Part shown: positions 1-59,676 of the stretch, one piece after another
Layout: every line of letters begins with the position of its first letter
How positions within the stretch are numbered: position 1 is the stretch's first letter
IMG/VR virus record: IMGVR_UViG_3300030104_006759
Span: 2,627 to 62,302 of that record
Reading direction: 5' to 3' (one strand)
Origin: a virus
DNA: 59,676 bases
The notes under the pieces: model-generated
Seen by the model: the letters and a program-made list of their open reading frames with translations, nothing else
The model's database searches: none
Told to the model about the DNA's origin: nothing
Position numbers and translations under genes: made by a program

Positions 1-171
1 GTGATGATGAATAAGGTTAAGACTGATGACCCAGAAACCAACAAGCAGGTTGCCGCTGCTGCTAAAAAACCAAAAGTTAAGTTAGTGCCAAATACAAGAA
101 GAAAAACAGATAAAGTAACAGAGGCAGTTTGGCCCAAAGGACTTTGGAGTAAAGCAAAAAGACATTGGTAA
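1..171 (+). CDS. small lysine-rich hypothetical protein (5' end may lie outside the window)
   Basis: The frame is open from the first base (GTG, with ATG at 4 and 7) to TAA at 169-171, giving about 54-56 residues. The product is basic, alanine/lysine-rich in the middle and ends in a tryptophan-containing basic tail (WPKGLWSKAKRHW). No domain is recognised. No upstream stop is visible, so it may be the C-terminal end of a longer gene. The psbA promoter starts 7 bases after the stop. Confidence 0.5.
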   Translation: MMMNKVKTDDPETNKQVAAAAKKPKVKLVPNTRRKTDKVTEAVWPKGLWSKAKRHW

Positions 172-177
172 GGGGGC

Positions 178-206
178 TTGACAGACTGGCAAAGATGACT
201 TAATAT
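178..206 (+). promoter_or_regulatory. sigma-70-type promoter of psbA
   Basis: TTGACA at 178-183, a 17-base spacer and TAATAT at 201-206 form a near-consensus bacterial promoter. The -10 box overlaps a T4-type late promoter (204-211), so psbA could be read both by unmodified host polymerase and by the late phage-modified polymerase. Confidence 0.75.
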
Positions 207-211
207 AAATA
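204..211 (+). promoter_or_regulatory. T4-type late promoter TATAAATA upstream of psbA
   Basis: TATAAATA is a perfect match to the T4 late promoter recognised by gp55-type sigma with the gp33 coactivator. It overlaps the -10 region of the sigma-70-type promoter. It lies 158 bases before the psbA ATG. Confidence 0.65.
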
Positions 212-368
212 CATGAACGGGTGAGGGTTTCCTCATCATTCATCCGACGCCTTACCAGGACTAAACAGCGTCACTAAACAACAGTCCTTCATACCAACTC
301 TGGAGGGTAGAGTTGGGAATACTTAACCAGTACCACCCCGTACTATTTCTTAACCCTTTTTCAAAACA
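212..368 (+). promoter_or_regulatory. structured psbA 5' untranslated leader
   Basis: About 157 bases without a gene lie between the promoters and the psbA ATG. Visible structures are a 5-bp hairpin at 222-235 (TGAGG/CCTCA, loop GTTT) and a perfect 8-bp hairpin at 294-301/309-316 whose 7-base loop is GGAGGGT, i.e. it exposes a Shine-Dalgarno-like GGAGG. No Shine-Dalgarno lies in the usual place before the ATG. Structured psbA leaders (PhotoRC-type RNA motifs) are known from marine cyanobacteria and cyanophages; assignment to that class is a guess. Confidence 0.5.
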
Positions 369-1448
369 ATGGCTACAACACTTACAAGACAACAATCCCA
401 AAATACTTGGGAATCATTCTGCGAGTGGGTTACATCCACCAACAACCGTCTCTATGTCGGTTGGTTCGGTGTTCTGATGATCCCTACACTGCTCGCCGCT
501 ACAGTTTGCTTCATCGTTGCGTTCGTCGCAGCACCTCCCGTTGATATCGACGGCATCCGTGAGCCCGTTGCTGGTTCACTGATCTATGGCAACAACATCA
601 TCTCTGGTGCTGTTGTTCCTAGTTCCAATGCTATTGGACTCCACTTCTATCCCATCTGGGAAGCTGCCTCTATCGATGAGTGGCTGTATAACGGTGGTCC
701 TTACCAGTTGGTAGTATTCCACTTCCTCATTGGCATCTTCTGCTACATGGGTCGTGAGTGGGAACTGTCCTACAGACTGGGTATGCGCCCCTGGATCTGT
801 GTTGCTTACAGCGCACCTGTCGCTGCTGCATCCGCAGTATTCCTTGTTTATCCTTTCGGTCAAGGTAGTTTCAGCGATGGTATGCCTCTTGGTATTTCTG
901 GTACTTTTAACTTCATGCTTGTATTCCAAGCAGAACACAATATCCTTATGCACCCGTTCCACATGCTCGGTGTTGCTGGGGTATTCGGTGGATCTCTTTT
1001 CTCTGCTATGCATGGAAGTCTGGTTACTTCTTCGCTGGTTCGCGAAACCACAGAGAACGATTCACTTAACTACGGTTACAAGTTCGGTCAAGAAGAAGAG
1101 ACGTACAACATCGTCGCCGCTCACGGATACTTTGGTCGTCTGATCTTCCAATACGCATCGTTCAACAACTCCCGTTCACTGCACTTCTTCCTGGCAGCAT
1201 GGCCAGTAGTCGGCATCTGGTTCACTGCACTGGGCGTAAGCACCATGGCCTTCAACCTGAACGGTTTCAACTTCAACCAGTCCATCCTTGATGGTCAGGG
1301 TCGTGTCCTGAACACCTGGGCAGACGTTCTTAACAGAGCAAACCTGGGCATGGAAGTCATGCACGAGCGCAATGCTCATAACTTCCCACTCGACCTCGCC
1401 GCTGCTGAGTCTACTCCTGTAGCACTCACCGCACCTGCTGTTGGTTGA
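369..1448 (+). CDS. psbA: photosystem II reaction-centre protein D1
   Basis: D1 binds the P680 chlorophylls, pheophytin, QB and the Mn4CaO5 cluster in the thylakoid membrane; phage copies replace the rapidly damaged host D1 during infection. The 359-aa product keeps canonical numbering: TyrZ Y161, D170, E189, H190, H198 (P680 ligand), H215 and H272 (iron), S264, H332, E333, H337, D342 and the processing site after A344, followed by a 15-residue C-terminal extension. Residue 130 is Glu, the form associated with high-light D1 isoforms. The gene is intact, without intron, and of higher GC than its small neighbours. It has both an early-type and a late promoter, and a terminator at 1474-1499. Confidence 0.99.
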
Positions 1449-1473
1449 CACACAACTGAATAAATTGTAAAAT
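1445..1473 (+). promoter_or_regulatory. purC promoter nested against the psbA terminator
   Basis: TTGACA (1445-1450, overlapping the psbA stop), a 17-base spacer and TAAAAT (1468-1473) form a strong sigma-70-type promoter. The -10 box touches the terminator hairpin, so the predicted start (about 1480) lies at the end of its 5' arm and new transcripts cannot fold the terminator. The -35 box is 54 bases before the purC ATG, the same as at 5708 and 6480. Confidence 0.65.
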
Positions 1474-1499
1474 AGAGGGGTCTAACCCCTCTTTTTTTA
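1474..1499 (+). terminator. intrinsic terminator after psbA
   Basis: A 7-bp GC-rich stem (1474-1480 with 1486-1492, AGAGGGG/CCCCTCT), 5-base loop and a run of seven T. The purC ATG begins directly after the T-run. Confidence 0.9.
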
Positions 1500-2197
1500 T
1501 GGAAGTAATTACCAAAGGAAAGGTAAAAACTGTATCTCAAGGTGATGATGCAGAGCAAGTCATTATTGAGTATCATGATAAAGTTACTGCAGGGAATGGA
1601 GAAAAGGAAGATTATCCTTTAGGAAAAGGCCCTCTTTGCTGCAGTATCTCATCTATCATTTTTGAAAAACTTTCTAAAGAAGGCATCCCAACTCACTACA
1701 TTAATATGGTTGGTGCCAATAAAATGATTTGTAGGAAAGTAGATATCGTTCCACTAGAAGTTATTTGTAGGAATCGTGCTGCTGGAACTATCGTCAAGCA
1801 AACAACCTTGAAAGAAGGTCAACCATTCCCACATCCTATCGTTGAATTCTATCTGAAGGATGATAGTAAGAATGATCCTCTGCTTACACCAGACCGTGTG
1901 CGTCTGATGGGTTATGATCCTCAACCCTTCATTGACATGACCATGCGTATCAATGATTATCTCCGACAGATGTTTTATATTATGGGTATTGACCTGGTTG
2001 ATTTTAAACTTGAGTATGGATACAATGCTCATGGAGAACTATTGTTAGCTGATGAAATAAGTCCTGATAGTATGAGACTGTGGAAAATTGGTGGCAATGA
2101 AAGATTCGATAAAGATCTATTCCGAAAGGATGAAGGAGATATTGTACCTGCTTATAGAGAAATTTTAGATAAACTTACACCACTTATTGGCAGTTAA
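1499..2197 (+). CDS. purC: SAICAR synthetase (PurC), purine biosynthesis
   Basis: Phosphoribosylaminoimidazole-succinocarboxamide synthase joins CAIR and aspartate using ATP in cytoplasmic purine synthesis. The 232-aa product has the expected family length. Recognisable motifs are the N-terminal GKVKTV loop region, RNRAAGTIVKQ (family RNxAAGSxxKR) and LADEISPDSMRLWK (family LADEISPDxxRLW). The ATG at 1499 is fixed by the family N-terminus, yet it follows a terminator T-run and has no Shine-Dalgarno, so it is presumably translated from the short leader made by the 1445-1473 promoter. purN follows closely, so two purine steps are encoded together to feed DNA replication. Confidence 0.96.
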   Translation: MEVITKGKVKTVSQGDDAEQVIIEYHDKVTAGNGEKEDYPLGKGPLCCSISSIIFEKLSKEGIPTHYINMVGANKMICRKVDIVPLEVICRNRAAGTIVKQTTLKEGQPFPHPIVEFYLKDDSKNDPLLTPDRVRLMGYDPQPFIDMTMRINDYLRQMFYIMGIDLVDFKLEYGYNAHGELLLADEISPDSMRLWKIGGNERFDKDLFRKDEGDIVPAYREILDKLTPLIGS

Positions 2198-2199
2198 TT

Positions 2200-2445
2200 A
2201 TGAGTGAAAATAAAATTACTCCTCAAACGTATATTGACATGAACAAGGAGTTTGTTGAAGAAGGAACTATGGTAAGACTTGTAGTTCCAACTCAAGAAGC
2301 AATTGATAAATGGTTAGAGGATTCAAAAAAAGTAGATTGGATTGAACCACCAGCTGGAAAGGATATGGTCGCTGAAATGTGGGAGAAACTTGGAATATAT
2401 ACGATTGAGGAGAGAGAACAATATAGGATTAATAACGGTCTTTAA
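2200..2445 (+). CDS. hypothetical protein between purC and purN
   Basis: An 81-aa soluble, acidic protein beginning 2 bases after the purC stop and ending 13 bases before purN, so it belongs to the same transcript. It has a central hydrophobic VRLVVPTQEAIDKWL segment and a tyrosine-rich C-terminus. No domain is recognised. Its place between two purine genes suggests co-expression only; no function is implied. Confidence 0.7.
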   Translation: MSENKITPQTYIDMNKEFVEEGTMVRLVVPTQEAIDKWLEDSKKVDWIEPPAGKDMVAEMWEKLGIYTIEEREQYRINNGL

Positions 2446-2458
2446 TGAAACAAATCAA

Positions 2459-2983
2459 ATGAGAATAGGTATCATGTGCTCTGGTAATGGGACTAATTTT
2501 GAGAACATTGTAACCAGATGCCATAAACATGAAGTTGTGGTCATGATTCACAATATAAAAGATTGTGGAGCAGTAGAACGAGCACAAAGATTAGACATCC
2601 CATATCGACATTGTAAATCGAAGGATGATGATAAATTAATTTCCACACTTAAAGCATATAAAGTTGATTTGGTTGTCCTGGCTGGTTGGATGAGGATAGT
2701 ATCTCCAAAATTCATATCTGCTTTTGATAAAATTATCAATGTCCATCCTTCACTTCTACCCAAATACAAAGGATTAAATGCTATTGGACAAGCACTTGAG
2801 AGTGGAGATAAACTTACTGGATGCACAGTTCATTATGTCACAGAAGAATTAGATTCTGGAGAAATAATAGAACAATCTATTGTCAATATCTGTCCTGGTG
2901 ATACTATAGATACTCTTACTCAAAGAGTTCAGAAGGCAGAGTATAGATTGCTGCCTATGGTTATTAATAATATGATAACATGA
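2459..2983 (+). CDS. purN: phosphoribosylglycinamide formyltransferase (PurN)
   Basis: GAR transformylase transfers formyl from 10-formyl-THF to glycinamide ribonucleotide in purine synthesis. The 174-aa product starts MRIGIMCSGNGTNFE (GAR-binding glycine loop), carries NVHPSLLPKYKG (family NIHPSLLPxYxG with the catalytic Asn and His) and TEELDSGEII with the catalytic Asp. The open frame extends upstream, but the ATG at 2459 matches the family N-terminus and avoids overlap with the previous gene. Slightly shorter than bacterial PurN (about 190-215 aa). Confidence 0.95.
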   Translation: MRIGIMCSGNGTNFENIVTRCHKHEVVVMIHNIKDCGAVERAQRLDIPYRHCKSKDDDKLISTLKAYKVDLVVLAGWMRIVSPKFISAFDKIINVHPSLLPKYKGLNAIGQALESGDKLTGCTVHYVTEELDSGEIIEQSIVNICPGDTIDTLTQRVQKAEYRLLPMVINNMIT

Positions 2984-3180
2984 CCACACTTATTAATTAC
3001 GCTGCAGCATTTTGGTCTGTGACCGTAATGAACTGTATTCAACCAGTGAACTGGCAGTATTGTCTTCCTGTTCATGAATGGTTACTACCAGATCTCTATC
3101 AAGGTGCTCAGATGTATCTTGACAAGAGGATGGATTTCTTGTATAAATCTGAAAGGGACATCCTGAATAGCATTAAATGA
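2980..3180 (+). CDS. hypothetical protein
   Basis: A 66-aa product overlapping purN by 4 bases (ATGA) and talC by 4 bases, so it is translationally coupled to both. It is rich in aromatic residues (W, Y) with a mildly hydrophobic N-terminal third. No domain is recognised. Confidence 0.65.
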   Translation: MTTLINYAAAFWSVTVMNCIQPVNWQYCLPVHEWLLPDLYQGAQMYLDKRMDFLYKSERDILNSIK

Positions 3181-3815
3181 AAATCTTTTTAGACACAGCA
3201 GACACCGACGTAATTGACAAATATTTCTCAACAGGATTGGTTGATGGTGTCACAACTAATCCTACACTCATTATGAAGAGTGGAAAGAATCCGGAAGATG
3301 TATATCAAAAAATTAAAGATATTGGTGTTCAAGACATCAGTATGGAGGTCATGGGATCTGATCTTGAGATGTATGATGAGGGTCTCCGACTGTATGAAAA
3401 GTTTGGCAATGTTGCCACAATTAAAGTCCCTTGCACGAGAGAGGGCCTGATCGTCTGTAAACGACTGTCTGAACAGGGTGTCCGTGTGAATGTCACACTC
3501 ATCTTCTGTGCCGCTCAGGCAGTCCTAGCAGCGAAGGCAGGGGCAACATACGTTTCTCCCTTTGTAGGACGTTTAGACGATCAGTCAGTGGCAGGCCTGG
3601 AGGTTGTTCGATCTATCACCGGACTGTATCAAATCCATGGCATCAGAACTCAAGTTCTTTCTGCATCCATTCGTAGTGTGCAACGTGCAGTGAGGTCATG
3701 GTATAACGGTGCAGAGATTGTCACCATGCCACCTAGTGTTCTTGAGCAGATGTATGATCATGTTCTTACCGATAAGGGTATGGAAATTTTTGAGAATGAC
3801 TGGGAATCCGTTTAA
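3177..3815 (+). CDS. talC: transaldolase, TalC type
   Basis: Small transaldolase/fructose-6-phosphate-aldolase family enzyme of the pentose phosphate pathway; phage TalC is thought to help generate NADPH and ribose for nucleotides. The 212-aa product begins MKIFLDTADTDVI and has VTTNPTLI and the Schiff-base lysine K83 in TIKVPCT, with the usual length of the TalC subfamily (210-220 aa). Coupled to the upstream small ORF by an ATGA overlap. Works in the same direction as the CP12-like gene at 27162, which would inhibit the Calvin cycle. Confidence 0.97.
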   Translation: MKIFLDTADTDVIDKYFSTGLVDGVTTNPTLIMKSGKNPEDVYQKIKDIGVQDISMEVMGSDLEMYDEGLRLYEKFGNVATIKVPCTREGLIVCKRLSEQGVRVNVTLIFCAAQAVLAAKAGATYVSPFVGRLDDQSVAGLEVVRSITGLYQIHGIRTQVLSASIRSVQRAVRSWYNGAEIVTMPPSVLEQMYDHVLTDKGMEIFENDWESV

Positions 3816-3817
3816 AA

Positions 3818-4000
3818 ATGACCCATTTTACATGCACTTCGGAAAAAGATTATGATCGTCATGATTATAAAGTTGTTCGGAATGATGGAAAGTCTGTGAC
3901 AGTTGGTTCATGGGATCAAGTCACTGAAATCTGGTGGAACACACCTTCCCAATCATTGTCTCACGTAGAAGTTTTGGATAAGAAGAAAGGATTCAGATAA
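3818..4000 (+). CDS. hypothetical protein
   Basis: A 60-aa soluble protein starting 2 bases after talC. It contains a short beta-rich DYKVVRNDGKSVTVGSWDQV stretch and a tryptophan pair. No known domain. Last gene before the psbD promoter. Confidence 0.65.
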   Translation: MTHFTCTSEKDYDRHDYKVVRNDGKSVTVGSWDQVTEIWWNTPSQSLSHVEVLDKKKGFR

Positions 4001-4019
4001 ATTTAAGTATTTCTTCCTG

Positions 4020-4053
4020 TTGACTATTCTTGTAAACTTGTGTAAACTAAATA
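4020..4053 (+). promoter_or_regulatory. psbD promoter region: possible early -35/-10 plus late CTAAATA
   Basis: TTGACT (4020-4025) is followed after 17 bases by TAAACT (4043-4048), a fair sigma-70-type promoter. CTAAATA at 4047-4053 matches the late-promoter core used elsewhere in the window. As at psbA, the two promoter types overlap. Confidence 0.5.
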
Positions 4054-4079
4054 CCATAAGAATTCTAAGAGGTTAATTT

Positions 4080-5141
4080 TTGGCTTCATCTACACTTTCA
4101 CCCCCCAGGAGCAATGGAGGATGGTTCGATGTCCTGGATGACTGGCTTAAACGAGATCGTTTTGTTTTTGTGGGCTGGTCTGGAATATTACTTTTTCCCA
4201 CTGCTTATCTGGCCATTGGCGGCTGGCTTACTGGCACAACTTTTGTCACGAGTTGGTACACCCACGGTCTTGCTAGTTCCTATCTTGAGGGTGCTAATTT
4301 TCTCACGGCGGCTGTGTCAACGCCTGCTGATGCTATGGGTCATTCTCTTCTTCTACTTTGGGGTCCTGAAGCTCAGGGCGATTTCGTCAGGTGGTGCCAA
4401 CTTGGAGGGCTTTGGTCCTTTGTTGCTCTCCACGGTGCGTTCGCTCTAATCGGTTTCATGCTCCGCCAGTTTGAACTGGCACGTCTCGTCGGAATTAGAC
4501 CCTACAATGCTATTGCTTTCTCTGGTCCTATTGCTGTCTTTGTCAGCGTTTTTCTTCTCTATCCTCTGGGACAGTCGTCCTGGTTCTTCGCGCCATCGTT
4601 TGGGGTTGCGGCTATTTTCCGCTTCCTACTTTTCCTACAAGGTTTCCACAATTGGACGCTTAATCCGTTCCACATGATGGGAGTCGCAGGTATTCTTGGT
4701 GGTGCTCTTCTATCTGCAATTCACGGAGTTACCGTTGAAAACACACTCTACCAAGATGGTGAGCAGGCAAGTACTTTCAAGGCTTTTGAACCTACGCAAG
4801 AGGAGGAAACTTACTCGATGGTTACTGCGAACCGTTTCTGGTCACAGATCTTCGGTGTTGCTTTTAGTAACAAGCGTTGGTTGCATTTCTTTATGCTCTT
4901 CGTTCCCGTCATGGGTCTCTGGGTCAGTTCTATCGGTATTATTGGACTCGCTCTTAATCTTCGTGCTTACGACTTTGTATCTCAGGAGATTCGTGCAGCA
5001 GAAGATCCAGAGTTTGAGACTTTCTATACCAAGAACATTCTTTTGAATGAAGGTATCAGAGCATGGTTAGCACCTGCCGACCAACCACATGAAGATTTTG
5101 TGTTCCCTGAAGAAGTTCTTCCAAGAGGTAACGCACTGTGA
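4080..5141 (+). CDS. psbD: photosystem II reaction-centre protein D2
   Basis: D2 pairs with D1 in the photosystem II core and carries QA. The 353-aa product is full length, with residues one position above canonical: TyrD at Y161, the P680 ligand at H198 (FHMMGVAG), iron-binding histidines in SAIHG and RWLHFF. The best start is TTG at 4080: it is preceded by AAGAGG at 4067-4072 with a 7-base gap, and it gives the conserved short N-terminus. No in-frame ATG lies in the conserved N-terminal region. Followed by a GTGA-overlapping small gene. Confidence 0.98.
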
Positions 5142-5248
5142 TTCAGTTCGCATTAGGATTGCTCATCGGGTATTTTGTTACCCGATTGGTAATTACCCTC
5201 TACAAAACGTCTAGGGTTTTATATGAAAACTTTAGGCACATGGGGTAG
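5138..5248 (+). CDS. 36-aa single-span membrane protein overlapping psbD
   Basis: A GTG start overlaps the psbD TGA (GTGA). An AGAGG sits about 9 bases upstream inside psbD. The product is [19 protein letters not shown] followed by a short basic/polar tail: one transmembrane helix. Function unknown; the position suggests a photosystem-associated or envelope small protein. Confidence 0.5.
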
Positions 5249-5252
5249 GTAA

Positions 5253-5450
5253 ATGATAGCATTTCTATACTTAGGATGTTTATTTGCCTTAGGAGGCGCT
5301 GCCTTTGCTCTTATGTATTACAATCTTAAATCTATTTACTGGGGTGCTAGACCTCGGAAACACCCTGAAGCTCCTGAATTAGGAGAAGAAGTAATGTATG
5401 TTGATCTTACAAGAGAAAGATTGGAACAACTATACGAGGAAGACAAATGA
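5253..5450 (+). CDS. 65-aa single-span membrane protein
   Basis: An N-terminal hydrophobic helix (residues 2-23) is followed by a cytoplasmic-type tail with APELGEEVMYVDL and a charged C-terminus. It starts 4 bases after the previous small gene and overlaps psbN by 4 bases. No named family. Part of the small-membrane-protein run behind psbD. Confidence 0.7.
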   Translation: MIAFLYLGCLFALGGAAFALMYYNLKSIYWGARPRKHPEAPELGEEVMYVDLTRERLEQLYEEDK

Positions 5451-5566
5451 ATTTAATTGTTATTATCTGTCTGGCAATGGTGTTTATGACTTCATACGGT
5501 ATTTACTTATCGTTTGGACCACCATCTAAACAATTAGATGACATATTTGATGAACATGAACACTAG
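5447..5566 (+). CDS. psbN: PsbN, photosystem II assembly factor
   Basis: The 39-aa product has one N-terminal transmembrane helix (about residues 2-22) followed by SYGIYLSFGPPSKQLDDIFDEHEH cut here into its signature parts: a GxY-SFGPPSK core and a D-FDEHEH end, matching the host pattern (GPPSK-L-DPF-EHED). PsbN is a thylakoid protein needed for photosystem II assembly and repair. It overlaps the preceding gene by ATGA with a GAGGAAG Shine-Dalgarno upstream. Together with psbA and psbD it suggests the phage supports photosystem II repair, not only D1 supply. Short length makes it easy to miss. Confidence 0.85.
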   Translation: MNLIVIICLAMVFMTSYGIYLSFGPPSKQLDDIFDEHEH

Positions 5567-5630
5567 AGGATGTTGCGGAGCAGGTTGTTATGACTGTCCA
5601 TTCAGACCATCACCACGAACCAAACGGTGA
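5556..5630 (+). CDS. 24-aa cysteine-rich micro-protein (CCGxGCxxCP motif)
   Basis: An ATG inside the 3' end of psbN opens a frame giving MNTRGCCGAGCYDCPFRPSP plus four more residues. The CCGxGCxxCP pattern resembles the conserved cysteine motif of small proteins found in many bacteria (DUF5522-like/oxidoreductase-like N-terminal motif), which could bind metal. It overlaps psbN by 11 bases and the next gene by 41 bases. Very short, so it could be chance, but four cysteines in a known pattern argue for a real gene. Confidence 0.5.
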   Translation: MNTRGCCGAGCYDCPFRPSPRTKR

Positions 5631-5724
5631 GAGCACCACAATCAAAGAACTGTTGGTTGGGTGTATAATAATATTTGCTTTCACCATCATTTGTTTCCTG
5701 GTCATGCTTGCAGGAATGCTTTAA
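5590..5724 (+). CDS. 44-aa single-span membrane protein with His-rich N-terminus
   Basis: Begins MTVHSDHHHEPNGE, followed by one transmembrane helix (about residues 22-44, GCIIIFAFTIICFLVMLAG). Overlaps the cysteine-rich ORF by 41 bases in another frame and ends 14 bases before a terminator hairpin. Unknown function; last of the psbD-linked small membrane genes. Confidence 0.55.
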   Translation: MTVHSDHHHEPNGESTTIKELLVGCIIIFAFTIICFLVMLAGML

Positions 5725-5736
5725 ATCTATTATACT
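5708..5736 (+). promoter_or_regulatory. promoter nested against terminator (module copy 2)
   Basis: TTGCAG (5708-5713), 17-base spacer, TATACT (5731-5736). The -10 box ends 2 bases before the terminator hairpin. The -35 box is 54 bases and the -10 box 31 bases before the ATG at 5762, identical to the purC and 6534 copies. Confidence 0.6.
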
Positions 5737-5738
5737 AT

Positions 5739-5760
5739 GGGGGTATCGAACCCCCTTTTT
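5739..5760 (+). terminator. intrinsic terminator of the psbD transcript
   Basis: GGGGGT (5739-5744) pairs with ACCCCC (5750-5755) around a 5-base loop, followed by five T. The next start codon is 1 base beyond the T-run. Confidence 0.85.
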
Positions 5761-5761
5761 C

Positions 5762-5923
5762 ATGTCCAATTCTCTTGATAGGATAGCAGAGTCCCTGGAA
5801 AGGATAGCAAACGTTTTAGAAAACGAAACTATTACCATTAATATGATTCATGGGCATATTGAAAATATTGATCATGCTCACATTGATGATGGTGAGATTG
5901 ATGTTCACAGCAAGAGTTACTGA
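5762..5923 (+). CDS. hypothetical protein, 53 aa
   Basis: The ATG at 5762 is chosen because the longer open frame would run through the upstream terminator. Product MSNSLDRIAESLERIANVLE has an N-terminal amphipathic helix of heptad type, then a histidine/aspartate-rich C-terminal half. No Shine-Dalgarno; like purC it starts directly after a terminator T-run and has a nested promoter. Confidence 0.65.
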   Translation: MSNSLDRIAESLERIANVLENETITINMIHGHIENIDHAHIDDGEIDVHSKSY

Positions 5924-5925
5924 TT

Positions 5926-6222
5926 ATGGCACCTAAGAAAAAAGAGTATGTTGATACCGTCTTGCCTGTCTCTGGTGATGGTGTTGACTATGAAGTGATC
6001 AGTCGTCAGATCACTGAGAATGCACATCGTGAGTGGCCTGACATTAAGTCTGACCCTTATGATGAGATCGTAGAGCAGAGAAAGAAAACCTGCTACGGTA
6101 ATCCTGAAGAAGTATTTGAGACATACGAAACAGTAAGGTATCGTAAGTATCATCCTGTTCCTGACCCTGTTGAAGTTAAGGTTGAAAAGAAGGTGACTGA
6201 GGAACAGAAGGTTAATGCATAA
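5926..6222 (+). CDS. hypothetical protein, 98 aa
   Basis: Soluble, lysine- and glutamate-rich protein starting 2 bases after the previous stop. The C-terminus is a charged EVKVEKKVTEEQKVNA tail. No domain recognised. Confidence 0.7.
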   Translation: MAPKKKEYVDTVLPVSGDGVDYEVISRQITENAHREWPDIKSDPYDEIVEQRKKTCYGNPEEVFETYETVRYRKYHPVPDPVEVKVEKKVTEEQKVNA

Positions 6223-6247
6223 TATATAATACAAATCATAGTAAATT

Positions 6248-6496
6248 ATGTCCTGTAATCTTCGATTAAAAATTTTAGAAGCTCTTCGTGCTGATGCAGA
6301 AGGCAACATTGCTAAAGCAAAGGCAAATATCGAAGTTTATCTTCATCAACCTGTGGGTATTGGTGAACATCCTGATGTTCTTGGTGCAATTCAAGAACAA
6401 CTAGATATCATCGCACATGATGAAGAGAGGATAGAGGTTCTAGAAGAACACTTTGGACTTGGCGAAGATGACGTTGATGTTGATTGGACTGCATAA
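6248..6496 (+). CDS. hypothetical helical protein, 82 aa
   Basis: Mostly helical: two heptad-like segments (residues 4-30 and 45-70), ending in an acidic LGEDDVDVDWTA tail. Resembles small conserved cyanophage proteins of unknown function. Its last codons contain the -35 box of the promoter for the next gene. Confidence 0.7.
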   Translation: MSCNLRLKILEALRADAEGNIAKAKANIEVYLHQPVGIGEHPDVLGAIQEQLDIIAHDEERIEVLEEHFGLGEDDVDVDWTA

Positions 6497-6508
6497 CTGT
6501 GATATACT
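6480..6508 (+). promoter_or_regulatory. promoter nested against terminator (module copy 3)
   Basis: TTGATT (6480-6485), 17-base spacer, TATACT (6503-6508). The terminator hairpin begins 1 base after the -10 box; predicted start near 6515, at the end of the 5' arm. Distances to the ATG at 6534 are 54 and 31 bases, as in copies 1 and 2. Confidence 0.65.
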
Positions 6509-6509
6509 A

Positions 6510-6533
6510 AGAGGGTTAACGCCCTCTTTTTTT
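6510..6533 (+). terminator. intrinsic terminator
   Basis: AGAGGG (6510-6515) pairs with CCCTCT (6522-6527) around a 6-base loop; seven T (6527-6533) follow and run into the next ATG. Confidence 0.85.
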
Positions 6534-6833
6534 ATGATTGGTAACTTAGAACCAGACGAACGTGTTATGGAGAACTCCGTCGTAGATCAAATCGTTAGAG
6601 AAGTAAACAAACTAGGATGGGAGGTTGGAGATAACATCGTAGTAGAAATTGGTGGAACTCAAGTCTCTGGTATTGATGTAGGTGAGGTTTACAATAAGAA
6701 ATGGCAATCACCTAAAGGCACACGTAAGTACAATAAAGATGCATTTATTGTAATTAAAAACCTCAATAGATCTCCTTTTGAACCATCAAAACCAATGGAT
6801 GAGTTTAGTCCAAAGCACAAATACTCTAAATAA
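6534..6833 (+). CDS. hypothetical protein, 99 aa
   Basis: Start set at the ATG directly after the terminator T-run; the open frame extends upstream only through the terminator. Helical N-terminus followed by a beta-rich part (DNIVVEIGGTQVSGIDVGEVY) and a basic C-terminus. No domain recognised. Expressed from its own nested promoter. Confidence 0.65.
   Translation: MIGNLEPDERVMENSVVDQIVREVNKLGWEVGDNIVVEIGGTQVSGIDVGEVYNKKWQSPKGTRKYNKDAFIVIKNLNRSPFEPSKPMDEFSPKHKYSK
6826..6832 (+). promoter_or_regulatory. possible late promoter CTAAATA before glutaredoxin
   Basis: CTAAATA overlaps the stop codon of the previous gene, 20 bases before the glutaredoxin ATG. The motif also occurs by chance wherever a stop TAA follows CT, so the call is weak. 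Confidence 0.3.
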
Positions 6834-6851
6834 ATTTTAAAATTGACCGGT

Positions 6852-7085
6852 ATGTTTATCGTCTATTCAAAAGAAGGATGTCCCTATTGCACACAAGTCG
6901 AACAGGTGTTACAGTTGGCAGAACTTAAGTACGTAATTTATAAACTTGGCGTAGATTTTACTAAAGACTATTACTTTAAAAAGTTTGGCTACGATGCTAG
7001 TTTTCCAAGAGTGCTTAAGGATGAAAATATAATCGGTGGATGCGCCGAAACTGTAAAATATTTAAGAGAGCAAAAATTAGTCTAA
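6852..7085 (+). CDS. grx: glutaredoxin
   Basis: Small dithiol oxidoreductase; phage copies are thought to supply electrons to ribonucleotide reductase. The 77-aa product MFIVYSKEGCPYC has the CPYC active site (C10, C13), the cis-proline loop (SFPRV) and the GGC glutathione-binding loop. Chosen start is ATG 6852; a TTG nine bases upstream is possible. Typical Grx length. Overlaps the next gene by one base (TAATG). Confidence 0.93.
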   Translation: MFIVYSKEGCPYCTQVEQVLQLAELKYVIYKLGVDFTKDYYFKKFGYDASFPRVLKDENIIGGCAETVKYLREQKLV

Positions 7086-7444
7086 TGGAACAAAATCTCA
7101 TCGACATCTATGATCTTGTTGAACACGCAATCGATAATGCATTTGATGGTCAGATGAACTTAAGGTTCTATGATTATTTAAAATCTAGTAAAATTAAAAA
7201 ACACGAAGTAGATTCTTTTATCGAAAGCTCTACTGCTGCTGAACTCAGCGATCTGACAGTAGAACTTGATGAGTATATCAAAGGTGGTGCAGATAACGAG
7301 CACAAACAAATTCGTGAGGGTTATGGACATATTCCTAAACCTCAAGCACGAAAGATCAAAAATTATTTGTATGGCATTCTAGAAGATGCCTGGAGGTATA
7401 GTAATGATCGAAGACCTGGACGAAGAAAAAATCAATCTAAATAA
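7085..7444 (+). CDS. hypothetical protein, 119 aa
   Basis: ATG at 7085 overlaps the grx stop. Largely helical and charged, with a basic C-terminal tail (RPGRRKNQSK) of nucleic-acid-binding character. No domain recognised. Its 3' end overlaps the next gene by 41 bases. Confidence 0.7.
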   Translation: MEQNLIDIYDLVEHAIDNAFDGQMNLRFYDYLKSSKIKKHEVDSFIESSTAAELSDLTVELDEYIKGGADNEHKQIREGYGHIPKPQARKIKNYLYGILEDAWRYSNDRRPGRRKNQSK

Positions 7445-7622
7445 AGAGACCACCCATATTAATCGTGGGTTTGAGTTATTGATAAGAAATAGGAGGAGAG
7501 CACCAAAACCAAAAACTTTTCAAGTGAAGTTTGGTAAGATGATCTCCCTTTTAAGAAGAGAGTTTTATTTTTACTTTGAATTTCACATAGACGTAAAAAA
7601 GGCAAACTCTCAGGAGGTGTAA
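7404..7622 (+). CDS. hypothetical basic protein, 72 aa
   Basis: ATG at 7404 is preferred over an upstream in-frame ATG at 7386 because GGAGG lies at 7392-7396 with a 7-base gap. The product is arginine/lysine-rich in the middle (IRNRRRAPKPK) and aromatic-rich near the end (YFYFEF). Overlaps the previous gene out of frame. Confidence 0.6.
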   Translation: MIEDLDEEKINLNKETTHINRGFELLIRNRRRAPKPKTFQVKFGKMISLLRREFYFYFEFHIDVKKANSQEV

Positions 7623-7623
7623 C

Positions 7624-7866
7624 ATGGAATCAGCAACACCGTATATCTTATTCTTTTGTGGAGCAGGAATCATTGGTTCCTTTTTGATAGGACTTATGGT
7701 AGGATGGTTTGGAAACGACCTGGTGTATGCTTTCCTAAACAAAGAGAAGCAACCAGTCATGCACCCGGAGATGTTTGATGAAAATGGTAACATGCTCCCT
7801 GATGAAATTTTAGCTGTAAGATTTGAAAACGATTATGAGCCCGACGAAGACGACGACAACGAGTAA
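7624..7866 (+). CDS. single-span membrane protein, 80 aa
   Basis: Good Shine-Dalgarno (AGGAGGT) upstream. One N-terminal transmembrane helix (residues 7-30, rich in G, F, I, L) followed by a soluble acidic tail ending EDDDNE. Overlaps the following gene by 32 bases. Unknown function. Confidence 0.7.
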   Translation: MESATPYILFFCGAGIIGSFLIGLMVGWFGNDLVYAFLNKEKQPVMHPEMFDENGNMLPDEILAVRFENDYEPDEDDDNE

Positions 7867-8452
7867 GTCTAAGGCCACCACTACAAGAAAGAGAGTGGCA
7901 AAAACAAAGACTACAAATACACCCATCCCGGATCTCCCTACAAATCCATTTGTTTTTGAGATTCTTGAAGTTGTTTCTAAACAACGAACCAAAGCAAAGA
8001 AAGTAGAGGCACTGAAAAAATATGAGCATGATTCTCTCAAAGTAATCTTTGTGTGGAACTTTGATGAGTCTGTAATTTCCCTACTCCCTGAAGGTGACGT
8101 TCCTTATGGTGATGTGAAAGATCAGAACGTTTACACTGGCACCCTTTCTGATAATCTCTCCAGAGAAGCAGCAGGCGGTGAGGCTGCCACCAAGCAGGAT
8201 CTCCAAGGGCAGGGAAGAACTTCTCTTAGAAGAGAGTATCAGAACCTGTATCACTACGTTCAAGGAGGCAATAACACCCTCTCAACGATTCGTAGGGAAA
8301 TGATGTTCATCAACCTACTTGAAGGCCTTCATCCAAGAGAAGCAGAGGTTATTTGTCTTGTAAAGGATGGCAAACTCTCTGACAAATATAAAGTTACTCT
8401 TGATGTTGTGCAGGAAGCATATTCTGACATTCAGTGGGGTGGTCGTTCATGA
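7835..8452 (+). CDS. conserved T4-like phage protein (DUF6433-like)
   Basis: 205 aa from ATG 7835; an in-frame TTG at 7823 is a weaker start. A Thr/Lys-rich disordered N-terminus (residues 1-30) precedes a helical domain starting NPFVFEILEVVSKQ, with a central Ala/Gly/Gln-rich loop. The pattern is that of the family annotated DUF6433 in T4-like phages, recalled without a search. Function unknown; it sits in the early small-gene region. Confidence 0.7.
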   Translation: MSPTKTTTTSKSKATTTRKRVAKTKTTNTPIPDLPTNPFVFEILEVVSKQRTKAKKVEALKKYEHDSLKVIFVWNFDESVISLLPEGDVPYGDVKDQNVYTGTLSDNLSREAAGGEAATKQDLQGQGRTSLRREYQNLYHYVQGGNNTLSTIRREMMFINLLEGLHPREAEVICLVKDGKLSDKYKVTLDVVQEAYSDIQWGGRS

Positions 8453-8802
8453 CAGTTACAGTCGAAAAAGATCAAGAACCACAAGAAAAAGAAATGGCAG
8501 AGTTCGGATCGGATCAAAATAAATTGAATCCCTCTGATTATGGATGTCAAATTCTCCTGGAAAAAACTACTTTAGATAGTGCGAATGATAAAAGTTTCCC
8601 TACTGATGCCAGATTAATCTGGTATGTTGTAGACGGCAAGGAGCACATTGACCTTACTCGTTGTGGTAAGGTATCAAAGTTGTTTGACTTGTACTATGAC
8701 ATGTATGGGAAAAATGCTGTACAAAAAATTGATTTTGGATTTGGATCAATTAACCCCAAGTTGTGGGGAGTAAAACCTAAGAAAGAAAAGAAAAGAAAAT
8801 GA
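8449..8802 (+). CDS. hypothetical protein, 117 aa
   Basis: ATG at 8449 overlaps the preceding stop (ATGA). Contains a beta-strand-rich centre (DARLIWYVVDGKEHIDLTR) and a strongly basic C-terminus (KPKKEKKRK). Conserved-looking cyanophage protein without recognised domain. Confidence 0.7.
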   Translation: MTVTVEKDQEPQEKEMAEFGSDQNKLNPSDYGCQILLEKTTLDSANDKSFPTDARLIWYVVDGKEHIDLTRCGKVSKLFDLYYDMYGKNAVQKIDFGFGSINPKLWGVKPKKEKKRK

Positions 8803-9077
8803 GTGATGAATTTCTCAAAGAACAAATAAATGCACTTATTAGAGATGAAATTCAAGAAGTCATTAATGACTATGTTGATTCTGAAGATGAGGTGAAAAAA
8901 AGTGGCCTTGGATTCGTTCCGAGAGAGGATGAAAAAAAACTCAAGGTTAACATCTCTAATGAAGAAGTTAACAAACTCATCAAAGAATACAAAAAAATTA
9001 AGAAGAGGGAGAAATCAAACTTCTCCCAAATTAAAAGACTTGGATTGGTCGATAAGAATGGTAAACCATTGACTTGA
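8799..9077 (+). CDS. hypothetical charged helical protein, 92 aa
   Basis: Overlaps the previous gene by 4 bases. Highly charged (E, K), predicted helical with coiled-coil-like stretches at both ends. No domain recognised. A TTGACA promoter box overlaps its stop. Confidence 0.7.
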   Translation: MSDEFLKEQINALIRDEIQEVINDYVDSEDEVKKSGLGFVPREDEKKLKVNISNEEVNKLIKEYKKIKKREKSNFSQIKRLGLVDKNGKPLT

Positions 9078-9102
9078 CATCCAAAGTAAATCGTATTATG
9101 CT
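9074..9102 (+). promoter_or_regulatory. putative sigma-70-type promoter
   Basis: TTGACA (9074-9079), 17-base spacer, TATGCT (9097-9102), 24 bases before the ATG at 9126. The -35 box is perfect, the -10 box fair. Confidence 0.45.
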
Positions 9103-9125
9103 TCAAACCATGTATCATTAATATC

Positions 9126-9323
9126 ATGTATAAACCATACTCACCAGAGTGGCATCGCAAAAGATTTCTAAGGGAATCACTAGATCTATACTTTGACAAT
9201 TATGTTGAGGCTGATGTGATTTACGCAGATATTATGGATATTATTCATGAGCGATCTGAGGATGCCACTGCTGAATTGCGAAGGGCATCTGACTTAGAAT
9301 CCAAACTCAAAAGAAAAAAGTAA
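9126..9323 (+). CDS. hypothetical protein, 65 aa
   Basis: Short basic/aromatic N-terminus (MYKPYSPEWHRKRF), then an acidic helix and a basic end (LKRKK). Resembles small conserved cyanophage proteins. First gene of a tightly packed set running to 10171. Confidence 0.7.
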   Translation: MYKPYSPEWHRKRFLRESLDLYFDNYVEADVIYADIMDIIHERSEDATAELRRASDLESKLKRKK

Positions 9324-9324
9324 C

Positions 9325-9639
9325 ATGCTTTCTACTCAATACAGACTTAGACTAGAGTCCATTTGTAGATGTATTGCGAATAAAGAAGAAGTTCCTTTGG
9401 AAGATATGATTTGGGCGGAGAAACTTTCCAAAGCACACACCACTGCTAGAGACTGGTTGCAGAAGGCAAGACGCCAAGCAACTCAGGATATTCAAGAAGG
9501 TAGTATGGATGATTTTATGAATAGGATGGGGCTAGGAGACCCCGACCCATCCAATTATAGAGCGGGGTTCGATAGTGCAGAAGATATTACTGATTGGTTT
9601 CAAAGAGATAGACCTGATGATTGGAGGCAAAGAGATTGA
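9325..9639 (+). CDS. hypothetical protein, 104 aa
   Basis: Soluble, helical N-terminal half (YRLRLESICRCIANKEEV) and an acidic, tryptophan-containing C-terminus (DWFQRDRPDDWRQRD). Starts one base after the previous stop and overlaps the next gene. Function unknown. Confidence 0.7.
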   Translation: MLSTQYRLRLESICRCIANKEEVPLEDMIWAEKLSKAHTTARDWLQKARRQATQDIQEGSMDDFMNRMGLGDPDPSNYRAGFDSAEDITDWFQRDRPDDWRQRD

Positions 9640-9875
9640 TGCAGGCATTAGTATATTCAAATGGTGGTCAAGAGTCTGAGAGAGCAAAACAACTTCTGGA
9701 AAACCTTGGACAAGACATCAGAGAATTTTTATTAGATGAAGATTTTACTGATAAACAATTCAGAGCAGAGTTTGGAAAGGAAGCAGAGTATCCACAAATC
9801 TCTGTTGGACTGAATCATAGAGGAAGTTTGAAAGAGACTCTTAACTTTCTTAAGGAAGAGGGAATGTTTGTATGA
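9639..9875 (+). CDS. cysteine-less glutaredoxin-like protein
   Basis: 78 aa from ATG 9639 (TGATG overlap). Aligned by eye with the glutaredoxin at 6852: MQALVYSNGGQESERAKQLL corresponds to MFIVYSKEGCPYCTQVEQVL, followed by DFTDKQFRAEFG (DFTKDYYFKKFG in the true Grx), the cis-proline loop YPQI and a RGSLKETLNFLKE end. Both active-site cysteines are gone, so it cannot be a redox enzyme; a scaffold, inhibitor or protein-binding role is possible. The shared DFT-K-F-FG block suggests the two genes are paralogues. Confidence 0.65.
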   Translation: MQALVYSNGGQESERAKQLLENLGQDIREFLLDEDFTDKQFRAEFGKEAEYPQISVGLNHRGSLKETLNFLKEEGMFV

Positions 9876-10171
9876 AGGGATTTGGAAAAAAGTCTATTGA
9901 AAAAAATGATGACCAAGATGAATATGTAAGGTTGTCAAAACAATATAGAAGTATTAAAAAACGTGCTAACTCTGCTATTCATGAAGTCAACCGCATGGAT
10001 GGAAAAGAACCAGAGATTGATTGGACTAAGCACGATCAAGAGGTAGAGGAGTATTATGAAAATAATCCGTTAGAAGAATACGAGGAGACATACCAAGATA
10101 GCCTATCAGAGTTCTTGTCAAGCAGGGGTGATGGTCACGAACATGAATACGTTGGGGATGGAGATGATTAG
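9872..10171 (+). CDS. hypothetical acidic protein, 99 aa
   Basis: Overlaps the previous gene by 4 bases. Basic N-terminus (MKGFGKKSIEK), then acidic, tyrosine-rich stretches. No domain recognised. Last gene before the 10.2-kb promoter. Confidence 0.7.
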   Translation: MKGFGKKSIEKNDDQDEYVRLSKQYRSIKKRANSAIHEVNRMDGKEPEIDWTKHDQEVEEYYENNPLEEYEETYQDSLSEFLSSRGDGHEHEYVGDGDD

Positions 10172-10197
10172 TTTGGTATCATGCTATACCCAACTAC

Positions 10198-10226
10198 TTG
10201 ACTATATACTATATGAGGTCTATAAT
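10198..10226 (+). promoter_or_regulatory. strong sigma-70-type promoter
   Basis: TTGACT (10198-10203), 17-base spacer and a perfect TATAAT (10221-10226). Predicted start near 10233, exactly at the structured leader. Confidence 0.75.
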
Positions 10227-10232
10227 AGACCT
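10216..10232 (+). promoter_or_regulatory. palindromic operator over the -10 box
   Basis: AGGTCTAT-A-ATAGACCT is a perfect 8-bp inverted repeat with a single central base, covering the TATAAT box. A dimeric repressor bound here would block the promoter; the protein is unknown. Confidence 0.55.
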
Positions 10233-10285
10233 GTCGTTCATCCCTTCGGGGACGCAAGTAAGTCGCGGAACGGAGCGTTCATCCT
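10233..10285 (+). promoter_or_regulatory. structured leader with alternative pairings
   Basis: TCCC-TTCG-GGGA (10241-10252) is a UUCG tetraloop hairpin. CGTTCATCC occurs twice (10235-10243, 10276-10284), and the GAACG at 10268-10272 between them can pair with either copy (10235-10239 or 10276-10280). GGAG at 10272-10275 is the likely ribosome site for the ATG at 10286, so the choice of pairing could gate translation. Similar leader sequence seems familiar from other cyanophages, but no RNA family name is certain. Confidence 0.5.
10249..10274 (+). repeat. direct repeat GGGACGCAA-N9-GGAACGGA, copy 1
   Basis: GGGACGCAA, nine variable bases, then GGAACGGA. The same 26-base pattern recurs at 10431-10456, before the next micro-gene. 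Confidence 0.6.
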
Positions 10286-10447
10286 ATGGTAGAGTTCTTA
10301 TTGTATTCAAGTCTGTTATGTGAAGATGCTGATGCTATTATGCTCAGGATCAAAAAACATGAGAACATGGATAACCATATTAAAGTGGAACTCATTGAAA
10401 CAATTGAGGATTCAACTCCTCATTGTCCATGGGACGCAAACGACTAA
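10286..10447 (+). CDS. conserved cyanophage/cyanobacterial micro-protein, 53 aa
   Basis: MVEFLLYSSLLCEDADAIML then a charged helix and the ending STPHCPWDAND. The pattern (hydrophobic FLLYSSLLC start, HCxWDAND end) is one I associate with a small conserved protein shared by marine picocyanobacteria and their phages; function unknown. Expressed from the 10198 promoter through the structured leader. The last codons contain copy 2 of the GGGACGCAA repeat. Confidence 0.65.
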   Translation: MVEFLLYSSLLCEDADAIMLRIKKHENMDNHIKVELIETIEDSTPHCPWDAND

Positions 10448-10456
10448 AGGAACGGA
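10431..10456 (+). repeat. direct repeat GGGACGCAA-N9-GGAACGGA, copy 2
   Basis: Same outer blocks as 10249-10274 with a different centre; covers the stop codon of the 10286 gene and lies just before the hairpin that hides the next ribosome site. Confidence 0.6.
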
Positions 10457-10481
10457 CCTAAAAATCCAACTACTTTAGGAG
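10457..10481 (+). promoter_or_regulatory. hairpin masking the Shine-Dalgarno of the 10489 gene
   Basis: CCTAAA (10457-10462) pairs perfectly with TTTAGG (10474-10479), an 11-base loop apart. The 3' arm overlaps the ribosome site TTAGGAG (10475-10481) of the ATG at 10489, so folding would lower translation. Confidence 0.5.
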
Positions 10482-10488
10482 TAAACTC

Positions 10489-10656
10489 ATGAACACCTTA
10501 AACATGATTCGCAGGCAGATCAACAAAGCTGCTGCACTTCACGACGCTCAGATCTCTCACACCTCATATCGTGGTGTTGAGTATGATACTCGTTGTGTAG
10601 AAAACAAGGAAACTCACGGTACATTCTGCTATCGTGGTAATACCTACAGCAAGTGA
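10489..10656 (+). CDS. DUF4278-like micro-protein, 55 aa
   Basis: MNTLNMIRRQINKAAALHDA, then SYRGVEYDT and TFCYRGNTYSK: two YRGxxY elements typical of the DUF4278 family found in cyanobacteria and cyanophages. Strong Shine-Dalgarno TTTAGGAG, partly hidden in a hairpin. Second gene of the 10198 transcript; a terminator follows 7 bases after the stop. Function unknown. Confidence 0.75.
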   Translation: MNTLNMIRRQINKAAALHDAQISHTSYRGVEYDTRCVENKETHGTFCYRGNTYSK

Positions 10657-10663
10657 ACTGCAG

Positions 10664-10692
10664 AGAGAGGGTTACAAACCCTCTCTTTTTTT
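10664..10692 (+). terminator. intrinsic terminator
   Basis: AGAGAGGGTT (10664-10673) pairs perfectly with AACCCTCTCT (10677-10686) and is followed by seven T. Ends the 10198 transcript. The following 95 bases up to the 10788 promoter contain nothing recognisable. Confidence 0.9.
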
Positions 10693-10787
10693 GTACTTAT
10701 GTAAAAATGAAATATATGTTAGTTAATTTACACAAACTCTTATAGATATGGTAGGATTAATGAGAGGACTTATGTAACCAAAATTTT

Positions 10788-10816
10788 TTGTTATCTTGGT
10801 ATGTCCTTTTTATAGT
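10788..10816 (+). promoter_or_regulatory. putative sigma-70-type promoter
   Basis: TTGTTA (10788-10793), 17-base spacer, TATAGT (10811-10816). Its position argues for translation starting at 10832 rather than at upstream in-frame starts. Confidence 0.5.
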
Positions 10817-10831
10817 GTAATGGGGGACATT

Positions 10832-11014
10832 ATGCACAATCTTATTTCATACAATCAGTTAGCAGGTTGGAGGCAAAGTGTAGAGCGATTATCAAAAACC
10901 ATAGACCGTTCCATGGAGGAGTCTGACCTAATAAATGATTACTATAATTGTCTTATAGAATGCGATGATGACCAGGCTACATGTAAAAGAATTTGTAGGA
11001 GGATGTTAAGCTAA
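10832..11014 (+). CDS. hypothetical protein, 60 aa
   Basis: Start chosen at ATG 10832 (GGGGG five bases upstream, downstream of the predicted transcript start); ATG 10820 and TTG 10796 are in frame. The C-terminus is cysteine-containing (YYNCLIECDDDQATCKRICRRM) with three to four regularly placed cysteines. No domain known. Followed by a terminator. Confidence 0.6.
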   Translation: MHNLISYNQLAGWRQSVERLSKTIDRSMEESDLINDYYNCLIECDDDQATCKRICRRMLS

Positions 11015-11030
11015 GTCTAATTTCGCATAT

Positions 11031-11055
11031 GAGGGGTTGCGGCCCCTCTTTTTTT
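11031..11055 (+). terminator. intrinsic terminator
   Basis: GAGGGG (11031-11036) pairs with CCCCTC (11043-11048) around TTGCGG, then seven T. As in the nested modules, ATG follows the T-run, but that frame closes after 16 codons. Confidence 0.85.
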
Positions 11056-11087
11056 ATGCTAATATGTCTACACCATAACTCACACTC

Positions 11088-11258
11088 ATGGATAAAGAGA
11101 GGTTAAAACTGATTGTCAGGAATCTTGAGTCTTTGATAGACTGTCTTAAGTCAGAGGTATATTCTGATGTCGATGCTTATAAAGCAGAGAACTATGATGA
11201 TCCTCCGCAAAACTATATAATTGATTACGACGAAGTATTTGAAGATGACGATGACTGA
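11088..11258 (+). CDS. hypothetical acidic protein upstream of thyX, 56 aa
   Basis: MDKERLKLIVRNLESLIDCL helical start, then a tyrosine/aspartate-rich end (DEVFEDDDD). Overlaps thyX by 8 bases, so it is probably coupled to it. Function unknown. Confidence 0.65.
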   Translation: MDKERLKLIVRNLESLIDCLKSEVYSDVDAYKAENYDDPPQNYIIDYDEVFEDDDD

Positions 11259-11892
11259 ACCAGTAAAATTAGTTTCTGTTACTCCCGATGCAGAACAAAC
11301 CATGGCGTACATTGCCAGAGTATCTAACCCAAAGAATCAAGACAATGAAAAGTATGCTGGTCTTCTTCGCTATTGTATTAAGCATAATCATTGGTCTGTT
11401 TTTGAACAGTCCTCAATGACCTTGGAAATTGAAACCACGAGAGCAATCGCAGCTCAAATTTTGCGTCACCGTAGTTTTACATTTCAAGAGTTTTCGCAGC
11501 GGTATGCTAACAGTTCTCTGCTTAGTGATAAGATTCCTCTACCTGAACTTCGTCGTCAGGATGATAAGAATCGTCAAAACTCTATCGACGATCTTGATCC
11601 ATTTGAGGTTCAAAAACTTGAACTGCAGATGCAAACGCTGTTTGATTCATCGATGGCATTGTATCAGCAGATGCTTGGGCGTGGCGTGGCAAAGGAATGT
11701 GCAAGAATGGTGCTCCCACTCTGTACGCCTACCAAAATTTACATGACAGGCTCCTGTCGTTCATGGATTCATTACATAGATCTAAGATCTGCACATGGTA
11801 CACAGAAAGAGCACATGGATATTGCAAATGCATGCAGGAAAGTTTTTATGGAACAGTTTCCTGAAGTCTCTGAAGCCCTTGAGTGGGTCTAA
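11251..11892 (+). CDS. thyX: FAD-dependent thymidylate synthase
   Basis: ThyX makes dTMP from dUMP using methylene-THF, NADPH and FAD. The 213-aa product has the signature RHRSFTFQEFSQRY (RHRx7S), the N-terminal HNHWSVFEQSSMTLEI strand region and SWIHYIDLR with ARMVLP. ATG 11251 is preferred; ATG 11245 is an in-frame alternative. Provides thymidine for phage DNA alongside purC and purN. Confidence 0.96.
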   Translation: MTEPVKLVSVTPDAEQTMAYIARVSNPKNQDNEKYAGLLRYCIKHNHWSVFEQSSMTLEIETTRAIAAQILRHRSFTFQEFSQRYANSSLLSDKIPLPELRRQDDKNRQNSIDDLDPFEVQKLELQMQTLFDSSMALYQQMLGRGVAKECARMVLPLCTPTKIYMTGSCRSWIHYIDLRSAHGTQKEHMDIANACRKVFMEQFPEVSEALEWV

Positions 11893-11895
11893 ATA
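11889..11895 (+). promoter_or_regulatory. possible late promoter CTAAATA
   Basis: CTAAATA overlaps the thyX stop, 22 bases before the ATG at 11917. Same core as the psbD and 45064 late promoters; weak because stop codons often create it. Confidence 0.3.
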
Positions 11896-11916
11896 TTCCT
11901 ACACATAATTTTACGC

Positions 11917-12165
11917 ATGGCAACATACCCTGTTATTAATAAAGAAACTGGTGAACAAAAAGAAGTAGTTCTCAGTGTACATGAATGGGCAACGTGGTGT
12001 GATGATAATCCTGAGTGGCAGAGGGATTGGTCAGATCCAACAACAGCGCCTAGTTCTGGAGAACTTGGAGAAGTTTATGACAAACTCAAAAAGTCTCATC
12101 CAGGGTGGAATGATGTCCTTTACAAGGCGTCGAAAGCGCCTGGCTCCAGAGTAAAACCTGTTTAA
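11917..12165 (+). CDS. conserved cyanophage hypothetical protein, 82 aa
   Basis: MATYPVINKETGEQKEVVLS suggests a short beta ribbon, then a tryptophan-rich acidic part (WATWCDDNPEWQRDWSDP) and NPGW-like PGWNDVLYKASKAPGSRVK end. Pattern resembles small proteins sometimes labelled FmdB-like regulators in cyanophages, but the zinc-ribbon cysteines are absent. Function unknown. Confidence 0.7.
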   Translation: MATYPVINKETGEQKEVVLSVHEWATWCDDNPEWQRDWSDPTTAPSSGELGEVYDKLKKSHPGWNDVLYKASKAPGSRVKPV

Positions 12166-12175
12166 TTAAACACTT

Positions 12176-12931
12176 ATGCCAAGAAAAAGAAAAGTATCTG
12201 ACGCACCAATCGGAGTTGGCTTGACTGCCAAACAAATGAAGAGAAAGAAACCAATCAACTCCGATTTTCTTCGTGAAATTGAACCATTAACAGAGAATCA
12301 AAAAATCTTATATGATTCTTATGATGCTGGTAAAAATATTGTTGCGTATGGCGCAGCAGGAACAGGTAAAACATTCATAACCCTCTACAACGCTCTCTGT
12401 GATGTCTTAGATCCAACGACACCATACGAAAAGATCTACCTCGTCAGGTCCCTTGTGGCCACCAGAGAGATCGGTTTCCTCCCAGGAGACCATGAGGATA
12501 AGTCCTCTCTTTACCAGATTCCATATAAGAATATGGTGAAGTATATGTTTGAACTTCCTACAGAAGCAGATTTTGAGATGCTGTATGGCAATCTTAAAAC
12601 TCAAGGAACTATCTCATTCTGGTCCACAAGTTTTATTCGTGGAACAACTCTTGACAATGCGATTGTTATTGTTGACGAATTTCAAAACTTAAATTATCAT
12701 GAACTTGATAGTATTATTACTAGGGTTGGTGAAAATACCAAGATCATGTTCTGCGGTGACGCAACTCAATCTGATTTACTAAAACAGAATGAGAGAAATG
12801 GTATTGTGGATTTCATGAGAATTCTTCGACTCATGCCCTCAGTCGATATGGTTGAGTTTGGTGTTGAGGATATTGTCAGATCTGGATTGTGTAAGGAATA
12901 CTTAATTGCGAAATTAGAACTTGGCTTATGA
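12176..12931 (+). CDS. phoH: PhoH-like ATPase
   Basis: A 251-aa P-loop NTPase of the PhoH family, ubiquitous in marine phages; its role (RNA or phosphate-stress related) is unsettled. Walker A GAAGTGKT at residues 59-66, Walker B IVIVDE at 163-168 and CGDATQSD sensor near 193. A basic N-terminus precedes it. Overlaps the exonuclease gene by 4 bases (ATGA). Confidence 0.95.
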   Translation: MPRKRKVSDAPIGVGLTAKQMKRKKPINSDFLREIEPLTENQKILYDSYDAGKNIVAYGAAGTGKTFITLYNALCDVLDPTTPYEKIYLVRSLVATREIGFLPGDHEDKSSLYQIPYKNMVKYMFELPTEADFEMLYGNLKTQGTISFWSTSFIRGTTLDNAIVIVDEFQNLNYHELDSIITRVGENTKIMFCGDATQSDLLKQNERNGIVDFMRILRLMPSVDMVEFGVEDIVRSGLCKEYLIAKLELGL

Positions 12932-13608
12932 CATTTATTCATCATAATTATCTCGGTGATCTTGAACTAAACAAAAAGGAAACAAAGGGCATCCGTCTTT
13001 ATAACCTTCCAAATGGAGAATGGGTGCCTTCTATCACTTCTGTGACTTCATTTTACAACAGAGAAATCTTTGTTAAGTGGAGAAAGAAAGTTGGTATTGA
13101 AGAAGCAAATCGTATCACAAAGAAAGCAACTGCTCGTGGAACAGACTTTCACGCAGCAACTGAACTCTACATGTTGAACAAAGAAATAAACTGGGATGAC
13201 TTTAAACCTCTGACCAAGTTTATGTTCATTCATGCGAGACCATATCTGGACAAGATAAATAATATACACGCTATAGAAAGGACTCTGTACTCAGAGTATC
13301 TTGGTTTGGCAGGTAGAGTTGACTGCATCGGAGAGTACGAAGGCGAACTCGCAGTCATCGATTTTAAGACATCCGAAAAAATTAAACCAGAAGAGTGGCT
13401 AGAGAACTATTTTGTTCAGGAAACTTTTTACGCTGCTGCTTACTATGAGTTGACTGGTATCCCCGTCAAAAAATTAATCACTATTATGGTCACTCCTGGT
13501 GGTGAGGTCGAAGTATTTGACAAAAGGAACAAAGGGGATTATATTAAATTGTTAGTTCGGTATATTAAAGAATTTGTATCTCACAATATTGGACATAATG
13601 GAACCTAA
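12928..13608 (+). CDS. PD-(D/E)XK family exonuclease
   Basis: The 226-aa product has the RecB/Cas4-like nuclease core: H75 (GTDFHAATE), D132 (GRVDCIGEYEGE), D145-F-K147 (AVIDFKTSE) and the QxxxY motif starting Q164 (VQETFYAAAYY). Such single-domain enzymes process DNA ends in recombination and repair. Located between phoH and gp33 in the replication/late-transcription block, coupled by overlaps of 4 and 11 bases. Confidence 0.9.
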   Translation: MTFIHHNYLGDLELNKKETKGIRLYNLPNGEWVPSITSVTSFYNREIFVKWRKKVGIEEANRITKKATARGTDFHAATELYMLNKEINWDDFKPLTKFMFIHARPYLDKINNIHAIERTLYSEYLGLAGRVDCIGEYEGELAVIDFKTSEKIKPEEWLENYFVQETFYAAAYYELTGIPVKKLITIMVTPGGEVEVFDKRNKGDYIKLLVRYIKEFVSHNIGHNGT

Positions 13609-13882
13609 TAAACAACTACGAAAAGTAGAGAATGAACTAGAAAAAGCATTTGAGAGCAAATTCTTTTGTCAGACTCGTTTCGCACAAGAGATTGAAACTC
13701 TTGTAAAAGATCAGGAAGACATGAGTTACATCGATGCAATAGTTTATTTCTGTGAAATGAATTCCATTGACCTTGAGTCTGTCCCTAAACTTATTTCTAA
13801 ACCACTGAAGGAGAAAATTAAGTACGAGGCTATGGAACTTAATTTTCTTAAGAAAACTTCCCGTGCAAAATTAGTTTTTTAA
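13598..13882 (+). CDS. 33: late transcription coactivator gp33
   Basis: 94 aa from ATG 13598. The central part MSYIDAIVYFCEMNSI and the following LISKPLKEKIKYEAMELNFL align by eye with T4 gp33 (MSYLEATTAFLEENSI and the IEKIQSEAIDENLL part). gp33 joins RNA polymerase and the sliding clamp to activate late promoters, consistent with the NATAAATA/CTAAATA sites in this window. Overlaps the exonuclease gene by 11 bases. Confidence 0.85.
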   Translation: MEPNKQLRKVENELEKAFESKFFCQTRFAQEIETLVKDQEDMSYIDAIVYFCEMNSIDLESVPKLISKPLKEKIKYEAMELNFLKKTSRAKLVF

Positions 13883-13891
13883 TTTCATAAA

Positions 13892-13934
13892 GGCGCAAAA
13901 AAATTTTCGCCAAAAAAATTACCTTATTACTTTT
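13892..13934 (+). repeat. dispersed hairpin element, copy 1
   Basis: GGCGcAAAA/TTTTCGCC hairpin (13892-13911, one bulged base), then A-run and ATTACCTTATTACTTTT directly before the ATG at 13935. A close relative lies at 33433-33474, also directly before a short gene. Confidence 0.55.
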
Positions 13935-14120
13935 ATGATTTCTCGTGATACCCTAATTCATTTGAAGATTCAAGCAGCGATGCGTGAGAATCATTTTGAT
14001 GAAGATCAAATGAAATATCTTGGTGTTCGTGAGGGTGAGCATTGGTATCTTGTTGCTAATGAGCATGAAGTGCCAGTCAAATACATTGATAATTTTGAGC
14101 AAGTTAATGATGCCGTTTGA
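13935..14120 (+). CDS. hypothetical protein, 61 aa
   Basis: MISRDTLIHLKIQAAMREN helix, then a beta-like HWYLVANEHEVPVKYIDNF. No Shine-Dalgarno; the start codon follows the dispersed hairpin element. Overlaps gp59 by 14 bases. Function unknown. Confidence 0.65.
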   Translation: MISRDTLIHLKIQAAMRENHFDEDQMKYLGVREGEHWYLVANEHEVPVKYIDNFEQVNDAV

Positions 14121-14706
14121 TGCATATCGTTGTTATTTGTCGATGAAGAATCACTTCACGAAAGATTCTTACGACTACCACAAATATAATGGAAAAAGTC
14201 GTGCAACTGTCAAATCATTTTATAAGCGTAAAGATCGTTTCTGGTTTGAGAAGCTAGCACGTCAGAAAGATGATAAAGAAGTTGTAGACTTCTTTGTTTC
14301 TAACTTCATCACATGCACTGATCCTAGTAAACTCTGGATTGGTGAGATGATTAAAGAGGGTGAAGACCGATACACTGAATGGAAAAAGAGAACACAATCT
14401 CTTTCATACCTCTTCAAGGAAGAGGTAGAGAGAATCTTTGATGACAATAACTTTGATTCCATGTTTGCCATGGATGGATTACGACATCCGCAAATGCTCA
14501 AAGAATACCTCCGTGGAAATGTTTCTATTGAGACCATGGTGATCCTTAATGGCATTCTAGGATATCAAAAACAATGGGATAAAAATCTTATTGATCCAGT
14601 GTGGGAAACCGTCAGTATGAGAATGAAAAAATATTCTCCTTTTCTAAATATTGATGTACCTCGTTACAAAAACATTTTGAAAGAAGTTGTGATTGGAGAG
14701 AAATGA
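14107..14706 (+). CDS. 59: gp59, loader of the replicative helicase
   Basis: T4 gp59 loads gp41 helicase onto gp32-coated forks. The 199-aa product begins MMPFDAYRCYLSMKNHFTKD, with the family pattern of an N-terminal AYxxYLxxKxHF and YDYHKYNGK segment, and is close to the T4 length (217). Start is ATG 14107 or 14110. Lies in the conserved gp33/gp59/gp32 cluster. Confidence 0.9.
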   Translation: MMPFDAYRCYLSMKNHFTKDSYDYHKYNGKSRATVKSFYKRKDRFWFEKLARQKDDKEVVDFFVSNFITCTDPSKLWIGEMIKEGEDRYTEWKKRTQSLSYLFKEEVERIFDDNNFDSMFAMDGLRHPQMLKEYLRGNVSIETMVILNGILGYQKQWDKNLIDPVWETVSMRMKKYSPFLNIDVPRYKNILKEVVIGEK

Positions 14707-15047
14707 GTTTTTTTGATTCTGAAATTGTAAGGGCAGAGATGGTTGAAATTTCTGAACTACAAGAGGAAGTATATTCCAGTGTGATGAAGTTTGCCTTCAT
14801 GAATAATAGTGAAAAACTGCGTCATGTTAAACTTCTTGAGAAACTTTTGAATAAACAACAAGTTCTTTTTGCAAGGCTCTCCTTATCAGATGATCCTGAA
14901 GCAAAGCAGATGAAAAAAAATATTATAGAGTCTGCTAAGATGATGGGTCTTCCCCCTGATGTTGAAATCACAACGGTCTTTGAGCAAATGAACAAAATGC
15001 TCGATATCATGAAACAACAGATTGACACGACAGGTTCCGACCTGTAG
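14703..15047 (+). CDS. DUF1825-like protein
   Basis: 114 aa beginning MSFFDSEIVRAEMVEISELQ, which matches the MGFFDSEIVxxE start of cyanobacterial DUF1825 proteins. Helical, with conserved-looking SLSDDPEAKQMK and MMGLPPD. It is coupled to gp59 (4-base overlap) and precedes gp32 in the T4-type cluster. Its host-like origin suggests it modifies a host process, perhaps transcription; this is inference. Confidence 0.75.
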   Translation: MSFFDSEIVRAEMVEISELQEEVYSSVMKFAFMNNSEKLRHVKLLEKLLNKQQVLFARLSLSDDPEAKQMKKNIIESAKMMGLPPDVEITTVFEQMNKMLDIMKQQIDTTGSDL

Positions 15048-15094
15048 AATGAACGGGTACACAAAAGCCAAATCTAACTAATCTAACAAATCTT

Positions 15095-16042
15095 ATGTCT
15101 TTCGCAAATCTTAAAAAGCAATCCTCTCTTGGATCCCTGACCTCTAAACTGGTCAAGGAAGTTGAGAAGATGAACAACAATGGTGGCGGTGGAGATGACC
15201 GTCTTTGGAAACCTGAAATGGATAAGACCGGCAATGGTTATGCCGTGATCCGTTTCTTGCCTGCCCCTGAAGGAGAAGAACTTCCTTGGGCAAAGATGTA
15301 CTCCCATGCCTTCCAAGGCCCTGGTGGTTGGTACATTGAAAACTCTCTGACCACTTTGGGTCAGAAAGATCCTGTGTCTGAGCACAACCGCGAACTGTGG
15401 AACAGTGGAATTGACTCTGACAAGGATACTGTTCGTAAGCAAAAGCGTAAACTGTCTTACTACAGCAACATCTACGTTGTTCAGGACAAAGCAAACCCTG
15501 GCAATGAAGGTAAAGTCTTCCTTTATAAGTTTGGTAAGAAGATCTTTGATAAGATCATGGAAGCAATGCAACCTGAGTTTGAGGATGAGACTCCAATCAA
15601 TCCCTTTGACTTCTGGCAGGGTGCTAACTTCAGACTAAAGCTGAAGAAGGTTGCAGGTTACTGGAACTATGATTCCTCTGAGTTTGCAGCACCTGGTGCT
15701 CTCCTTGATGATGACGATGCTCTGGAAGCACTCTGGAAAAAGCAATACTCTTTGACTACTTTGACTGCTGCTGATCAGTTTAAGTCATACGAACAATTGC
15801 AGAATCGTTTGCAAATGGTTCTGGGACAAAAGTCCTCCCGTCCTCGCCTTGATGAAGAGGTTGAGAATGAGGAAACTGATCGCGGTTCATTCACTCCTGA
15901 GTTTTCTTCCCGCTCTCAGAAGTCTGAGCTGCCTGAAAATCTTCAGGACGAACTGAACAATCTGGGTTCAAGGTCATCTGCATCTAATGATAGTGATGAA
16001 GATGATGCTCTGTCCTATTTCCAGAAACTCGCTGAAGAATGA
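15095..16042 (+). CDS. 32: gp32, single-stranded DNA-binding protein
   Basis: Coats ssDNA in replication, recombination and repair. The 315-aa product has the basic N-terminal cooperativity region (MSFANLKKQSSLGSLTSK), the core starting DRLWKPEMDKTGNGYAVIRF, SYYSNIYVVQDKANPGNEGK, and an acidic C-terminal tail (SNDSDEDDALSYFQKLAEE) for partner binding. The T4 zinc-binding Cys/His set is not seen, as in other cyanophage versions. Its stop codon abuts the convergent gp53 stop. Confidence 0.96.
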   Translation: MSFANLKKQSSLGSLTSKLVKEVEKMNNNGGGGDDRLWKPEMDKTGNGYAVIRFLPAPEGEELPWAKMYSHAFQGPGGWYIENSLTTLGQKDPVSEHNRELWNSGIDSDKDTVRKQKRKLSYYSNIYVVQDKANPGNEGKVFLYKFGKKIFDKIMEAMQPEFEDETPINPFDFWQGANFRLKLKKVAGYWNYDSSEFAAPGALLDDDDALEALWKKQYSLTTLTAADQFKSYEQLQNRLQMVLGQKSSRPRLDEEVENEETDRGSFTPEFSSRSQKSELPENLQDELNNLGSRSSASNDSDEDDALSYFQKLAEE

Positions 16043-16714
16043 TCACTCATAAAGTCTGATATTATCAGCACGTTTCAAGGTTTCACTCACATACTGAGTG
16101 GAACCTTTTTTATATTCCATCATTTCCTCAAGATCATCAAGTACGATGTTTAAATATTTTGTTTTTAATAAAAATATCTGTCTCTTAGCATCATTCAATC
16201 TCTCTTCATATTGATAGTTGGTTACTTCAGTAACCATATCTGTAATGGTATTATAAGATTCAGTTCCTCTATCATAATAGGTGATCGATTGATCTTCATC
16301 TACTTCTAAACCTGCTGGGAATAAAATTTTGCCATCAGGATCTTTTACCTCAATCGATTCATAGTGATGGGTATCTTCAACAAGTCTTATGTCAAGATAT
16401 TTTTCTAGTAAATATGATTCAAAAGTTTGCTGAGTCATAGGCCATTCACTTTGAATGCTTAAGATATTATTTGATAGTAAAATAACCCAGTCTAAATTTG
16501 GATCTCCATAGACTTCATCTGCAACATTGTCTGGACGATCATTTCCCTCAATAAAATACTTACTAAAGAAAGTTGCATTTTCAAATATATCTGGCCTTAT
16601 TTTTGCTCTCTTGAAAAGATTTTTTACAGTTGTATAATCCGATATGTTTTTACCGTCAACAGTACGGTTTACATATTCAAAATTTGGTAGCTTACGGAAG
16701 TATGAATTTGACAT
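16043..16714 (-). CDS. 53: baseplate wedge subunit gp53
   Basis: gp53 closes the baseplate wedge in T4 morphogenesis. The 223-aa product starts MSNSYFRKLPNFEYVNRT and contains DEVYGDPNLDWVILLSNN and SEWPMTQQTFESYL, the family core. Last gene of the only minus-strand operon. The stop lies back-to-back with gp32 (TGATCA). Its 3' end carries, on the opposite strand, the terminator used by gp32. Confidence 0.92.
   Translation of the reverse strand: MSNSYFRKLPNFEYVNRTVDGKNISDYTTVKNLFKRAKIRPDIFENATFFSKYFIEGNDRPDNVADEVYGDPNLDWVILLSNNILSIQSEWPMTQQTFESYLLEKYLDIRLVEDTHHYESIEVKDPDGKILFPAGLEVDEDQSITYYDRGTESYNTITDMVTEVTNYQYEERLNDAKRQIFLLKTKYLNIVLDDLEEMMEYKKGSTQYVSETLKRADNIRLYE
16077..16111 (+). terminator. 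plus-strand terminator embedded in gp53
   Basis: A 12-bp stem (16077-16088 with 16096-16107, one G-T wobble), 7-base loop and six T. It ends the gp32 transcript 35-65 bases after the gp32 stop, inside the antisense coding region of gp53. On the minus strand no T-run follows. Confidence 0.8.
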
Positions 16715-16715
16715 G

Positions 16716-18152
16716 TTAGAAACCTATAAAATCGTCTGAGTTGCCATCAATTTCTGAATACTCATCATTGTAAATCGGTTCAAGTTCACTGAACTGGAAC
16801 TGTAGTTCATATGCAACCATGGAAGAATTTTCAAATGTAGCATAAGTTCCATCTGGAACATAATTTACATTGAATGATACCAAAGCGCATTCTTTAACCT
16901 TAGGTAGAAAATTATGCTCTGCATCTGCTGATTTTCTAAAAGTTAGTTTGTATGTATTTGGTGCTTTTAAAAATAAATTGGCAGGTGATCTTTGAACTGC
17001 CATTGATTGCTTAAACATCCTGATAATTTTTTTAATCACAATAGTTTCAGGTTCACTCCTAGCACTCATCCTGTAAGTGAATGCAAACGATCTCAACTTT
17101 GGTCCGTTGAATAACAATTCAAAGTTGGGGTTGATAATTGCACCCTCAGTTCTTGCCAAGATCCCTTTGGTTCCTGTAGCTGCTTGAGCAAAGTATGCGG
17201 CAACTGCTTTTTTTAGACCGTCTCTGTCATTACTTGCAGCATCTAATGTTTTTTTAGCAGACTCCATGAATCCATCTCCACCAGCCATTATTGTATTCAG
17301 TGCTAGTCCTGCTAGTGCAACATCAACTGCACCCATTGATACTCCACCCCACCCAACATTATTTTTGTCAGCGATATTTGTTACTGGTAGAATAACTGAT
17401 CCAACAGGTGTCCTAGTTCCATCGGCATCTCTATCTCCGAATCCAAATGAACCATCAAATTTTCTAGGTTTGAATTTTAAAACATCGATTTTTAATGTGT
17501 CTTGAGTTTGTGTCTCAAGTGTTAATGGATATCTTAAATTTAAATCATATCTTTGTCTTGTATTAGATCTATCTCCGACACTAAATTTTTGATTAAATCC
17601 CGCCCCAATTTGTTCAAATCCTTTCCGAGCAATTTCCCTAGCTGATGCAGCATCTGTTGAAGTATCTCCTCCAGTTTGATTTGGGTTTTCTGTAACAGTT
17701 GATCCGCTAGCTGAATCTAGTGCATCTCTCTCCTCATTAGTTGTTGCTAGTGCCTTAATGCCTGGGTCTGTTCTTAATTGAGATTTAAATAACCTATTGA
17801 TTGATCCATTTTCAATTTCATTTGCTAAGGCAGGACTTGAATTTTTTACATCTTGATCTACATCTAGATACAATCTAGAAAAATCATCTCCTCCAAGTAT
17901 GGCATCTCCGCTTCCATCACGAGCAGCATTATAAAAAGTATATCCAGTAGCGATTGTTTGTGGATTCTTTCCCTTTGCATCATCATATTGTATTAACTCT
18001 ACTTCAAACGTAGTCTTTCCGTCAGAGTTTCTAGTCTTAGATACTTTTGTCGCAACAAATGCTGTTTTTCTAATTCCACCCCATCCAAACGCACCAGGAG
18101 ATTTAACCTGTGCAGGCACAGCACTAATCTTACTCGTTACGGTCTGCGACAT
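16716..18152 (-). CDS. 48: baseplate tail-tube cap gp48
   Basis: 478 aa. The C-terminal third (LLFNGPKLRSFAFTYRMSAR, FKQSMAVQRSP, ECALVSFNVNYVPDGTY, MVAYELQFQFSELEPIY) is the tail-tube-like gp48 fold, while a variable insert occupies the N-terminal half. Longer than T4 gp48 (364 aa). gp48 caps the hub and starts tube assembly with gp54. One base separates it from gp53. Confidence 0.85.
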   Translation of the reverse strand: MSQTVTSKISAVPAQVKSPGAFGWGGIRKTAFVATKVSKTRNSDGKTTFEVELIQYDDAKGKNPQTIATGYTFYNAARDGSGDAILGGDDFSRLYLDVDQDVKNSSPALANEIENGSINRLFKSQLRTDPGIKALATTNEERDALDSASGSTVTENPNQTGGDTSTDAASAREIARKGFEQIGAGFNQKFSVGDRSNTRQRYDLNLRYPLTLETQTQDTLKIDVLKFKPRKFDGSFGFGDRDADGTRTPVGSVILPVTNIADKNNVGWGGVSMGAVDVALAGLALNTIMAGGDGFMESAKKTLDAASNDRDGLKKAVAAYFAQAATGTKGILARTEGAIINPNFELLFNGPKLRSFAFTYRMSARSEPETIVIKKIIRMFKQSMAVQRSPANLFLKAPNTYKLTFRKSADAEHNFLPKVKECALVSFNVNYVPDGTYATFENSSMVAYELQFQFSELEPIYNDEYSEIDGNSDDFIGF

Positions 18153-18166
18153 TATACAGAGATCTT

Positions 18167-18514
18167 TTATTTATTTAGTATCATTTTTCCATATGGAATC
18201 TTAAGAAGATCATCTAGTTCTCTTGGATGTACAATATAGACTTGACCAGCAAGTTCTGACCAAGTATATTGACGAGACTCTTGATGATGGAAATTTATAC
18301 CACGAAATCCCCAACTATACACCTCAGTTACAGCAACCAGAGGATGTTGGTCATATGTAATGTTTGAAGTTTTTGCATTGTATACGAATGTGCATACCAT
18401 ACCAACATCAGGAATGGGGGTAACAGTATCTTTGAGAGTATCCATGATTTCAAGCATCATGTCTTCTTGGTCATTTGCTTCATTATTAATATTGTTTCCC
18501 TCTAGACGATTCAT
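18167..18514 (-). CDS. conserved cyanophage hypothetical protein, 115 aa
   Basis: Acidic N-terminus, then a beta-rich barrel-like part (VGMVCTFVYNAKTSNITYD, VAVTEVYSWGFRGINFHH). Lies between gp4 and gp48 and overlaps gp4 by 4 bases. Probably made with structural proteins; no family name certain. Confidence 0.75.
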   Translation of the reverse strand: MNRLEGNNINNEANDQEDMMLEIMDTLKDTVTPIPDVGMVCTFVYNAKTSNITYDQHPLVAVTEVYSWGFRGINFHHQESRQYTWSELAGQVYIVHPRELDDLLKIPYGKMILNK

Positions 18515-18954
18515 CTAATACCTAACTCCTCTTCGGTGATGATTTTAAATTCTATTCTTCTATCATCACAAAATTCTTTTGCTGCTTTCCATTTTGCTTG
18601 GTTGACTGCAAAAGTTGTACACTCATAGATATATGATTTAGTTTGTCGTTTTGGTTTCTTTGGTGGTGCAGTTTGTTTTTTGGGCTTCACTTCAACCACA
18701 TAGGTTTTTATTTTTCCGTTTGACTCTTTAACTTTAATTAGATAGTCTGGAAAATACTTATGTACACGATTGTCAACCGGTGAAACATATGGTATGCTGA
18801 ATTCTTCAGAGGCCCATGAAATAATATTATCATTTAAATCACACCATCTACAAAATCTTCTCTCCCAACTACTTCTACAAATAATGTTGTTGGGATTGCC
18901 CTTATACTTCTCAGGGTGAGATGGTTTATATTTACTCTTAATACTTTCTGCCAT
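18511..18954 (-). CDS. 4: head completion protein gp4
   Basis: 147 aa. The pattern SSWERRFCRWCDLNDNIISW, SIPY, KYFPDYLIKV and YVVEVKPKKQ is that of T4 gp4 (gp50/65), an endonuclease-like fold needed for head completion before tail joining. First gene of the minus-strand operon, 32 bases after a late promoter. Confidence 0.93.
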   Translation of the reverse strand: MAESIKSKYKPSHPEKYKGNPNNIICRSSWERRFCRWCDLNDNIISWASEEFSIPYVSPVDNRVHKYFPDYLIKVKESNGKIKTYVVEVKPKKQTAPPKKPKRQTKSYIYECTTFAVNQAKWKAAKEFCDDRRIEFKIITEEELGIR

Positions 18955-18986
18955 TAACTTGACTACATAATATACAAGTCAAAAAT

Positions 18987-18994
18987 TATTTATA
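18987..18994 (-). promoter_or_regulatory. late promoter of the minus-strand operon
   Basis: TATAAATA on the minus strand, 32 bases before the gp4 start, in the 41-base divergent gap. Perfect T4 late motif; it should drive gp4, the 115-aa gene, gp48 and gp53. Confidence 0.75.
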
Positions 18995-18995
18995 A

Positions 18996-19880
18996 ATGGC
19001 TTCCGTCTCTGTAGCGCCAATCTCACAAAGCGTATCTCAAATAAAGGCTAAGTTATTAAATCCTGCCCTAACATCACACTTTATGATCTATCTTGGTCTT
19101 CCAAGAGATCAACAAGGGTTTAGACAATACATGGCAGAAAATTCACTTGTTCTAGATCAAGATAGGCTTCAATTATCGTGTTGTGATGCATCTCTCCCTG
19201 GTTCTACCCTTGCAACCACAGAGTTGAGGAATGATTTTAGTGGGTCAACTGAGAGACACGCATATCGACGCATCTATCAGGATAGAATTGACCTCACATT
19301 TTATTGTGATGCTGAACAATATATGGCAATTAGATTCTTTGAATCTTGGATGAAATTTATTATGAATGAAAGTGCATCCAGTGGTATATCTAATGAGAAT
19401 TACTCATATCGAGTTAAGTTTCCTAATTCATATAAGGGATGTGGGTTAGAGGTTACTAAATTTGAGAAAAATTTAAAATCAAAGAACCCTGCTGTTCCTC
19501 TTACATACAATTTTGTTAATGTATTTCCGGTGTCAATCACATCCATGCCGGTTTCTTATGAGGCATCATCTCTTTTGAAATGCACAGTCTCTATGAACTA
19601 CACAAGATATTATATTGGTCCTGGTAGTACTCAACCTGATAGATCTGGAGCAAATTCATCTAGTCCATTCGTTGATTCATTCACTGATTTAGGCCTGAAT
19701 TTAAATCTTCCAAGATACGATAGTGTGGATTTCAATTTATTTAATCCTGCTGACCAGGCAAAATTTAACTTCTTCCAAGGAAATAATTTAGGATTGCCTT
19801 CATTCTCAAGTAGATCAACTAATGATCTTCCACTTGGTGCAAACGATCAAATCAGATCCATACAATCTGGACTTGCCTAA
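18996..19880 (+). CDS. 54: tail-tube initiator gp54-like
   Basis: 294 aa with a tail-tube-type domain: LQLSCCDASLPGSTLATTEL, DLTFYCDAEQYMAIRFFESW, FPNSYKGCGLEVTKF and YNFVNVFPVSITSMPVSYE. In T4, gp54 sits on gp48 and starts gp19 polymerisation; the length (T4 320 aa) and the divergent position next to gp48/gp4 fit. A tail tube protein is the alternative. Confidence 0.75.
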   Translation: MASVSVAPISQSVSQIKAKLLNPALTSHFMIYLGLPRDQQGFRQYMAENSLVLDQDRLQLSCCDASLPGSTLATTELRNDFSGSTERHAYRRIYQDRIDLTFYCDAEQYMAIRFFESWMKFIMNESASSGISNENYSYRVKFPNSYKGCGLEVTKFEKNLKSKNPAVPLTYNFVNVFPVSITSMPVSYEASSLLKCTVSMNYTRYYIGPGSTQPDRSGANSSSPFVDSFTDLGLNLNLPRYDSVDFNLFNPADQAKFNFFQGNNLGLPSFSSRSTNDLPLGANDQIRSIQSGLA

Positions 19881-19886
19881 TAAATA
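19879..19886 (+). promoter_or_regulatory. late promoter AATAAATA
   Basis: AATAAATA overlaps the gp54 stop, 26 bases before gp26; matches the NATAAATA late consensus of cyanomyoviruses. Confidence 0.55.
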
Positions 19887-19912
19887 ATCATACTGAAAAC
19901 CTATAAGACATT

Positions 19913-20632
19913 ATGCCTTTACCAAAAATTGCAGCTCCCACATATGAACTTGAATTGCCATCAACTGGGGAGACAATTAAATTCAGACCTTTCCTTGTCA
20001 AGGAAGAAAAACTCCTTGTCATTGCCTTAGAAAGTGAGGATACAAAACAAATTACAACTGCAATCAAGTCAGTAATTAAAAATTGTGTCTTGACCAAAGG
20101 TATTAAGGTGGAGCACCTACCAACTTTTGATATTGAATATCTTTTCTTGAACATTCGTGGAAAGTCTGTTGGTGAGCAACTTGATGTTAACATTGTCTGT
20201 CCTGATGATGGTGTAACTGAAGTGGCTGTCCAAATTGATTTAGACGATATTAAAGTAAACAAAAGTGATGATCACACTAACAGAATTAAACTGAATGATG
20301 ATCTTATGTTAGAGATGAATTATCCCTCGTTGGATCAGTTCATCAAAAACAATTTTGACTTTGATGAAAAAAATGCTATGGATCAATCATTTGATCTTGT
20401 CGCATCTTGTATGGGTAAAATTTATAATGAAGAAGAAGTTTGGGTTGCCAATGATTGCAGCAAGAAAGAACTGTCTGATTTCTTGGAACAAATGAATTCT
20501 GCTCAATTCAAAGAGGTTGAGAAATTTTTTGAAACCATGCCTAAACTTTCGCATACTATCAACGTAACCAATCCAAAAACGAAAGTAGAAAGTCCTGTTC
20601 TTCTGGAGGGACTGGCAAGTTTTTTCGCTTAG
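19913..20632 (+). CDS. 26: baseplate hub/tail assembly chaperone gp26
   Basis: 239 aa, T4_gp26-like: MPLPKIAAPTYELELPSTGE, IKFRPFLVKEEKLLVIALES and TFDIEYLFLNIRGKSVGE. The gene stands directly before the tape-measure genes, the usual place of tail assembly chaperones. Its last codons contain the slippery T-TTT-TTC at 20620-20626, two codons before the stop, which would let ribosomes continue into the gp51 frame. Confidence 0.9.
   Translation: MPLPKIAAPTYELELPSTGETIKFRPFLVKEEKLLVIALESEDTKQITTAIKSVIKNCVLTKGIKVEHLPTFDIEYLFLNIRGKSVGEQLDVNIVCPDDGVTEVAVQIDLDDIKVNKSDDHTNRIKLNDDLMLEMNYPSLDQFIKNNFDFDEKNAMDQSFDLVASCMGKIYNEEEVWVANDCSKKELSDFLEQMNSAQFKEVEKFFETMPKLSHTINVTNPKTKVESPVLLEGLASFFA
20620..20626 (+). 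other. putative -1 ribosomal frameshift site joining gp26 and gp51
   Basis: T TTT TTC follows the X XXY YYZ rule in the gp26 frame. After a -1 slip the reading goes on without a stop (F-R-L-A-L-V-H-M) straight into the gp51 ORF at 20644. gp51 has no Shine-Dalgarno of its own. The same logic makes lambda G/GT-type chaperone fusions ahead of tape-measure genes. Confidence 0.65.
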
Positions 20633-20643
20633 CCCTAGTCCAT

Positions 20644-20817
20644 ATGGACTTGGGTAATTATTATAAAATTAATTTTGCTTTGATGCAGTTTCATAAATAT
20701 AGTTTGACTGAAATTGAAAATCTCATTCCATGGGAGAGAGATATTTACGTCGGACTGTTGCAGCAGCATCTTGAAGAAGAAGAATTAAAACGAAAACAAC
20801 AAGCATCTAATGGATGA
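20644..20817 (+). CDS. 51: gp51-like baseplate hub assembly protein / chaperone extension
   Basis: 57 aa from ATG 20644: MDLGNYYKINFALMQFHKYS, then IENLIPWERDIYVGLLQQHL and an acidic/basic helix. Much shorter than T4 gp51 (249 aa). The frame is open back into gp26, so it may be made mainly as the C-terminal part of a gp26-gp51 frameshift fusion. Overlaps the tape-measure gene by 8 bases. Confidence 0.7.
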   Translation: MDLGNYYKINFALMQFHKYSLTEIENLIPWERDIYVGLLQQHLEEEELKRKQQASNG

Positions 20818-23407
20818 TACTGTAACTACACCAGCAATAAAATCTACCAAAATATCAGCATCTAAGATGATGGGTAGAGAAGTTAATGGTGACTCTGTTT
20901 CAGTTGAGCCAGAATCAAAGATCGGGAAGTTATCAAGAATATTAAGAACTACTCGTATCAAAGTAAATAAGGTTGAAGATCAAACAAAAGATCATGATAA
21001 AAGAATAAAATTAAATGCAGAAAAAATAACAAGAATAAAAAATATACTCAAGACACAAAAAAGTGATCTAGCAGAAAAACTCAGTAATATGGAGGAAGGT
21101 GCAGAACTTGCCTCTGTTGAGCAAGGTCTTGATGAAATTATTAAGACATTACAGAAGGAAAGAAAGGCAGAAGAGAAAGCAGCAGAGGCAGCAAGGAGAA
21201 AAAGAGAGAAAGATCGTGCCAAGTCCAGAGAGAAGCAGTTAGAAGGTGGACTAGGAAAAGGAATTAATAAAGTTGTTGGAACAGTAGTAAAACCATTTAA
21301 GAGTATCTTTGATAAGATATTTGGTTTCTTGCTCAATGTTCTCCTGGGTAGAACAGTCATAAAATTAATTGAATGGTTTGGTAATAAAGAGAACCAAGGA
21401 AAAATAGAGACTTTAATTAGATTTGTCAAAGACTGGTGGCCTGCACTTACTGCCGCTGTTCTTTTATTTGGAACTGGTTTTGGAGCACTGGCAGGAGGTC
21501 TCGTAGGAATAGTCACTGCTTTCATTCCAAAATTAATAGCATTAAGTGCTGGACTATTAGCAGCTATTGCGAAGAATCCATTTGCTATTGGAGCAGGTCT
21601 TTTTGCTGCGGGTGCTGTTATACCAGCAGTGTTCCCTCAAACTGTAACGACAGAGACAGATGCAAAGGTTAATAAATCTGTAGAGGAACAAGGTGGTCAG
21701 ACAACTGCAGAGGCTTTAAAGCAAGAGCAAAAAGATCGAGAGAAAAATCAAAATCCATTTATGAAATTCCTTACTGGAACTGTAATGGGTGAGGATGCAG
21801 AGAGAGCAGAACAAATTCAAAGAGCAGAGACTGGAGAAGATCCGGTATATAAAAATAAAGGTGGATTTATTCCTAGAGGGACTGATGTCATTCCCGCCAT
21901 GTTATCTCCTGGCGAGTTTGTTATGAGTCGTGGTGCTGTTGATAAATTTGGCGCAGATACTTTAGCATCAATGAATGCGATGGGTGGAGGAACAAATAAT
22001 CCAAAAGACAGCTCAGGAGTTACGTATGCAAGAGGTGGCGGAATGATGGGTGGACCTTCATTCGCTGAGCATTCGTCTGATCATAGACATGGAGCATACT
22101 CAAGTGGATCTTTGATGACTGATCCATTTGGTGCCTTGGATAGAATCCTTGGGCAGCAATTTGGTGTCAGAATGTCTGGTAAGAAAAATCAAGAAGAAAA
22201 GGCAACAACACCTGTACCAGCATCGGAACCGCCACCGATCTTCAAAGGTAAACAAGAAACCTCAGATGATCAAACTGGTGGTAGTATTCCTGCAAAAATG
22301 TTGGGCAGTGCTACTTTCAGAGATTCAGGCCTCCTATATCTTAGATCTATGTTGGGTGGACTTGGTGGAAGAATTACCGAACAAGATTTGTCTATGGCAT
22401 CAAAAGAAGAATTGTCCAAGGCGATTGCAAGGGCTAAAAAGAGAAGTGCCCAAGAACTTAGAATTGCAGAACAACAATTAGCAGAGGCAAAAACCAAGGG
22501 ATTTAATAGACAAGTTCTTGCAGAGAGACAAAGCGTTGTTGATCGTTTGAAGAGAGGAGAGGTAAGAGTAGAATACGAAGATTACTATGATGGCACTAAG
22601 ATAACTCCTGCTGCTGAAGATGCAAAGAGTATTCTTGGTAAGTTCTGGGCAGCAGCAACTGATAATGGTGGATATGAAGTTGTCAATGAAAGATATGATT
22701 TTGTTGATATGAAGGATCCCCTGGCAGTTCTTATGGGAGATTCTTCCGGTGTCGCTGAAAAAGCAAAACCAGGACAACCCATTACGCTTCGTCAGAGATT
22801 GCAGGCAATGCATCAACTCAATCCATTTGCTAGAGACATGGCTGTGGATATGGTCATTGGTGAGAAACCGACCAGAGAACGTAGCATGAATAATGTCATG
22901 TCTAAGATAGGAGGTATCGCAACCTATTTTGGGGCTGCGTTGAATCCTGGGTTGGCCCTGGCACCCGTAGTTGCTAACGCTTTGGGTGGTCCGAAACCCT
23001 CTGAACAAAAACAGGAACAGCAAGTAAAACCTAGCAAACCTCCTGGAGTTCCTATGACTCAATCAGAGTTATTAAATGCTCAGAGGTATGCGGAGTCTAA
23101 AGGAAAATATTTTTCCAGCACAGATGGAAAAACTTATGCGAGTTATCAAGATGCTTTAAATGCTCAGAGACCAAAACCTGCCCAAATATCAAAGTCTCAA
23201 CGTCAATTAACTCCAGCGATTGGTCCACCAGTTAAACCTCAACCAAAAGTTGAATTTATGGATATTGTTGACAAGTTTAATAGAATTGGACAACCAACTC
23301 CATCGGGTAGAAATACAATTCCACCATTCGCTGCAGCAACTTCCGGATCAAAACCAAAAACAGATCTGTTAGGACTACTAACAGTATCAAACGCAACTGC
23401 ATTCTAA
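20810..23407 (+). CDS. tape-measure-like tail protein (gp29 position)
   Basis: 865 aa. Order: coiled-coil N-terminus (30-160, KKxxxE heptads), FDKIFGFLLNVLLGRTVIKL and hydrophobic helices to about 285, then GGFIPRGTDVIPAMLSPGEF and VMSRGAVDKFG (about 352-385), a motif common in tape-measure proteins, and a long Gln/Pro-rich C-terminus. It follows the chaperone genes directly, supporting the call. The N-terminal FNVLxGxxxxKL block recurs in the next protein. Confidence 0.75.
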   Translation: MDDTVTTPAIKSTKISASKMMGREVNGDSVSVEPESKIGKLSRILRTTRIKVNKVEDQTKDHDKRIKLNAEKITRIKNILKTQKSDLAEKLSNMEEGAELASVEQGLDEIIKTLQKERKAEEKAAEAARRKREKDRAKSREKQLEGGLGKGINKVVGTVVKPFKSIFDKIFGFLLNVLLGRTVIKLIEWFGNKENQGKIETLIRFVKDWWPALTAAVLLFGTGFGALAGGLVGIVTAFIPKLIALSAGLLAAIAKNPFAIGAGLFAAGAVIPAVFPQTVTTETDAKVNKSVEEQGGQTTAEALKQEQKDREKNQNPFMKFLTGTVMGEDAERAEQIQRAETGEDPVYKNKGGFIPRGTDVIPAMLSPGEFVMSRGAVDKFGADTLASMNAMGGGTNNPKDSSGVTYARGGGMMGGPSFAEHSSDHRHGAYSSGSLMTDPFGALDRILGQQFGVRMSGKKNQEEKATTPVPASEPPPIFKGKQETSDDQTGGSIPAKMLGSATFRDSGLLYLRSMLGGLGGRITEQDLSMASKEELSKAIARAKKRSAQELRIAEQQLAEAKTKGFNRQVLAERQSVVDRLKRGEVRVEYEDYYDGTKITPAAEDAKSILGKFWAAATDNGGYEVVNERYDFVDMKDPLAVLMGDSSGVAEKAKPGQPITLRQRLQAMHQLNPFARDMAVDMVIGEKPTRERSMNNVMSKIGGIATYFGAALNPGLALAPVVANALGGPKPSEQKQEQQVKPSKPPGVPMTQSELLNAQRYAESKGKYFSSTDGKTYASYQDALNAQRPKPAQISKSQRQLTPAIGPPVKPQPKVEFMDIVDKFNRIGQPTPSGRNTIPPFAAATSGSKPKTDLLGLLTVSNATAF

Positions 23408-25828
23408 ATGGCAATTACAGCAGAAAAACTATTACCCATTACTAAACCATCCTCAAGTTCAAAAGCAAAGTTGAGGGTGAAAACTATTAGTATCAAAGTT
23501 AATAAAATAAATGAAATTTTGAAGGGGACGTTAGCTGCTGAGAAGAAACAAAGAGATGATGAAAGAAAATCCGAAGAGAAGAAGTCTTCAACTAAAGCAG
23601 AGGACGCTTTAGAGAAGGAGCAAAAGAAAGTATCTGGAGGACTTAAATTACCTGCGCCACTCAAAAATTTAAGTCCTATTGATAGGATTAAAAATTTCTT
23701 ATTCAATGTTCTTGGTGGATTTCTCGCTGTGAAGTTGCTTAATAACCTCCCAATGCTGAAGAAATTAATTCCAATAATTGGTGAGGCAATGAAGTTTATT
23801 GAGAATTGGGGAGGTAAAATTCTCGATGGTCTTGTTACCCTTATTGGTAAAGGGTATGAGATGTATGATGGGTTAAGAAAAAAAGTTGGTGAATACTTTG
23901 GTGAGGATGGGCTGAAAAAATTTGATGAGATTTCTAGCGTTTTAAATAAAGTTCTCAATGGGGTGCTCATAGCAGGAGCGATTGGGTTGGCAGCAGCTCG
24001 CTTCAATCCAATGAAGGGAAAGAAGGGTGCTGGTGTTGGTCCTAAAAGAGGATTTGATATTACTGGAAGAAGAGTTTCTAAGGCAGCTCAAAAGAGATAT
24101 TTTCAAAGATTTGGTAGAGATAAATTTATTCAAAGATTTGGAAGTGCAAATTTACAAAATCTTCCAGGTCCGATGCGGAGAAGTGCTGCCACAAGACTTG
24201 CCCGTGGTGCGACAAGTAGAGTACTTGGAAGAGGTGGTTCAAGAGTAGCACTAAGATTTCTTAAAAACTTTATCAGTCCAATTGTTAAAAGAATTCCAAT
24301 CATCGGTGGTCTGATTGATTTTGCACTGAACTTCTTTGTATTTAAAGAACCAATTGGTAGAGCTGCATTTGCTGCGATTGGTGCTACAATTTTTGGTGCG
24401 CTTGGTGCAATGGCAGGATCAGTCATTCCTGTTGCCGGAAATCTTGTGGGAGGAATATTAGGTGGTCTTGCAGGTGACATTGCAGGTAAGTGGTTATATG
24501 ATACTTTCTTCTCTGGGAAGAGAGCTGTTCAAGTTTCCGGAGATGATCTTGATACTGCAGATGAATTGGTTGAAGCATCAGAGATAGCAGATGCTGAAAT
24601 TGCAAGTGCATCAGAATTAGATTTATTCAAAAGATTAGTCGCTGCCGAAGCAGAAACTGAGGGTATACTTGGTATGGCACTCGTTGCCCGTTCAGTTTTA
24701 AATCGCACCGGGTTAATACAATCAGGTAAGGCATCAACCGGAACATTCCTCGCCAAAAATGATACGATTACTGGCGTTATCATGGGGAGAAATCAATATC
24801 AACCAATATCAGATGGAAGAATCAACAACAACTTTGGTCCTGTCACATTAGAAAATGCTGAGAGAGCAATCAAATTAGCACAAAGTATCAATGAGCTGAA
24901 AGCGGCTTTGAGAGCCGAAGGTTATGATCAAGGAGATATTGCTAAACTTATATCCTCAACAGGATTCAGAACAGGCGCTGCATTTAGTGATCCCTCTCAA
25001 AATGTTAATGTGGTTAGGTTTAAAAATCATTACTTTAACACTGCAGGTAATAAAGAGTTAAGAGTTTCAAAAGCAAACATTAATACTGCTTCCACACCAC
25101 CTTCTATTAGTCCTCTCGGTTCGATTCCTGGTCAGATAAGTGCTGGAACTGGTGGGCCAATGGTTAGGAGTGCAAAAGGAACTAAACTTGCTGGTGATCT
25201 TGGAAGATTTATATACAAAGAATTGACACCACAGAGCAGAGCATCAGATGGTGTCGGAGATTTTAGTTATGCAAGTGAGCACCCTGACTTTGGTGGATCG
25301 TTCAAGAGAAGTTATGCATCGTGGCATAATGTTGATCGTGCGATTGACATTGGTGGATTTTGGCCACAAGATCAAAAGAAAATTCTTGGAAAGGTTCTGG
25401 AATTTAATCGGATACGTGGTGTTCAACCGGTAGAACTACTCTACGGAAAACCAGGAACTCCACGATCAGGCACTCATGGAGATCATGTCCATGTTGCATA
25501 TGAAAAGGGTGGAGTTACATTAGACGAACCTCATCTGGCACTGGTGGGTGAGAAAGGCGCGGAAATTGTTATTGATGCTGATAGTATGGGTCCTGCAAAG
25601 GACATGTTACTTGCTATCAACCAAGCAAGCACATATGATGGAGTCATGGAAGCAATACGAGAGTATGCCCCTTATGATGCAATGGCTCCTCAAACGATTT
25701 TGGTCCCTCCTCCACCAACACCTGAGGAACAATATGGCGGTGGTCAAAGCAAGAATATGATGCCTATATTGTTGGGTGGTAGAAACCGCATCAACGATTC
25801 ATTTGATGCTTTATATCAAGGTGCGTAA
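23408..25828 (+). CDS. second tape-measure-like protein with two hydrolase-like domains
   Basis: 806 aa, adjacent to the previous gene. Residues 25-120 repeat its charged coiled coil plus IDRIKNFLFNVLGGFLAVKL; 290-360 are hydrophobic. Residues 405-545 look like a SleB-type cell-wall hydrolase (FKRLVAAEAETEGILGMALV with E414, and RNQYQPIS). Residues 615-697 look like an M15-type peptidase (SWH640, RAID647IGG, GDHVHVAYE with H693/H695). A GEKGAEIVIDADS tape-measure-type ending follows. Probable role: virion-borne peptidoglycan opening during DNA entry. Domain calls are by eye. Confidence 0.7.
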   Translation: MAITAEKLLPITKPSSSSKAKLRVKTISIKVNKINEILKGTLAAEKKQRDDERKSEEKKSSTKAEDALEKEQKKVSGGLKLPAPLKNLSPIDRIKNFLFNVLGGFLAVKLLNNLPMLKKLIPIIGEAMKFIENWGGKILDGLVTLIGKGYEMYDGLRKKVGEYFGEDGLKKFDEISSVLNKVLNGVLIAGAIGLAAARFNPMKGKKGAGVGPKRGFDITGRRVSKAAQKRYFQRFGRDKFIQRFGSANLQNLPGPMRRSAATRLARGATSRVLGRGGSRVALRFLKNFISPIVKRIPIIGGLIDFALNFFVFKEPIGRAAFAAIGATIFGALGAMAGSVIPVAGNLVGGILGGLAGDIAGKWLYDTFFSGKRAVQVSGDDLDTADELVEASEIADAEIASASELDLFKRLVAAEAETEGILGMALVARSVLNRTGLIQSGKASTGTFLAKNDTITGVIMGRNQYQPISDGRINNNFGPVTLENAERAIKLAQSINELKAALRAEGYDQGDIAKLISSTGFRTGAAFSDPSQNVNVVRFKNHYFNTAGNKELRVSKANINTASTPPSISPLGSIPGQISAGTGGPMVRSAKGTKLAGDLGRFIYKELTPQSRASDGVGDFSYASEHPDFGGSFKRSYASWHNVDRAIDIGGFWPQDQKKILGKVLEFNRIRGVQPVELLYGKPGTPRSGTHGDHVHVAYEKGGVTLDEPHLALVGEKGAEIVIDADSMGPAKDMLLAINQASTYDGVMEAIREYAPYDAMAPQTILVPPPPTPEEQYGGGQSKNMMPILLGGRNRINDSFDALYQGA

Positions 25829-25851
25829 ATAGAAATAAGAGGTAATAAAGA

Positions 25852-27165
25852 ATGTCGAATTCAACATCCAAAAAAGCAGTTCCATCCACAGTATCAAAAT
25901 TAAAAGTGCTTTCTAATAAGCAGAAAAATAAATTTGTTGATTTAACTAACGGATTGGTTCGTCTCATGTATTATGAGAGTGTTTTGCAAGACACTGTTAG
26001 ATCTGAAGTAGTTTTTGCTGACACTGGAAACTCTGTGGACAACAAATCTGTATTAGAGGGTCTTCCATTAGTGGGAACAGAGGATGTTGAGTTGGAATTT
26101 ACAGACAACAATGACACAACAGTAAAAATAAATCTAAACGTAAATAAAGTTACTCAGGTAAATGAAGAGTCCACAGCATCTATGATAAAATTGGACTTGG
26201 TGTCTGAAGAATTTTTGAGAAATGAGAGTGGATCGTCAAGACTCAACGTAAGATTTGATGGGAAAATTTCAGATCACATAAGAAGAATCTTAACTGATTT
26301 CTTAAAGACTGAAAAAGAAATGGACATTGAAGAGACAAATAATAATTATAATTTCATAGGAAACAATCGCAAACCATATTATACACTGAATTGGTTATCT
26401 AAAGCTTCAATACCTACCGTTGCTGGAGAGAAAGGAAAGACTGGTGGATTTTTCTTTTTTGAAACGGCTAAGGGATTTAATTTTAAATCTATTGATGGTC
26501 TTTTTAAGCAAAAGCAGAAAAAATCCTTAATCCATAATTTGACAACAGACTTACCTGCAGGGTATGATACCAAAGTATTAGACTTTCAAGGAGATAATCC
26601 TATACCAGCCCAAGAAAAATTTAAAATGGGTGCATATGGAACACGATTAGTTGTGTTCGATCCATTTAATTGTTTCTATGAGATTATAGAACAAACAGCA
26701 AATGACACAAAGGATGGCACAGAATTAGCTGCAAAGGAGTTGCCAAAGTTAAATGATAAATTTGAATCCGATAGTAAATTTACCCGGACTACTTACAAAC
26801 TTATTGACACTGGAACTCTTCCTAGCGGAACAACACAACAACAAATTGATAAAGCAACGGAACAAAATTTTGAACTACAAAAAATAATGAATCAAACTCT
26901 CCGTAGATATAATCAATTATTTACAGGCATGCAGACCGTAACTATTCCTGGAGATTTTAATTTGCATGCAGGAGATGTCGTATTTCTTGATACTCCAGGC
27001 CTCAGAGCACAGAAGAAAGATGATTTGAATAAAGAATATGGAGGTCTATATATTATAGCTGATTTGTGTCACTACATATCACCCGAAGAGACCTATACTA
27101 AATTAAATCTTGTAAGAGATTCTTTCGGGAGAAAAGGAAACCATACTACTAACATTCCATTATGA
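25852..27165 (+). CDS. 27: baseplate hub protein, gp27-like
   Basis: 437 aa. Early part LTNGLVRLMYYESVLQDTVR-type hub start, middle beta-rich domains (VRFDGKISDHIRRILTDFL, NWLSKASIP), and a late IPGDFNLHAGDVVFLDTPG barrel element ending with LYIIADLCHYI. Length near T4 gp27 (391). It precedes gp5, its partner in the (gp27)3(gp5)3 hub, with only the CP12-like gene between. Confidence 0.8.
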   Translation: MSNSTSKKAVPSTVSKLKVLSNKQKNKFVDLTNGLVRLMYYESVLQDTVRSEVVFADTGNSVDNKSVLEGLPLVGTEDVELEFTDNNDTTVKINLNVNKVTQVNEESTASMIKLDLVSEEFLRNESGSSRLNVRFDGKISDHIRRILTDFLKTEKEMDIEETNNNYNFIGNNRKPYYTLNWLSKASIPTVAGEKGKTGGFFFFETAKGFNFKSIDGLFKQKQKKSLIHNLTTDLPAGYDTKVLDFQGDNPIPAQEKFKMGAYGTRLVVFDPFNCFYEIIEQTANDTKDGTELAAKELPKLNDKFESDSKFTRTTYKLIDTGTLPSGTTQQQIDKATEQNFELQKIMNQTLRRYNQLFTGMQTVTIPGDFNLHAGDVVFLDTPGLRAQKKDDLNKEYGGLYIIADLCHYISPEETYTKLNLVRDSFGRKGNHTTNIPL

Positions 27166-27383
27166 GCGAAGAAAAAAGTATCCAACAGCATATCAACGAC
27201 GATAAAGATCTTTTAGAAAACGCCACTTTGTCTCCACAAATGCGTCGTCATGTATCAGATGAATTGGATCATCTAGAGCAATATCAGGCAAATCATCCTG
27301 ACGAAGATCATGATCCTACCCCTCTTGAAATGTATTGTGACGAGAATCCAGAAGCAGACGAATGTAGAATTTACGAGGATTAA
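27162..27383 (+). CDS. cp12: CP12-like Calvin-cycle inhibitor
   Basis: 73 aa. The C-terminus PLEMYCDENPEADECRIYED carries the CP12 signature: two cysteines eight residues apart (C59, C68) around DENPEADE and the final YED that enters GAPDH. The N-terminal cysteine pair of plant CP12 and its AWD-VEEL core are absent or changed. CP12 holds GAPDH and PRK inactive, so the phage copy would shut the Calvin cycle, complementing talC. It overlaps the hub gene by 4 bases and gp5 by 1, an odd setting for a metabolic gene. Confidence 0.8.
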   Translation: MSEEKSIQQHINDDKDLLENATLSPQMRRHVSDELDHLEQYQANHPDEDHDPTPLEMYCDENPEADECRIYED

Positions 27384-29785
27384 TGGAAGGAGGCGCGTTA
27401 TTTAATCCAGGATTTCTTGGAGGCAATTTTCTCTGGTGGGTTGGAGAAGTTGCTGATGATTCAACGTGGCGAGAAAACATAAGTGAAACAAAGATAGAAG
27501 ATAAAGATCAAACTCCTGGATGGGGATATCGTTATAAAGTTAGAATCATTGGTCTTCATGATCAAGAGGAATCTTCCATTAAATCTGATCAGTTACCTTG
27601 GGCTCAGGTAATGTATCCCATCACTGCAGGTGGTGGACAGGGAGGATCTTTCCAAACACCTGCTATCAGACAGGGAAATTTTGTATTTGGATTTTTCTTA
27701 GATGATCAGGACAAGCAAGTTCCTGTCATCATGGGAGTTCTTGGAAACAATTCCAAAACAACTCTGAACACAAGAACATCATTGACTGGAGGAAAGAACT
27801 TTACACCTCAAAGTCATTTTGCCAGAACACAGAAGAGAGATCCTACAAAAAGGACATCAGATTCTGAACTTAGAGTTAATAAACCAACTAGAGGGTTTCC
27901 TACTCATGAATCTGCAGATGCAGTTCATCTTGAATGCGTTCGTGATGCAAAAAAAGATGATGTCTTAAAAAGAAAACACGCCCTTGCTTGTCCTGATCCA
28001 GACAAAGATAGTCCGACAAAGGCAATTCAGACTATCATGGAAAACTTGACTGAGAAAATACAAAATATACAAAAATCACTTCAATTTTATGCTAATGCGG
28101 CCGCACTTCCAGTAAAGAATGCTCTTAAAGAAATTGATAGAATCATAAAGGAGGCTGCTGATGAAATAGCAAAGCATATGAAGGAGATATATGCTAAGAT
28201 ACAGAATTTTGTAACAGATGCTTTCAATAAAGCAACTCAACCTCTGTTAAAGATTGCACCTCCAACATTCAGAACAGACTTATTAAAGACACAACTGAAA
28301 GGTTTTGAAGCACTTGTATGTATCTTTAATAAGATTATAAACGGACTTCTTGACCAAATATTAAACGCTCTAAAGGGTGCTTTTGATAGAAAAGGAAAAG
28401 GTTCAGGGTCAGGAATAGGTCCAACTCCACAGACAAATTTAGATCCCAGACTGGCAGGACAGGGTGAGACTTTACCCATTTCAAGTGTATTGGGACTTGG
28501 AGATGGTAGGGATAGAGACAGAGATAGAGATCGTAGACGCAGGGATAGAGATCGTAGAGACAGAAGACGGAGAGGTGATGCAACTAATATTGATGATGAC
28601 CCAAGAATTCCTCTACCAACACGACCACAAATCGGAACCGTATCAGAATTTGCTACCGACTTTCCAATTCCACCACTCCCACCAACTGGATTCTATTCTC
28701 CAAGTCCCATTTGCGATACCGAAGAATTAATTGGTGAGGTATTGGGTGGTAATCTTAATGAGATAATGCAAGGATTTGATGCTGCAATAACCCCAGTAGT
28801 TTTTGCAAGTAGAGACTTTTTAAGTTTGGGTCCTTATTCTGGAACCACATATGCCAAACAAATTTTAGGTCGCAAACCACGGAGACGAACTCGCCGTAGA
28901 GCTATTTCTCCACCAGCTGTCAAAACATCTCTTTCCTCAGGAGAATTACAAAGATCAATAGTTAAACTTCTTGCAAGAGAACTTGGTGCAAGACGATTCC
29001 GAATATCCACCAATGATGCCCGTGACATTGTACAAAACCCGATTGAAGGACTTATATCAATTCTTTCAAGCATACCTGAAATTCCTTCAAATGGAAATTT
29101 GTTAGATGTACTACTCGCTGCAGCATCGATTGCGTCTGATACTCCTTTATTTGAAACTACAGGAACATTATCATCATTTGTGAATGCCACGGTTGATTTT
29201 TTAAAAACTGGAGATTTGATAAGTGGATTTTCTGCTCTTGCCAATATAGTTCAGGGTTCTGACAGAAAAACTCTTGCAAGTATTGGAGCTTCCTTCCAGG
29301 CAATGAGGGATGGAAATGTAACTGGACTTGTTAAATCTCTAGGACCCCTTGTTGGTATTGATCCTGAACTTTCAAATATGGTTACGGATTTTATAGATGA
29401 TCCTTCCTCGGTAGCATTTGGTCTTGTTGATGATTTGGTTGGTGGACTAGGAGCCATTGGAGGAATAGATTTTGATGTGGGTTCAGCAATGGCATTCATA
29501 TCAGCAATTACGTCGTTCTTTGATTGTGATCCAGAACCAGAGTGTTCTCCAAATGATACCTTCACACTGCAAAATGGTGGTAGTGGAAAACCTGGAGTCG
29601 AAAGACCTAATTTAATTAACATCGGTGATGCTGCCATAGAAAAAGCAGAAAATTTTGAGGAAGGAAATATAGAAATAGATGCACGGTCAGAGAAGACACC
29701 TTTTAGAGGCCCTCAACGTCTTGAGGTAGTGCCATTTGAACTAGATGAGGGACCAGATGAAGAACCAGATGGAGGAGAAACATAA
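27383..29785 (+). CDS. 5: baseplate hub spike protein, gp5-like (no lysozyme)
   Basis: 800 aa. The N-terminal 150 residues form the gp5 OB-fold (GWGYRYKVRIIGLHDQE, PWAQVMYPITAGGGQGG, GNFVFGFFLDDQDKQVPVIM). Then come helical coiled-coil regions (210-330), an Asp/Arg low-complexity linker (about 372-398) and an Ala/Gly/Ile-rich C-terminal domain. No lysozyme-like catalytic pattern is seen; that work may be done by the 23408 protein. Confidence 0.85.
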   Translation: MEGGALFNPGFLGGNFLWWVGEVADDSTWRENISETKIEDKDQTPGWGYRYKVRIIGLHDQEESSIKSDQLPWAQVMYPITAGGGQGGSFQTPAIRQGNFVFGFFLDDQDKQVPVIMGVLGNNSKTTLNTRTSLTGGKNFTPQSHFARTQKRDPTKRTSDSELRVNKPTRGFPTHESADAVHLECVRDAKKDDVLKRKHALACPDPDKDSPTKAIQTIMENLTEKIQNIQKSLQFYANAAALPVKNALKEIDRIIKEAADEIAKHMKEIYAKIQNFVTDAFNKATQPLLKIAPPTFRTDLLKTQLKGFEALVCIFNKIINGLLDQILNALKGAFDRKGKGSGSGIGPTPQTNLDPRLAGQGETLPISSVLGLGDGRDRDRDRDRRRRDRDRRDRRRRGDATNIDDDPRIPLPTRPQIGTVSEFATDFPIPPLPPTGFYSPSPICDTEELIGEVLGGNLNEIMQGFDAAITPVVFASRDFLSLGPYSGTTYAKQILGRKPRRRTRRRAISPPAVKTSLSSGELQRSIVKLLARELGARRFRISTNDARDIVQNPIEGLISILSSIPEIPSNGNLLDVLLAAASIASDTPLFETTGTLSSFVNATVDFLKTGDLISGFSALANIVQGSDRKTLASIGASFQAMRDGNVTGLVKSLGPLVGIDPELSNMVTDFIDDPSSVAFGLVDDLVGGLGAIGGIDFDVGSAMAFISAITSFFDCDPEPECSPNDTFTLQNGGSGKPGVERPNLINIGDAAIEKAENFEEGNIEIDARSEKTPFRGPQRLEVVPFELDEGPDEEPDGGET

Positions 29786-31065
29786 TGCCATTTATTTCTG
29801 CGTCAAGAAAAAGAATAAGAGTAGGGTATATTAGTGCATTTGATGGTTACGTCACTGGATTGTCCATTGATGATGCTAATAATTATGAAAGATTATCTCC
29901 TGGAACAATTTTTATCTTTATCAATGGAGATAATGAAGTAAAATATTTGAACATCGATGAAGTTAATGCATTAACATCTCGCGATTTAAGAAGAACTAAA
30001 CCATGTAATGTCGGACCATCACCATGTGGCCCTCCATCGATTAACTTCTATGGTGGAGGTGGGATAGGTGCTGCAGGAAATCCAGTCATCGATAGAAATG
30101 GAACTATCATAGCAATTGATATGGTCAATAGTGGATTTGGATATGTTACTCCTCCCAGTGCCAGTGTCATAGATCCATGTAATAACGGTAGTGGAGCAGT
30201 TTTAGTACCAGTTATTGAAGAGGGCACAGTTTCTAGAGTCATCATACCAGATGGCGGGTCTGGTTACTTACCATCAACTCAACCACCATCAAACCTTGCT
30301 GGTGGAACAGGTTCAGAATATCCAACTTTGATAACGTTGACGGATGTCATAGTCTCTGATCCGGGTATAAATTATGATCCTAATGATCCAATTGTAATTA
30401 ATCCCAGTAATGGAACTGGATTAACATATGACCTTGATCCATTTGGAAAAATTAATTCAGTAAAAGTATATCCTGGAGGAAACTTCACATCTCTGCCAGA
30501 AATATACATTGATAGTGATACAGGACTTAATGCAAAATTTACTCCTGTCTTTGATGTCATTCGGGATCCATTAGTCCCTCAAGTGGCTGATCCTGGCGAT
30601 GTTGTTCAAGTATTTGACCTTATTGGTTTACAAATTACTGGATACGTTGACGGTAAACCCTACTATGGAAATGTATTCTTTGAAAAAGGTATTAAGTATG
30701 CAGGAAATAGAAATACTGGAGTCAGAGTATATGAATCTCTACAAGAAAGCATAACTAAAAAAGTTCTACCAGTTGCGTCTGTACAGGCACAATCACGATC
30801 AACAACTTCAGAGGATACACCACAGACTTCAGAAGAGGCAAATACCTTAACAGTTCAGAGAGCTGAAACTAGACAAACTGTAGATGGTCAAGATACTTCA
30901 ACTGACACGAGTACGTATCAAGGCACTGGTTCACAAGCAGTTTCAACTCCAAGTCCAAGTCCTTCACCATCCCCAAGTCCTTCACCATCTCCTAGCCCCA
31001 GTCCGAGTCCTTCACCATCTCCGAGTCCTTCACCACCTCCAAGCAGCGGTGGTTATGGTTACTAA
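29785..31065 (+). CDS. virion structural protein with (Ser-Pro)n tail
   Basis: 426 aa. N-terminal globular part, then beta-rich repeats of the type GSGYLPSTQPPS / GSGAVLVPVIEEGTVSRVII / GGNFTSLPEIYI, suggesting a spike or fibre. Residues about 390-418 are an almost pure SP repeat ending PPPSSGGYGY. Overlaps gp5 by 1 base. Probably baseplate-associated. Confidence 0.7.
   Translation: MPFISASRKRIRVGYISAFDGYVTGLSIDDANNYERLSPGTIFIFINGDNEVKYLNIDEVNALTSRDLRRTKPCNVGPSPCGPPSINFYGGGGIGAAGNPVIDRNGTIIAIDMVNSGFGYVTPPSASVIDPCNNGSGAVLVPVIEEGTVSRVIIPDGGSGYLPSTQPPSNLAGGTGSEYPTLITLTDVIVSDPGINYDPNDPIVINPSNGTGLTYDLDPFGKINSVKVYPGGNFTSLPEIYIDSDTGLNAKFTPVFDVIRDPLVPQVADPGDVVQVFDLIGLQITGYVDGKPYYGNVFFEKGIKYAGNRNTGVRVYESLQESITKKVLPVASVQAQSRSTTSEDTPQTSEEANTLTVQRAETRQTVDGQDTSTDTSTYQGTGSQAVSTPSPSPSPSPSPSPSPSPSPSPSPSPSPSPPPSSGGYGY
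30949..31040 (+). repeat. tandem repeat encoding the (Ser-Pro)n tail
   Basis: Short units of the AGTCCTTCACCATCTCC type repeat head to tail. Such DNA readily changes copy number by slippage. Confidence 0.75.
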
Positions 31066-31071
31066 TAAATA
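31064..31071 (+). promoter_or_regulatory. late promoter AATAAATA
   Basis: AATAAATA overlaps the previous stop, 23 bases before the ATG at 31094. Confidence 0.55.
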
Positions 31072-31093
31072 CTAACAATCTCCCTATTATTTC

Positions 31094-31636
31094 ATGGCGG
31101 AAAAGAAGAATTTTTGGACTCAAATAATAGGAGCGATGAACGGTGCGATCACCTTTGGAGGTCTCTCCAAGGATAAAGGTGTCACATCTAGTGTTGAGGT
31201 TCAAGGTTTTGATGGTAGACACTTCATAGATTTAACTGAAGATGGTGAACGTGAGGGATGGACTACAGTAAATGCTCCAGGAGCAGTCAATATTAATGCT
31301 GGAGAGGATTTAACAAAAGGTCAAAATGGAATCTTTCTTAATTCCGAAAATGGTGATATAATTATTAGAGCTAGAGATGGAAAAGTTCGCATCGAAGGAA
31401 CCGATGTAGAAATATGTGCTCAAGGAAAAGATCCTGAGGGCAATTTCTGGGTTAGTTCAAATCAAAGCGCCAAGATTGATTCAAAAAACATCACTCTTGA
31501 TGCAAAACAGTCATTAAAACTACTTTCAACAGGGTTTTTGACGATGAATGGTAAACTGGGCACACAAATTTTATCCTCCATAATTCATGGAGTATCCTGT
31601 GCAACAGATCCAGATAAAAAACCAGGTCAAATATAA
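31094..31636 (+). CDS. spike-like virion protein, 180 aa
   Basis: Central residues 70-150 alternate short strands (GIFLNSENGDIIIRARDGKV, IDSKNITLDAKQSLKLLST), the pattern of the triple-stranded beta-helix at the tip of gp5/VgrG spikes. Probably a separate polypeptide adding to the central spike. Position after gp5 supports this. Confidence 0.65.
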   Translation: MAEKKNFWTQIIGAMNGAITFGGLSKDKGVTSSVEVQGFDGRHFIDLTEDGEREGWTTVNAPGAVNINAGEDLTKGQNGIFLNSENGDIIIRARDGKVRIEGTDVEICAQGKDPEGNFWVSSNQSAKIDSKNITLDAKQSLKLLSTGFLTMNGKLGTQILSSIIHGVSCATDPDKKPGQI

Positions 31637-31645
31637 GGAGAAGTT

Positions 31646-32434
31646 ATGGCATTTCAAATGGATGAATTGCACGTATATGATGGTCAAGAATTGGTGTGCA
31701 AAAATAATGTACTTCCGGTAGCACTTGGTATTGGCCCATCTAAAATTCCGTGTTCATCATATCATCAAGGTCCACTATTAGTCGGAAGTCCGGGAGGATT
31801 CCCGTCAGTATTTGCGACTGTTATGATTGGTCCCTCCGCACATGGAGCACCAGTGCCAGTGGTTCCTGGAGCTCTTTGTAGTGGTATTAATAATCCATAT
31901 TCTTTAGCGGTTGCTGGTAGTGCAGCGTTCATGGGACCAGTTGACACAAATGCAAACGTTGCAGTAGGACAAAATCTTCTGGCACAAGGACATGTCATTT
32001 CAAATTGTGGTGGCCACATTCTTGCTGCTAAAAAGAACTTTGACATTCCACACCCAACAAAAGATGGATGGAGACTTCGCCATACTTGTCCGGAAGGTCC
32101 ATCAAATGATGTTTATTATAGAGGCAAACTAAAAAATAAAACAGAAATTCAACTCCCAGGATACTGGGAAGAACTCGTTGATCCAACAACAATTACAGTG
32201 AGTTTAACTCCTATCGGCGCTCACCAAAATATAATTGTAAAAAGAATCACCGATAATAAAGTCTACCTTCAGGCAAATGGTGGGATGCCTATCAACTGTC
32301 ATTTCCATATCTTTGGAACTCGTGCAGATGGTGAACGATTAATTCCAGAGTATGAAGGAGAGTCACCAGCAGATTATCCAGGAAATAATGATGAATATTC
32401 AGTTTCTGGATACCATTACGATAAGAGAGGTTAA
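31646..32434 (+). CDS. virion protein with PAAR-like tip and shared C-terminal domain
   Basis: 262 aa; AAGGAGAAG Shine-Dalgarno. N-terminal half is Gly/Pro/Val-rich (GPLLVGSPGGFPSVFATVMI, HGAPVPVVPGALCSG), reminiscent of a PAAR-type spike tip. The C-terminal half (FDIPHPTKDGWRLRHTCPEG, YYRGKLKNKTEIQLPGYWEE) is shared with the next protein and with fibre proteins of other cyanophages. Confidence 0.65.
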   Translation: MAFQMDELHVYDGQELVCKNNVLPVALGIGPSKIPCSSYHQGPLLVGSPGGFPSVFATVMIGPSAHGAPVPVVPGALCSGINNPYSLAVAGSAAFMGPVDTNANVAVGQNLLAQGHVISNCGGHILAAKKNFDIPHPTKDGWRLRHTCPEGPSNDVYYRGKLKNKTEIQLPGYWEELVDPTTITVSLTPIGAHQNIIVKRITDNKVYLQANGGMPINCHFHIFGTRADGERLIPEYEGESPADYPGNNDEYSVSGYHYDKRG

Positions 32435-32436
32435 TT

Positions 32437-33186
32437 ATGACAGAAGGATTGGAATTTAGACCGGGGGTAAGTGGAAAAGATTGCTCTGAGAAAACAGGTG
32501 GATGGGGACTTAAATCAGTCCAGTTTGATTACATTTGGAAAGGAGATATTGGTGAATCTGATTTCCCAGAAGATGCATGTCCTCCAAGATATCATGGCAA
32601 TGCACAAATTGATAACCTACAAGTAAATACTAATCTCACAGCACCAGCAGCATCTATTACAGTAATGACAGGTAATGTGACTGGAGTAGCGAGTGGTAAT
32701 AAATTACTTGCTCAATTTGATATTCCTCATATTAAAGATGATAAAAAAAGAATTCGACATATCGTTGCTGAAGGACCGGAACCAGGAATTTATGTCCGGG
32801 GTAAATTAAAGGACTCAAATACTATTACATTACCTGAATATTGGGACGGATTGATTGACCCTGAAAGTATTACCGTAACTCTTACTCAGATTGGATACTC
32901 CCAAGATTTGATTGTTGATGGTATTGAGTGGGGTAAAACTGTAAAAATTAAATCTGGTACAGGAGCAAATATCCACTGTTATTATGAAGTTTGGGCCGCA
33001 AGATGGTTGAATCCAATGAATCATGACGAAAAACTTCTTGTTGTATATGAGGGAGATAGTCCTGATGATTATCCGGGTGGCAATGATAACTTCTTAATCG
33101 GAGGATGGGACTATGATCGTCGTGAAACCAAGTGGAGGCGTCCAGAGGACCAGACAGGTTCCGTAAACCTTGACAAGGACGCCTGA
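32437..33186 (+). CDS. virion protein sharing the FDIPH domain
   Basis: 249 aa, 2 bases after the previous gene. Residues 95-175 (FDIPHIKDDKKRIRHIVAEG, IYVRGKLKDSNTITLPEYWD) repeat the C-terminal domain of its neighbour at about 45% identity by eye, so the two are paralogues with different N-termini. Likely tail or fibre component. A perfect early promoter begins within its last codons. Confidence 0.65.
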   Translation: MTEGLEFRPGVSGKDCSEKTGGWGLKSVQFDYIWKGDIGESDFPEDACPPRYHGNAQIDNLQVNTNLTAPAASITVMTGNVTGVASGNKLLAQFDIPHIKDDKKRIRHIVAEGPEPGIYVRGKLKDSNTITLPEYWDGLIDPESITVTLTQIGYSQDLIVDGIEWGKTVKIKSGTGANIHCYYEVWAARWLNPMNHDEKLLVVYEGDSPDDYPGGNDNFLIGGWDYDRRETKWRRPEDQTGSVNLDKDA

Positions 33187-33198
33187 CCGTCCTATAAT
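33170..33198 (+). promoter_or_regulatory. consensus sigma-70-type promoter
   Basis: TTGACA (33170-33175), 17-base spacer, TATAAT (33193-33198): a perfect consensus within late structural genes, 24 bases before the ATG at 33222. It should express the small genes and tRNA early. Confidence 0.8.
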
Positions 33199-33221
33199 AA
33201 GCAGGTAATCAAACGAACCTC

Positions 33222-33404
33222 ATGCAAGAAGATTTTCTAAGTCGCTGTGTTGTTGATCCCGTGACCCGTAAGTTTTACCTCTACTCTGAGCAAGGTGATG
33301 AAAAGGTGGTGGAGTGTGAGACTGTAGATCAATTCATGAATGTCCTTCAACTTTGCAGAGGTGTTCTTGATGAAGATACTCTTGCGTATTCAAGTCCTCT
33401 CTGA
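33222..33404 (+). CDS. hypothetical protein, 60 aa
   Basis: Small protein with beta-strand start (RKFYLYSEQGDEKVVECETV) and helical end. Directly under the consensus promoter, so probably early-expressed. No domain known. Confidence 0.7.
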   Translation: MQEDFLSRCVVDPVTRKFYLYSEQGDEKVVECETVDQFMNVLQLCRGVLDEDTLAYSSPL

Positions 33405-33432
33405 GCAAAATTAGCTTTTAATTCAAAAAAAG

Positions 33433-33474
33433 GGCGGAAAAAATTTCCGCCAAAAAATTGCCCTATTACTTTTT
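33433..33474 (+). repeat. dispersed hairpin element, copy 2
   Basis: GGCGGAAA (33433-33440) and TTTCCGCC (33444-33451) form a perfect 8-bp hairpin, followed by A-run and ATTGCCCTATTACTTTT. Differs from copy 1 (13892-13934) at only a few positions outside the stem; both precede short genes. Confidence 0.6.
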
Positions 33475-33481
33475 TCAAGTA

Positions 33482-33643
33482 ATGCACGACCCCAACCTCT
33501 ATAGAGAAATTCTCAAATGTTATGAGTATGAGACCAGAAACCCGTCAGTCTATGGAAATGTTATTCGCAGCGAAGTGGAACTTACCAAAAGCAGCGAACA
33601 ACTGCAACTTGACTTTCAAGGAGATGAAGATAACGTTCAATGA
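33482..33643 (+). CDS. hypothetical protein, 53 aa
   Basis: ATG 33482 chosen over an in-frame TTG inside the hairpin element. Product MHDPNLYREILKCYEYETRN, then an acidic/glutamine-rich end. No Shine-Dalgarno. Unknown function. Confidence 0.55.
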   Translation: MHDPNLYREILKCYEYETRNPSVYGNVIRSEVELTKSSEQLQLDFQGDEDNVQ

Positions 33644-33698
33644 GTATGCTAGATTAAATCCAGCGATCTATAATGAGAAGGGTGAATATATCGCCTGA
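33624..33698 (+). CDS. possible 24-aa micro-protein
   Basis: ATG 33624 in a second frame gives MKITFNEYARLNPAIYNEKG plus four residues. AAGGAG directly abuts the ATG, which is closer than normal. Resembles short cyanophage ORFs of the type FEEYKRLNP, from memory. Uncertain. Confidence 0.3.
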   Translation: MKITFNEYARLNPAIYNEKGEYIA

Positions 33699-33703
33699 TT
33701 TTT

Positions 33704-33788
33704 GGGAGTGTGGTGGAATCGGTAGACACACCAGACTTAAAATCTGTTGAGCATCAAGCTCGTGGGGGTTCAAGTCCCCCCACTCCTA
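33704..33788 (+). tRNA. tRNA-Leu (anticodon UAA)
   Basis: Class II tRNA: acceptor GGGAGTG pairs with CACTCCT (last pair G-T), anticodon TAA at 33738-33740 in a CTTAAAA loop, long variable arm, T-arm GGGGG-TTCAAGT-CCCCC. No encoded CCA. Reads UUA, a codon more frequent in AT-rich phage genes than in many hosts. Confidence 0.92.
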
Positions 33789-33817
33789 CTAAATACAAAA
33801 AAACTAGGAGATTTCCT

Positions 33818-34087
33818 ATGAAATATCGCATAGATGCAAAATATGTGTGGTATGAAGAGGAAAATATGCTTGTTTTAATGTACTTCATCCAAGGTGTTCC
33901 ATTTACCTTTGATGAACTTCCTGATGAAGCACAAAACGACCTAGATATCATTAAGCTAGCTGATAAAGAGAAGAGTTGGTCTCCAGATGATGTGTACCGT
34001 GGGTATTCATATTTGATGGAGGAGCAATGTCATCCTTGTCTGTTTGAACTAGATCTAGAGAATCCAGAATGTTTGCCCGTAGACTAA
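33818..34087 (+). CDS. hypothetical protein, 89 aa
   Basis: ATG 33818 with AGGAG at 33806-33810; upstream in-frame starts would lie inside the tRNA. Product starts MKYRIDAKYVWYEEENMLVL with beta strands, then an acidic C-terminus with C-x2-C (ECHPC-like QCHPC). Function unknown. Confidence 0.7.
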   Translation: MKYRIDAKYVWYEEENMLVLMYFIQGVPFTFDELPDEAQNDLDIIKLADKEKSWSPDDVYRGYSYLMEEQCHPCLFELDLENPECLPVD

Positions 34088-34088
34088 T

Positions 34089-34250
34089 ATGAAGATACAA
34101 TTATGGTATACAGAGGATATGCAGCAATGGCGTTGGACCTTAAGTGATGATGAGGATCCATATGTTCAAGAATCTGGACAACAACCACATCTCCGTGATG
34201 CCATGCATGATGTTGCAACAACAGTAGAGTATATTTTACAAAGCGACTGA
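34089..34250 (+). CDS. hypothetical protein, 53 aa
   Basis: MKIQLWYTEDMQQWRWTLSD followed by an acidic linker and a helix ending EYILQSD. Starts 1 base after the previous stop. Short and unnamed, but the frame is clean and coupled. Confidence 0.6.
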   Translation: MKIQLWYTEDMQQWRWTLSDDEDPYVQESGQQPHLRDAMHDVATTVEYILQSD

Positions 34251-34259
34251 TAATTAAAT

Positions 34260-34267
34260 GATAAATA
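34260..34267 (+). promoter_or_regulatory. late promoter GATAAATA
   Basis: GATAAATA, 31 bases before the ATG of the 1989-aa fibre gene; the surrounding gap has no other feature. Confidence 0.65.
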
Positions 34268-34297
34268 ATCCATAACAGAACTTATAGTGCAAATAAG

Positions 34298-37200
34298 ATG
34301 GGTCTTTCCAGATTAGAGAATTTTCTTAAGAATGCTCGTGGTAATATTCTATATGTAAGTCCTAATGATCTGGATTCTACAGATAGTATCGAAAATAAAG
34401 GAAATTCGTTAACTCGTCCTTTCAAGACGATTCAAAGAGCGTTGATCGAGGCTGCTAGATTTTCATATCAGCGTGGTTTAAACAATGATAGATTTGGTAA
34501 TACTACAATCTTACTATATCCTGGTGAACACATTGTTGATAATAGACCTGGATGGATTCCCATTCCTGATGGTGCAGAAGCTAACTTTAGATTAAGAGAC
34601 GGAACAGAATCACAAGATTTCCCTGCATGGGATTTGACAACCGTATATGATCTGACTAATCCAGATAATGCACTTTATAAGATGAATAGTATTCATGGGG
34701 GTGTAATTATTCCCCGTGGTACTTCTATCGTTGGTCTTGACCTAAGAAAGACTAAGGTTCGTCCAAAATATGTTCCAAATCCATCAAATGATAATATTGA
34801 AAGAAGTGCATTATTCAGAGTAACTGGAGCCTGCTACTTCTGGCAGTTCTCTATATTTGATGCAGATCCAAACGGACTTGCTTATCAGGACTATACCAAT
34901 AATCAGTTCGTACCTAATTTCTCTCACCATAAACTTACTTGCTTTGAGTATGCTGATGGTGTGAATAATGTCCAAATCAGAGACACGTTCCAAACGTTCG
35001 GTGTAAACAGAACTGATCTTGACATGTATTATGAAAAGATTGGTTTGGTCTACGGTAGTGCAAGTGGAAGAGAAATTCAACCAGATTTCCCATCCTCTAG
35101 TATTGATATTCAACCAAAAATTGATGAATTTAGAATTGTCGGATCAACCGGTGCAACTGCAGGAATTACGAGTATTAAGGCAGGTAATGGAGCTATTCCA
35201 ACTGACATTATTACTGTAACAACTGCATCTCCTGTTAGTGGCCTTGATGTTGACACTCCGTTCAGAGTTGAGGGTATCACTGCTGCCGGATATAATGGAC
35301 AATTTGTTGTTAGTGAAAAAGTAAGCAGCACTGTATTCAAATACGAAGTTCAAAATGCTCCGGTGCTTGCTCTTCCTGCGGTGACTGGTTCCTCAGTTAC
35401 GTTGCAGTCAGATACAGTAACATCTGCTTCTCCATATATCTTTAACTTATCACTTCGTTCCGTCTTTGGCATGTGCGGTATGCATGCAGATGGTAATAAA
35501 GCGACAGGTTTCAAGTCCATGGTTGTGGCCCAGTTTACGGGAATTGGACTTCAAAAAGATGATAACGCATTTATTAAATATAATTCTACGACAGGTGTTT
35601 ATGATGATGCTACCGTACCAGGAAATGAGAAACTAAGTAATGATTCTAGTGCGATTTTCAAACCATCGCATTCTAACTTCCACATCAAGTGTTCCAATAA
35701 CTCTGTTATTCAGGCAGTTTCTATCTTTGCTATTGGATATGCAGAACACTTTGTTGTTGAAACTGGTGGTGACATGTCCATCACCAACTCAAACTCTAAC
35801 TTTGGAGCAAAATCTCTGATTGCATCCGGATTTAGACCTGATGCATTCCCTCAGGATGATTTTGGATTTATTACTCATATTTTACCACCAAAAGAAATTC
35901 CAATTACTGAAAATGTAGTTGAATTTAATGCAATTGACCTCAATACAACAATTGGTGTTGGAACCACAGGACACTTATATCTCTATGAACAGACAAACCC
36001 AGACGTTCCACCCGAAAACGTATTAGAAGGATTCAGAGTTGGTGCAAGAAAACTTGATTCCTTGAACGTTCTTGTTCCTTCAGGAGGAACACCCACAGAA
36101 TTCAGTTCGCGCATTGTTATGCCAAATGGAGCTGGATTTAATACCACCACACAATCTAGTTCTGAGAAAGTATTCAGAGTCGATAGAAGTTCCTCTGGTA
36201 TTAACAGTATCACCAGTAATGTCATTACGCTGACAGAGCCTCATACTTTCCAAGATGCGGAATCTGTTCGTATTTTGAGTGATAATGGTAGATTGCCAGA
36301 TGGTTTAGAATCAAATGTAGTTTATTTTGCCATTACTAATCAAAATGCAAGTTCTGGTTTAACAACTCATAGTACGATTAAGTTAGCAAAAACTGAGACT
36401 GATGCTAAAAACGCATCCGCTCTGACTATTAACAATCTTGGTGGTTCTCTCAAAATTGTAAGTAGAGTATCTGACAAAAATTCTGGTGATATTGGTCACC
36501 CAATTCAGTTTGATAATAGTCCGGATGATACTAGAAGACAGTGGTATATTAATGTATCGACAGCTTCCACTGACAATAGAATTTACAATGATGTTGTTCT
36601 CGACGAAAATGGTCTCGGACTTGGTTCAACAGCATTAGGAGAGGCAACACCAAGATCATTTATTAAGAGAAAATCAGACAATAGAAGTGCAATTGATACA
36701 CTTTATAGAGCAAGGTACATTATTCCTGCCAACAGTGGTGGAGCTATTGCAAGACCACCAATCGATGGATTTATTATTCAAGAAAGTAACACCTCAATTG
36801 GATCTACCAATGATGAAGTTGGAACTTACTTTGGAACAGGTAATTTAAATCATGTCAATGAAAATAGAAACTTTAGATTCATTGCTGGTGCAAATTGGGG
36901 ATCGAACATTGGTAACATTCTGACCGAACTTCCCCATGATCTTTCTGTTGGATCTCTAGTTGAATTAATTGACATCAAGAGTGGTGTCAATACAACTGGT
37001 GTTGGAAATTCTGGATTTAATGGAACATTCCCAGTCACCGGCATTACCAGTGCCAGAGAGTTTACTGTAGGAATCAATACTGACCCTGGAGCATTTACTA
37101 ACGACCTTCTTACAAGAAATACAAGTCTTCCAAGATTCAAGAGGAAGAAGTACAATACCACGTATTACATTCAGGATGTCAAAGAAATACAAGCACTCGT

Positions 37201-40200
37201 TAGAAGTGAGCAAGATGGTATTTACTACCTTACCATTCTCAATTCTTCGGTAAATCCACCAGTAGATCCATTCACTTCAGATAAGTTTACTCAACCTGTT
37301 ACAAGACTATTCCCTCAGGTTGATAGAGACACAACTACTTCTGATCCAGATGCTGCAATTTCTTTCGCAGACTCTGCAGATATTGGTAAAACCGAAGTTG
37401 ATGATGTTAAAAACAGCATCACTAAAGAAACCATTGATAGTTTCATTAAAGACGTTGATGTTGGTGTTGGATTAACTGATGTCATAACAGCTGTTGGTGG
37501 AACACATCATAGATTCAACACTAGTATTGATCATGGACTGAACCGTATAACCACTGTCAGTATTGCTAATAGTGGCGGTGGTTATGGAACTGGTGTTGAT
37601 GCAGATTATTATAATGCCAAACTCATTAGTATTGGTAGTTCTACCACTGGTCAACATGCAACTGCAAAGGTAAGTGTTGATGCAACTGGTGGCATCACCG
37701 ATGTTCAAATCATGGATGGTGGTAGTGCCTATGGTATTGGCAACACCATGCATGTTGTTGGCATCGCTACGGTATCTGGTCACTCCAAAGCTGTTGTGAC
37801 TGTAACCGACATTTATGATAATGTTGGCGATGTTATTAGAATGACCGGTGTAACTTCAGAAAGTTACAAACCATATAATACACTGTTTAGAATTAGTGAA
37901 GTTGTAGTTGGTGGTGCTAAGAGTTTCACTGCAATCAGTGATCCTCCAATAACAGGAGTCACTACAACAGGTATTGGCACGGCAGTATTAAACAATGCAT
38001 CCGCATATCTGACTGGTGAGGGTCTTAGAATTTCTAATATTACATATGATCCAACGCTAGGAATCTCAACGATTACCACACGTAATAATCATGGACTAAA
38101 AGTCAATAGTAAAGTTAAGGTTGTTACTGGTATTTCTACTCTTAAGAATGGTCCATTTGATGGTGATTTTATTGTAAAACAAAATATTGACCTTAATAAT
38201 TTTGTTGTCACTATTGGAGCTGGAGCAACAAGTGAGGTAGTTGCCTTTGGTGCATCCATGTTTGCAATGAGAGGTGGTGTTCAATCTAATGATGGTGACG
38301 CCACAATTGAAAATGAGAGTTTGAATGGTAGACAAATTCCAACTTATGCTGGAATTACAACCACACTTGCTAATCCAATCGCAGATGCCATTACAACTGA
38401 AATTAGATTGACAAATGTTGGCAATCTTGGACTTCAAATTGGTGATTTCCTGGCAATTGACGATGAAATCGTTAGAATCAAAACAGCATTATCAAATCCT
38501 GCTACCAACCCAATAACTGTTTTCCGTGCTGTTCTTGGTACAAGAGCCACGCCACACGTCGTGGGTTCTGTTGTTCGTAGAATCAAATCATACCCAGTTG
38601 AATTAAGAAGACACTCTATCAACAGAGCGTCTGGTCATACTTGGGAATATGTTGGTTTTGGTCCAGGTAACTATTCAACTGCATTACCTGATAAACAAAA
38701 TAGACTTGTCACAGATACTCAGGAACTTCTTGCTCAGTCTACTAAGAAGGAAGGTGGAGTTAACTACTTCACTGGAATGAATGATCGTGGTATTTCCTAT
38801 GCAGGTAACAAGAAACTGAGTACGGTTACTGGTAGGGAAGAAATCTTTGATACTCCAGTAAGAAGTATCACAGGTGAGGATATTTCTGTTGAATCTGGTA
38901 TCAACCTGATTAATGCAACTGAAGCAACCTTCTCATCCTCTATTCGTATTGATGGTGGAGATGAAGGAAAAGTTATTTCAGAATTTAACGGACCAGTTAT
39001 TTTCTCTAATAAAGTAACTTCAACTGCTGCAAGAGGTATTGAGGCTAATAACCTGTTCTTACAGGGTGATTCAACGGTATCAAGAAAGTACACTGTTGGT
39101 ATTGCCACGCCAGTAAATGCAGGAACGCCTGGTGACATTGTATACTTTGAAAATCCATCTCAAGGTGCATATATTGGTTGGGTTTATACCGCAGAAAATG
39201 CTTGGAAACGATTTGGTAATGTAAGTCTCTCTGCAGTTGCAGATATTCATGTATTCAATCAAGTTGGCATTGCTACCACCACTCCTGGCGCGAATGCATT
39301 CCAAGTTGGTGCTGGAAGCACCATATTTGCTGTAAGCAGTACTGAAACCGGAGTTGGTGTTGGTATTGGAACAACTGCAAATCGTAAATCGCTTAGAATC
39401 CTTGGTGATACTGAACAAGATGGGAACGTAGATATTACGGGCATCTTGACTGCAGGATTCTTAGCAGGTGATGGTAATGCAATTACTAACTTGAATGCAT
39501 CTGCAACAGGTTGGTCTCCAGTAAATGAAACGTATGCTGGTGTTGGTAATACTGGTATCTGGGCAACTGTTCCTCCCGGAACGGACTCAAGGGTTGGTAT
39601 TGGTACATCAGTCCCTCACTTTAATCTCTCTCTTGGATCTCCTGGAACTGGAAGAACTGATCTTCATGTACACAATGAAGCAGTTTTCTTAGGTCAAGTT
39701 ACGGCCAATGATATCAATGTTAGTGGAACACTCACATCAACAGACTATCGATTAGATAGTACGTCTAGTAATATTAGAGCAGGTATTGTAACTTCGACAA
39801 CCTTAGTGGTTGGAACTGCAGTATCAACAAGTGGTTCAAACGTTGGTATGGGAACTCCATCACCAAGAGCGAAGCTTGATGTTGATGGTTCCGTCAGATT
39901 CAAGACAAGTTCTGAAAATGTAGAGACGTTAACAATTTCTTCTGGAAACGTTGATGTCAACCTTGCATTAGGACAGTCCTTTAACTTAAATGTGACTTCT
40001 GCTGTTGAGAAATTTACTGTATTGAATCCACCAAACGAAGCGACTGCGTTTACGATTAAAATTACTCAAGATTCCACATCATACTCAGTTGGCATAAATA
40101 CATTTGATAATTTGGCTGGTGCTGGTGTAACTGTGTACTGGCCTGGTGGAGTTATACCAATCGTAACACAAGTTGCAGGTAAAACTGATATATATTCATT

Positions 40201-40267
40201 TAAGACATTTGATGGCGCTAGTTCCTTATTTGGTATTGTTGGTGGACAAAACTTTATTGGTTCATAA
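34298..40267 (+). CDS. giant tail fibre-like structural protein, 1989 aa
   Basis: Starts MGLSRLENFLKNARGNILYV, with an N-terminal right-handed beta-helix-like region (to about 500: GGVIIPRGTSIVGLDLRKTK, NNVQIRDTFQTFG). The long middle is Thr/Ser/Gly-rich with repeated VGTGxxT/GITT elements, and the C-terminus (VGIGTSVPHFNLSLGSPGT, FNLNVTSAVEKFTVLNPP) resembles the 45101 fibre. Late promoter. Adsorption function is inferred from composition and position. Probably the longest gene of the tail set. Confidence 0.8.
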   Translation: MGLSRLENFLKNARGNILYVSPNDLDSTDSIENKGNSLTRPFKTIQRALIEAARFSYQRGLNNDRFGNTTILLYPGEHIVDNRPGWIPIPDGAEANFRLRDGTESQDFPAWDLTTVYDLTNPDNALYKMNSIHGGVIIPRGTSIVGLDLRKTKVRPKYVPNPSNDNIERSALFRVTGACYFWQFSIFDADPNGLAYQDYTNNQFVPNFSHHKLTCFEYADGVNNVQIRDTFQTFGVNRTDLDMYYEKIGLVYGSASGREIQPDFPSSSIDIQPKIDEFRIVGSTGATAGITSIKAGNGAIPTDIITVTTASPVSGLDVDTPFRVEGITAAGYNGQFVVSEKVSSTVFKYEVQNAPVLALPAVTGSSVTLQSDTVTSASPYIFNLSLRSVFGMCGMHADGNKATGFKSMVVAQFTGIGLQKDDNAFIKYNSTTGVYDDATVPGNEKLSNDSSAIFKPSHSNFHIKCSNNSVIQAVSIFAIGYAEHFVVETGGDMSITNSNSNFGAKSLIASGFRPDAFPQDDFGFITHILPPKEIPITENVVEFNAIDLNTTIGVGTTGHLYLYEQTNPDVPPENVLEGFRVGARKLDSLNVLVPSGGTPTEFSSRIVMPNGAGFNTTTQSSSEKVFRVDRSSSGINSITSNVITLTEPHTFQDAESVRILSDNGRLPDGLESNVVYFAITNQNASSGLTTHSTIKLAKTETDAKNASALTINNLGGSLKIVSRVSDKNSGDIGHPIQFDNSPDDTRRQWYINVSTASTDNRIYNDVVLDENGLGLGSTALGEATPRSFIKRKSDNRSAIDTLYRARYIIPANSGGAIARPPIDGFIIQESNTSIGSTNDEVGTYFGTGNLNHVNENRNFRFIAGANWGSNIGNILTELPHDLSVGSLVELIDIKSGVNTTGVGNSGFNGTFPVTGITSAREFTVGINTDPGAFTNDLLTRNTSLPRFKRKKYNTTYYIQDVKEIQALVRSEQDGIYYLTILNSSVNPPVDPFTSDKFTQPVTRLFPQVDRDTTTSDPDAAISFADSADIGKTEVDDVKNSITKETIDSFIKDVDVGVGLTDVITAVGGTHHRFNTSIDHGLNRITTVSIANSGGGYGTGVDADYYNAKLISIGSSTTGQHATAKVSVDATGGITDVQIMDGGSAYGIGNTMHVVGIATVSGHSKAVVTVTDIYDNVGDVIRMTGVTSESYKPYNTLFRISEVVVGGAKSFTAISDPPITGVTTTGIGTAVLNNASAYLTGEGLRISNITYDPTLGISTITTRNNHGLKVNSKVKVVTGISTLKNGPFDGDFIVKQNIDLNNFVVTIGAGATSEVVAFGASMFAMRGGVQSNDGDATIENESLNGRQIPTYAGITTTLANPIADAITTEIRLTNVGNLGLQIGDFLAIDDEIVRIKTALSNPATNPITVFRAVLGTRATPHVVGSVVRRIKSYPVELRRHSINRASGHTWEYVGFGPGNYSTALPDKQNRLVTDTQELLAQSTKKEGGVNYFTGMNDRGISYAGNKKLSTVTGREEIFDTPVRSITGEDISVESGINLINATEATFSSSIRIDGGDEGKVISEFNGPVIFSNKVTSTAARGIEANNLFLQGDSTVSRKYTVGIATPVNAGTPGDIVYFENPSQGAYIGWVYTAENAWKRFGNVSLSAVADIHVFNQVGIATTTPGANAFQVGAGSTIFAVSSTETGVGVGIGTTANRKSLRILGDTEQDGNVDITGILTAGFLAGDGNAITNLNASATGWSPVNETYAGVGNTGIWATVPPGTDSRVGIGTSVPHFNLSLGSPGTGRTDLHVHNEAVFLGQVTANDINVSGTLTSTDYRLDSTSSNIRAGIVTSTTLVVGTAVSTSGSNVGMGTPSPRAKLDVDGSVRFKTSSENVETLTISSGNVDVNLALGQSFNLNVTSAVEKFTVLNPPNEATAFTIKITQDSTSYSVGINTFDNLAGAGVTVYWPGGVIPIVTQVAGKTDIYSFKTFDGASSLFGIVGGQNFIGS

Positions 40268-40273
40268 TAAGAT

Positions 40274-42559
40274 ATGACAACTAAGATATGGGATGATATA
40301 TTTACAGGTCTAGACCTAAATGGTCCTATACTGTCAATCGTCACCGACACGTTCTCTCATCGTGTCGGTTTCTCTGAAACTGCTCAATCCCACGTTTGTG
40401 CTTCAGAACCAAGAGCAGGCGAAGGTCTAAGAACTATTGCCTTTACTGGAATTGCGACTGCAACTTTCCCTGCCGGGTCAAATGCAAGTTTTGATGGAAC
40501 CATTGAGTATCAATGGTATAGAATTTCTCTTAATGGAACAGAGACAAAATTAGGACCATCAACAACTTACAATGGTGAGACTAGTAGTTCTTTAGAATTT
40601 TCTCATGTTGTTAGTCCTTTACAGGATGGCGAAAAATATTTTGTTGAGGCAGATTATAGACCAAGAGCATATGGTGAAGTTGGTTCTGCAAAATCAACTC
40701 CAAATGCGATCAATGAACCGATTAGATCAACCCCATTAACTTTAAATGTTAAACCAACATTAGAAATTACTGCGGGTGTCACCACATCAATCGTCACTGT
40801 TGATAATACAACATCATTCTCAGTGCAGGCATCGATGGATCGAGGCCTCAGCCGCACTGGAGTTCTTTTTTCGGAGCCTGAAGATCAAATTGAATATCAA
40901 TGGTGTCTTGATGGTGATTGCAACATCACTGACGGAGTAAGAGAAACTCAATCAGTTGCAAATCAAATCGTTAAGGAGTTTTTCCATACTGGAAGCACTC
41001 AATCATTAGTCATTCCTGATGATGCTACAAACGTAAGAATTAAAGTTGAAGCCGGTGCTGGTGGTCCTGGAGGATCTGACTCAAATGGTGTAGGTGGAAA
41101 TGGTGGTCAAGGACGTTATGGCACCTTCTCACTTGCTGATGGTGGAAGAACTCTAACGATTGATATTGGAGGTCGTGGAGGCAGCGGCGGATCATCAAAG
41201 AAAGGTGATGGTGGAGGAACAGCAGGAACTGGTGGACCAAAAGGTGCTGGTCGTGGTGGTAATGCTGGTTCTAATGGATCCTCTGGTGCTGGAGGAGGTG
41301 GTGCTGACGGAATTTATATTCAAGAATCAATTTCAGGAACATATATCATCGCAGCCGGAGGAGGAGCAGGAGGCGGCGGTGGAAGTTTAAATCGAAATAG
41401 TATTTCAGACGGCACTGCTGATGGAAAAGTATTCCAAAATATTTCTAGTGGACTAACTGGTTTTAATGGTCCTTTTAATGGAGAAGATCGGGGAACACCA
41501 AATGGCGGCGGAGGCGGCGGCGGTGCTAATGGTTATCGCGCAGGAGCCGGCGGTAGTGCAGGAACAGATAATCCACCACCACCGCCACCACCGCCACCGC
41601 CACCACCGCCACCGCCACCGGATCCTCCGGTGCCACCACCACAGCCACAGAGGGTCAACAGGAGGAGCAATCGGAGACGTGGTAGATACAATCCACCGCC
41701 ACCGGATCCACCGGCACCACAAAGAAGTGGCAGACGATCAAATCGTAGGGTAAACAGGAGGAGCAATAGGGTTGTTCCACAACCACCGGCTCCTCCGGCG
41801 CCACCACCGCCACGGAGAAGAAATCGTCGTAAAAACAGGAGACGTAGAAGAAGACGTAGAAGGAGAAGAAGAGGTGGAGGATGCTTCACTGAAGAAACTA
41901 TGATTCTCATGCGGAACCCATGGGTTCTAAGTGGATCTGGAAAGGGATCCTTCTATGAAAAACCAATTTCTGAAGTTGTTATTGGAGACTATGTATCAAA
42001 CATAGATCAAACTGATTCAAATAAGGTTGTGTTTATTGAAAAACATGATAAATCAATGAACTGGAAATTATATTCTCCAGATTCTGAGATTGAACCATTC
42101 GCCACAATTAACCATATGGTTAAAAAAGATGGAGAATGGGTTGCAGTTGATAATGAGTTATATCCTTGGTTGGACGTATGTCAAAAACTTGAGGACACCC
42201 TAGTTGAAGAATTAAAAGGTGAGTATGTTTACAATTTATGGGTCACTGGAGACGGTACTTATAATGTAAATGGTTATGGAACACACTCTATTATGTTTGA
42301 TGGTGGGTTTATGAGAAATGCTTATGATCAAAAGGTCATAACATATAAAGATGTTCTCAACTTGATGAAAGAATTCACCGTTAAGAAAAAAGAAGTTCTC
42401 CATGGAGCATTCCTTGTAAATAAGATATTCGGAAAAGTTAATTTCCCAATCGCAAACAAACTATTTGCATATGTCTTATTAGCTGATGATGAAACACTTC
42501 GTAAAAAACTTGTATTGATTTTGATGAAAGTTCTTACTAAAATTGGAGGATTAATCTAA
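40274..42559 (+). CDS. fibre/adhesin with Gly-rich, polyPro, polyArg and C-terminal Hint-like domain
   Basis: 761 aa. Two Ig-like parts (about 55-160 and 160-255, each with IEYQW), a Gly-rich domain (258-432), polyproline (434-449), Arg/Asn-rich spacers and a polyArg run (523-533). A Hint-type domain starts at C537 (GGG-CFTEETMILM), with KPISEVVIGDYV, TINHMV (H614, block B-like) and YVYNLWVTGDGTYNVNGYGT-H-S at 651-672 (block F/G-like). The terminal Asn of inteins is Ser, so N-terminal cleavage rather than splicing is expected. About 90 residues follow. Looks like a self-processing surface protein. Confidence 0.75.
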   Translation: MTTKIWDDIFTGLDLNGPILSIVTDTFSHRVGFSETAQSHVCASEPRAGEGLRTIAFTGIATATFPAGSNASFDGTIEYQWYRISLNGTETKLGPSTTYNGETSSSLEFSHVVSPLQDGEKYFVEADYRPRAYGEVGSAKSTPNAINEPIRSTPLTLNVKPTLEITAGVTTSIVTVDNTTSFSVQASMDRGLSRTGVLFSEPEDQIEYQWCLDGDCNITDGVRETQSVANQIVKEFFHTGSTQSLVIPDDATNVRIKVEAGAGGPGGSDSNGVGGNGGQGRYGTFSLADGGRTLTIDIGGRGGSGGSSKKGDGGGTAGTGGPKGAGRGGNAGSNGSSGAGGGGADGIYIQESISGTYIIAAGGGAGGGGGSLNRNSISDGTADGKVFQNISSGLTGFNGPFNGEDRGTPNGGGGGGGANGYRAGAGGSAGTDNPPPPPPPPPPPPPPPPDPPVPPPQPQRVNRRSNRRRGRYNPPPPDPPAPQRSGRRSNRRVNRRSNRVVPQPPAPPAPPPPRRRNRRKNRRRRRRRRRRRRGGGCFTEETMILMRNPWVLSGSGKGSFYEKPISEVVIGDYVSNIDQTDSNKVVFIEKHDKSMNWKLYSPDSEIEPFATINHMVKKDGEWVAVDNELYPWLDVCQKLEDTLVEELKGEYVYNLWVTGDGTYNVNGYGTHSIMFDGGFMRNAYDQKVITYKDVLNLMKEFTVKKKEVLHGAFLVNKIFGKVNFPIANKLFAYVLLADDETLRKKLVLILMKVLTKIGGLI
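41572..41660 (+). repeat. CCN/CCACCG simple repeat encoding polyproline
   Basis: Near-pure CCACCACCGCCACC-type triplets, opposed upstream by GGCGGAGGC-type triplets at about 41504-41525. Prone to slippage, so the Gly and Pro tract lengths may vary among relatives. Confidence 0.75.
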
Positions 42560-42906
42560 TGGGTTGGCAATCATGGGAGCCAGAATATGTAAGTGATTTT
42601 GATAATTGTATTTTTTATAATGCGATTATGAAAAACAGTAATCCTTATGATGATGAAGAAATTAGTGATTTGAAGAACTTACACGATCTTCCCAATGTTA
42701 TGTTAGATGAATATTATGGTAGAAGTAAAAAAATTATTTCTAAAATGAAGGAATTGGGTGTTGATACCAACCCTAGTTGGGATGAGATAGATGTGGTGTA
42801 TTTGACTGAAATTAGACGAAAGGTTAGAGATGATGAAAGACATGATCTCGTGGATGATATTAGAAACGTTCTTACCACATTAGAATCAAAGTACGGAGTA
42901 GTGTAA
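42559..42906 (+). CDS. hypothetical protein, 115 aa
   Basis: Overlaps the Hint-containing gene by 1 base. Charged helical protein (SKKIISKMKELGVDTNP, EIRRKVRDDERHDLVDDIRN). The coupling suggests a partner or chaperone of the neighbouring fibre proteins; no domain known. Confidence 0.7.
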   Translation: MGWQSWEPEYVSDFDNCIFYNAIMKNSNPYDDEEISDLKNLHDLPNVMLDEYYGRSKKIISKMKELGVDTNPSWDEIDVVYLTEIRRKVRDDERHDLVDDIRNVLTTLESKYGVV

Positions 42907-42907
42907 A

Positions 42908-44221
42908 ATGGCCGCATCAACAAATGGAATTGGAGCAGAGAGCGCCTACAATGGTCAGGTAGCCACATTAATTAATCAAGGATTGAGTTCTGTTCCTAGA
43001 GTTGAAGTATCATACACATCAGAATCAGAGGGAACTGGTGGAACTATTGTTACCACTAAAACCACAATATCTGGTTCACAAACTCCAAACTTAGTCATAT
43101 CATCTGATAGGGTTGGAATTCAGACGGTTCGGGCTCTTGTCAATCATCCAGACAAATGTTTTGATCTGGATCAAGTTGAGGGCACAGACACCAGAGGAAT
43201 TTCTGCTGGAAAAATTACCCGCAATGGTCGTGAGTGGTTAGCTACTAATACAGCAACCTTTGAAACGATCAGTGCGGTTAATTTATCAAGATCATTTATT
43301 AACCACGAAATTGTGGCAGAAGAAGATGATGACTATAATTTTGTAAATCAAAATCTATTCCTTGGATCTCTTCCACTGCAATCAGCACTTTCAGAACAGG
43401 AATTTGCTGCAGATGTTGTTTATGCTCCAGAGGAAGACTTGACCGTTGTCATCACGATGGCTGCATCTGCTGGACAAGATTTTAATGGTAACAAAGGTGG
43501 ACAAGGTGGAACGTGTAAGTTTGAGTTTACTCTTAAGAGAAATACTGAATACGTTTTCAAATTAGGAACAACTATTGAACCAACATCCTCTCTTGGTAGA
43601 GGTGGAGCAGCTGCATATTTCTATGAAAAGGGTAGACTTTTAGTTGTTTGTGGTGGCGGAGGCGGCGGCGGATGGAACGCCGGCCGCGGTGGTGCTGGTG
43701 GAGGTCCAAGTGTCGCAGGTCAGGCTGGATCAGGTTCCAATGGAGGTGCTGGAGGTCAGAATGTCCCCGATGGTCAACTTCCATCTGCAGGAGCCTTGCC
43801 ATCAGGGACTCAAGGAGGTAAGATAGAATCTTGCACCACTGGATACTTCTATGCCATTAATGGTTTTAGTCCTTGTGAGGATGTTGAAGATATTCCAACT
43901 AAAAATAGCCTTACAAAATGGTATGACTATGCAGGAAACGAAAATGAGCAAAGTGCTGAGATTACAAGAGGATATAAAGCAAGTGATCGAAGCACATATG
44001 GTTTCAGACACAACGGTGGAGATAGTCTCACAAATGTAAGTGGAACTTTCTTCGGTGGTGGTGGAGCAGGAGCATATGGTGGAAATGCCACGAGTGGATT
44101 CTCCGGTGGCGGCGGTGGTGGTAGCGGATATACCAGTGGTGATGTGGTAGTCATTGAGACAAATCAAGGAGGAAATGCAACAAATAGAGCATGGGCCACA
44201 ATAGCATTAAAAGGTGTATAA
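42908..44221 (+). CDS. glycine-rich structural/adhesin protein, 437 aa
   Basis: N-terminal and central beta-rich parts, then two Gly-rich blocks (about 250-300: VVCGGGGGGGWNAGRGGAGG; 375-425: GGGGAGAYGGNATSGFSGGG). Resembles the Gly-rich region of the previous fibre (its 258-432) and polyglycine-II-type adhesins. Lacks the Hint, Pro and Arg segments, so it may be a simpler paralogue. Confidence 0.7.
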   Translation: MAASTNGIGAESAYNGQVATLINQGLSSVPRVEVSYTSESEGTGGTIVTTKTTISGSQTPNLVISSDRVGIQTVRALVNHPDKCFDLDQVEGTDTRGISAGKITRNGREWLATNTATFETISAVNLSRSFINHEIVAEEDDDYNFVNQNLFLGSLPLQSALSEQEFAADVVYAPEEDLTVVITMAASAGQDFNGNKGGQGGTCKFEFTLKRNTEYVFKLGTTIEPTSSLGRGGAAAYFYEKGRLLVVCGGGGGGGWNAGRGGAGGGPSVAGQAGSGSNGGAGGQNVPDGQLPSAGALPSGTQGGKIESCTTGYFYAINGFSPCEDVEDIPTKNSLTKWYDYAGNENEQSAEITRGYKASDRSTYGFRHNGGDSLTNVSGTFFGGGGAGAYGGNATSGFSGGGGGGSGYTSGDVVVIETNQGGNATNRAWATIALKGV

Positions 44222-44261
44222 TTAGTAATGTAGAATTTCTTATTTAATTGGAGAACATAAA

Positions 44262-45056
44262 ATGAGTGTGAAATTTGAATTTGACAGTTATGATGAAAGT
44301 GGAAAAATTGAATTTGACACTTTCGATGAAGAAGATTTTGATGAGGAAGATGATGATGAAGATGGTTTTGAATGCGATCTCAGCGAGGACATGGCTCAAT
44401 TTGCCAAGAGAAGAACTCCAGGCAACACCGAATCATCTGATGATGACGATGAGTGTGATGATGTACAAGAAGGTTATCATGATTATTGTGAACCCTACTT
44501 GAAGTTTAGACTATCAGATGCCAACATAAACGTCTTGAGAAAAATTATTTCTACCGTTGAAGACATAGAGTGGGAGGAAGATAGATATGATTGGCATGAT
44601 GATAAGGGAAAAACTTACGAAGACTATCGATATGTTGATATGTTCGCTTTACATGAAGATGAAGATGGTGATGTCTTTGAGTTGGTAAGAAATTTATTTG
44701 AAAAGGCAAATGATGATAATTTTAACTATGATATAAATGAAGATATCTTAGATATACAACTGCTCAGATATAAAGCAGGTGGTCAATATAATTGGCACTG
44801 CGATTATGGCCTATCCTTGGGAGCTGAAAATGGAATGACTAGAAAGTTGAGTATGTCTATTCAACTCTCAGAAGAAACAGATTATGAAGGTGGCGGACTT
44901 GAGTTCGTTGATTATTGTGCGAGACACGTTTATTTGGAAAAATATAAAGGTGCCGGAATTGTATTTGATTCAAGACTGCCTCACAGAGCAAACCCACTTA
45001 GTAGTGGCGAAAGATTGATTTTGATCGCGTGGGCTCACGGGCCACAACTGAGATAA
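44262..45056 (+). CDS. 2OG-Fe(II) oxygenase
   Basis: 264 aa. An acidic N-terminus (20-65, Asp/Glu-rich) precedes a double-stranded beta-helix oxygenase: H179-C-D181 (NWHCDYG), distal H241 (LPHRANP) and R251 (GERLILIAW) for 2-oxoglutarate. Prolyl-4-hydroxylase-like. Common in cyanophages; substrate unknown. Its setting among fibre genes makes hydroxylation of Pro- or Gly-rich fibre segments conceivable. Confidence 0.9.
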   Translation: MSVKFEFDSYDESGKIEFDTFDEEDFDEEDDDEDGFECDLSEDMAQFAKRRTPGNTESSDDDDECDDVQEGYHDYCEPYLKFRLSDANINVLRKIISTVEDIEWEEDRYDWHDDKGKTYEDYRYVDMFALHEDEDGDVFELVRNLFEKANDDNFNYDINEDILDIQLLRYKAGGQYNWHCDYGLSLGAENGMTRKLSMSIQLSEETDYEGGGLEFVDYCARHVYLEKYKGAGIVFDSRLPHRANPLSSGERLILIAWAHGPQLR

Positions 45057-45063
45057 TTCTTTG

Positions 45064-45070
45064 CTAAATA
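45064..45070 (+). promoter_or_regulatory. late promoter CTAAATA
   Basis: CTAAATA, 30 bases before the ATG at 45101; GGGGGAGAG in the leader is a strong ribosome site. Same core as the psbD promoter. Confidence 0.6.
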
Positions 45071-45100
45071 GTAAAAAATAAAGGGGGAGAGTGAACCCGA

Positions 45101-48100
45101 ATGGCAATTAATAAGAATTTTGTCATCAAGAATGGTGTAGAGGTAAACACCAGTCTGATTGTCGGTGATGCTACGCTTAACAAGGTTGGTGTAGGTACGA
45201 CGGTTCCGGGATATACCCTTCATGTTGGTGGTAGTAGAGGTGGTATCGGTGCGACCGATCTCACAGTAACTGGCATTACTACAGTAGGAACTTCTGGCAG
45301 CACATCTGCAGCTCTTAGTGTTGTTGGAGTTTCTACTTTCCAAGGTGACATTATTCTATTGGGATCTGCTGGTGTATCTACCATCAGTTTTGATGCATCT
45401 CTAGATAAATTAAATTTTGCTGACAATGCACGGGCAACTTTTGGAACTGGAAATGATCTCCAGATCTATCATGAAGGTACATATAGTTACATTTCAAATC
45501 AAAATGGTGAGTTAAGAATTGATGCTAAGGAAGGCGAAAGAGGTATTGTCGTCGTCCCTGATAGTAATGTTGAATTATATTACGATAATACAAAAACTTT
45601 TAATACAACTCCACAGGGCATTAATGTTGTTGGAGTTACCACAAGTAATAGATTAAACATCAGTGGAGTATCTACCTTTACATCCGTAGGTAGTAATTTA
45701 ATTCCTGATGGAGATGGAAGTAGAAATATTGGTGCTGCTGGCAGTGAGTGGCAGGATCTACACATTGATGGAACCGCAAATATTGACACTCTTGCTGCTG
45801 ACACAGCTGCAATTGGAGACTTAACAGAGAATAGAGTTGTCATTGCAGGTGCTTCTGGTGAGTTAGAAGACGATTCTAACTTCACCTTCGACGGAGCGAT
45901 GTTGAAGGTTGGAACTGCTGCAACGATAGCAGTTAATGGTAATGCAGCCTTCGCGGGTATTGTTACTGTTGGTGGCGACCTTAATGTTACTGGTGATCTT
46001 CTTATTCAAGAAGACGTAGTTCTTGATACAAACCTTACCATTCTTGGTATTGCAACAATCAGCAATCTTGATAATACTGGTGCTGGTATTGGAAGCCTGA
46101 GTGTTAGTGGAGTATCTACATTTAGTGGTGATTTGATTGTTGGTGTATCAACACTCTTTGCCGATGTAAGCACTGGCCGCATTGGTATTGGAACTGCTGT
46201 TCCAGCATCAACCCTTGATGTTGATGGTGCTTTAACTGTCAATAGCGCAAAGGTAGAAGACCTTACAGACAACAGAGTTGTTATTGCTGGAACTGATGGA
46301 GAACTAGAGGATAGTGGTAACTTAACATTTGATGGATCAACATTAGCAGTCACTGGAGCTCAGACTGTAAGCAGTTCGATTACAGTCAGCACGGGTGCAA
46401 CTATATCCGCAAATGGTAATGCTGGATTCGCAGGTATTGTAACTGCAAAAGGAGTTATTGATGCAAACGGTGGTATTAATGCTTCTAGTGCAAAGGTAGA
46501 AGACCTCACTGATGATCGTGTTGTTATTGCTGGATCTGGTGGAGAATTAGAAGATAGTGGTAATTTAACATTTGACGGATCTACACTTGCTCTCACCGGA
46601 TCTCAGACTGTAAGTAGTTCGATTACAGTTGGATCAGGAGCAAGTGTTCATGCTTCTACAGGTAATGCTGCATTTGCTGGTATTGTTACTGTTGGTAATA
46701 GGATTCTAGTTGGATCAGGTCTCACACTTGGAGATAGTGTTGGAAATATTGCTGCCGCAGGTATTATTACTGCTGGTGGCGAAATTAAAACCTTCAGATT
46801 TGGCACACCAGTGGCACTGGGTGCCGCGCAAAATGATTCTGCTTTCCGAATCGGTACTGCAGATGCAACTGTTACACGAATTGATTATGCTGGTAACATT
46901 TTTAGTGGTCTGTCTACAATATCAGCCAACGGAAATGCTGCATTTGCTGGTATCGTCACGGTTGGTGGAAACTTAAATGTTCAAGGTGATATCGTATATG
47001 ATGAGATAACAGGTAGAAACCTCAACATCACAGGAATCAGCACACAGGCTGGTCAGGTAAACTTTGGCACATCTGGCGCTGGTGCTACGATCTTTGCTAA
47101 TGGTAATGTTACTATATCAGGAATTGCATCAATTGGTGGTGATGTAAAAATTCCTGTAGATAATAAAAAATTAATTATTGGTGCTGGTGATGATTTAGAG
47201 ATTTTCCATGATGGAACAGATACCACTATTGATAATAATACGGGTGATCTATATATTCAAACTACTGGAAGTGGTGATGATATTATTATCAGAGCGGCTG
47301 ATGACGTTATCATCCAGACACAGGGAAGTGAAGGTGCTGTCATAGCAAGAGGTGATGGAACTGTAGAACTTTATTTTGACAATGCTAAGAAACTTGAAAC
47401 CACTGCCACTGGTATTATAGCAACTGGTATTGCTACTGCCGGTGCCGGTAGATTTACAAGTAACCTAACACCAGCCTCAGGGCAAGGTCTTGAATTGTTC
47501 TGTCCTGATACATCATCTGGTACAATTCAATCCTTTGATAGAACAAACTCTAATTTTGACAAACTGATTCTCAAGGGTGATCCAGTTGAAATTTATGATG
47601 GTTCTACGAAGAGGATTGAAACCACTGCTGCTGGTGTTATCAACACTGGTATTACTACATTCTCCAGCACATCACATATCACGATTCCTGTTGGCACAAC
47701 AGCACAACGTGATTCTAGTGCTGCTAATGGTGATATAAGATACAATACCACTCTTAACAGTTATGAGGGTTATGGAAATGGAGCATGGGGCGGCCTTGGT
47801 GGTGGTACAGAGATTGATGTATCTGTCTCATCCACAAGTGCTACTAATCTGACAACATTTGCCCATGCATCTTATCGTTCTGCTTCATTTAGAGTGCAGA
47901 TTACACAAGGAACCTCATATCAAGTGGGTAAATACTTACTGATACATGATGGTACAACTGTGACGGTTGTTGAGGAATCCGCAATCGCAACTGGAAGTAT
48001 GTTAGGAGACATAACTAGTGTGATTAATGGTTCCAATGTGGAGATTAAGGTAACAATGTATAGTGCTTCATCTGCGACTGTTACGACGATCATTGATAAG

Positions 48101-48112
48101 ATTACCGTTTGA
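45101..48112 (+). CDS. tail fibre-like protein, 1003 aa
   Basis: MAINKNFVIKNGVEVNTSLI, then short repeats alternating G-[ILV]-T/S and FAGIVTVGG blocks (DLTDNRVVIAGTDGELEDSG, SGNLTFDGSTLAVTGAQTVS), typical of a trimeric beta-structured fibre. Ends with a small C-terminal domain (SYRSASFRVQITQGTSYQVG). Contains an internal 243-base tandem duplication. First of the fibre set under its own late promoter. Confidence 0.8.
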   Translation: MAINKNFVIKNGVEVNTSLIVGDATLNKVGVGTTVPGYTLHVGGSRGGIGATDLTVTGITTVGTSGSTSAALSVVGVSTFQGDIILLGSAGVSTISFDASLDKLNFADNARATFGTGNDLQIYHEGTYSYISNQNGELRIDAKEGERGIVVVPDSNVELYYDNTKTFNTTPQGINVVGVTTSNRLNISGVSTFTSVGSNLIPDGDGSRNIGAAGSEWQDLHIDGTANIDTLAADTAAIGDLTENRVVIAGASGELEDDSNFTFDGAMLKVGTAATIAVNGNAAFAGIVTVGGDLNVTGDLLIQEDVVLDTNLTILGIATISNLDNTGAGIGSLSVSGVSTFSGDLIVGVSTLFADVSTGRIGIGTAVPASTLDVDGALTVNSAKVEDLTDNRVVIAGTDGELEDSGNLTFDGSTLAVTGAQTVSSSITVSTGATISANGNAGFAGIVTAKGVIDANGGINASSAKVEDLTDDRVVIAGSGGELEDSGNLTFDGSTLALTGSQTVSSSITVGSGASVHASTGNAAFAGIVTVGNRILVGSGLTLGDSVGNIAAAGIITAGGEIKTFRFGTPVALGAAQNDSAFRIGTADATVTRIDYAGNIFSGLSTISANGNAAFAGIVTVGGNLNVQGDIVYDEITGRNLNITGISTQAGQVNFGTSGAGATIFANGNVTISGIASIGGDVKIPVDNKKLIIGAGDDLEIFHDGTDTTIDNNTGDLYIQTTGSGDDIIIRAADDVIIQTQGSEGAVIARGDGTVELYFDNAKKLETTATGIIATGIATAGAGRFTSNLTPASGQGLELFCPDTSSGTIQSFDRTNSNFDKLILKGDPVEIYDGSTKRIETTAAGVINTGITTFSSTSHITIPVGTTAQRDSSAANGDIRYNTTLNSYEGYGNGAWGGLGGGTEIDVSVSSTSATNLTTFAHASYRSASFRVQITQGTSYQVGKYLLIHDGTTVTVVEESAIATGSMLGDITSVINGSNVEIKVTMYSASSATVTTIIDKITV
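46247..46386 (+). repeat. internal tandem repeat, unit 1
   Basis: About 140 bases highly similar to 46490-46629, offset exactly 243 bases (81 codons), encoding AKVEDLTDNRVVIAGTDGEL and the following strand. A more diverged third unit lies near 45810-45900. Confidence 0.75.
46490..46629 (+). repeat. internal tandem repeat, unit 2
   Basis: Second copy of the 243-base unit; in-frame duplication that lengthens the fibre shaft. Confidence 0.75.
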
Positions 48113-48126
48113 TGGAGAGTAAATAG

Positions 48127-49674
48127 ATGCCTACTATTCGCATTGGTTACGGTTCAGACTTCGTTCTTAAGAATGGAGTTGTCGGTCTCGGTACAACGGT
48201 TGGATCAACAACTGATGGTAAGTTAGAACTCGATAATGGAGCTCTTAGAGCAAACTTTAATGTTTCTGGAGTCGCAACATTCGTTGCCTATGGTGGTTTT
48301 GTTGCACAACGACAATATATCGGTCAACCAACAACAATCGGATTTGGCACGGTCGGTCTTGGAACAGCTTCACAATACTACGAAACTACAACAGGATTTA
48401 CGGATCTAGGTGGTGTTCATCATGGAGATGATCAACGATTTTATACAGTTTCTGAAGATCTGGTCATTGATGATGGTCAGATCTTAAATATTACCGACAC
48501 TGATATGGTTGGTGTTACAACCATCGGTGAACAAGACTCACACAGTCACTCATCATTTGTTTGTCAGGGATCACTAGATCAAGTATCAGTCACCGGACAT
48601 TTCTCTGTTCCAACTGGTGATAGTAATAATAGGCAATCATTTATTGAGGGAACTATAAGATTTAACACTGACTTGAATACACTTGAATTCTTCAATGGAG
48701 ATGAGTGGAGACAATTCACTTATAATCAAGGGCAAAGTAGTCGTGCTGTATTTGCTGGTGGATATGCCCCAGGACCATCATATACTAAACTATCAAGTAT
48801 ATCTTCTGTAAATATTACCTCAACGGGCAATGCGGTTGAGTTTGGAGATTTAGTTGCTGATGCAAGAACTGATCATGGTGCTATGTCAAATGGTATTCGT
48901 GGAGTATGGCATCAAAGCATTGGATCTCCTGCAGCTGGAGAGAGTTTAGATTATGTTGCCTTGGCATCCGGGGGTCAAGCAGCTGATTTTGGTGATATGA
49001 ATACAGACAGAACCAGAAGTGCAGCAGTATCAAGTTCCACTCGTGGACTTATTGCGGGTGGTTATGTTTCAGCACGAATTAATGCAATTGATTATATACA
49101 AATTTCTACAGTGGGAAATGCCTTAGATTTTGGAGATTTATCTGGTGGTGGAATTTTGAGACCGGGACCTATCGCATCACCAACTCGTGGAGTATTTGTT
49201 GGTGGATCAAGTGATAGTCCTACACCTTCACCTCAAGGTGATGACGGCATACAATATGTGACAATAGCATCAAAAGGTAATTCTATTGATTTTGCGGGAC
49301 TTGCTTTATTTTCCGGTGGATATTCTGGTGGTGGAGTTTCTAATGGTTCTCGTGGTATATATGGAGGAGCAAATATAGACGGATCACCGGGCAAAACATC
49401 AGTAATTGGATATTTTAGTATTGCATCATTGGGACAATCCCAATATTTTGGGGATCTTATGACAGCAGGAAGTCATCATTGTGGAACTTCTAATGCAACT
49501 CGTGGAATATTTAATACTAGTGACCAAGCACCAAACACTGCGGTGTATAATAATACTATTGAATTCATATCAATATCAACAGCAGGAAATTCAATAGATT
49601 TTGGTGATGATATTGTAAATGCTGGCAGAAGAGCTCATATCTCAGACTCACACGGTGGTTTAGGAGGTTTCTAA
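48127..49674 (+). CDS. tail fibre with six-fold propeller-like repeat, 515 aa
   Basis: N-terminus IRIGYGSDFVLKNGVVGLGT followed by a short stalk, a FFNGDEWRQF hinge, then six ~45-60 aa repeats each beginning R-[GA]-[hydrophobic]2-G/A-G-G (RAVFAGG, RGVWHQS, RGLIAGG, RGVFVGG, RGIYGGA, RGIFNTS) and carrying a Y-[VI]-x-I-[AS]-S-x-GNAxDFGDL core. Ends SDSHGGLGGF. The repeat count of six suggests a six-bladed propeller head (inference). Confidence 0.8.
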   Translation: MPTIRIGYGSDFVLKNGVVGLGTTVGSTTDGKLELDNGALRANFNVSGVATFVAYGGFVAQRQYIGQPTTIGFGTVGLGTASQYYETTTGFTDLGGVHHGDDQRFYTVSEDLVIDDGQILNITDTDMVGVTTIGEQDSHSHSSFVCQGSLDQVSVTGHFSVPTGDSNNRQSFIEGTIRFNTDLNTLEFFNGDEWRQFTYNQGQSSRAVFAGGYAPGPSYTKLSSISSVNITSTGNAVEFGDLVADARTDHGAMSNGIRGVWHQSIGSPAAGESLDYVALASGGQAADFGDMNTDRTRSAAVSSSTRGLIAGGYVSARINAIDYIQISTVGNALDFGDLSGGGILRPGPIASPTRGVFVGGSSDSPTPSPQGDDGIQYVTIASKGNSIDFAGLALFSGGYSGGGVSNGSRGIYGGANIDGSPGKTSVIGYFSIASLGQSQYFGDLMTAGSHHCGTSNATRGIFNTSDQAPNTAVYNNTIEFISISTAGNSIDFGDDIVNAGRRAHISDSHGGLGGF

Positions 49675-49675
49675 G

Positions 49676-51556
49676 ATGGCTAAATTCCGAATTGGTTTAG
49701 GGTCAGATTTTAGTCTTAAGAACGGTAAATTAGGACTTGGATTAACTTCAGATGCTCAAGAGAGATTAGATGTTGCAGGTGTTGCAAAATCCAAAGATCT
49801 TAAAGTTTCTGGTATTTCATCTCTGACTGGTTATAAAGGTTTTCTAAGAGCAAATCACGAGATTGCAGAGAACACAACCCTGAGTTTTGACCAGGGACCA
49901 AGTGCGTCACTCTCTGGTGAGATTATTGTTGGGACCGGTAAGACTGTTACCATCGATAATCTTCCAGATGGTGATTTTGGCCCCGAATTAATTCTCAATA
50001 GAACATTTGATTCTAATACAACCGGATGGACTGCAAACAATGCGGTTCTCACTTCAACAAGTAATCAATTAAAAGTTGATGATACAGCAAATGCTGGTGG
50101 TTGGAGTTCTGCGTCTCAAGAAGTTACTACAGAACCTGGTGCAAAATATCGATTGGAAGTTACCATTGGATCTTCAACCGATGGTAGTTTTATTGGTTAC
50201 AATGCGGGTAAATATACAGCTGGAAATGCTCCTACAGAGTCTTTTGGAGAATTTAGTGGGGGTCAAACTACTACAATTGAATTTATAGCACCTGAAAAAA
50301 TAACCACTATTGTGCTAGTTGCTAATGATGATGGAGTTAGTTATTTTGATAATGTTTCTCTTAAGAAAATTAATGTTCCAGAGGAACCTAGAGCAGGTGG
50401 AAGTGAGATTGAGTGTCTGAAAGTCTTCAATACCTTCACACCTCCAAGTGGTGGAACAAATGAGAGACCATATGCACCAAAACCAGGAGAGTTATACTAT
50501 AACTATGACTTCAAGACCATTGAGTTCTTTGATGGTTTTGATTGGAGACAGGTAGAGTATACAACTGCGAGTGGTCGTTCAGTGTGGGCTGGTGGTTATA
50601 TTGATGGGAATGTTCGCACCAAAGAAATGATGCTTATTAATATTTCTACTTTGGGTAATTCAACTTACTTTGGTGATCTAAACAGAAATTTAGGAACAGA
50701 TTCTCAAGGTGCCGGTAGTGCAGTTCGCGGCATCTTTACTGGTGGATATGGCGTACAAACACCAGGGGGATCAACTGGAAGACTTGATGATATAGATTAT
50801 ATTACCTTAGCATCAGAGGGAAATGGAATTGATTTTGGTAACCTAACGGTAGCAAGAAATGGTTTTGGAGCAGTATCATCATCAACTCGTGGAGTTTTTG
50901 CTGGAGGTGGCACCAATGTCCTATCGCCAGGGTCTACGCAATCTACCAATGCGATGGAGTATGTAGAAATTTCTACCACAGGAAATGCACTGGATTTTGG
51001 TGATTTATTTAAGGAAAGAATTACTAGTGGTGGTCTTGTTAACAATGCAACTCGTGGCATATTTGGTGCAGGTGATGATTATCATCATCCAGCATGGCAG
51101 GGCAGTGCTCTTGGACAATTAGATGCCATCAATATGTCATCAAAAGGAAATTCAGTTGATTTTGGTAATGATGCTATCTCTAGGATTATTGGAGGTGGAT
51201 GTAGTAATGAAGTAAGAGGATGTTGGGGAGGAGGATATATTTCATCTTTAATTTCGTCAGGAACTTTGCGAACAGAAGCAGGAAGAGGGATGACTTATGT
51301 ATCAATATCTTCATTTGGCAATGCTGTTGAATTCGGAACCTTAACATCGGGTTCAAGAACATATATTGGTGGTGCTTCAACAAAAACAAGGGGAATTTGG
51401 ACTGGTGGATCACAATATCCAGTCCATTGTAAGACAATTGATTATATTCAGTTTGCATCCTTGGGTGATACCATAGATTTTGGAGAACTTTATAGGAACA
51501 AGGGATATATGAATGGTTCAACATCAGACTCTCACGGTGGTCTCGGAGGTTTCTGA
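49676..51556 (+). CDS. tail fibre with carbohydrate-binding-like insert and six-fold repeat, 626 aa
   Basis: Same KFRIGLGSDFSLKNGKLGLG start as its neighbour. Residues about 105-240 form a jelly-roll-like insert (NRTFDSNTTGWTANNAVLTS to YFDNVSLKKI, the pattern of CBM4/9-like domains). Then the FFDGFDWRQVEY hinge and six repeats (SVWAGG, RGIFTGG, RGVFAGG, RGIFGAG, RGCWGGG, RGIWTGG), ending SDSHGGLGGF. One base after the previous stop. Confidence 0.78.
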   Translation: MAKFRIGLGSDFSLKNGKLGLGLTSDAQERLDVAGVAKSKDLKVSGISSLTGYKGFLRANHEIAENTTLSFDQGPSASLSGEIIVGTGKTVTIDNLPDGDFGPELILNRTFDSNTTGWTANNAVLTSTSNQLKVDDTANAGGWSSASQEVTTEPGAKYRLEVTIGSSTDGSFIGYNAGKYTAGNAPTESFGEFSGGQTTTIEFIAPEKITTIVLVANDDGVSYFDNVSLKKINVPEEPRAGGSEIECLKVFNTFTPPSGGTNERPYAPKPGELYYNYDFKTIEFFDGFDWRQVEYTTASGRSVWAGGYIDGNVRTKEMMLINISTLGNSTYFGDLNRNLGTDSQGAGSAVRGIFTGGYGVQTPGGSTGRLDDIDYITLASEGNGIDFGNLTVARNGFGAVSSSTRGVFAGGGTNVLSPGSTQSTNAMEYVEISTTGNALDFGDLFKERITSGGLVNNATRGIFGAGDDYHHPAWQGSALGQLDAINMSSKGNSVDFGNDAISRIIGGGCSNEVRGCWGGGYISSLISSGTLRTEAGRGMTYVSISSFGNAVEFGTLTSGSRTYIGGASTKTRGIWTGGSQYPVHCKTIDYIQFASLGDTIDFGELYRNKGYMNGSTSDSHGGLGGF

Positions 51557-51561
51557 TGACT

Positions 51562-51569
51562 AATAAATA
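51562..51569 (+). promoter_or_regulatory. late promoter AATAAATA
   Basis: AATAAATA, 18 bases before the ATG at 51588. Confidence 0.55.
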
Positions 51570-51587
51570 TAGGAAAGTATACTAATA

Positions 51588-52967
51588 ATGCCTAGTATAA
51601 GAGTTGGCTTTAGTACTGATCTGAATATCACTGGTGGTCGGACTGGCATTGGCACCACAAATCCCACTGCACAATTGGATGTTGCAGGTTCAATTTCGGT
51701 CGAAGACATTGCTGGCTCTGGTGGAGTATCAACCTTTAGAGAGTACCAAGGTTTTTCTCAAATCGAGGCAAAGATTACCAATGAAACATTAATTGATAAC
51801 AATGATTGTGGTTCTTTTAGTTCATTATCTGGTGAAATAAAAATTACTGGAGAGACAACAGTTTCATCTGGTTCAACAGTAGAAGTAGGAAAATCAAAAA
51901 CACTCACTGTTACTGATCGATTTGCTGTTCCTCTTGGAGATACAAATACCAGAGACAGTTCACCAGAGGCAGGAACAACTAGATTTAATCAAGACTTCGG
52001 AACACTTGAGTTCTTTGATGGTGCGAATTGGAAGACAGTAAATTCATATGCTAGAGGTGGTGCTGCTGGTCGTGGTGTTTTTGGTGGTGGATATAGAACT
52101 CCTACTGACACAGCTGATATAGAATCTCTGAATTTGTCATCGGGTGGTACTTCTGTTATGTTTGGTGATTTGACTGATGAAAGAACTCAATTGGGTGCGG
52201 CATCATCTTCTATTCGTGGATTGTTTGCTGGGGGAGATCCTGGACCATCTAACTCTGATGTAATTGAGTATATAACAATTGCATCTGGTGGAAATGGAAT
52301 TGATTTTGGAAATTTAATTAGTGCTGGAAGACTTCCTGCGGCTGCATCATCATCGACGAGGGCAATTTTTGCTGGTGAGGCTGCTTCTAATGTTATAAGT
52401 TATGTAGAAATTAATACCACTGGAAATGCATTAGATTTTGGTGATATAACAACTGCGAGTGGAGCAAAAGGAACAGCAACAAGTTCTCCAACCAGGTTTG
52501 TTTATGCATCTGGAAACTCACCAAATCCTCAAATTATTGAATATGGGACAATATCATCAAAGGGTAATACACTAACATTTGGTGATTTAACTTATGGAGG
52601 TAGTTTTAGAAAACCTAGAGCAACTTCAAATGGTATTAGAGGTATATTTGCGGGTGGATATCAAAATACTTCGCCATATCCAGGTTTAAAAGATATTTGT
52701 TATATTACGATGGCAACCACTGGAAATGCGGTGAACTTTGGTGAATTAACAATCACAAGGCATAGCGCACTCTGCACTAGTTCTCAAATAAAATCAATTC
52801 ATGCAGGTGGTGAGACTGATGCCAGTGGATCTGGAACTTTATTATCATCCATTGATACAATTGACTATGCATCCAGTGGAAATGCAGTTGAATTTGGTAA
52901 TTTATCAGAACCCACTTCAAATGGTGATGCATTATCAGACTCTCACGGTGGTTTAGGAGGTTTCTAA
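51588..52967 (+). CDS. tail fibre with six-fold repeat, 459 aa
   Basis: Starts MPSIRVGFSTDLNITGGRTG, short stalk, FFDGANWKTV hinge, then repeats RGVFGGG, RGLFAGG, RAIFAGE, RFVYASG, RGIFAGG, KSIHAGG and the SDSHGGLGGF end. No insert domain. Paralogue of the two preceding genes. Confidence 0.78.
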   Translation: MPSIRVGFSTDLNITGGRTGIGTTNPTAQLDVAGSISVEDIAGSGGVSTFREYQGFSQIEAKITNETLIDNNDCGSFSSLSGEIKITGETTVSSGSTVEVGKSKTLTVTDRFAVPLGDTNTRDSSPEAGTTRFNQDFGTLEFFDGANWKTVNSYARGGAAGRGVFGGGYRTPTDTADIESLNLSSGGTSVMFGDLTDERTQLGAASSSIRGLFAGGDPGPSNSDVIEYITIASGGNGIDFGNLISAGRLPAAASSSTRAIFAGEAASNVISYVEINTTGNALDFGDITTASGAKGTATSSPTRFVYASGNSPNPQIIEYGTISSKGNTLTFGDLTYGGSFRKPRATSNGIRGIFAGGYQNTSPYPGLKDICYITMATTGNAVNFGELTITRHSALCTSSQIKSIHAGGETDASGSGTLLSSIDTIDYASSGNAVEFGNLSEPTSNGDALSDSHGGLGGF

Positions 52968-52968
52968 G

Positions 52969-55827
52969 ATGGCAAATTTAAGAGTAGACAAGATTACAAG
53001 CACAGAAACCTTTGAGACGACTGGTTCAGTTCAGTTTGATGGAAATAATGATAAATTAATCGTTGGATCAGCAGGAGATTTTAATTACTTACATAACGGC
53101 GCAGCAAGTTTTACTGCAGAATTTTGGGTATATACTAAAGTTGCGAACTCAAGGCAAGTTGTATTTTCTACCGGGGGAAATAGTAGTTCCACTGGATTTG
53201 TTGTAAGAATAATGGCATCTGGAGCTGCTGGTTCTGGTAATGGGTATCTTGTAGGAGCTCAAACTAGTAAATCGTCCAGTGGAAACTACTTATATTGGGA
53301 TTCTGAATCAACACAATTAGCTGCCTCTACTTGGTATCACATCGCAACGGTTTATGATCATACTGATAATACTTTAAAAATTTATGTAGATGGTAAATTA
53401 ACGAATAGTGGATTTTCAAGGACTCAAGGAACTTTTGGTTCTCATGCCACCGGTAATAGTCAGGCTGGGATTTATATTGGGGAGGAAGCATATAATAATT
53501 CATTGGATTTAAACGGATTTGTTTCCAATTTCAGAATCATAAATGGAGTTAAACTCTATACATCAAACTTCAAACCTCCAATGAAGGAACTTGAGGTCAC
53601 AGCTGAAACAACTGTTCTTTGTTGTCAATCAAAGACTGATGAACTACTTGAAAAGACTGGTAAGACCATCGTAATGAATGGAACGGCAAAAGCATGTGAA
53701 CTTACTCCTGGTCTTCTGACACCTGTTGTGAAGTCTGGTGGTGGTAGTGCCATCACTGGATCTGTTGAGTTTAGTGGAAATTATGATGGTTTAGTTCTTC
53801 CTAAGTCCACAGACTTTGCATTTGGAACAGGTGATTTTACGATTGAAGGATGGTTTAATGTCTCAGACACTGGAGCAATCAGAACAATTTTTGATAGTAG
53901 AAATACTGACAATCTAAGCACTGGAATTTTTATCGGCATCAACAGTGATGATAATTTGTATACTTATGGATTCCCTAGTTCAACCGGAGCTACAAATTAT
54001 GTGATTCCTAAGCACGGAGAATGGCATCACTTCGCAGTTGTAAGAAATGGAAGTAGTGGACTTGTATTTCTCAATGGTATAAAAGTTTCTGGAAGTATAA
54101 ACACAGGTTCTACTAACTATACAGACCAAGGAGCAACAATCGGTCAACCTTCAACTGTTTTTGCCGTAACTTTATATCGTTACAAAGGATTTCTCTCAAA
54201 TATCCGTGTAAATAAAGGTACTGCACTTTACACAGACAACTTTATTCCACCAACCAGAGAACTCAAAAGAGTTCCAGGCACTGTTCTTTTATGTTGCCAA
54301 GATCCCGATAGCCCATTTACAGAAGCAACTGGGAAAACTTTTAACGGATTTGGAGATTTTCAGAGATCAAATGGAATTGAGTATATTTCAGAGGGTGATT
54401 TCATTGCAGCAAACAAACAGGAAGATGAAACATTTGCTGAGTGGGATATAAAAAATAATGCGAACATAACTATTTCTGGAACCACCATTAGTGTTACATC
54501 AACACAAAATTATTCTGGTATAAAAGTAAATAGTGCGTATCTACCAACTTTGGTTGCAGGTAAAAAATATGCGATGACGGTTGATATTGTTTCCCTTACA
54601 AATCCGATTAGATTTGGAGTTGTTTCTGGGAATACGTTGAGTGATATTAGCACTGCTGGAAAACATACATTAATTTTTACAGGAACAGCCTCTACCACTG
54701 AAATTTTTATAGAAAAGGCCACTGGATCAAACTCGACATTTGTACTTGACTCTGTTTCTCTTAAAGAAATAGATGGATTACATCCATCATCAAACTTCAC
54801 ACCACAAGTCGGTGATGATAGGAAAGTAACCTTTGAGGGTGTCACCAAAATAAACTCAAATGCTTATTTCTATCTCCCAACTGGTAATACAGAATCAAGA
54901 GATAAAGGTGCAGGCACTCGTGGAATTTCTTTTGGTGGTGCTGATGGATCAAATAGACTTAATACTATTAGTTATATCAATATTTCAACCACAGGGGATG
55001 CAGAAAATTTTGGTGATTTGCTAGACAAAATAAATCAACAAGCATCAGCAGCTTCCTCAACCAGAGGCATCAGTGCAGGTGGATTTGGAACGTCTCCTAC
55101 ATCAAATGAAATAGTCACTGTAAACTATATTACTATGGCATCCACAGGAGATGCCCTTGATTTTGGTGATTTGACTCTTGCACGTAGACTACTTGTAGGA
55201 TGTAGTTCACAAACTCGTGGAATCTTTGCCGGTGGATATGATGCGCCAAACAAATATAATACAATGGATTATGTGACTATTGCAACACAGGGAGATGCAT
55301 TAGACTTTGGTGACATGGTTGCAGATGGTCAAACTCCTAATGGTAGATATAGTCCTGCAGGATATGGATCACCAACTCGGGGAGTATGGCACGGTGGATA
55401 TGGAGCTCCTGCGTATAGAAATATAATTGATTATGTAACTATTGCATCGAAAGGAAACACAAAAGATTTTGGAGATTCCTCAATATCAAATTATTATATG
55501 GGTGGATGTAGCAATAGTATTCGTGGTTTATCTGGTGGTGCTTATAATCCTTCTCCTGCTCATTTAAATTTAATTGAATATACTACAATCGCAACAACTG
55601 GCAATGCAAAAGATTTTGGTGATTTGAGTTCGCGTGCCAATTCAACAGGTGCTTGTGCCTCTCAAATTAGGGGTTTATGGCTTGGTGCAACGATTGGGGG
55701 ATCACACAGTAATAGAATAGATTATGTAACAATTATGTCAATGGGAAATGCACTAGACTTTGGCGATTTAACCGGGGTAACTGCATATAACGCAGGATGC
55801 TCCAACGGTCACGGTGGTCTTGGATAA
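52969..55827 (+). CDS. tail fibre with two LamG-like domains and six-fold repeat, 952 aa
   Basis: MANLRVDKITSTETFETTGS start. Two concanavalin/LamG-type domains (about 15-225: FTAEFWVYTKV, WYHIATVYDHTDNTLKIYVDG; 260-450: FTIEGWFNVS, EWHHFAVVRNGSSGLVFLNG), a jelly-roll-like domain (500-600, ending FVLDSVSLKEI), then six repeats (RGISFGG, RGISAGG, RGIFAGG, RGVWHGG, RGLSGGA, RGLWLGA) and NGHGGLG. LamG-like domains often bind sugars, so receptor binding is likely. Confidence 0.8.
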   Translation: MANLRVDKITSTETFETTGSVQFDGNNDKLIVGSAGDFNYLHNGAASFTAEFWVYTKVANSRQVVFSTGGNSSSTGFVVRIMASGAAGSGNGYLVGAQTSKSSSGNYLYWDSESTQLAASTWYHIATVYDHTDNTLKIYVDGKLTNSGFSRTQGTFGSHATGNSQAGIYIGEEAYNNSLDLNGFVSNFRIINGVKLYTSNFKPPMKELEVTAETTVLCCQSKTDELLEKTGKTIVMNGTAKACELTPGLLTPVVKSGGGSAITGSVEFSGNYDGLVLPKSTDFAFGTGDFTIEGWFNVSDTGAIRTIFDSRNTDNLSTGIFIGINSDDNLYTYGFPSSTGATNYVIPKHGEWHHFAVVRNGSSGLVFLNGIKVSGSINTGSTNYTDQGATIGQPSTVFAVTLYRYKGFLSNIRVNKGTALYTDNFIPPTRELKRVPGTVLLCCQDPDSPFTEATGKTFNGFGDFQRSNGIEYISEGDFIAANKQEDETFAEWDIKNNANITISGTTISVTSTQNYSGIKVNSAYLPTLVAGKKYAMTVDIVSLTNPIRFGVVSGNTLSDISTAGKHTLIFTGTASTTEIFIEKATGSNSTFVLDSVSLKEIDGLHPSSNFTPQVGDDRKVTFEGVTKINSNAYFYLPTGNTESRDKGAGTRGISFGGADGSNRLNTISYINISTTGDAENFGDLLDKINQQASAASSTRGISAGGFGTSPTSNEIVTVNYITMASTGDALDFGDLTLARRLLVGCSSQTRGIFAGGYDAPNKYNTMDYVTIATQGDALDFGDMVADGQTPNGRYSPAGYGSPTRGVWHGGYGAPAYRNIIDYVTIASKGNTKDFGDSSISNYYMGGCSNSIRGLSGGAYNPSPAHLNLIEYTTIATTGNAKDFGDLSSRANSTGACASQIRGLWLGATIGGSHSNRIDYVTIMSMGNALDFGDLTGVTAYNAGCSNGHGGLG

Positions 55828-55830
55828 ATA
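55823..55830 (+). promoter_or_regulatory. late promoter GATAAATA over a stop codon
   Basis: GATAAATA overlaps the end of the 52969 gene, 19 bases before ATG 55850, with a GGAGGAGG ribosome site between. Confidence 0.6.
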
Positions 55831-55849
55831 ATGGAGGAGGTAGTTTAAC

Positions 55850-56878
55850 ATGTCAGAGATTCCAGCAGGTGCAATGAGATTTAACTCCGACTCACAGAAG
55901 TTGGAGTATTGGAATGGCTCGGCATGGTTTCAGGTTCACACCGCAACACCTACTCTTGGAGAGTCTAGTGAACCAACTCCTGGTCCTCGTGGATTATTTG
56001 GTGGTGGGGCAGCACCCTCACCGGTTGGTGAATTAAAAAATATTGATTATATTAACATCGCATCAGCAGGAAATGGACAAGACTTCGGTGATCTTCAGCA
56101 AACAAGACAAGCACTCAGCTCACTTGGATCATCTACAAGAGGATTTTGGGTAGGAGGAAGAGATGCGCCGTCTAATTTTGATATTATAGAGTTTGTAACT
56201 TTTAGTTCATTAGGGAATTTTACGGATTTTGGAAATTTAAATACTGGAAAACAAGGTCCTTTTGGACTTTCAAATGCTACTCGTGGAATAGCTGGTGGCG
56301 GTACTTTTGGTAATAGTGTTGATTATTTTACCATGGCATCAACAGGAACTGTAGCTGATTTTGGTAATTTAACTCCATCGAATCTTGGAACCTATCAATC
56401 GGCATGTATGACTCCTACAAGAGGTGTTTATCATCAAAGTTTAAAACCAGCCCCATATGCAGGATCCACATTTCTAGGTAATATCACCATAGCAACAACA
56501 GGAGATTCTACTCAATTTGGGGATTTGTCTCAAGAAAGAGCAAATATTGCTAGTCTATCAAATTCAACTCGTGGAATATTTACTGGTGGATATCAAGCAC
56601 CAGCACCAAATTACACCAAATCAATGGAATATGTTCAGCTCACATCACAAGGTAATGCGGTATTCTTTGGGGATTTATCTGTAGTAAAAAATAACTTAAA
56701 TGGAAACTGTGCATCTCCAACTCGTGCAGTTATTGCTGGTGGATCTACGAATCCCGGTGTTACAAATGTAATCGAGTATGTTGATATTCAAACACTAGGT
56801 GATGCAGTTGATTTTGGAGATCTGGTAACTCCAAAGTTTTATGCATCAGGTATATCTAATGCACATGGAGGTCTATAA
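55850..56878 (+). CDS. short six-fold-repeat fibre protein, 342 aa
   Basis: MSEIPAGAMRFNSDSQKLEY (hinge-like start), then six repeats (RGLFGGG, RGFWVGG, RGIAGGG, RGVYHQS, RGIFTGG, RAVIAGG) and NAHGGL. It has the head but no stalk or LamG, so it may associate with the preceding fibre. Overlaps the next gene by 1 base. Confidence 0.78.
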   Translation: MSEIPAGAMRFNSDSQKLEYWNGSAWFQVHTATPTLGESSEPTPGPRGLFGGGAAPSPVGELKNIDYINIASAGNGQDFGDLQQTRQALSSLGSSTRGFWVGGRDAPSNFDIIEFVTFSSLGNFTDFGNLNTGKQGPFGLSNATRGIAGGGTFGNSVDYFTMASTGTVADFGNLTPSNLGTYQSACMTPTRGVYHQSLKPAPYAGSTFLGNITIATTGDSTQFGDLSQERANIASLSNSTRGIFTGGYQAPAPNYTKSMEYVQLTSQGNAVFFGDLSVVKNNLNGNCASPTRAVIAGGSTNPGVTNVIEYVDIQTLGDAVDFGDLVTPKFYASGISNAHGGL

Positions 56879-58656
56879 TGGGAATATTAAGAGTCGATAA
56901 AATCTCTGGATTAGAAAATCCCACAGCAGTCACAGGATCTGTGGAGTTTGATGGTAATGATAATTTATCTATTGGCAATGCAGGCGATTTTAATTTCCTT
57001 CACCAGGCAACCCAGGATTGGACTGCAGAATTTTGGTCAAAAGTACCCAGTAATTCTAGACAATTTGTTTTTGGCACCGGAGCAAGTAGTGCTCAAACAG
57101 GATTTAGTTTTGAGGTTATGACCGCTTCGGATGGTCAAAGTTCCCAACAAGGTGTGTTTGCGATGTACGGTAGAGGGTCAGCAGGAAATTACAGATATTT
57201 TGGAGCAAATAATGTCCTCACACTAAATACATGGCATCACATTGCAGCAGTATTTAAGGCCAGTGATAAGACATTAACAATATATGTTGATGGAAAAGAA
57301 GTAGATAGTGACACTGGAACTGCAAACGGTAGTTTCGGTACAGGAGATTATTCAACTAGTGATAGTTCATATGCATTCACCGTCGCAAAAAATATACATG
57401 GTAGCACATACTTAACTGGTGATATATCAAATTTAAGAGTTGTTTCTGGCCGTAGACTTTATACATCAGAATTCACACCACCAGTTCATGCACTAGAACC
57501 AATTGATGGAACTAGAATTCTTTGCTGTAATAACCCAGATTCCGTAACGGCAGTGTCAAATGCAGGCGTTGGAACTGCACATATTGCTACTGTAGGTGGA
57601 AACCCAACAGTTTCTACAGACAATCCAGGTCTCATCAGAGATTTCACATCTGGCACAGAGTTTAGGGGTGTCACAACATTTGATACACAAGGATATTTTG
57701 TTCCACCATCAGGCACGACAGAACAGAGATATAACGATGTAGCAAAAAATGCGGTGAGTGCTTCTAGTGCTCGTGGATTATTTGGTGGAGGAAATACACC
57801 ATCAAAAGTTAATACAATAGAATATATTACTATTTCAACCACAGGTAATGGAACAAATTTTGGAGATCTAACTAATACTCCAGCTCAAGCAGGGGGTGTG
57901 GCATCAAATACTAGAGGTATTGTTGGTGGAGGATATGATGGATCTGCTAGAACAAACGTAATCAATTACCTCACAGTTGCAGCAACAGGAAACGCACAGG
58001 ACTTTGGTGATCTGATAACAGGGAGATCTGGATTAGGTGCTCTTTCTAGCACCACAAGAGCAGTATGGTCTGGTGGATATGGAACTGCTGTTGTTAATAC
58101 AATGGATTATGTAACAATAGCATCAACAGGAAATGCTCAGGACTTCGGTGATCTTTTAGGTACAAATAATGAGATGACAGGATGTGCATCACCAACTCGT
58201 GGTATTTTTGGTTCTGGTGATGTTCCTGGAGATGGAACACTAACAAATACTCTTCAATATATTACCACCTCAACATTAGGAAACTCACAAGATTTTGGTG
58301 ATTTGACAATAGCAGCAGACTACAGCACTGGATTCTCAAATAGCACCCGTGGAATATTTTACATTGGATATACTCCCAACCCTGCTAGTAATATTATCAA
58401 TTTTATTACCATATCATCTACAGGGAATGCGGTGGATTTTGGTGATGCATACGAAAAATCAGGCGCAAGATCAACCACCGGAGCTAGTTCATCAACTCGT
58501 GGAGTTGTAGCAGGCGGTGATTCTCCAGCAAAATCAAATAGTATAGAATATGTAACGATAGCATCATTAGGAAATGGACAAGACTTTGGAGCACTTGCTA
58601 ATTTTGACACGGCATCTCCATTTGGATTATCGAATGGTCATGGTGGTCTTGGATAA
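56878..58656 (+). CDS. tail fibre with LamG-like domain and six-fold repeat, 592 aa
   Basis: MGILRVDKISGLENPTAVTG and WTAEFWSKVP-WHHIAAVFKASDKTLTIYVDG show one LamG-like domain (15-225) closely similar to the first of the 52969 protein. Then a YFVPPSGTTEQR hinge, repeats RGLFGGG, RGIVGGG, RAVWSGG, RGIFGSG, RGIFYIG, RGVVAGG and NGHGGLG. Confidence 0.8.
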   Translation: MGILRVDKISGLENPTAVTGSVEFDGNDNLSIGNAGDFNFLHQATQDWTAEFWSKVPSNSRQFVFGTGASSAQTGFSFEVMTASDGQSSQQGVFAMYGRGSAGNYRYFGANNVLTLNTWHHIAAVFKASDKTLTIYVDGKEVDSDTGTANGSFGTGDYSTSDSSYAFTVAKNIHGSTYLTGDISNLRVVSGRRLYTSEFTPPVHALEPIDGTRILCCNNPDSVTAVSNAGVGTAHIATVGGNPTVSTDNPGLIRDFTSGTEFRGVTTFDTQGYFVPPSGTTEQRYNDVAKNAVSASSARGLFGGGNTPSKVNTIEYITISTTGNGTNFGDLTNTPAQAGGVASNTRGIVGGGYDGSARTNVINYLTVAATGNAQDFGDLITGRSGLGALSSTTRAVWSGGYGTAVVNTMDYVTIASTGNAQDFGDLLGTNNEMTGCASPTRGIFGSGDVPGDGTLTNTLQYITTSTLGNSQDFGDLTIAADYSTGFSNSTRGIFYIGYTPNPASNIINFITISSTGNAVDFGDAYEKSGARSTTGASSSTRGVVAGGDSPAKSNSIEYVTIASLGNGQDFGALANFDTASPFGLSNGHGGLG

Positions 58657-58659
58657 ATA
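58652..58659 (+). promoter_or_regulatory. late promoter GATAAATA over a stop codon
   Basis: Same GGATAAATAAT arrangement as at 55823, 19 bases before ATG 58679. Confidence 0.6.
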
Positions 58660-58678
58660 ATAAAAGAGGTATAAGTAT

Positions 58679-59676
58679 ATGTCCGAAATCCCACAAGGTG
58701 CAATTAGATTTAATACCGACTCCCAGAAGTTAGAGTTTTATGCTCAGGGAGAATGGTGGGTGATGTCTACTGATACTCCTATTCTTGGAACGGGCTCTGA
58801 TCCAACTCCCGGTGCTCGTGGATTGTTTGCTGGTGGTTATCAACCCGGTGGATATCAAAATGACATTGATTTTCTAAACATTGCATCAACAGGAAACACA
58901 CAAGACTTTGGTACTTTAAACACTGCAGTCACTGCCGGTGCTGGAGTAGGGTCAAGAACTCGTGCATTATTTGCTGGTGGTTATGTCCCAGGAAGTCCCA
59001 ATGCTATTGCTCAAATAGACACCGTAGTTTTTGCCAGCACTGGAAATGCTTCAGATTATGGTGATTTAAATAATTCAGGCAATATCCGAAGAGGCGGAGC
59101 AGGAAATGCAGTTCGTGGTTTATTTGCTGGTGGTGGAAATCCAACCAGTGCCACACAGATAGATTATGTTACCATTGCAACAACAGGCACTGCAAATGAT
59201 CTTGGAGATTTAACCGTCGCAAGATCAAGATTTTCTGGAGCAGGGTCGGCAGTTAGAGGTGTATTTGCAGGAGGTTTTGGTGGGCCCTCCCCTGCCAATG
59301 CTTGGTATAATGTTATAGATTTTGTAAATATTGCAACCCTTGGAGATGCAAAAGACTTTGGTGATTTGACTAAACTAAAAACTTGGACAGGATCTTGTTC
59401 AAATGCAACTAGGATGATAATAGGTGGTGGAGATGTAGGACCAGGATCTGGTGCTTCAGCAGTTAGTGAGACAGAGTATCTCACAATTGCATCGGGAGGC
59501 AATGCAGTAATTTTTGGAGATCTTAATGCAGTTGTTGATACTGGCACATATGCCAATTCTGGCGTAGCATCTCCAACAAGAGGAGTATTTAATACGGGAC
59601 TATTTAAAAATCCAGCTGCAACTTATCACAATACAATTTATTATGTACAAATAGCTACTCAAGGAAGTGCGGCACT
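58679..59676 (+). CDS. short six-fold-repeat fibre protein, 3' end outside the window
   Basis: MSEIPQGAIRFNTDSQKLEF parallels the 55850 protein. Repeats RGLFAGG, RALFAGG, RGLFAGG, RGVFAGG, RMIIGGG and RGVFNTG are visible; the window ends inside the sixth, so an HGGLG-type end is expected about 35-40 codons further on. Partial (332 codons seen). Confidence 0.75.
   Translation, partial: MSEIPQGAIRFNTDSQKLEFYAQGEWWVMSTDTPILGTGSDPTPGARGLFAGGYQPGGYQNDIDFLNIASTGNTQDFGTLNTAVTAGAGVGSRTRALFAGGYVPGSPNAIAQIDTVVFASTGNASDYGDLNNSGNIRRGGAGNAVRGLFAGGGNPTSATQIDYVTIATTGTANDLGDLTVARSRFSGAGSAVRGVFAGGFGGPSPANAWYNVIDFVNIATLGDAKDFGDLTKLKTWTGSCSNATRMIIGGGDVGPGSGASAVSETEYLTIASGGNAVIFGDLNAVVDTGTYANSGVASPTRGVFNTGLFKNPAATYHNTIYYVQIATQGSAA

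Follow-up and report, generated by a model that had tools for sequence, protein, structure and literature searches.

Modules of fixed geometry in a cyanophage window

At positions 6480-6536 of the window, by which we mean the whole stretch of 59,676 nucleotides analysed here, promoter boxes, a terminator hairpin and a start codon follow one another so closely that the locus raises the question of whether a promoter and a terminator can be built from the same DNA, and what such an element would do between two genes. The window is taken from a 62,302-base IMG/VR virus record and carries psbA, psbD, talC, purC, a glutaredoxin gene and many small open reading frames (ORFs). Nearly all of its best matches are Synechococcus myophages, with S-SM2 at the top, and from these matches together with the gene set we conclude that the source is a T4-like cyanophage. 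Two structured RNA elements were also observed. A PhotoRC-II RNA (RF01717, 52.5 bits) lies at 233-330, immediately 5' of psbA. A short aptamer resembling the glutamine riboswitch (RF01739) is found at 10232-10279, with 25.7 bits against an Rfam gathering score of 35; it sits just 3' of a TTGACT-17-TATAAT promoter, the -10 box of which falls within the palindrome GGTCTATAATAGACC.

Read directly on the plus strand, the element at 6480-6536 (module 3) has the order TTGATT-17-TATACT-AA-GAGGG-TTAACG-CCCTC-T7-ATG, and the anatomy given in the original prediction, from the TTGATT box to the ATG at 6534, is exactly recovered. The -35 box TTGATT (6480-6485) lies within the 3'-terminal part of the upstream ORF (6248-6496), whose stop codon (6494-6496) falls in the promoter spacer, and the extended -10 box, (TGa)TATACT at 6503-6508, ends 2 nt 5' of the stem. 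The core of the terminator hairpin, GAGGG-TTAACG-CCCTC, occupies 6511-6526, with pairing that extends to 6509-6528; the extended stem has eight pairs, and the RNA has a predicted free energy of -11.1 kcal/mol (shuffle z of -3.2). The seven T that follow (6527-6533) form the terminator U-tract and would also be the end of the new 5' leader. The gene 3' of the module (6534-6833) encodes 99 amino acids, belongs to phrog_475, of unknown function, and has at least 597 relatives in IMG/VR. The opposite strand carries no T-run past the stem, which rules out a two-way terminator.

Two sister modules on the same strand have the same layout. Module 1 (1445-1501) reads TTGACA-17-TAAAAT, followed by a hairpin at 1475-1491, T7 and the purC ATG at 1499, and its -35 box overlaps the stop codon of psbA. 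Module 2 (5708-5764) reads TTGCAG-17-TATACT, followed by a hairpin at 5739-5755, T5 and an ATG at 5762 (phrog_35332). The -35 box, -10 box and ATG start at 1445/1468/1499, 5708/5731/5762 and 6480/6503/6534 in modules 1, 2 and 3, respectively, so that the distance to the ATG is 54 nt from the -35 box and 31 nt from the -10 box throughout, and in each of the three the promoter contains the stop codon of the upstream gene. The predicted identity of geometry therefore stands, and because the spacers agree at only 2-7 of 17 positions a recent duplication of one module within the window is ruled out.

The modules have the G+C-rich hairpin and directly adjoining T-run of intrinsic terminators. Their hexamers are 17 nt apart in all four modules of the window, including the one at 11031 described below, within the 16-18 nt spacing of sigma70-type promoters. 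Some of the boxes are weak, since TTGATT matches at four of six positions, TTGCAG at three and, at the 11031 site, where both hexamers are weak, the -35 box TTGCGG at three and the -10 box TAATAT at four. Given the window's own frequency of -10 boxes, the probability that at least three of its five plus-strand terminators would have a -10 box matching at five or more of six positions within 0-5 nt is about 6e-4. At 10665-10685 on the plus strand lies a strong terminator of the ordinary kind, in which no nested promoter could be recognised.

Recurrence of class A modules in cyanophages

We define class A modules as those in which a -10 box lies 0-5 nt 5' of a terminator stem. Cyanophage loci gathered by similarity to two proteins, and not by the pattern, comprise 1.66 Mb with 191 terminators. 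A -10 box ending exactly 2 nt before the stem is present at 17.8% of these terminators, compared with 0.65% per position farther upstream. A stricter independent set, with four complete or near-complete genomes added, was drawn from 2.4 Mb of related cyanophage DNA and contains 177 terminators. The original prediction had proposed a scan of cyanophage genomes against shuffled controls, and the pattern exceeds them: 34 of the 177 terminators are class A, whereas dinucleotide shuffles (100 runs) give a mean of 8.4 and a maximum of 16. In a search for a -10 box followed by T5-ATG that did not require a hairpin, a hairpin nonetheless abuts the T-tract in 65 of 130 arrangements (shuffles, 1.9). The geometry is also conserved: the loop begins 8 nt past the -10 box in 34/64 cases, and no class A arm has more than 8 bp, against up to 11 in other terminators.

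Each complete or near-complete cyanophage genome examined has only one to five class A modules, so they serve a minority of genes. In Syn9, psbD ends at 168,316, the -10 box occupies 168,317-168,322, the hairpin begins at 168,325, with its arm/loop boundary near 168,329-168,330, and gp219 starts at 168,349; in S-SM2, a class A module lies ahead of the gene at 168,134. Class A was absent from the 36 terminators of marine picocyanobacterial host loci, a small control, and was not enriched in other cyanobacteria (5/122 terminators, 4.3 expected) or in RB49 and T4 (3/55 terminators, 2.5 expected). On these counts, nesting is not a general property of T4-type phages or of host terminators.

Could A/T-rich 5' flanks of terminators in AT-rich, compact genomes, like those of two-way terminators, simply imitate a -10 box? 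Such flanks do yield some look-alikes, as the class A cases in the shuffles attest, and a hairpin is still found in 10 of 70 arrangements with permuted hexamers. However, the -10 box peaks sharply at a single offset and is accompanied by a -35 box and an extended -10 at fixed spacing, and the other strand of module 3 has no T-tract after the stem. Moreover, across IMG/VR 92 stretches carry the exact class A pattern, but none carries a version of it in which two letters of the -10 box are exchanged; the permuted-pattern scans refute coincidence as a general explanation, and we consider it highly improbable. The recurrent compact design that had been proposed is thus found well above both shuffled and permuted controls.

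A second class with the -35 box as hairpin loop

The terminator at 11031 had been set aside in the original prediction as a contrast without a good promoter, which proved to be wrong. The loop of its hairpin (11031-11048, plus strand) is a weak -35 box, TTGCGG (11037-11042), and the hairpin is followed by T7 and an extended -10 box, TGc-TAATAT (-10 hexamer at 11060-11065); the 17 nt between loop and -10 are made of the 3' arm and the U-tract. The ATG at 11056 provides the TG of the extended -10 and is not a start codon, and the promoter-like layout (11031-11065) faces the gene at 11088-11258 (phrog_878). Most relatives of this gene have hairpins of very different stems, with the loop TTGACA, TTGACT or similar, followed by a T-tract and then a -10 box at 17 nt, while some have class A instead. 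The 11031 site is therefore the orthologous site of a second nested class, termed class B.

Class B accounts for 28 of the 177 independent cyanophage terminators (shuffles, 2.3; maximum, 7) and for none of 158 cyanobacterial terminators (0/36 in marine host loci and 0/122 in other cyanobacteria). One exact class B pattern is present in at least 120 IMG/VR stretches, with three when the loop is permuted and none when the -10 box is permuted. The outer stem pairs, which were not fixed by the search, are Watson-Crick in 71-90% of cases, compared with 31-40% for shuffled partners, and each of these positions shows three to four base-pair types, a clear covariation; the stem thus varies yet stays paired. 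The loop remains a -35 box in the set gathered by protein similarity. Examples are L275:12921, L253:16197, L230:9423 and L217:11128, as well as the module ahead of hli03 in S-SM2 (hairpin at 167,144-167,163, gene at 167,206).

Several further occurrences of class B were observed. It is also present in Enterococcus faecalis phages such as IMEEF1 (L441) and SAP6, at loci L441, L424, L484, L486 and L535, and other matches outside cyanophages are L435 (a 364-kb contig), L494 and L525. Double modules occur before purC, with one -10 box between a class B and a class A hairpin (L245:9939, L051:17860), and in L233, also 5' of purC, an intact class B part is accompanied by a class A hairpin that has apparently decayed. 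A conserved stretch around AAACCGTCCA lies directly 5' of many class B hairpins that precede different genes (L010:2522, L205:4183, L213:4558).

Translation start and timing

The modules had been predicted to lack a Shine-Dalgarno sequence, and comparison of the same gene with and without a module agrees with this. Where purC follows a module, 0 of 33 sequences have a strong anti-Shine-Dalgarno match, compared with 70% of 27 where it does not; for the gene at 6534, the values are 9% of 11 with a module and 44% of 39 without. From this same-gene comparison we conclude that the module replaces the usual ribosome site. The Shine-Dalgarno sequence is absent simply because the T-tract occupies the place where it would be; initiation might be helped by ribosomal protein S1 or the U-tract, as the original prediction suggested. 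The module-led genes had also been labelled early, a label for which we find no support; in cultured cyanomyoviruses, genes of nucleic-acid metabolism, the class to which purC belongs, are reported as middle genes (PMC7238727).

Proposed working of the nested element

From the anatomy, recurrence and conserved geometry of the modules, the stem covariation of class B and the loss of the Shine-Dalgarno sequence, we hypothesize that the nested promoter-terminator isolates one gene from the next, a reading that we consider probable. Bacterial promoters start RNA about 6-8 nt past the -10 box. In class A, a sigma70-type promoter would stand so near the hairpin that the interval from the -10 box to the start is taken up by the 5' arm; with an RNA start about 7 nt after the -10 box, the 5' arm is exactly the stretch that would be left untranscribed from the nested promoter. 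In module 3 the predicted start would thus fall near 6515-6518 on the plus strand, at the arm/loop boundary. A polymerase arriving from upstream would transcribe both arms, and its RNA would fold and transcription stop at the U-tract. A polymerase from the nested promoter would start at the arm/loop boundary and make an RNA with the 3' arm and U-tract only, and because the 5' arm is missing this RNA could not form the hairpin or terminate itself. The new transcript would instead read on into the ATG directly after the U-tract, with a leader of about 19 nt that lacks a Shine-Dalgarno sequence. In class B, the loop would act as the -35 box, the 17-bp spacer would consist of the 3' arm together with the U-tract, and the -10 box would come next. 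By predicted folding, the full RNAs have -11 to -14 kcal/mol and those from the predicted start -0.8 to -1.2. From this arrangement we infer where the RNA starts and that both terminator and promoter are active during infection.

Relation to known systems

The idea of a composite promoter-terminator is known from T4-type phages, in the form of PeSL (promoter-early stem-loop) cassettes (PMC4503421, which cites Arbiol 2010 and Comeau 2014). Like these cassettes, the cyanophage modules unite a terminator stem-loop with a sigma70-like promoter within a short intergenic element; they share the idea but not the layout seen in RB49 and T4. A promoter lies within 80 nt past the stem at 17/39 terminators of RB49 and 5/19 of T4, with the -10 box mostly 40-59 nt after the stem. 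There the promoter is a separate unit downstream of the hairpin, whereas in cyanophages the two share DNA, with the -10 box before the stem (class A) or the -35 box in the loop (class B), and neither class has the succession of hairpin, U-tract and complete, separate promoter. With intrinsic (Rho-independent) terminators the modules have in common the G+C-rich stem, short loop and U-tract; unlike plain intrinsic terminators, their 5' arm or loop doubles as promoter DNA. They also resemble the host-like sigma70 promoters of T4-like cyanophages (TTGACA-17-TATAAT), which, in the work of Doron and colleagues of 2016, reportedly drive middle genes in Syn9. Nesting of such promoters with terminators is not known to have been described.

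Other roles for the modules must be weighed against the isolation of neighbouring genes. Located where the new mRNA is predicted to begin, the hairpin might act on that transcript, as a 5' stabiliser or an attenuator; this we regard as very improbable, as the predicted start is the arm/loop boundary and RNAs from that start are unfolded. The module might also be mainly a recombination cassette of the PeSL kind, a short shared sequence for gene swapping, which would be compatible with gene isolation. In T4-like phages, the shuffling of genes has been reported to proceed through PeSLs (PMC4503421). Among relatives of the 6534 gene the module is retained, but different genes stand before it: the window's own ORF type in L002-L005, an ORF of the 5590 type in L011, psbD in L063, talC in L006 and an ORF of the 10796 type in L021. 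Yet neighbour diversity at module junctions (0.37-0.47) is not above that at other junctions (about 0.5), so that no enrichment of modules at gene-swap junctions was found, and the same publication doubts PeSL shuffling for its S-PM2 region. In the close relative L003, the indel between modules 2 and 3, a missing block at about 5933-6220, ends at no module, which also rules out module-mediated loss of this block. A mainly recombinational role is in our judgement unlikely.

Doubtful, but worth stating, is a hand-over in which the terminated RNA polymerase stays on the DNA and restarts at the promoter beneath it. In vitro, polymerase is retained on the DNA after termination, diffuses and starts again at promoters close by, with an efficiency that is expected to depend on the distance between terminator and promoter (PMC6978380), and in the modules this distance is essentially zero. 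Against this, a 2024 follow-up states that reinitiation still awaits demonstration in vivo (PMC11347151), and compactness alone could account for the nesting.

Implications

Nested modules are a case of regulatory DNA compression, in which 57 bp hold, in overlapping form, the last codons and stop of one gene, a promoter, a terminator and the start codon of the next gene. They also carry a warning for annotation: an ATG that follows the T-tract marks the real start of the gene in class A but belongs to the promoter in class B. The form with the -35 box in the loop is a natural terminator-promoter and a possible insulator part. If hand-over takes place, which we suggest only tentatively, the modules would form a relay in which adjacent genes are coupled but their RNAs stay separate, the terminating polymerase being delivered onto the next promoter, in T4-like cyanophages and, independently, in some Enterococcus phages. 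Both forms are natural substrates for the question of whether polymerase restarts at an adjacent promoter after termination.
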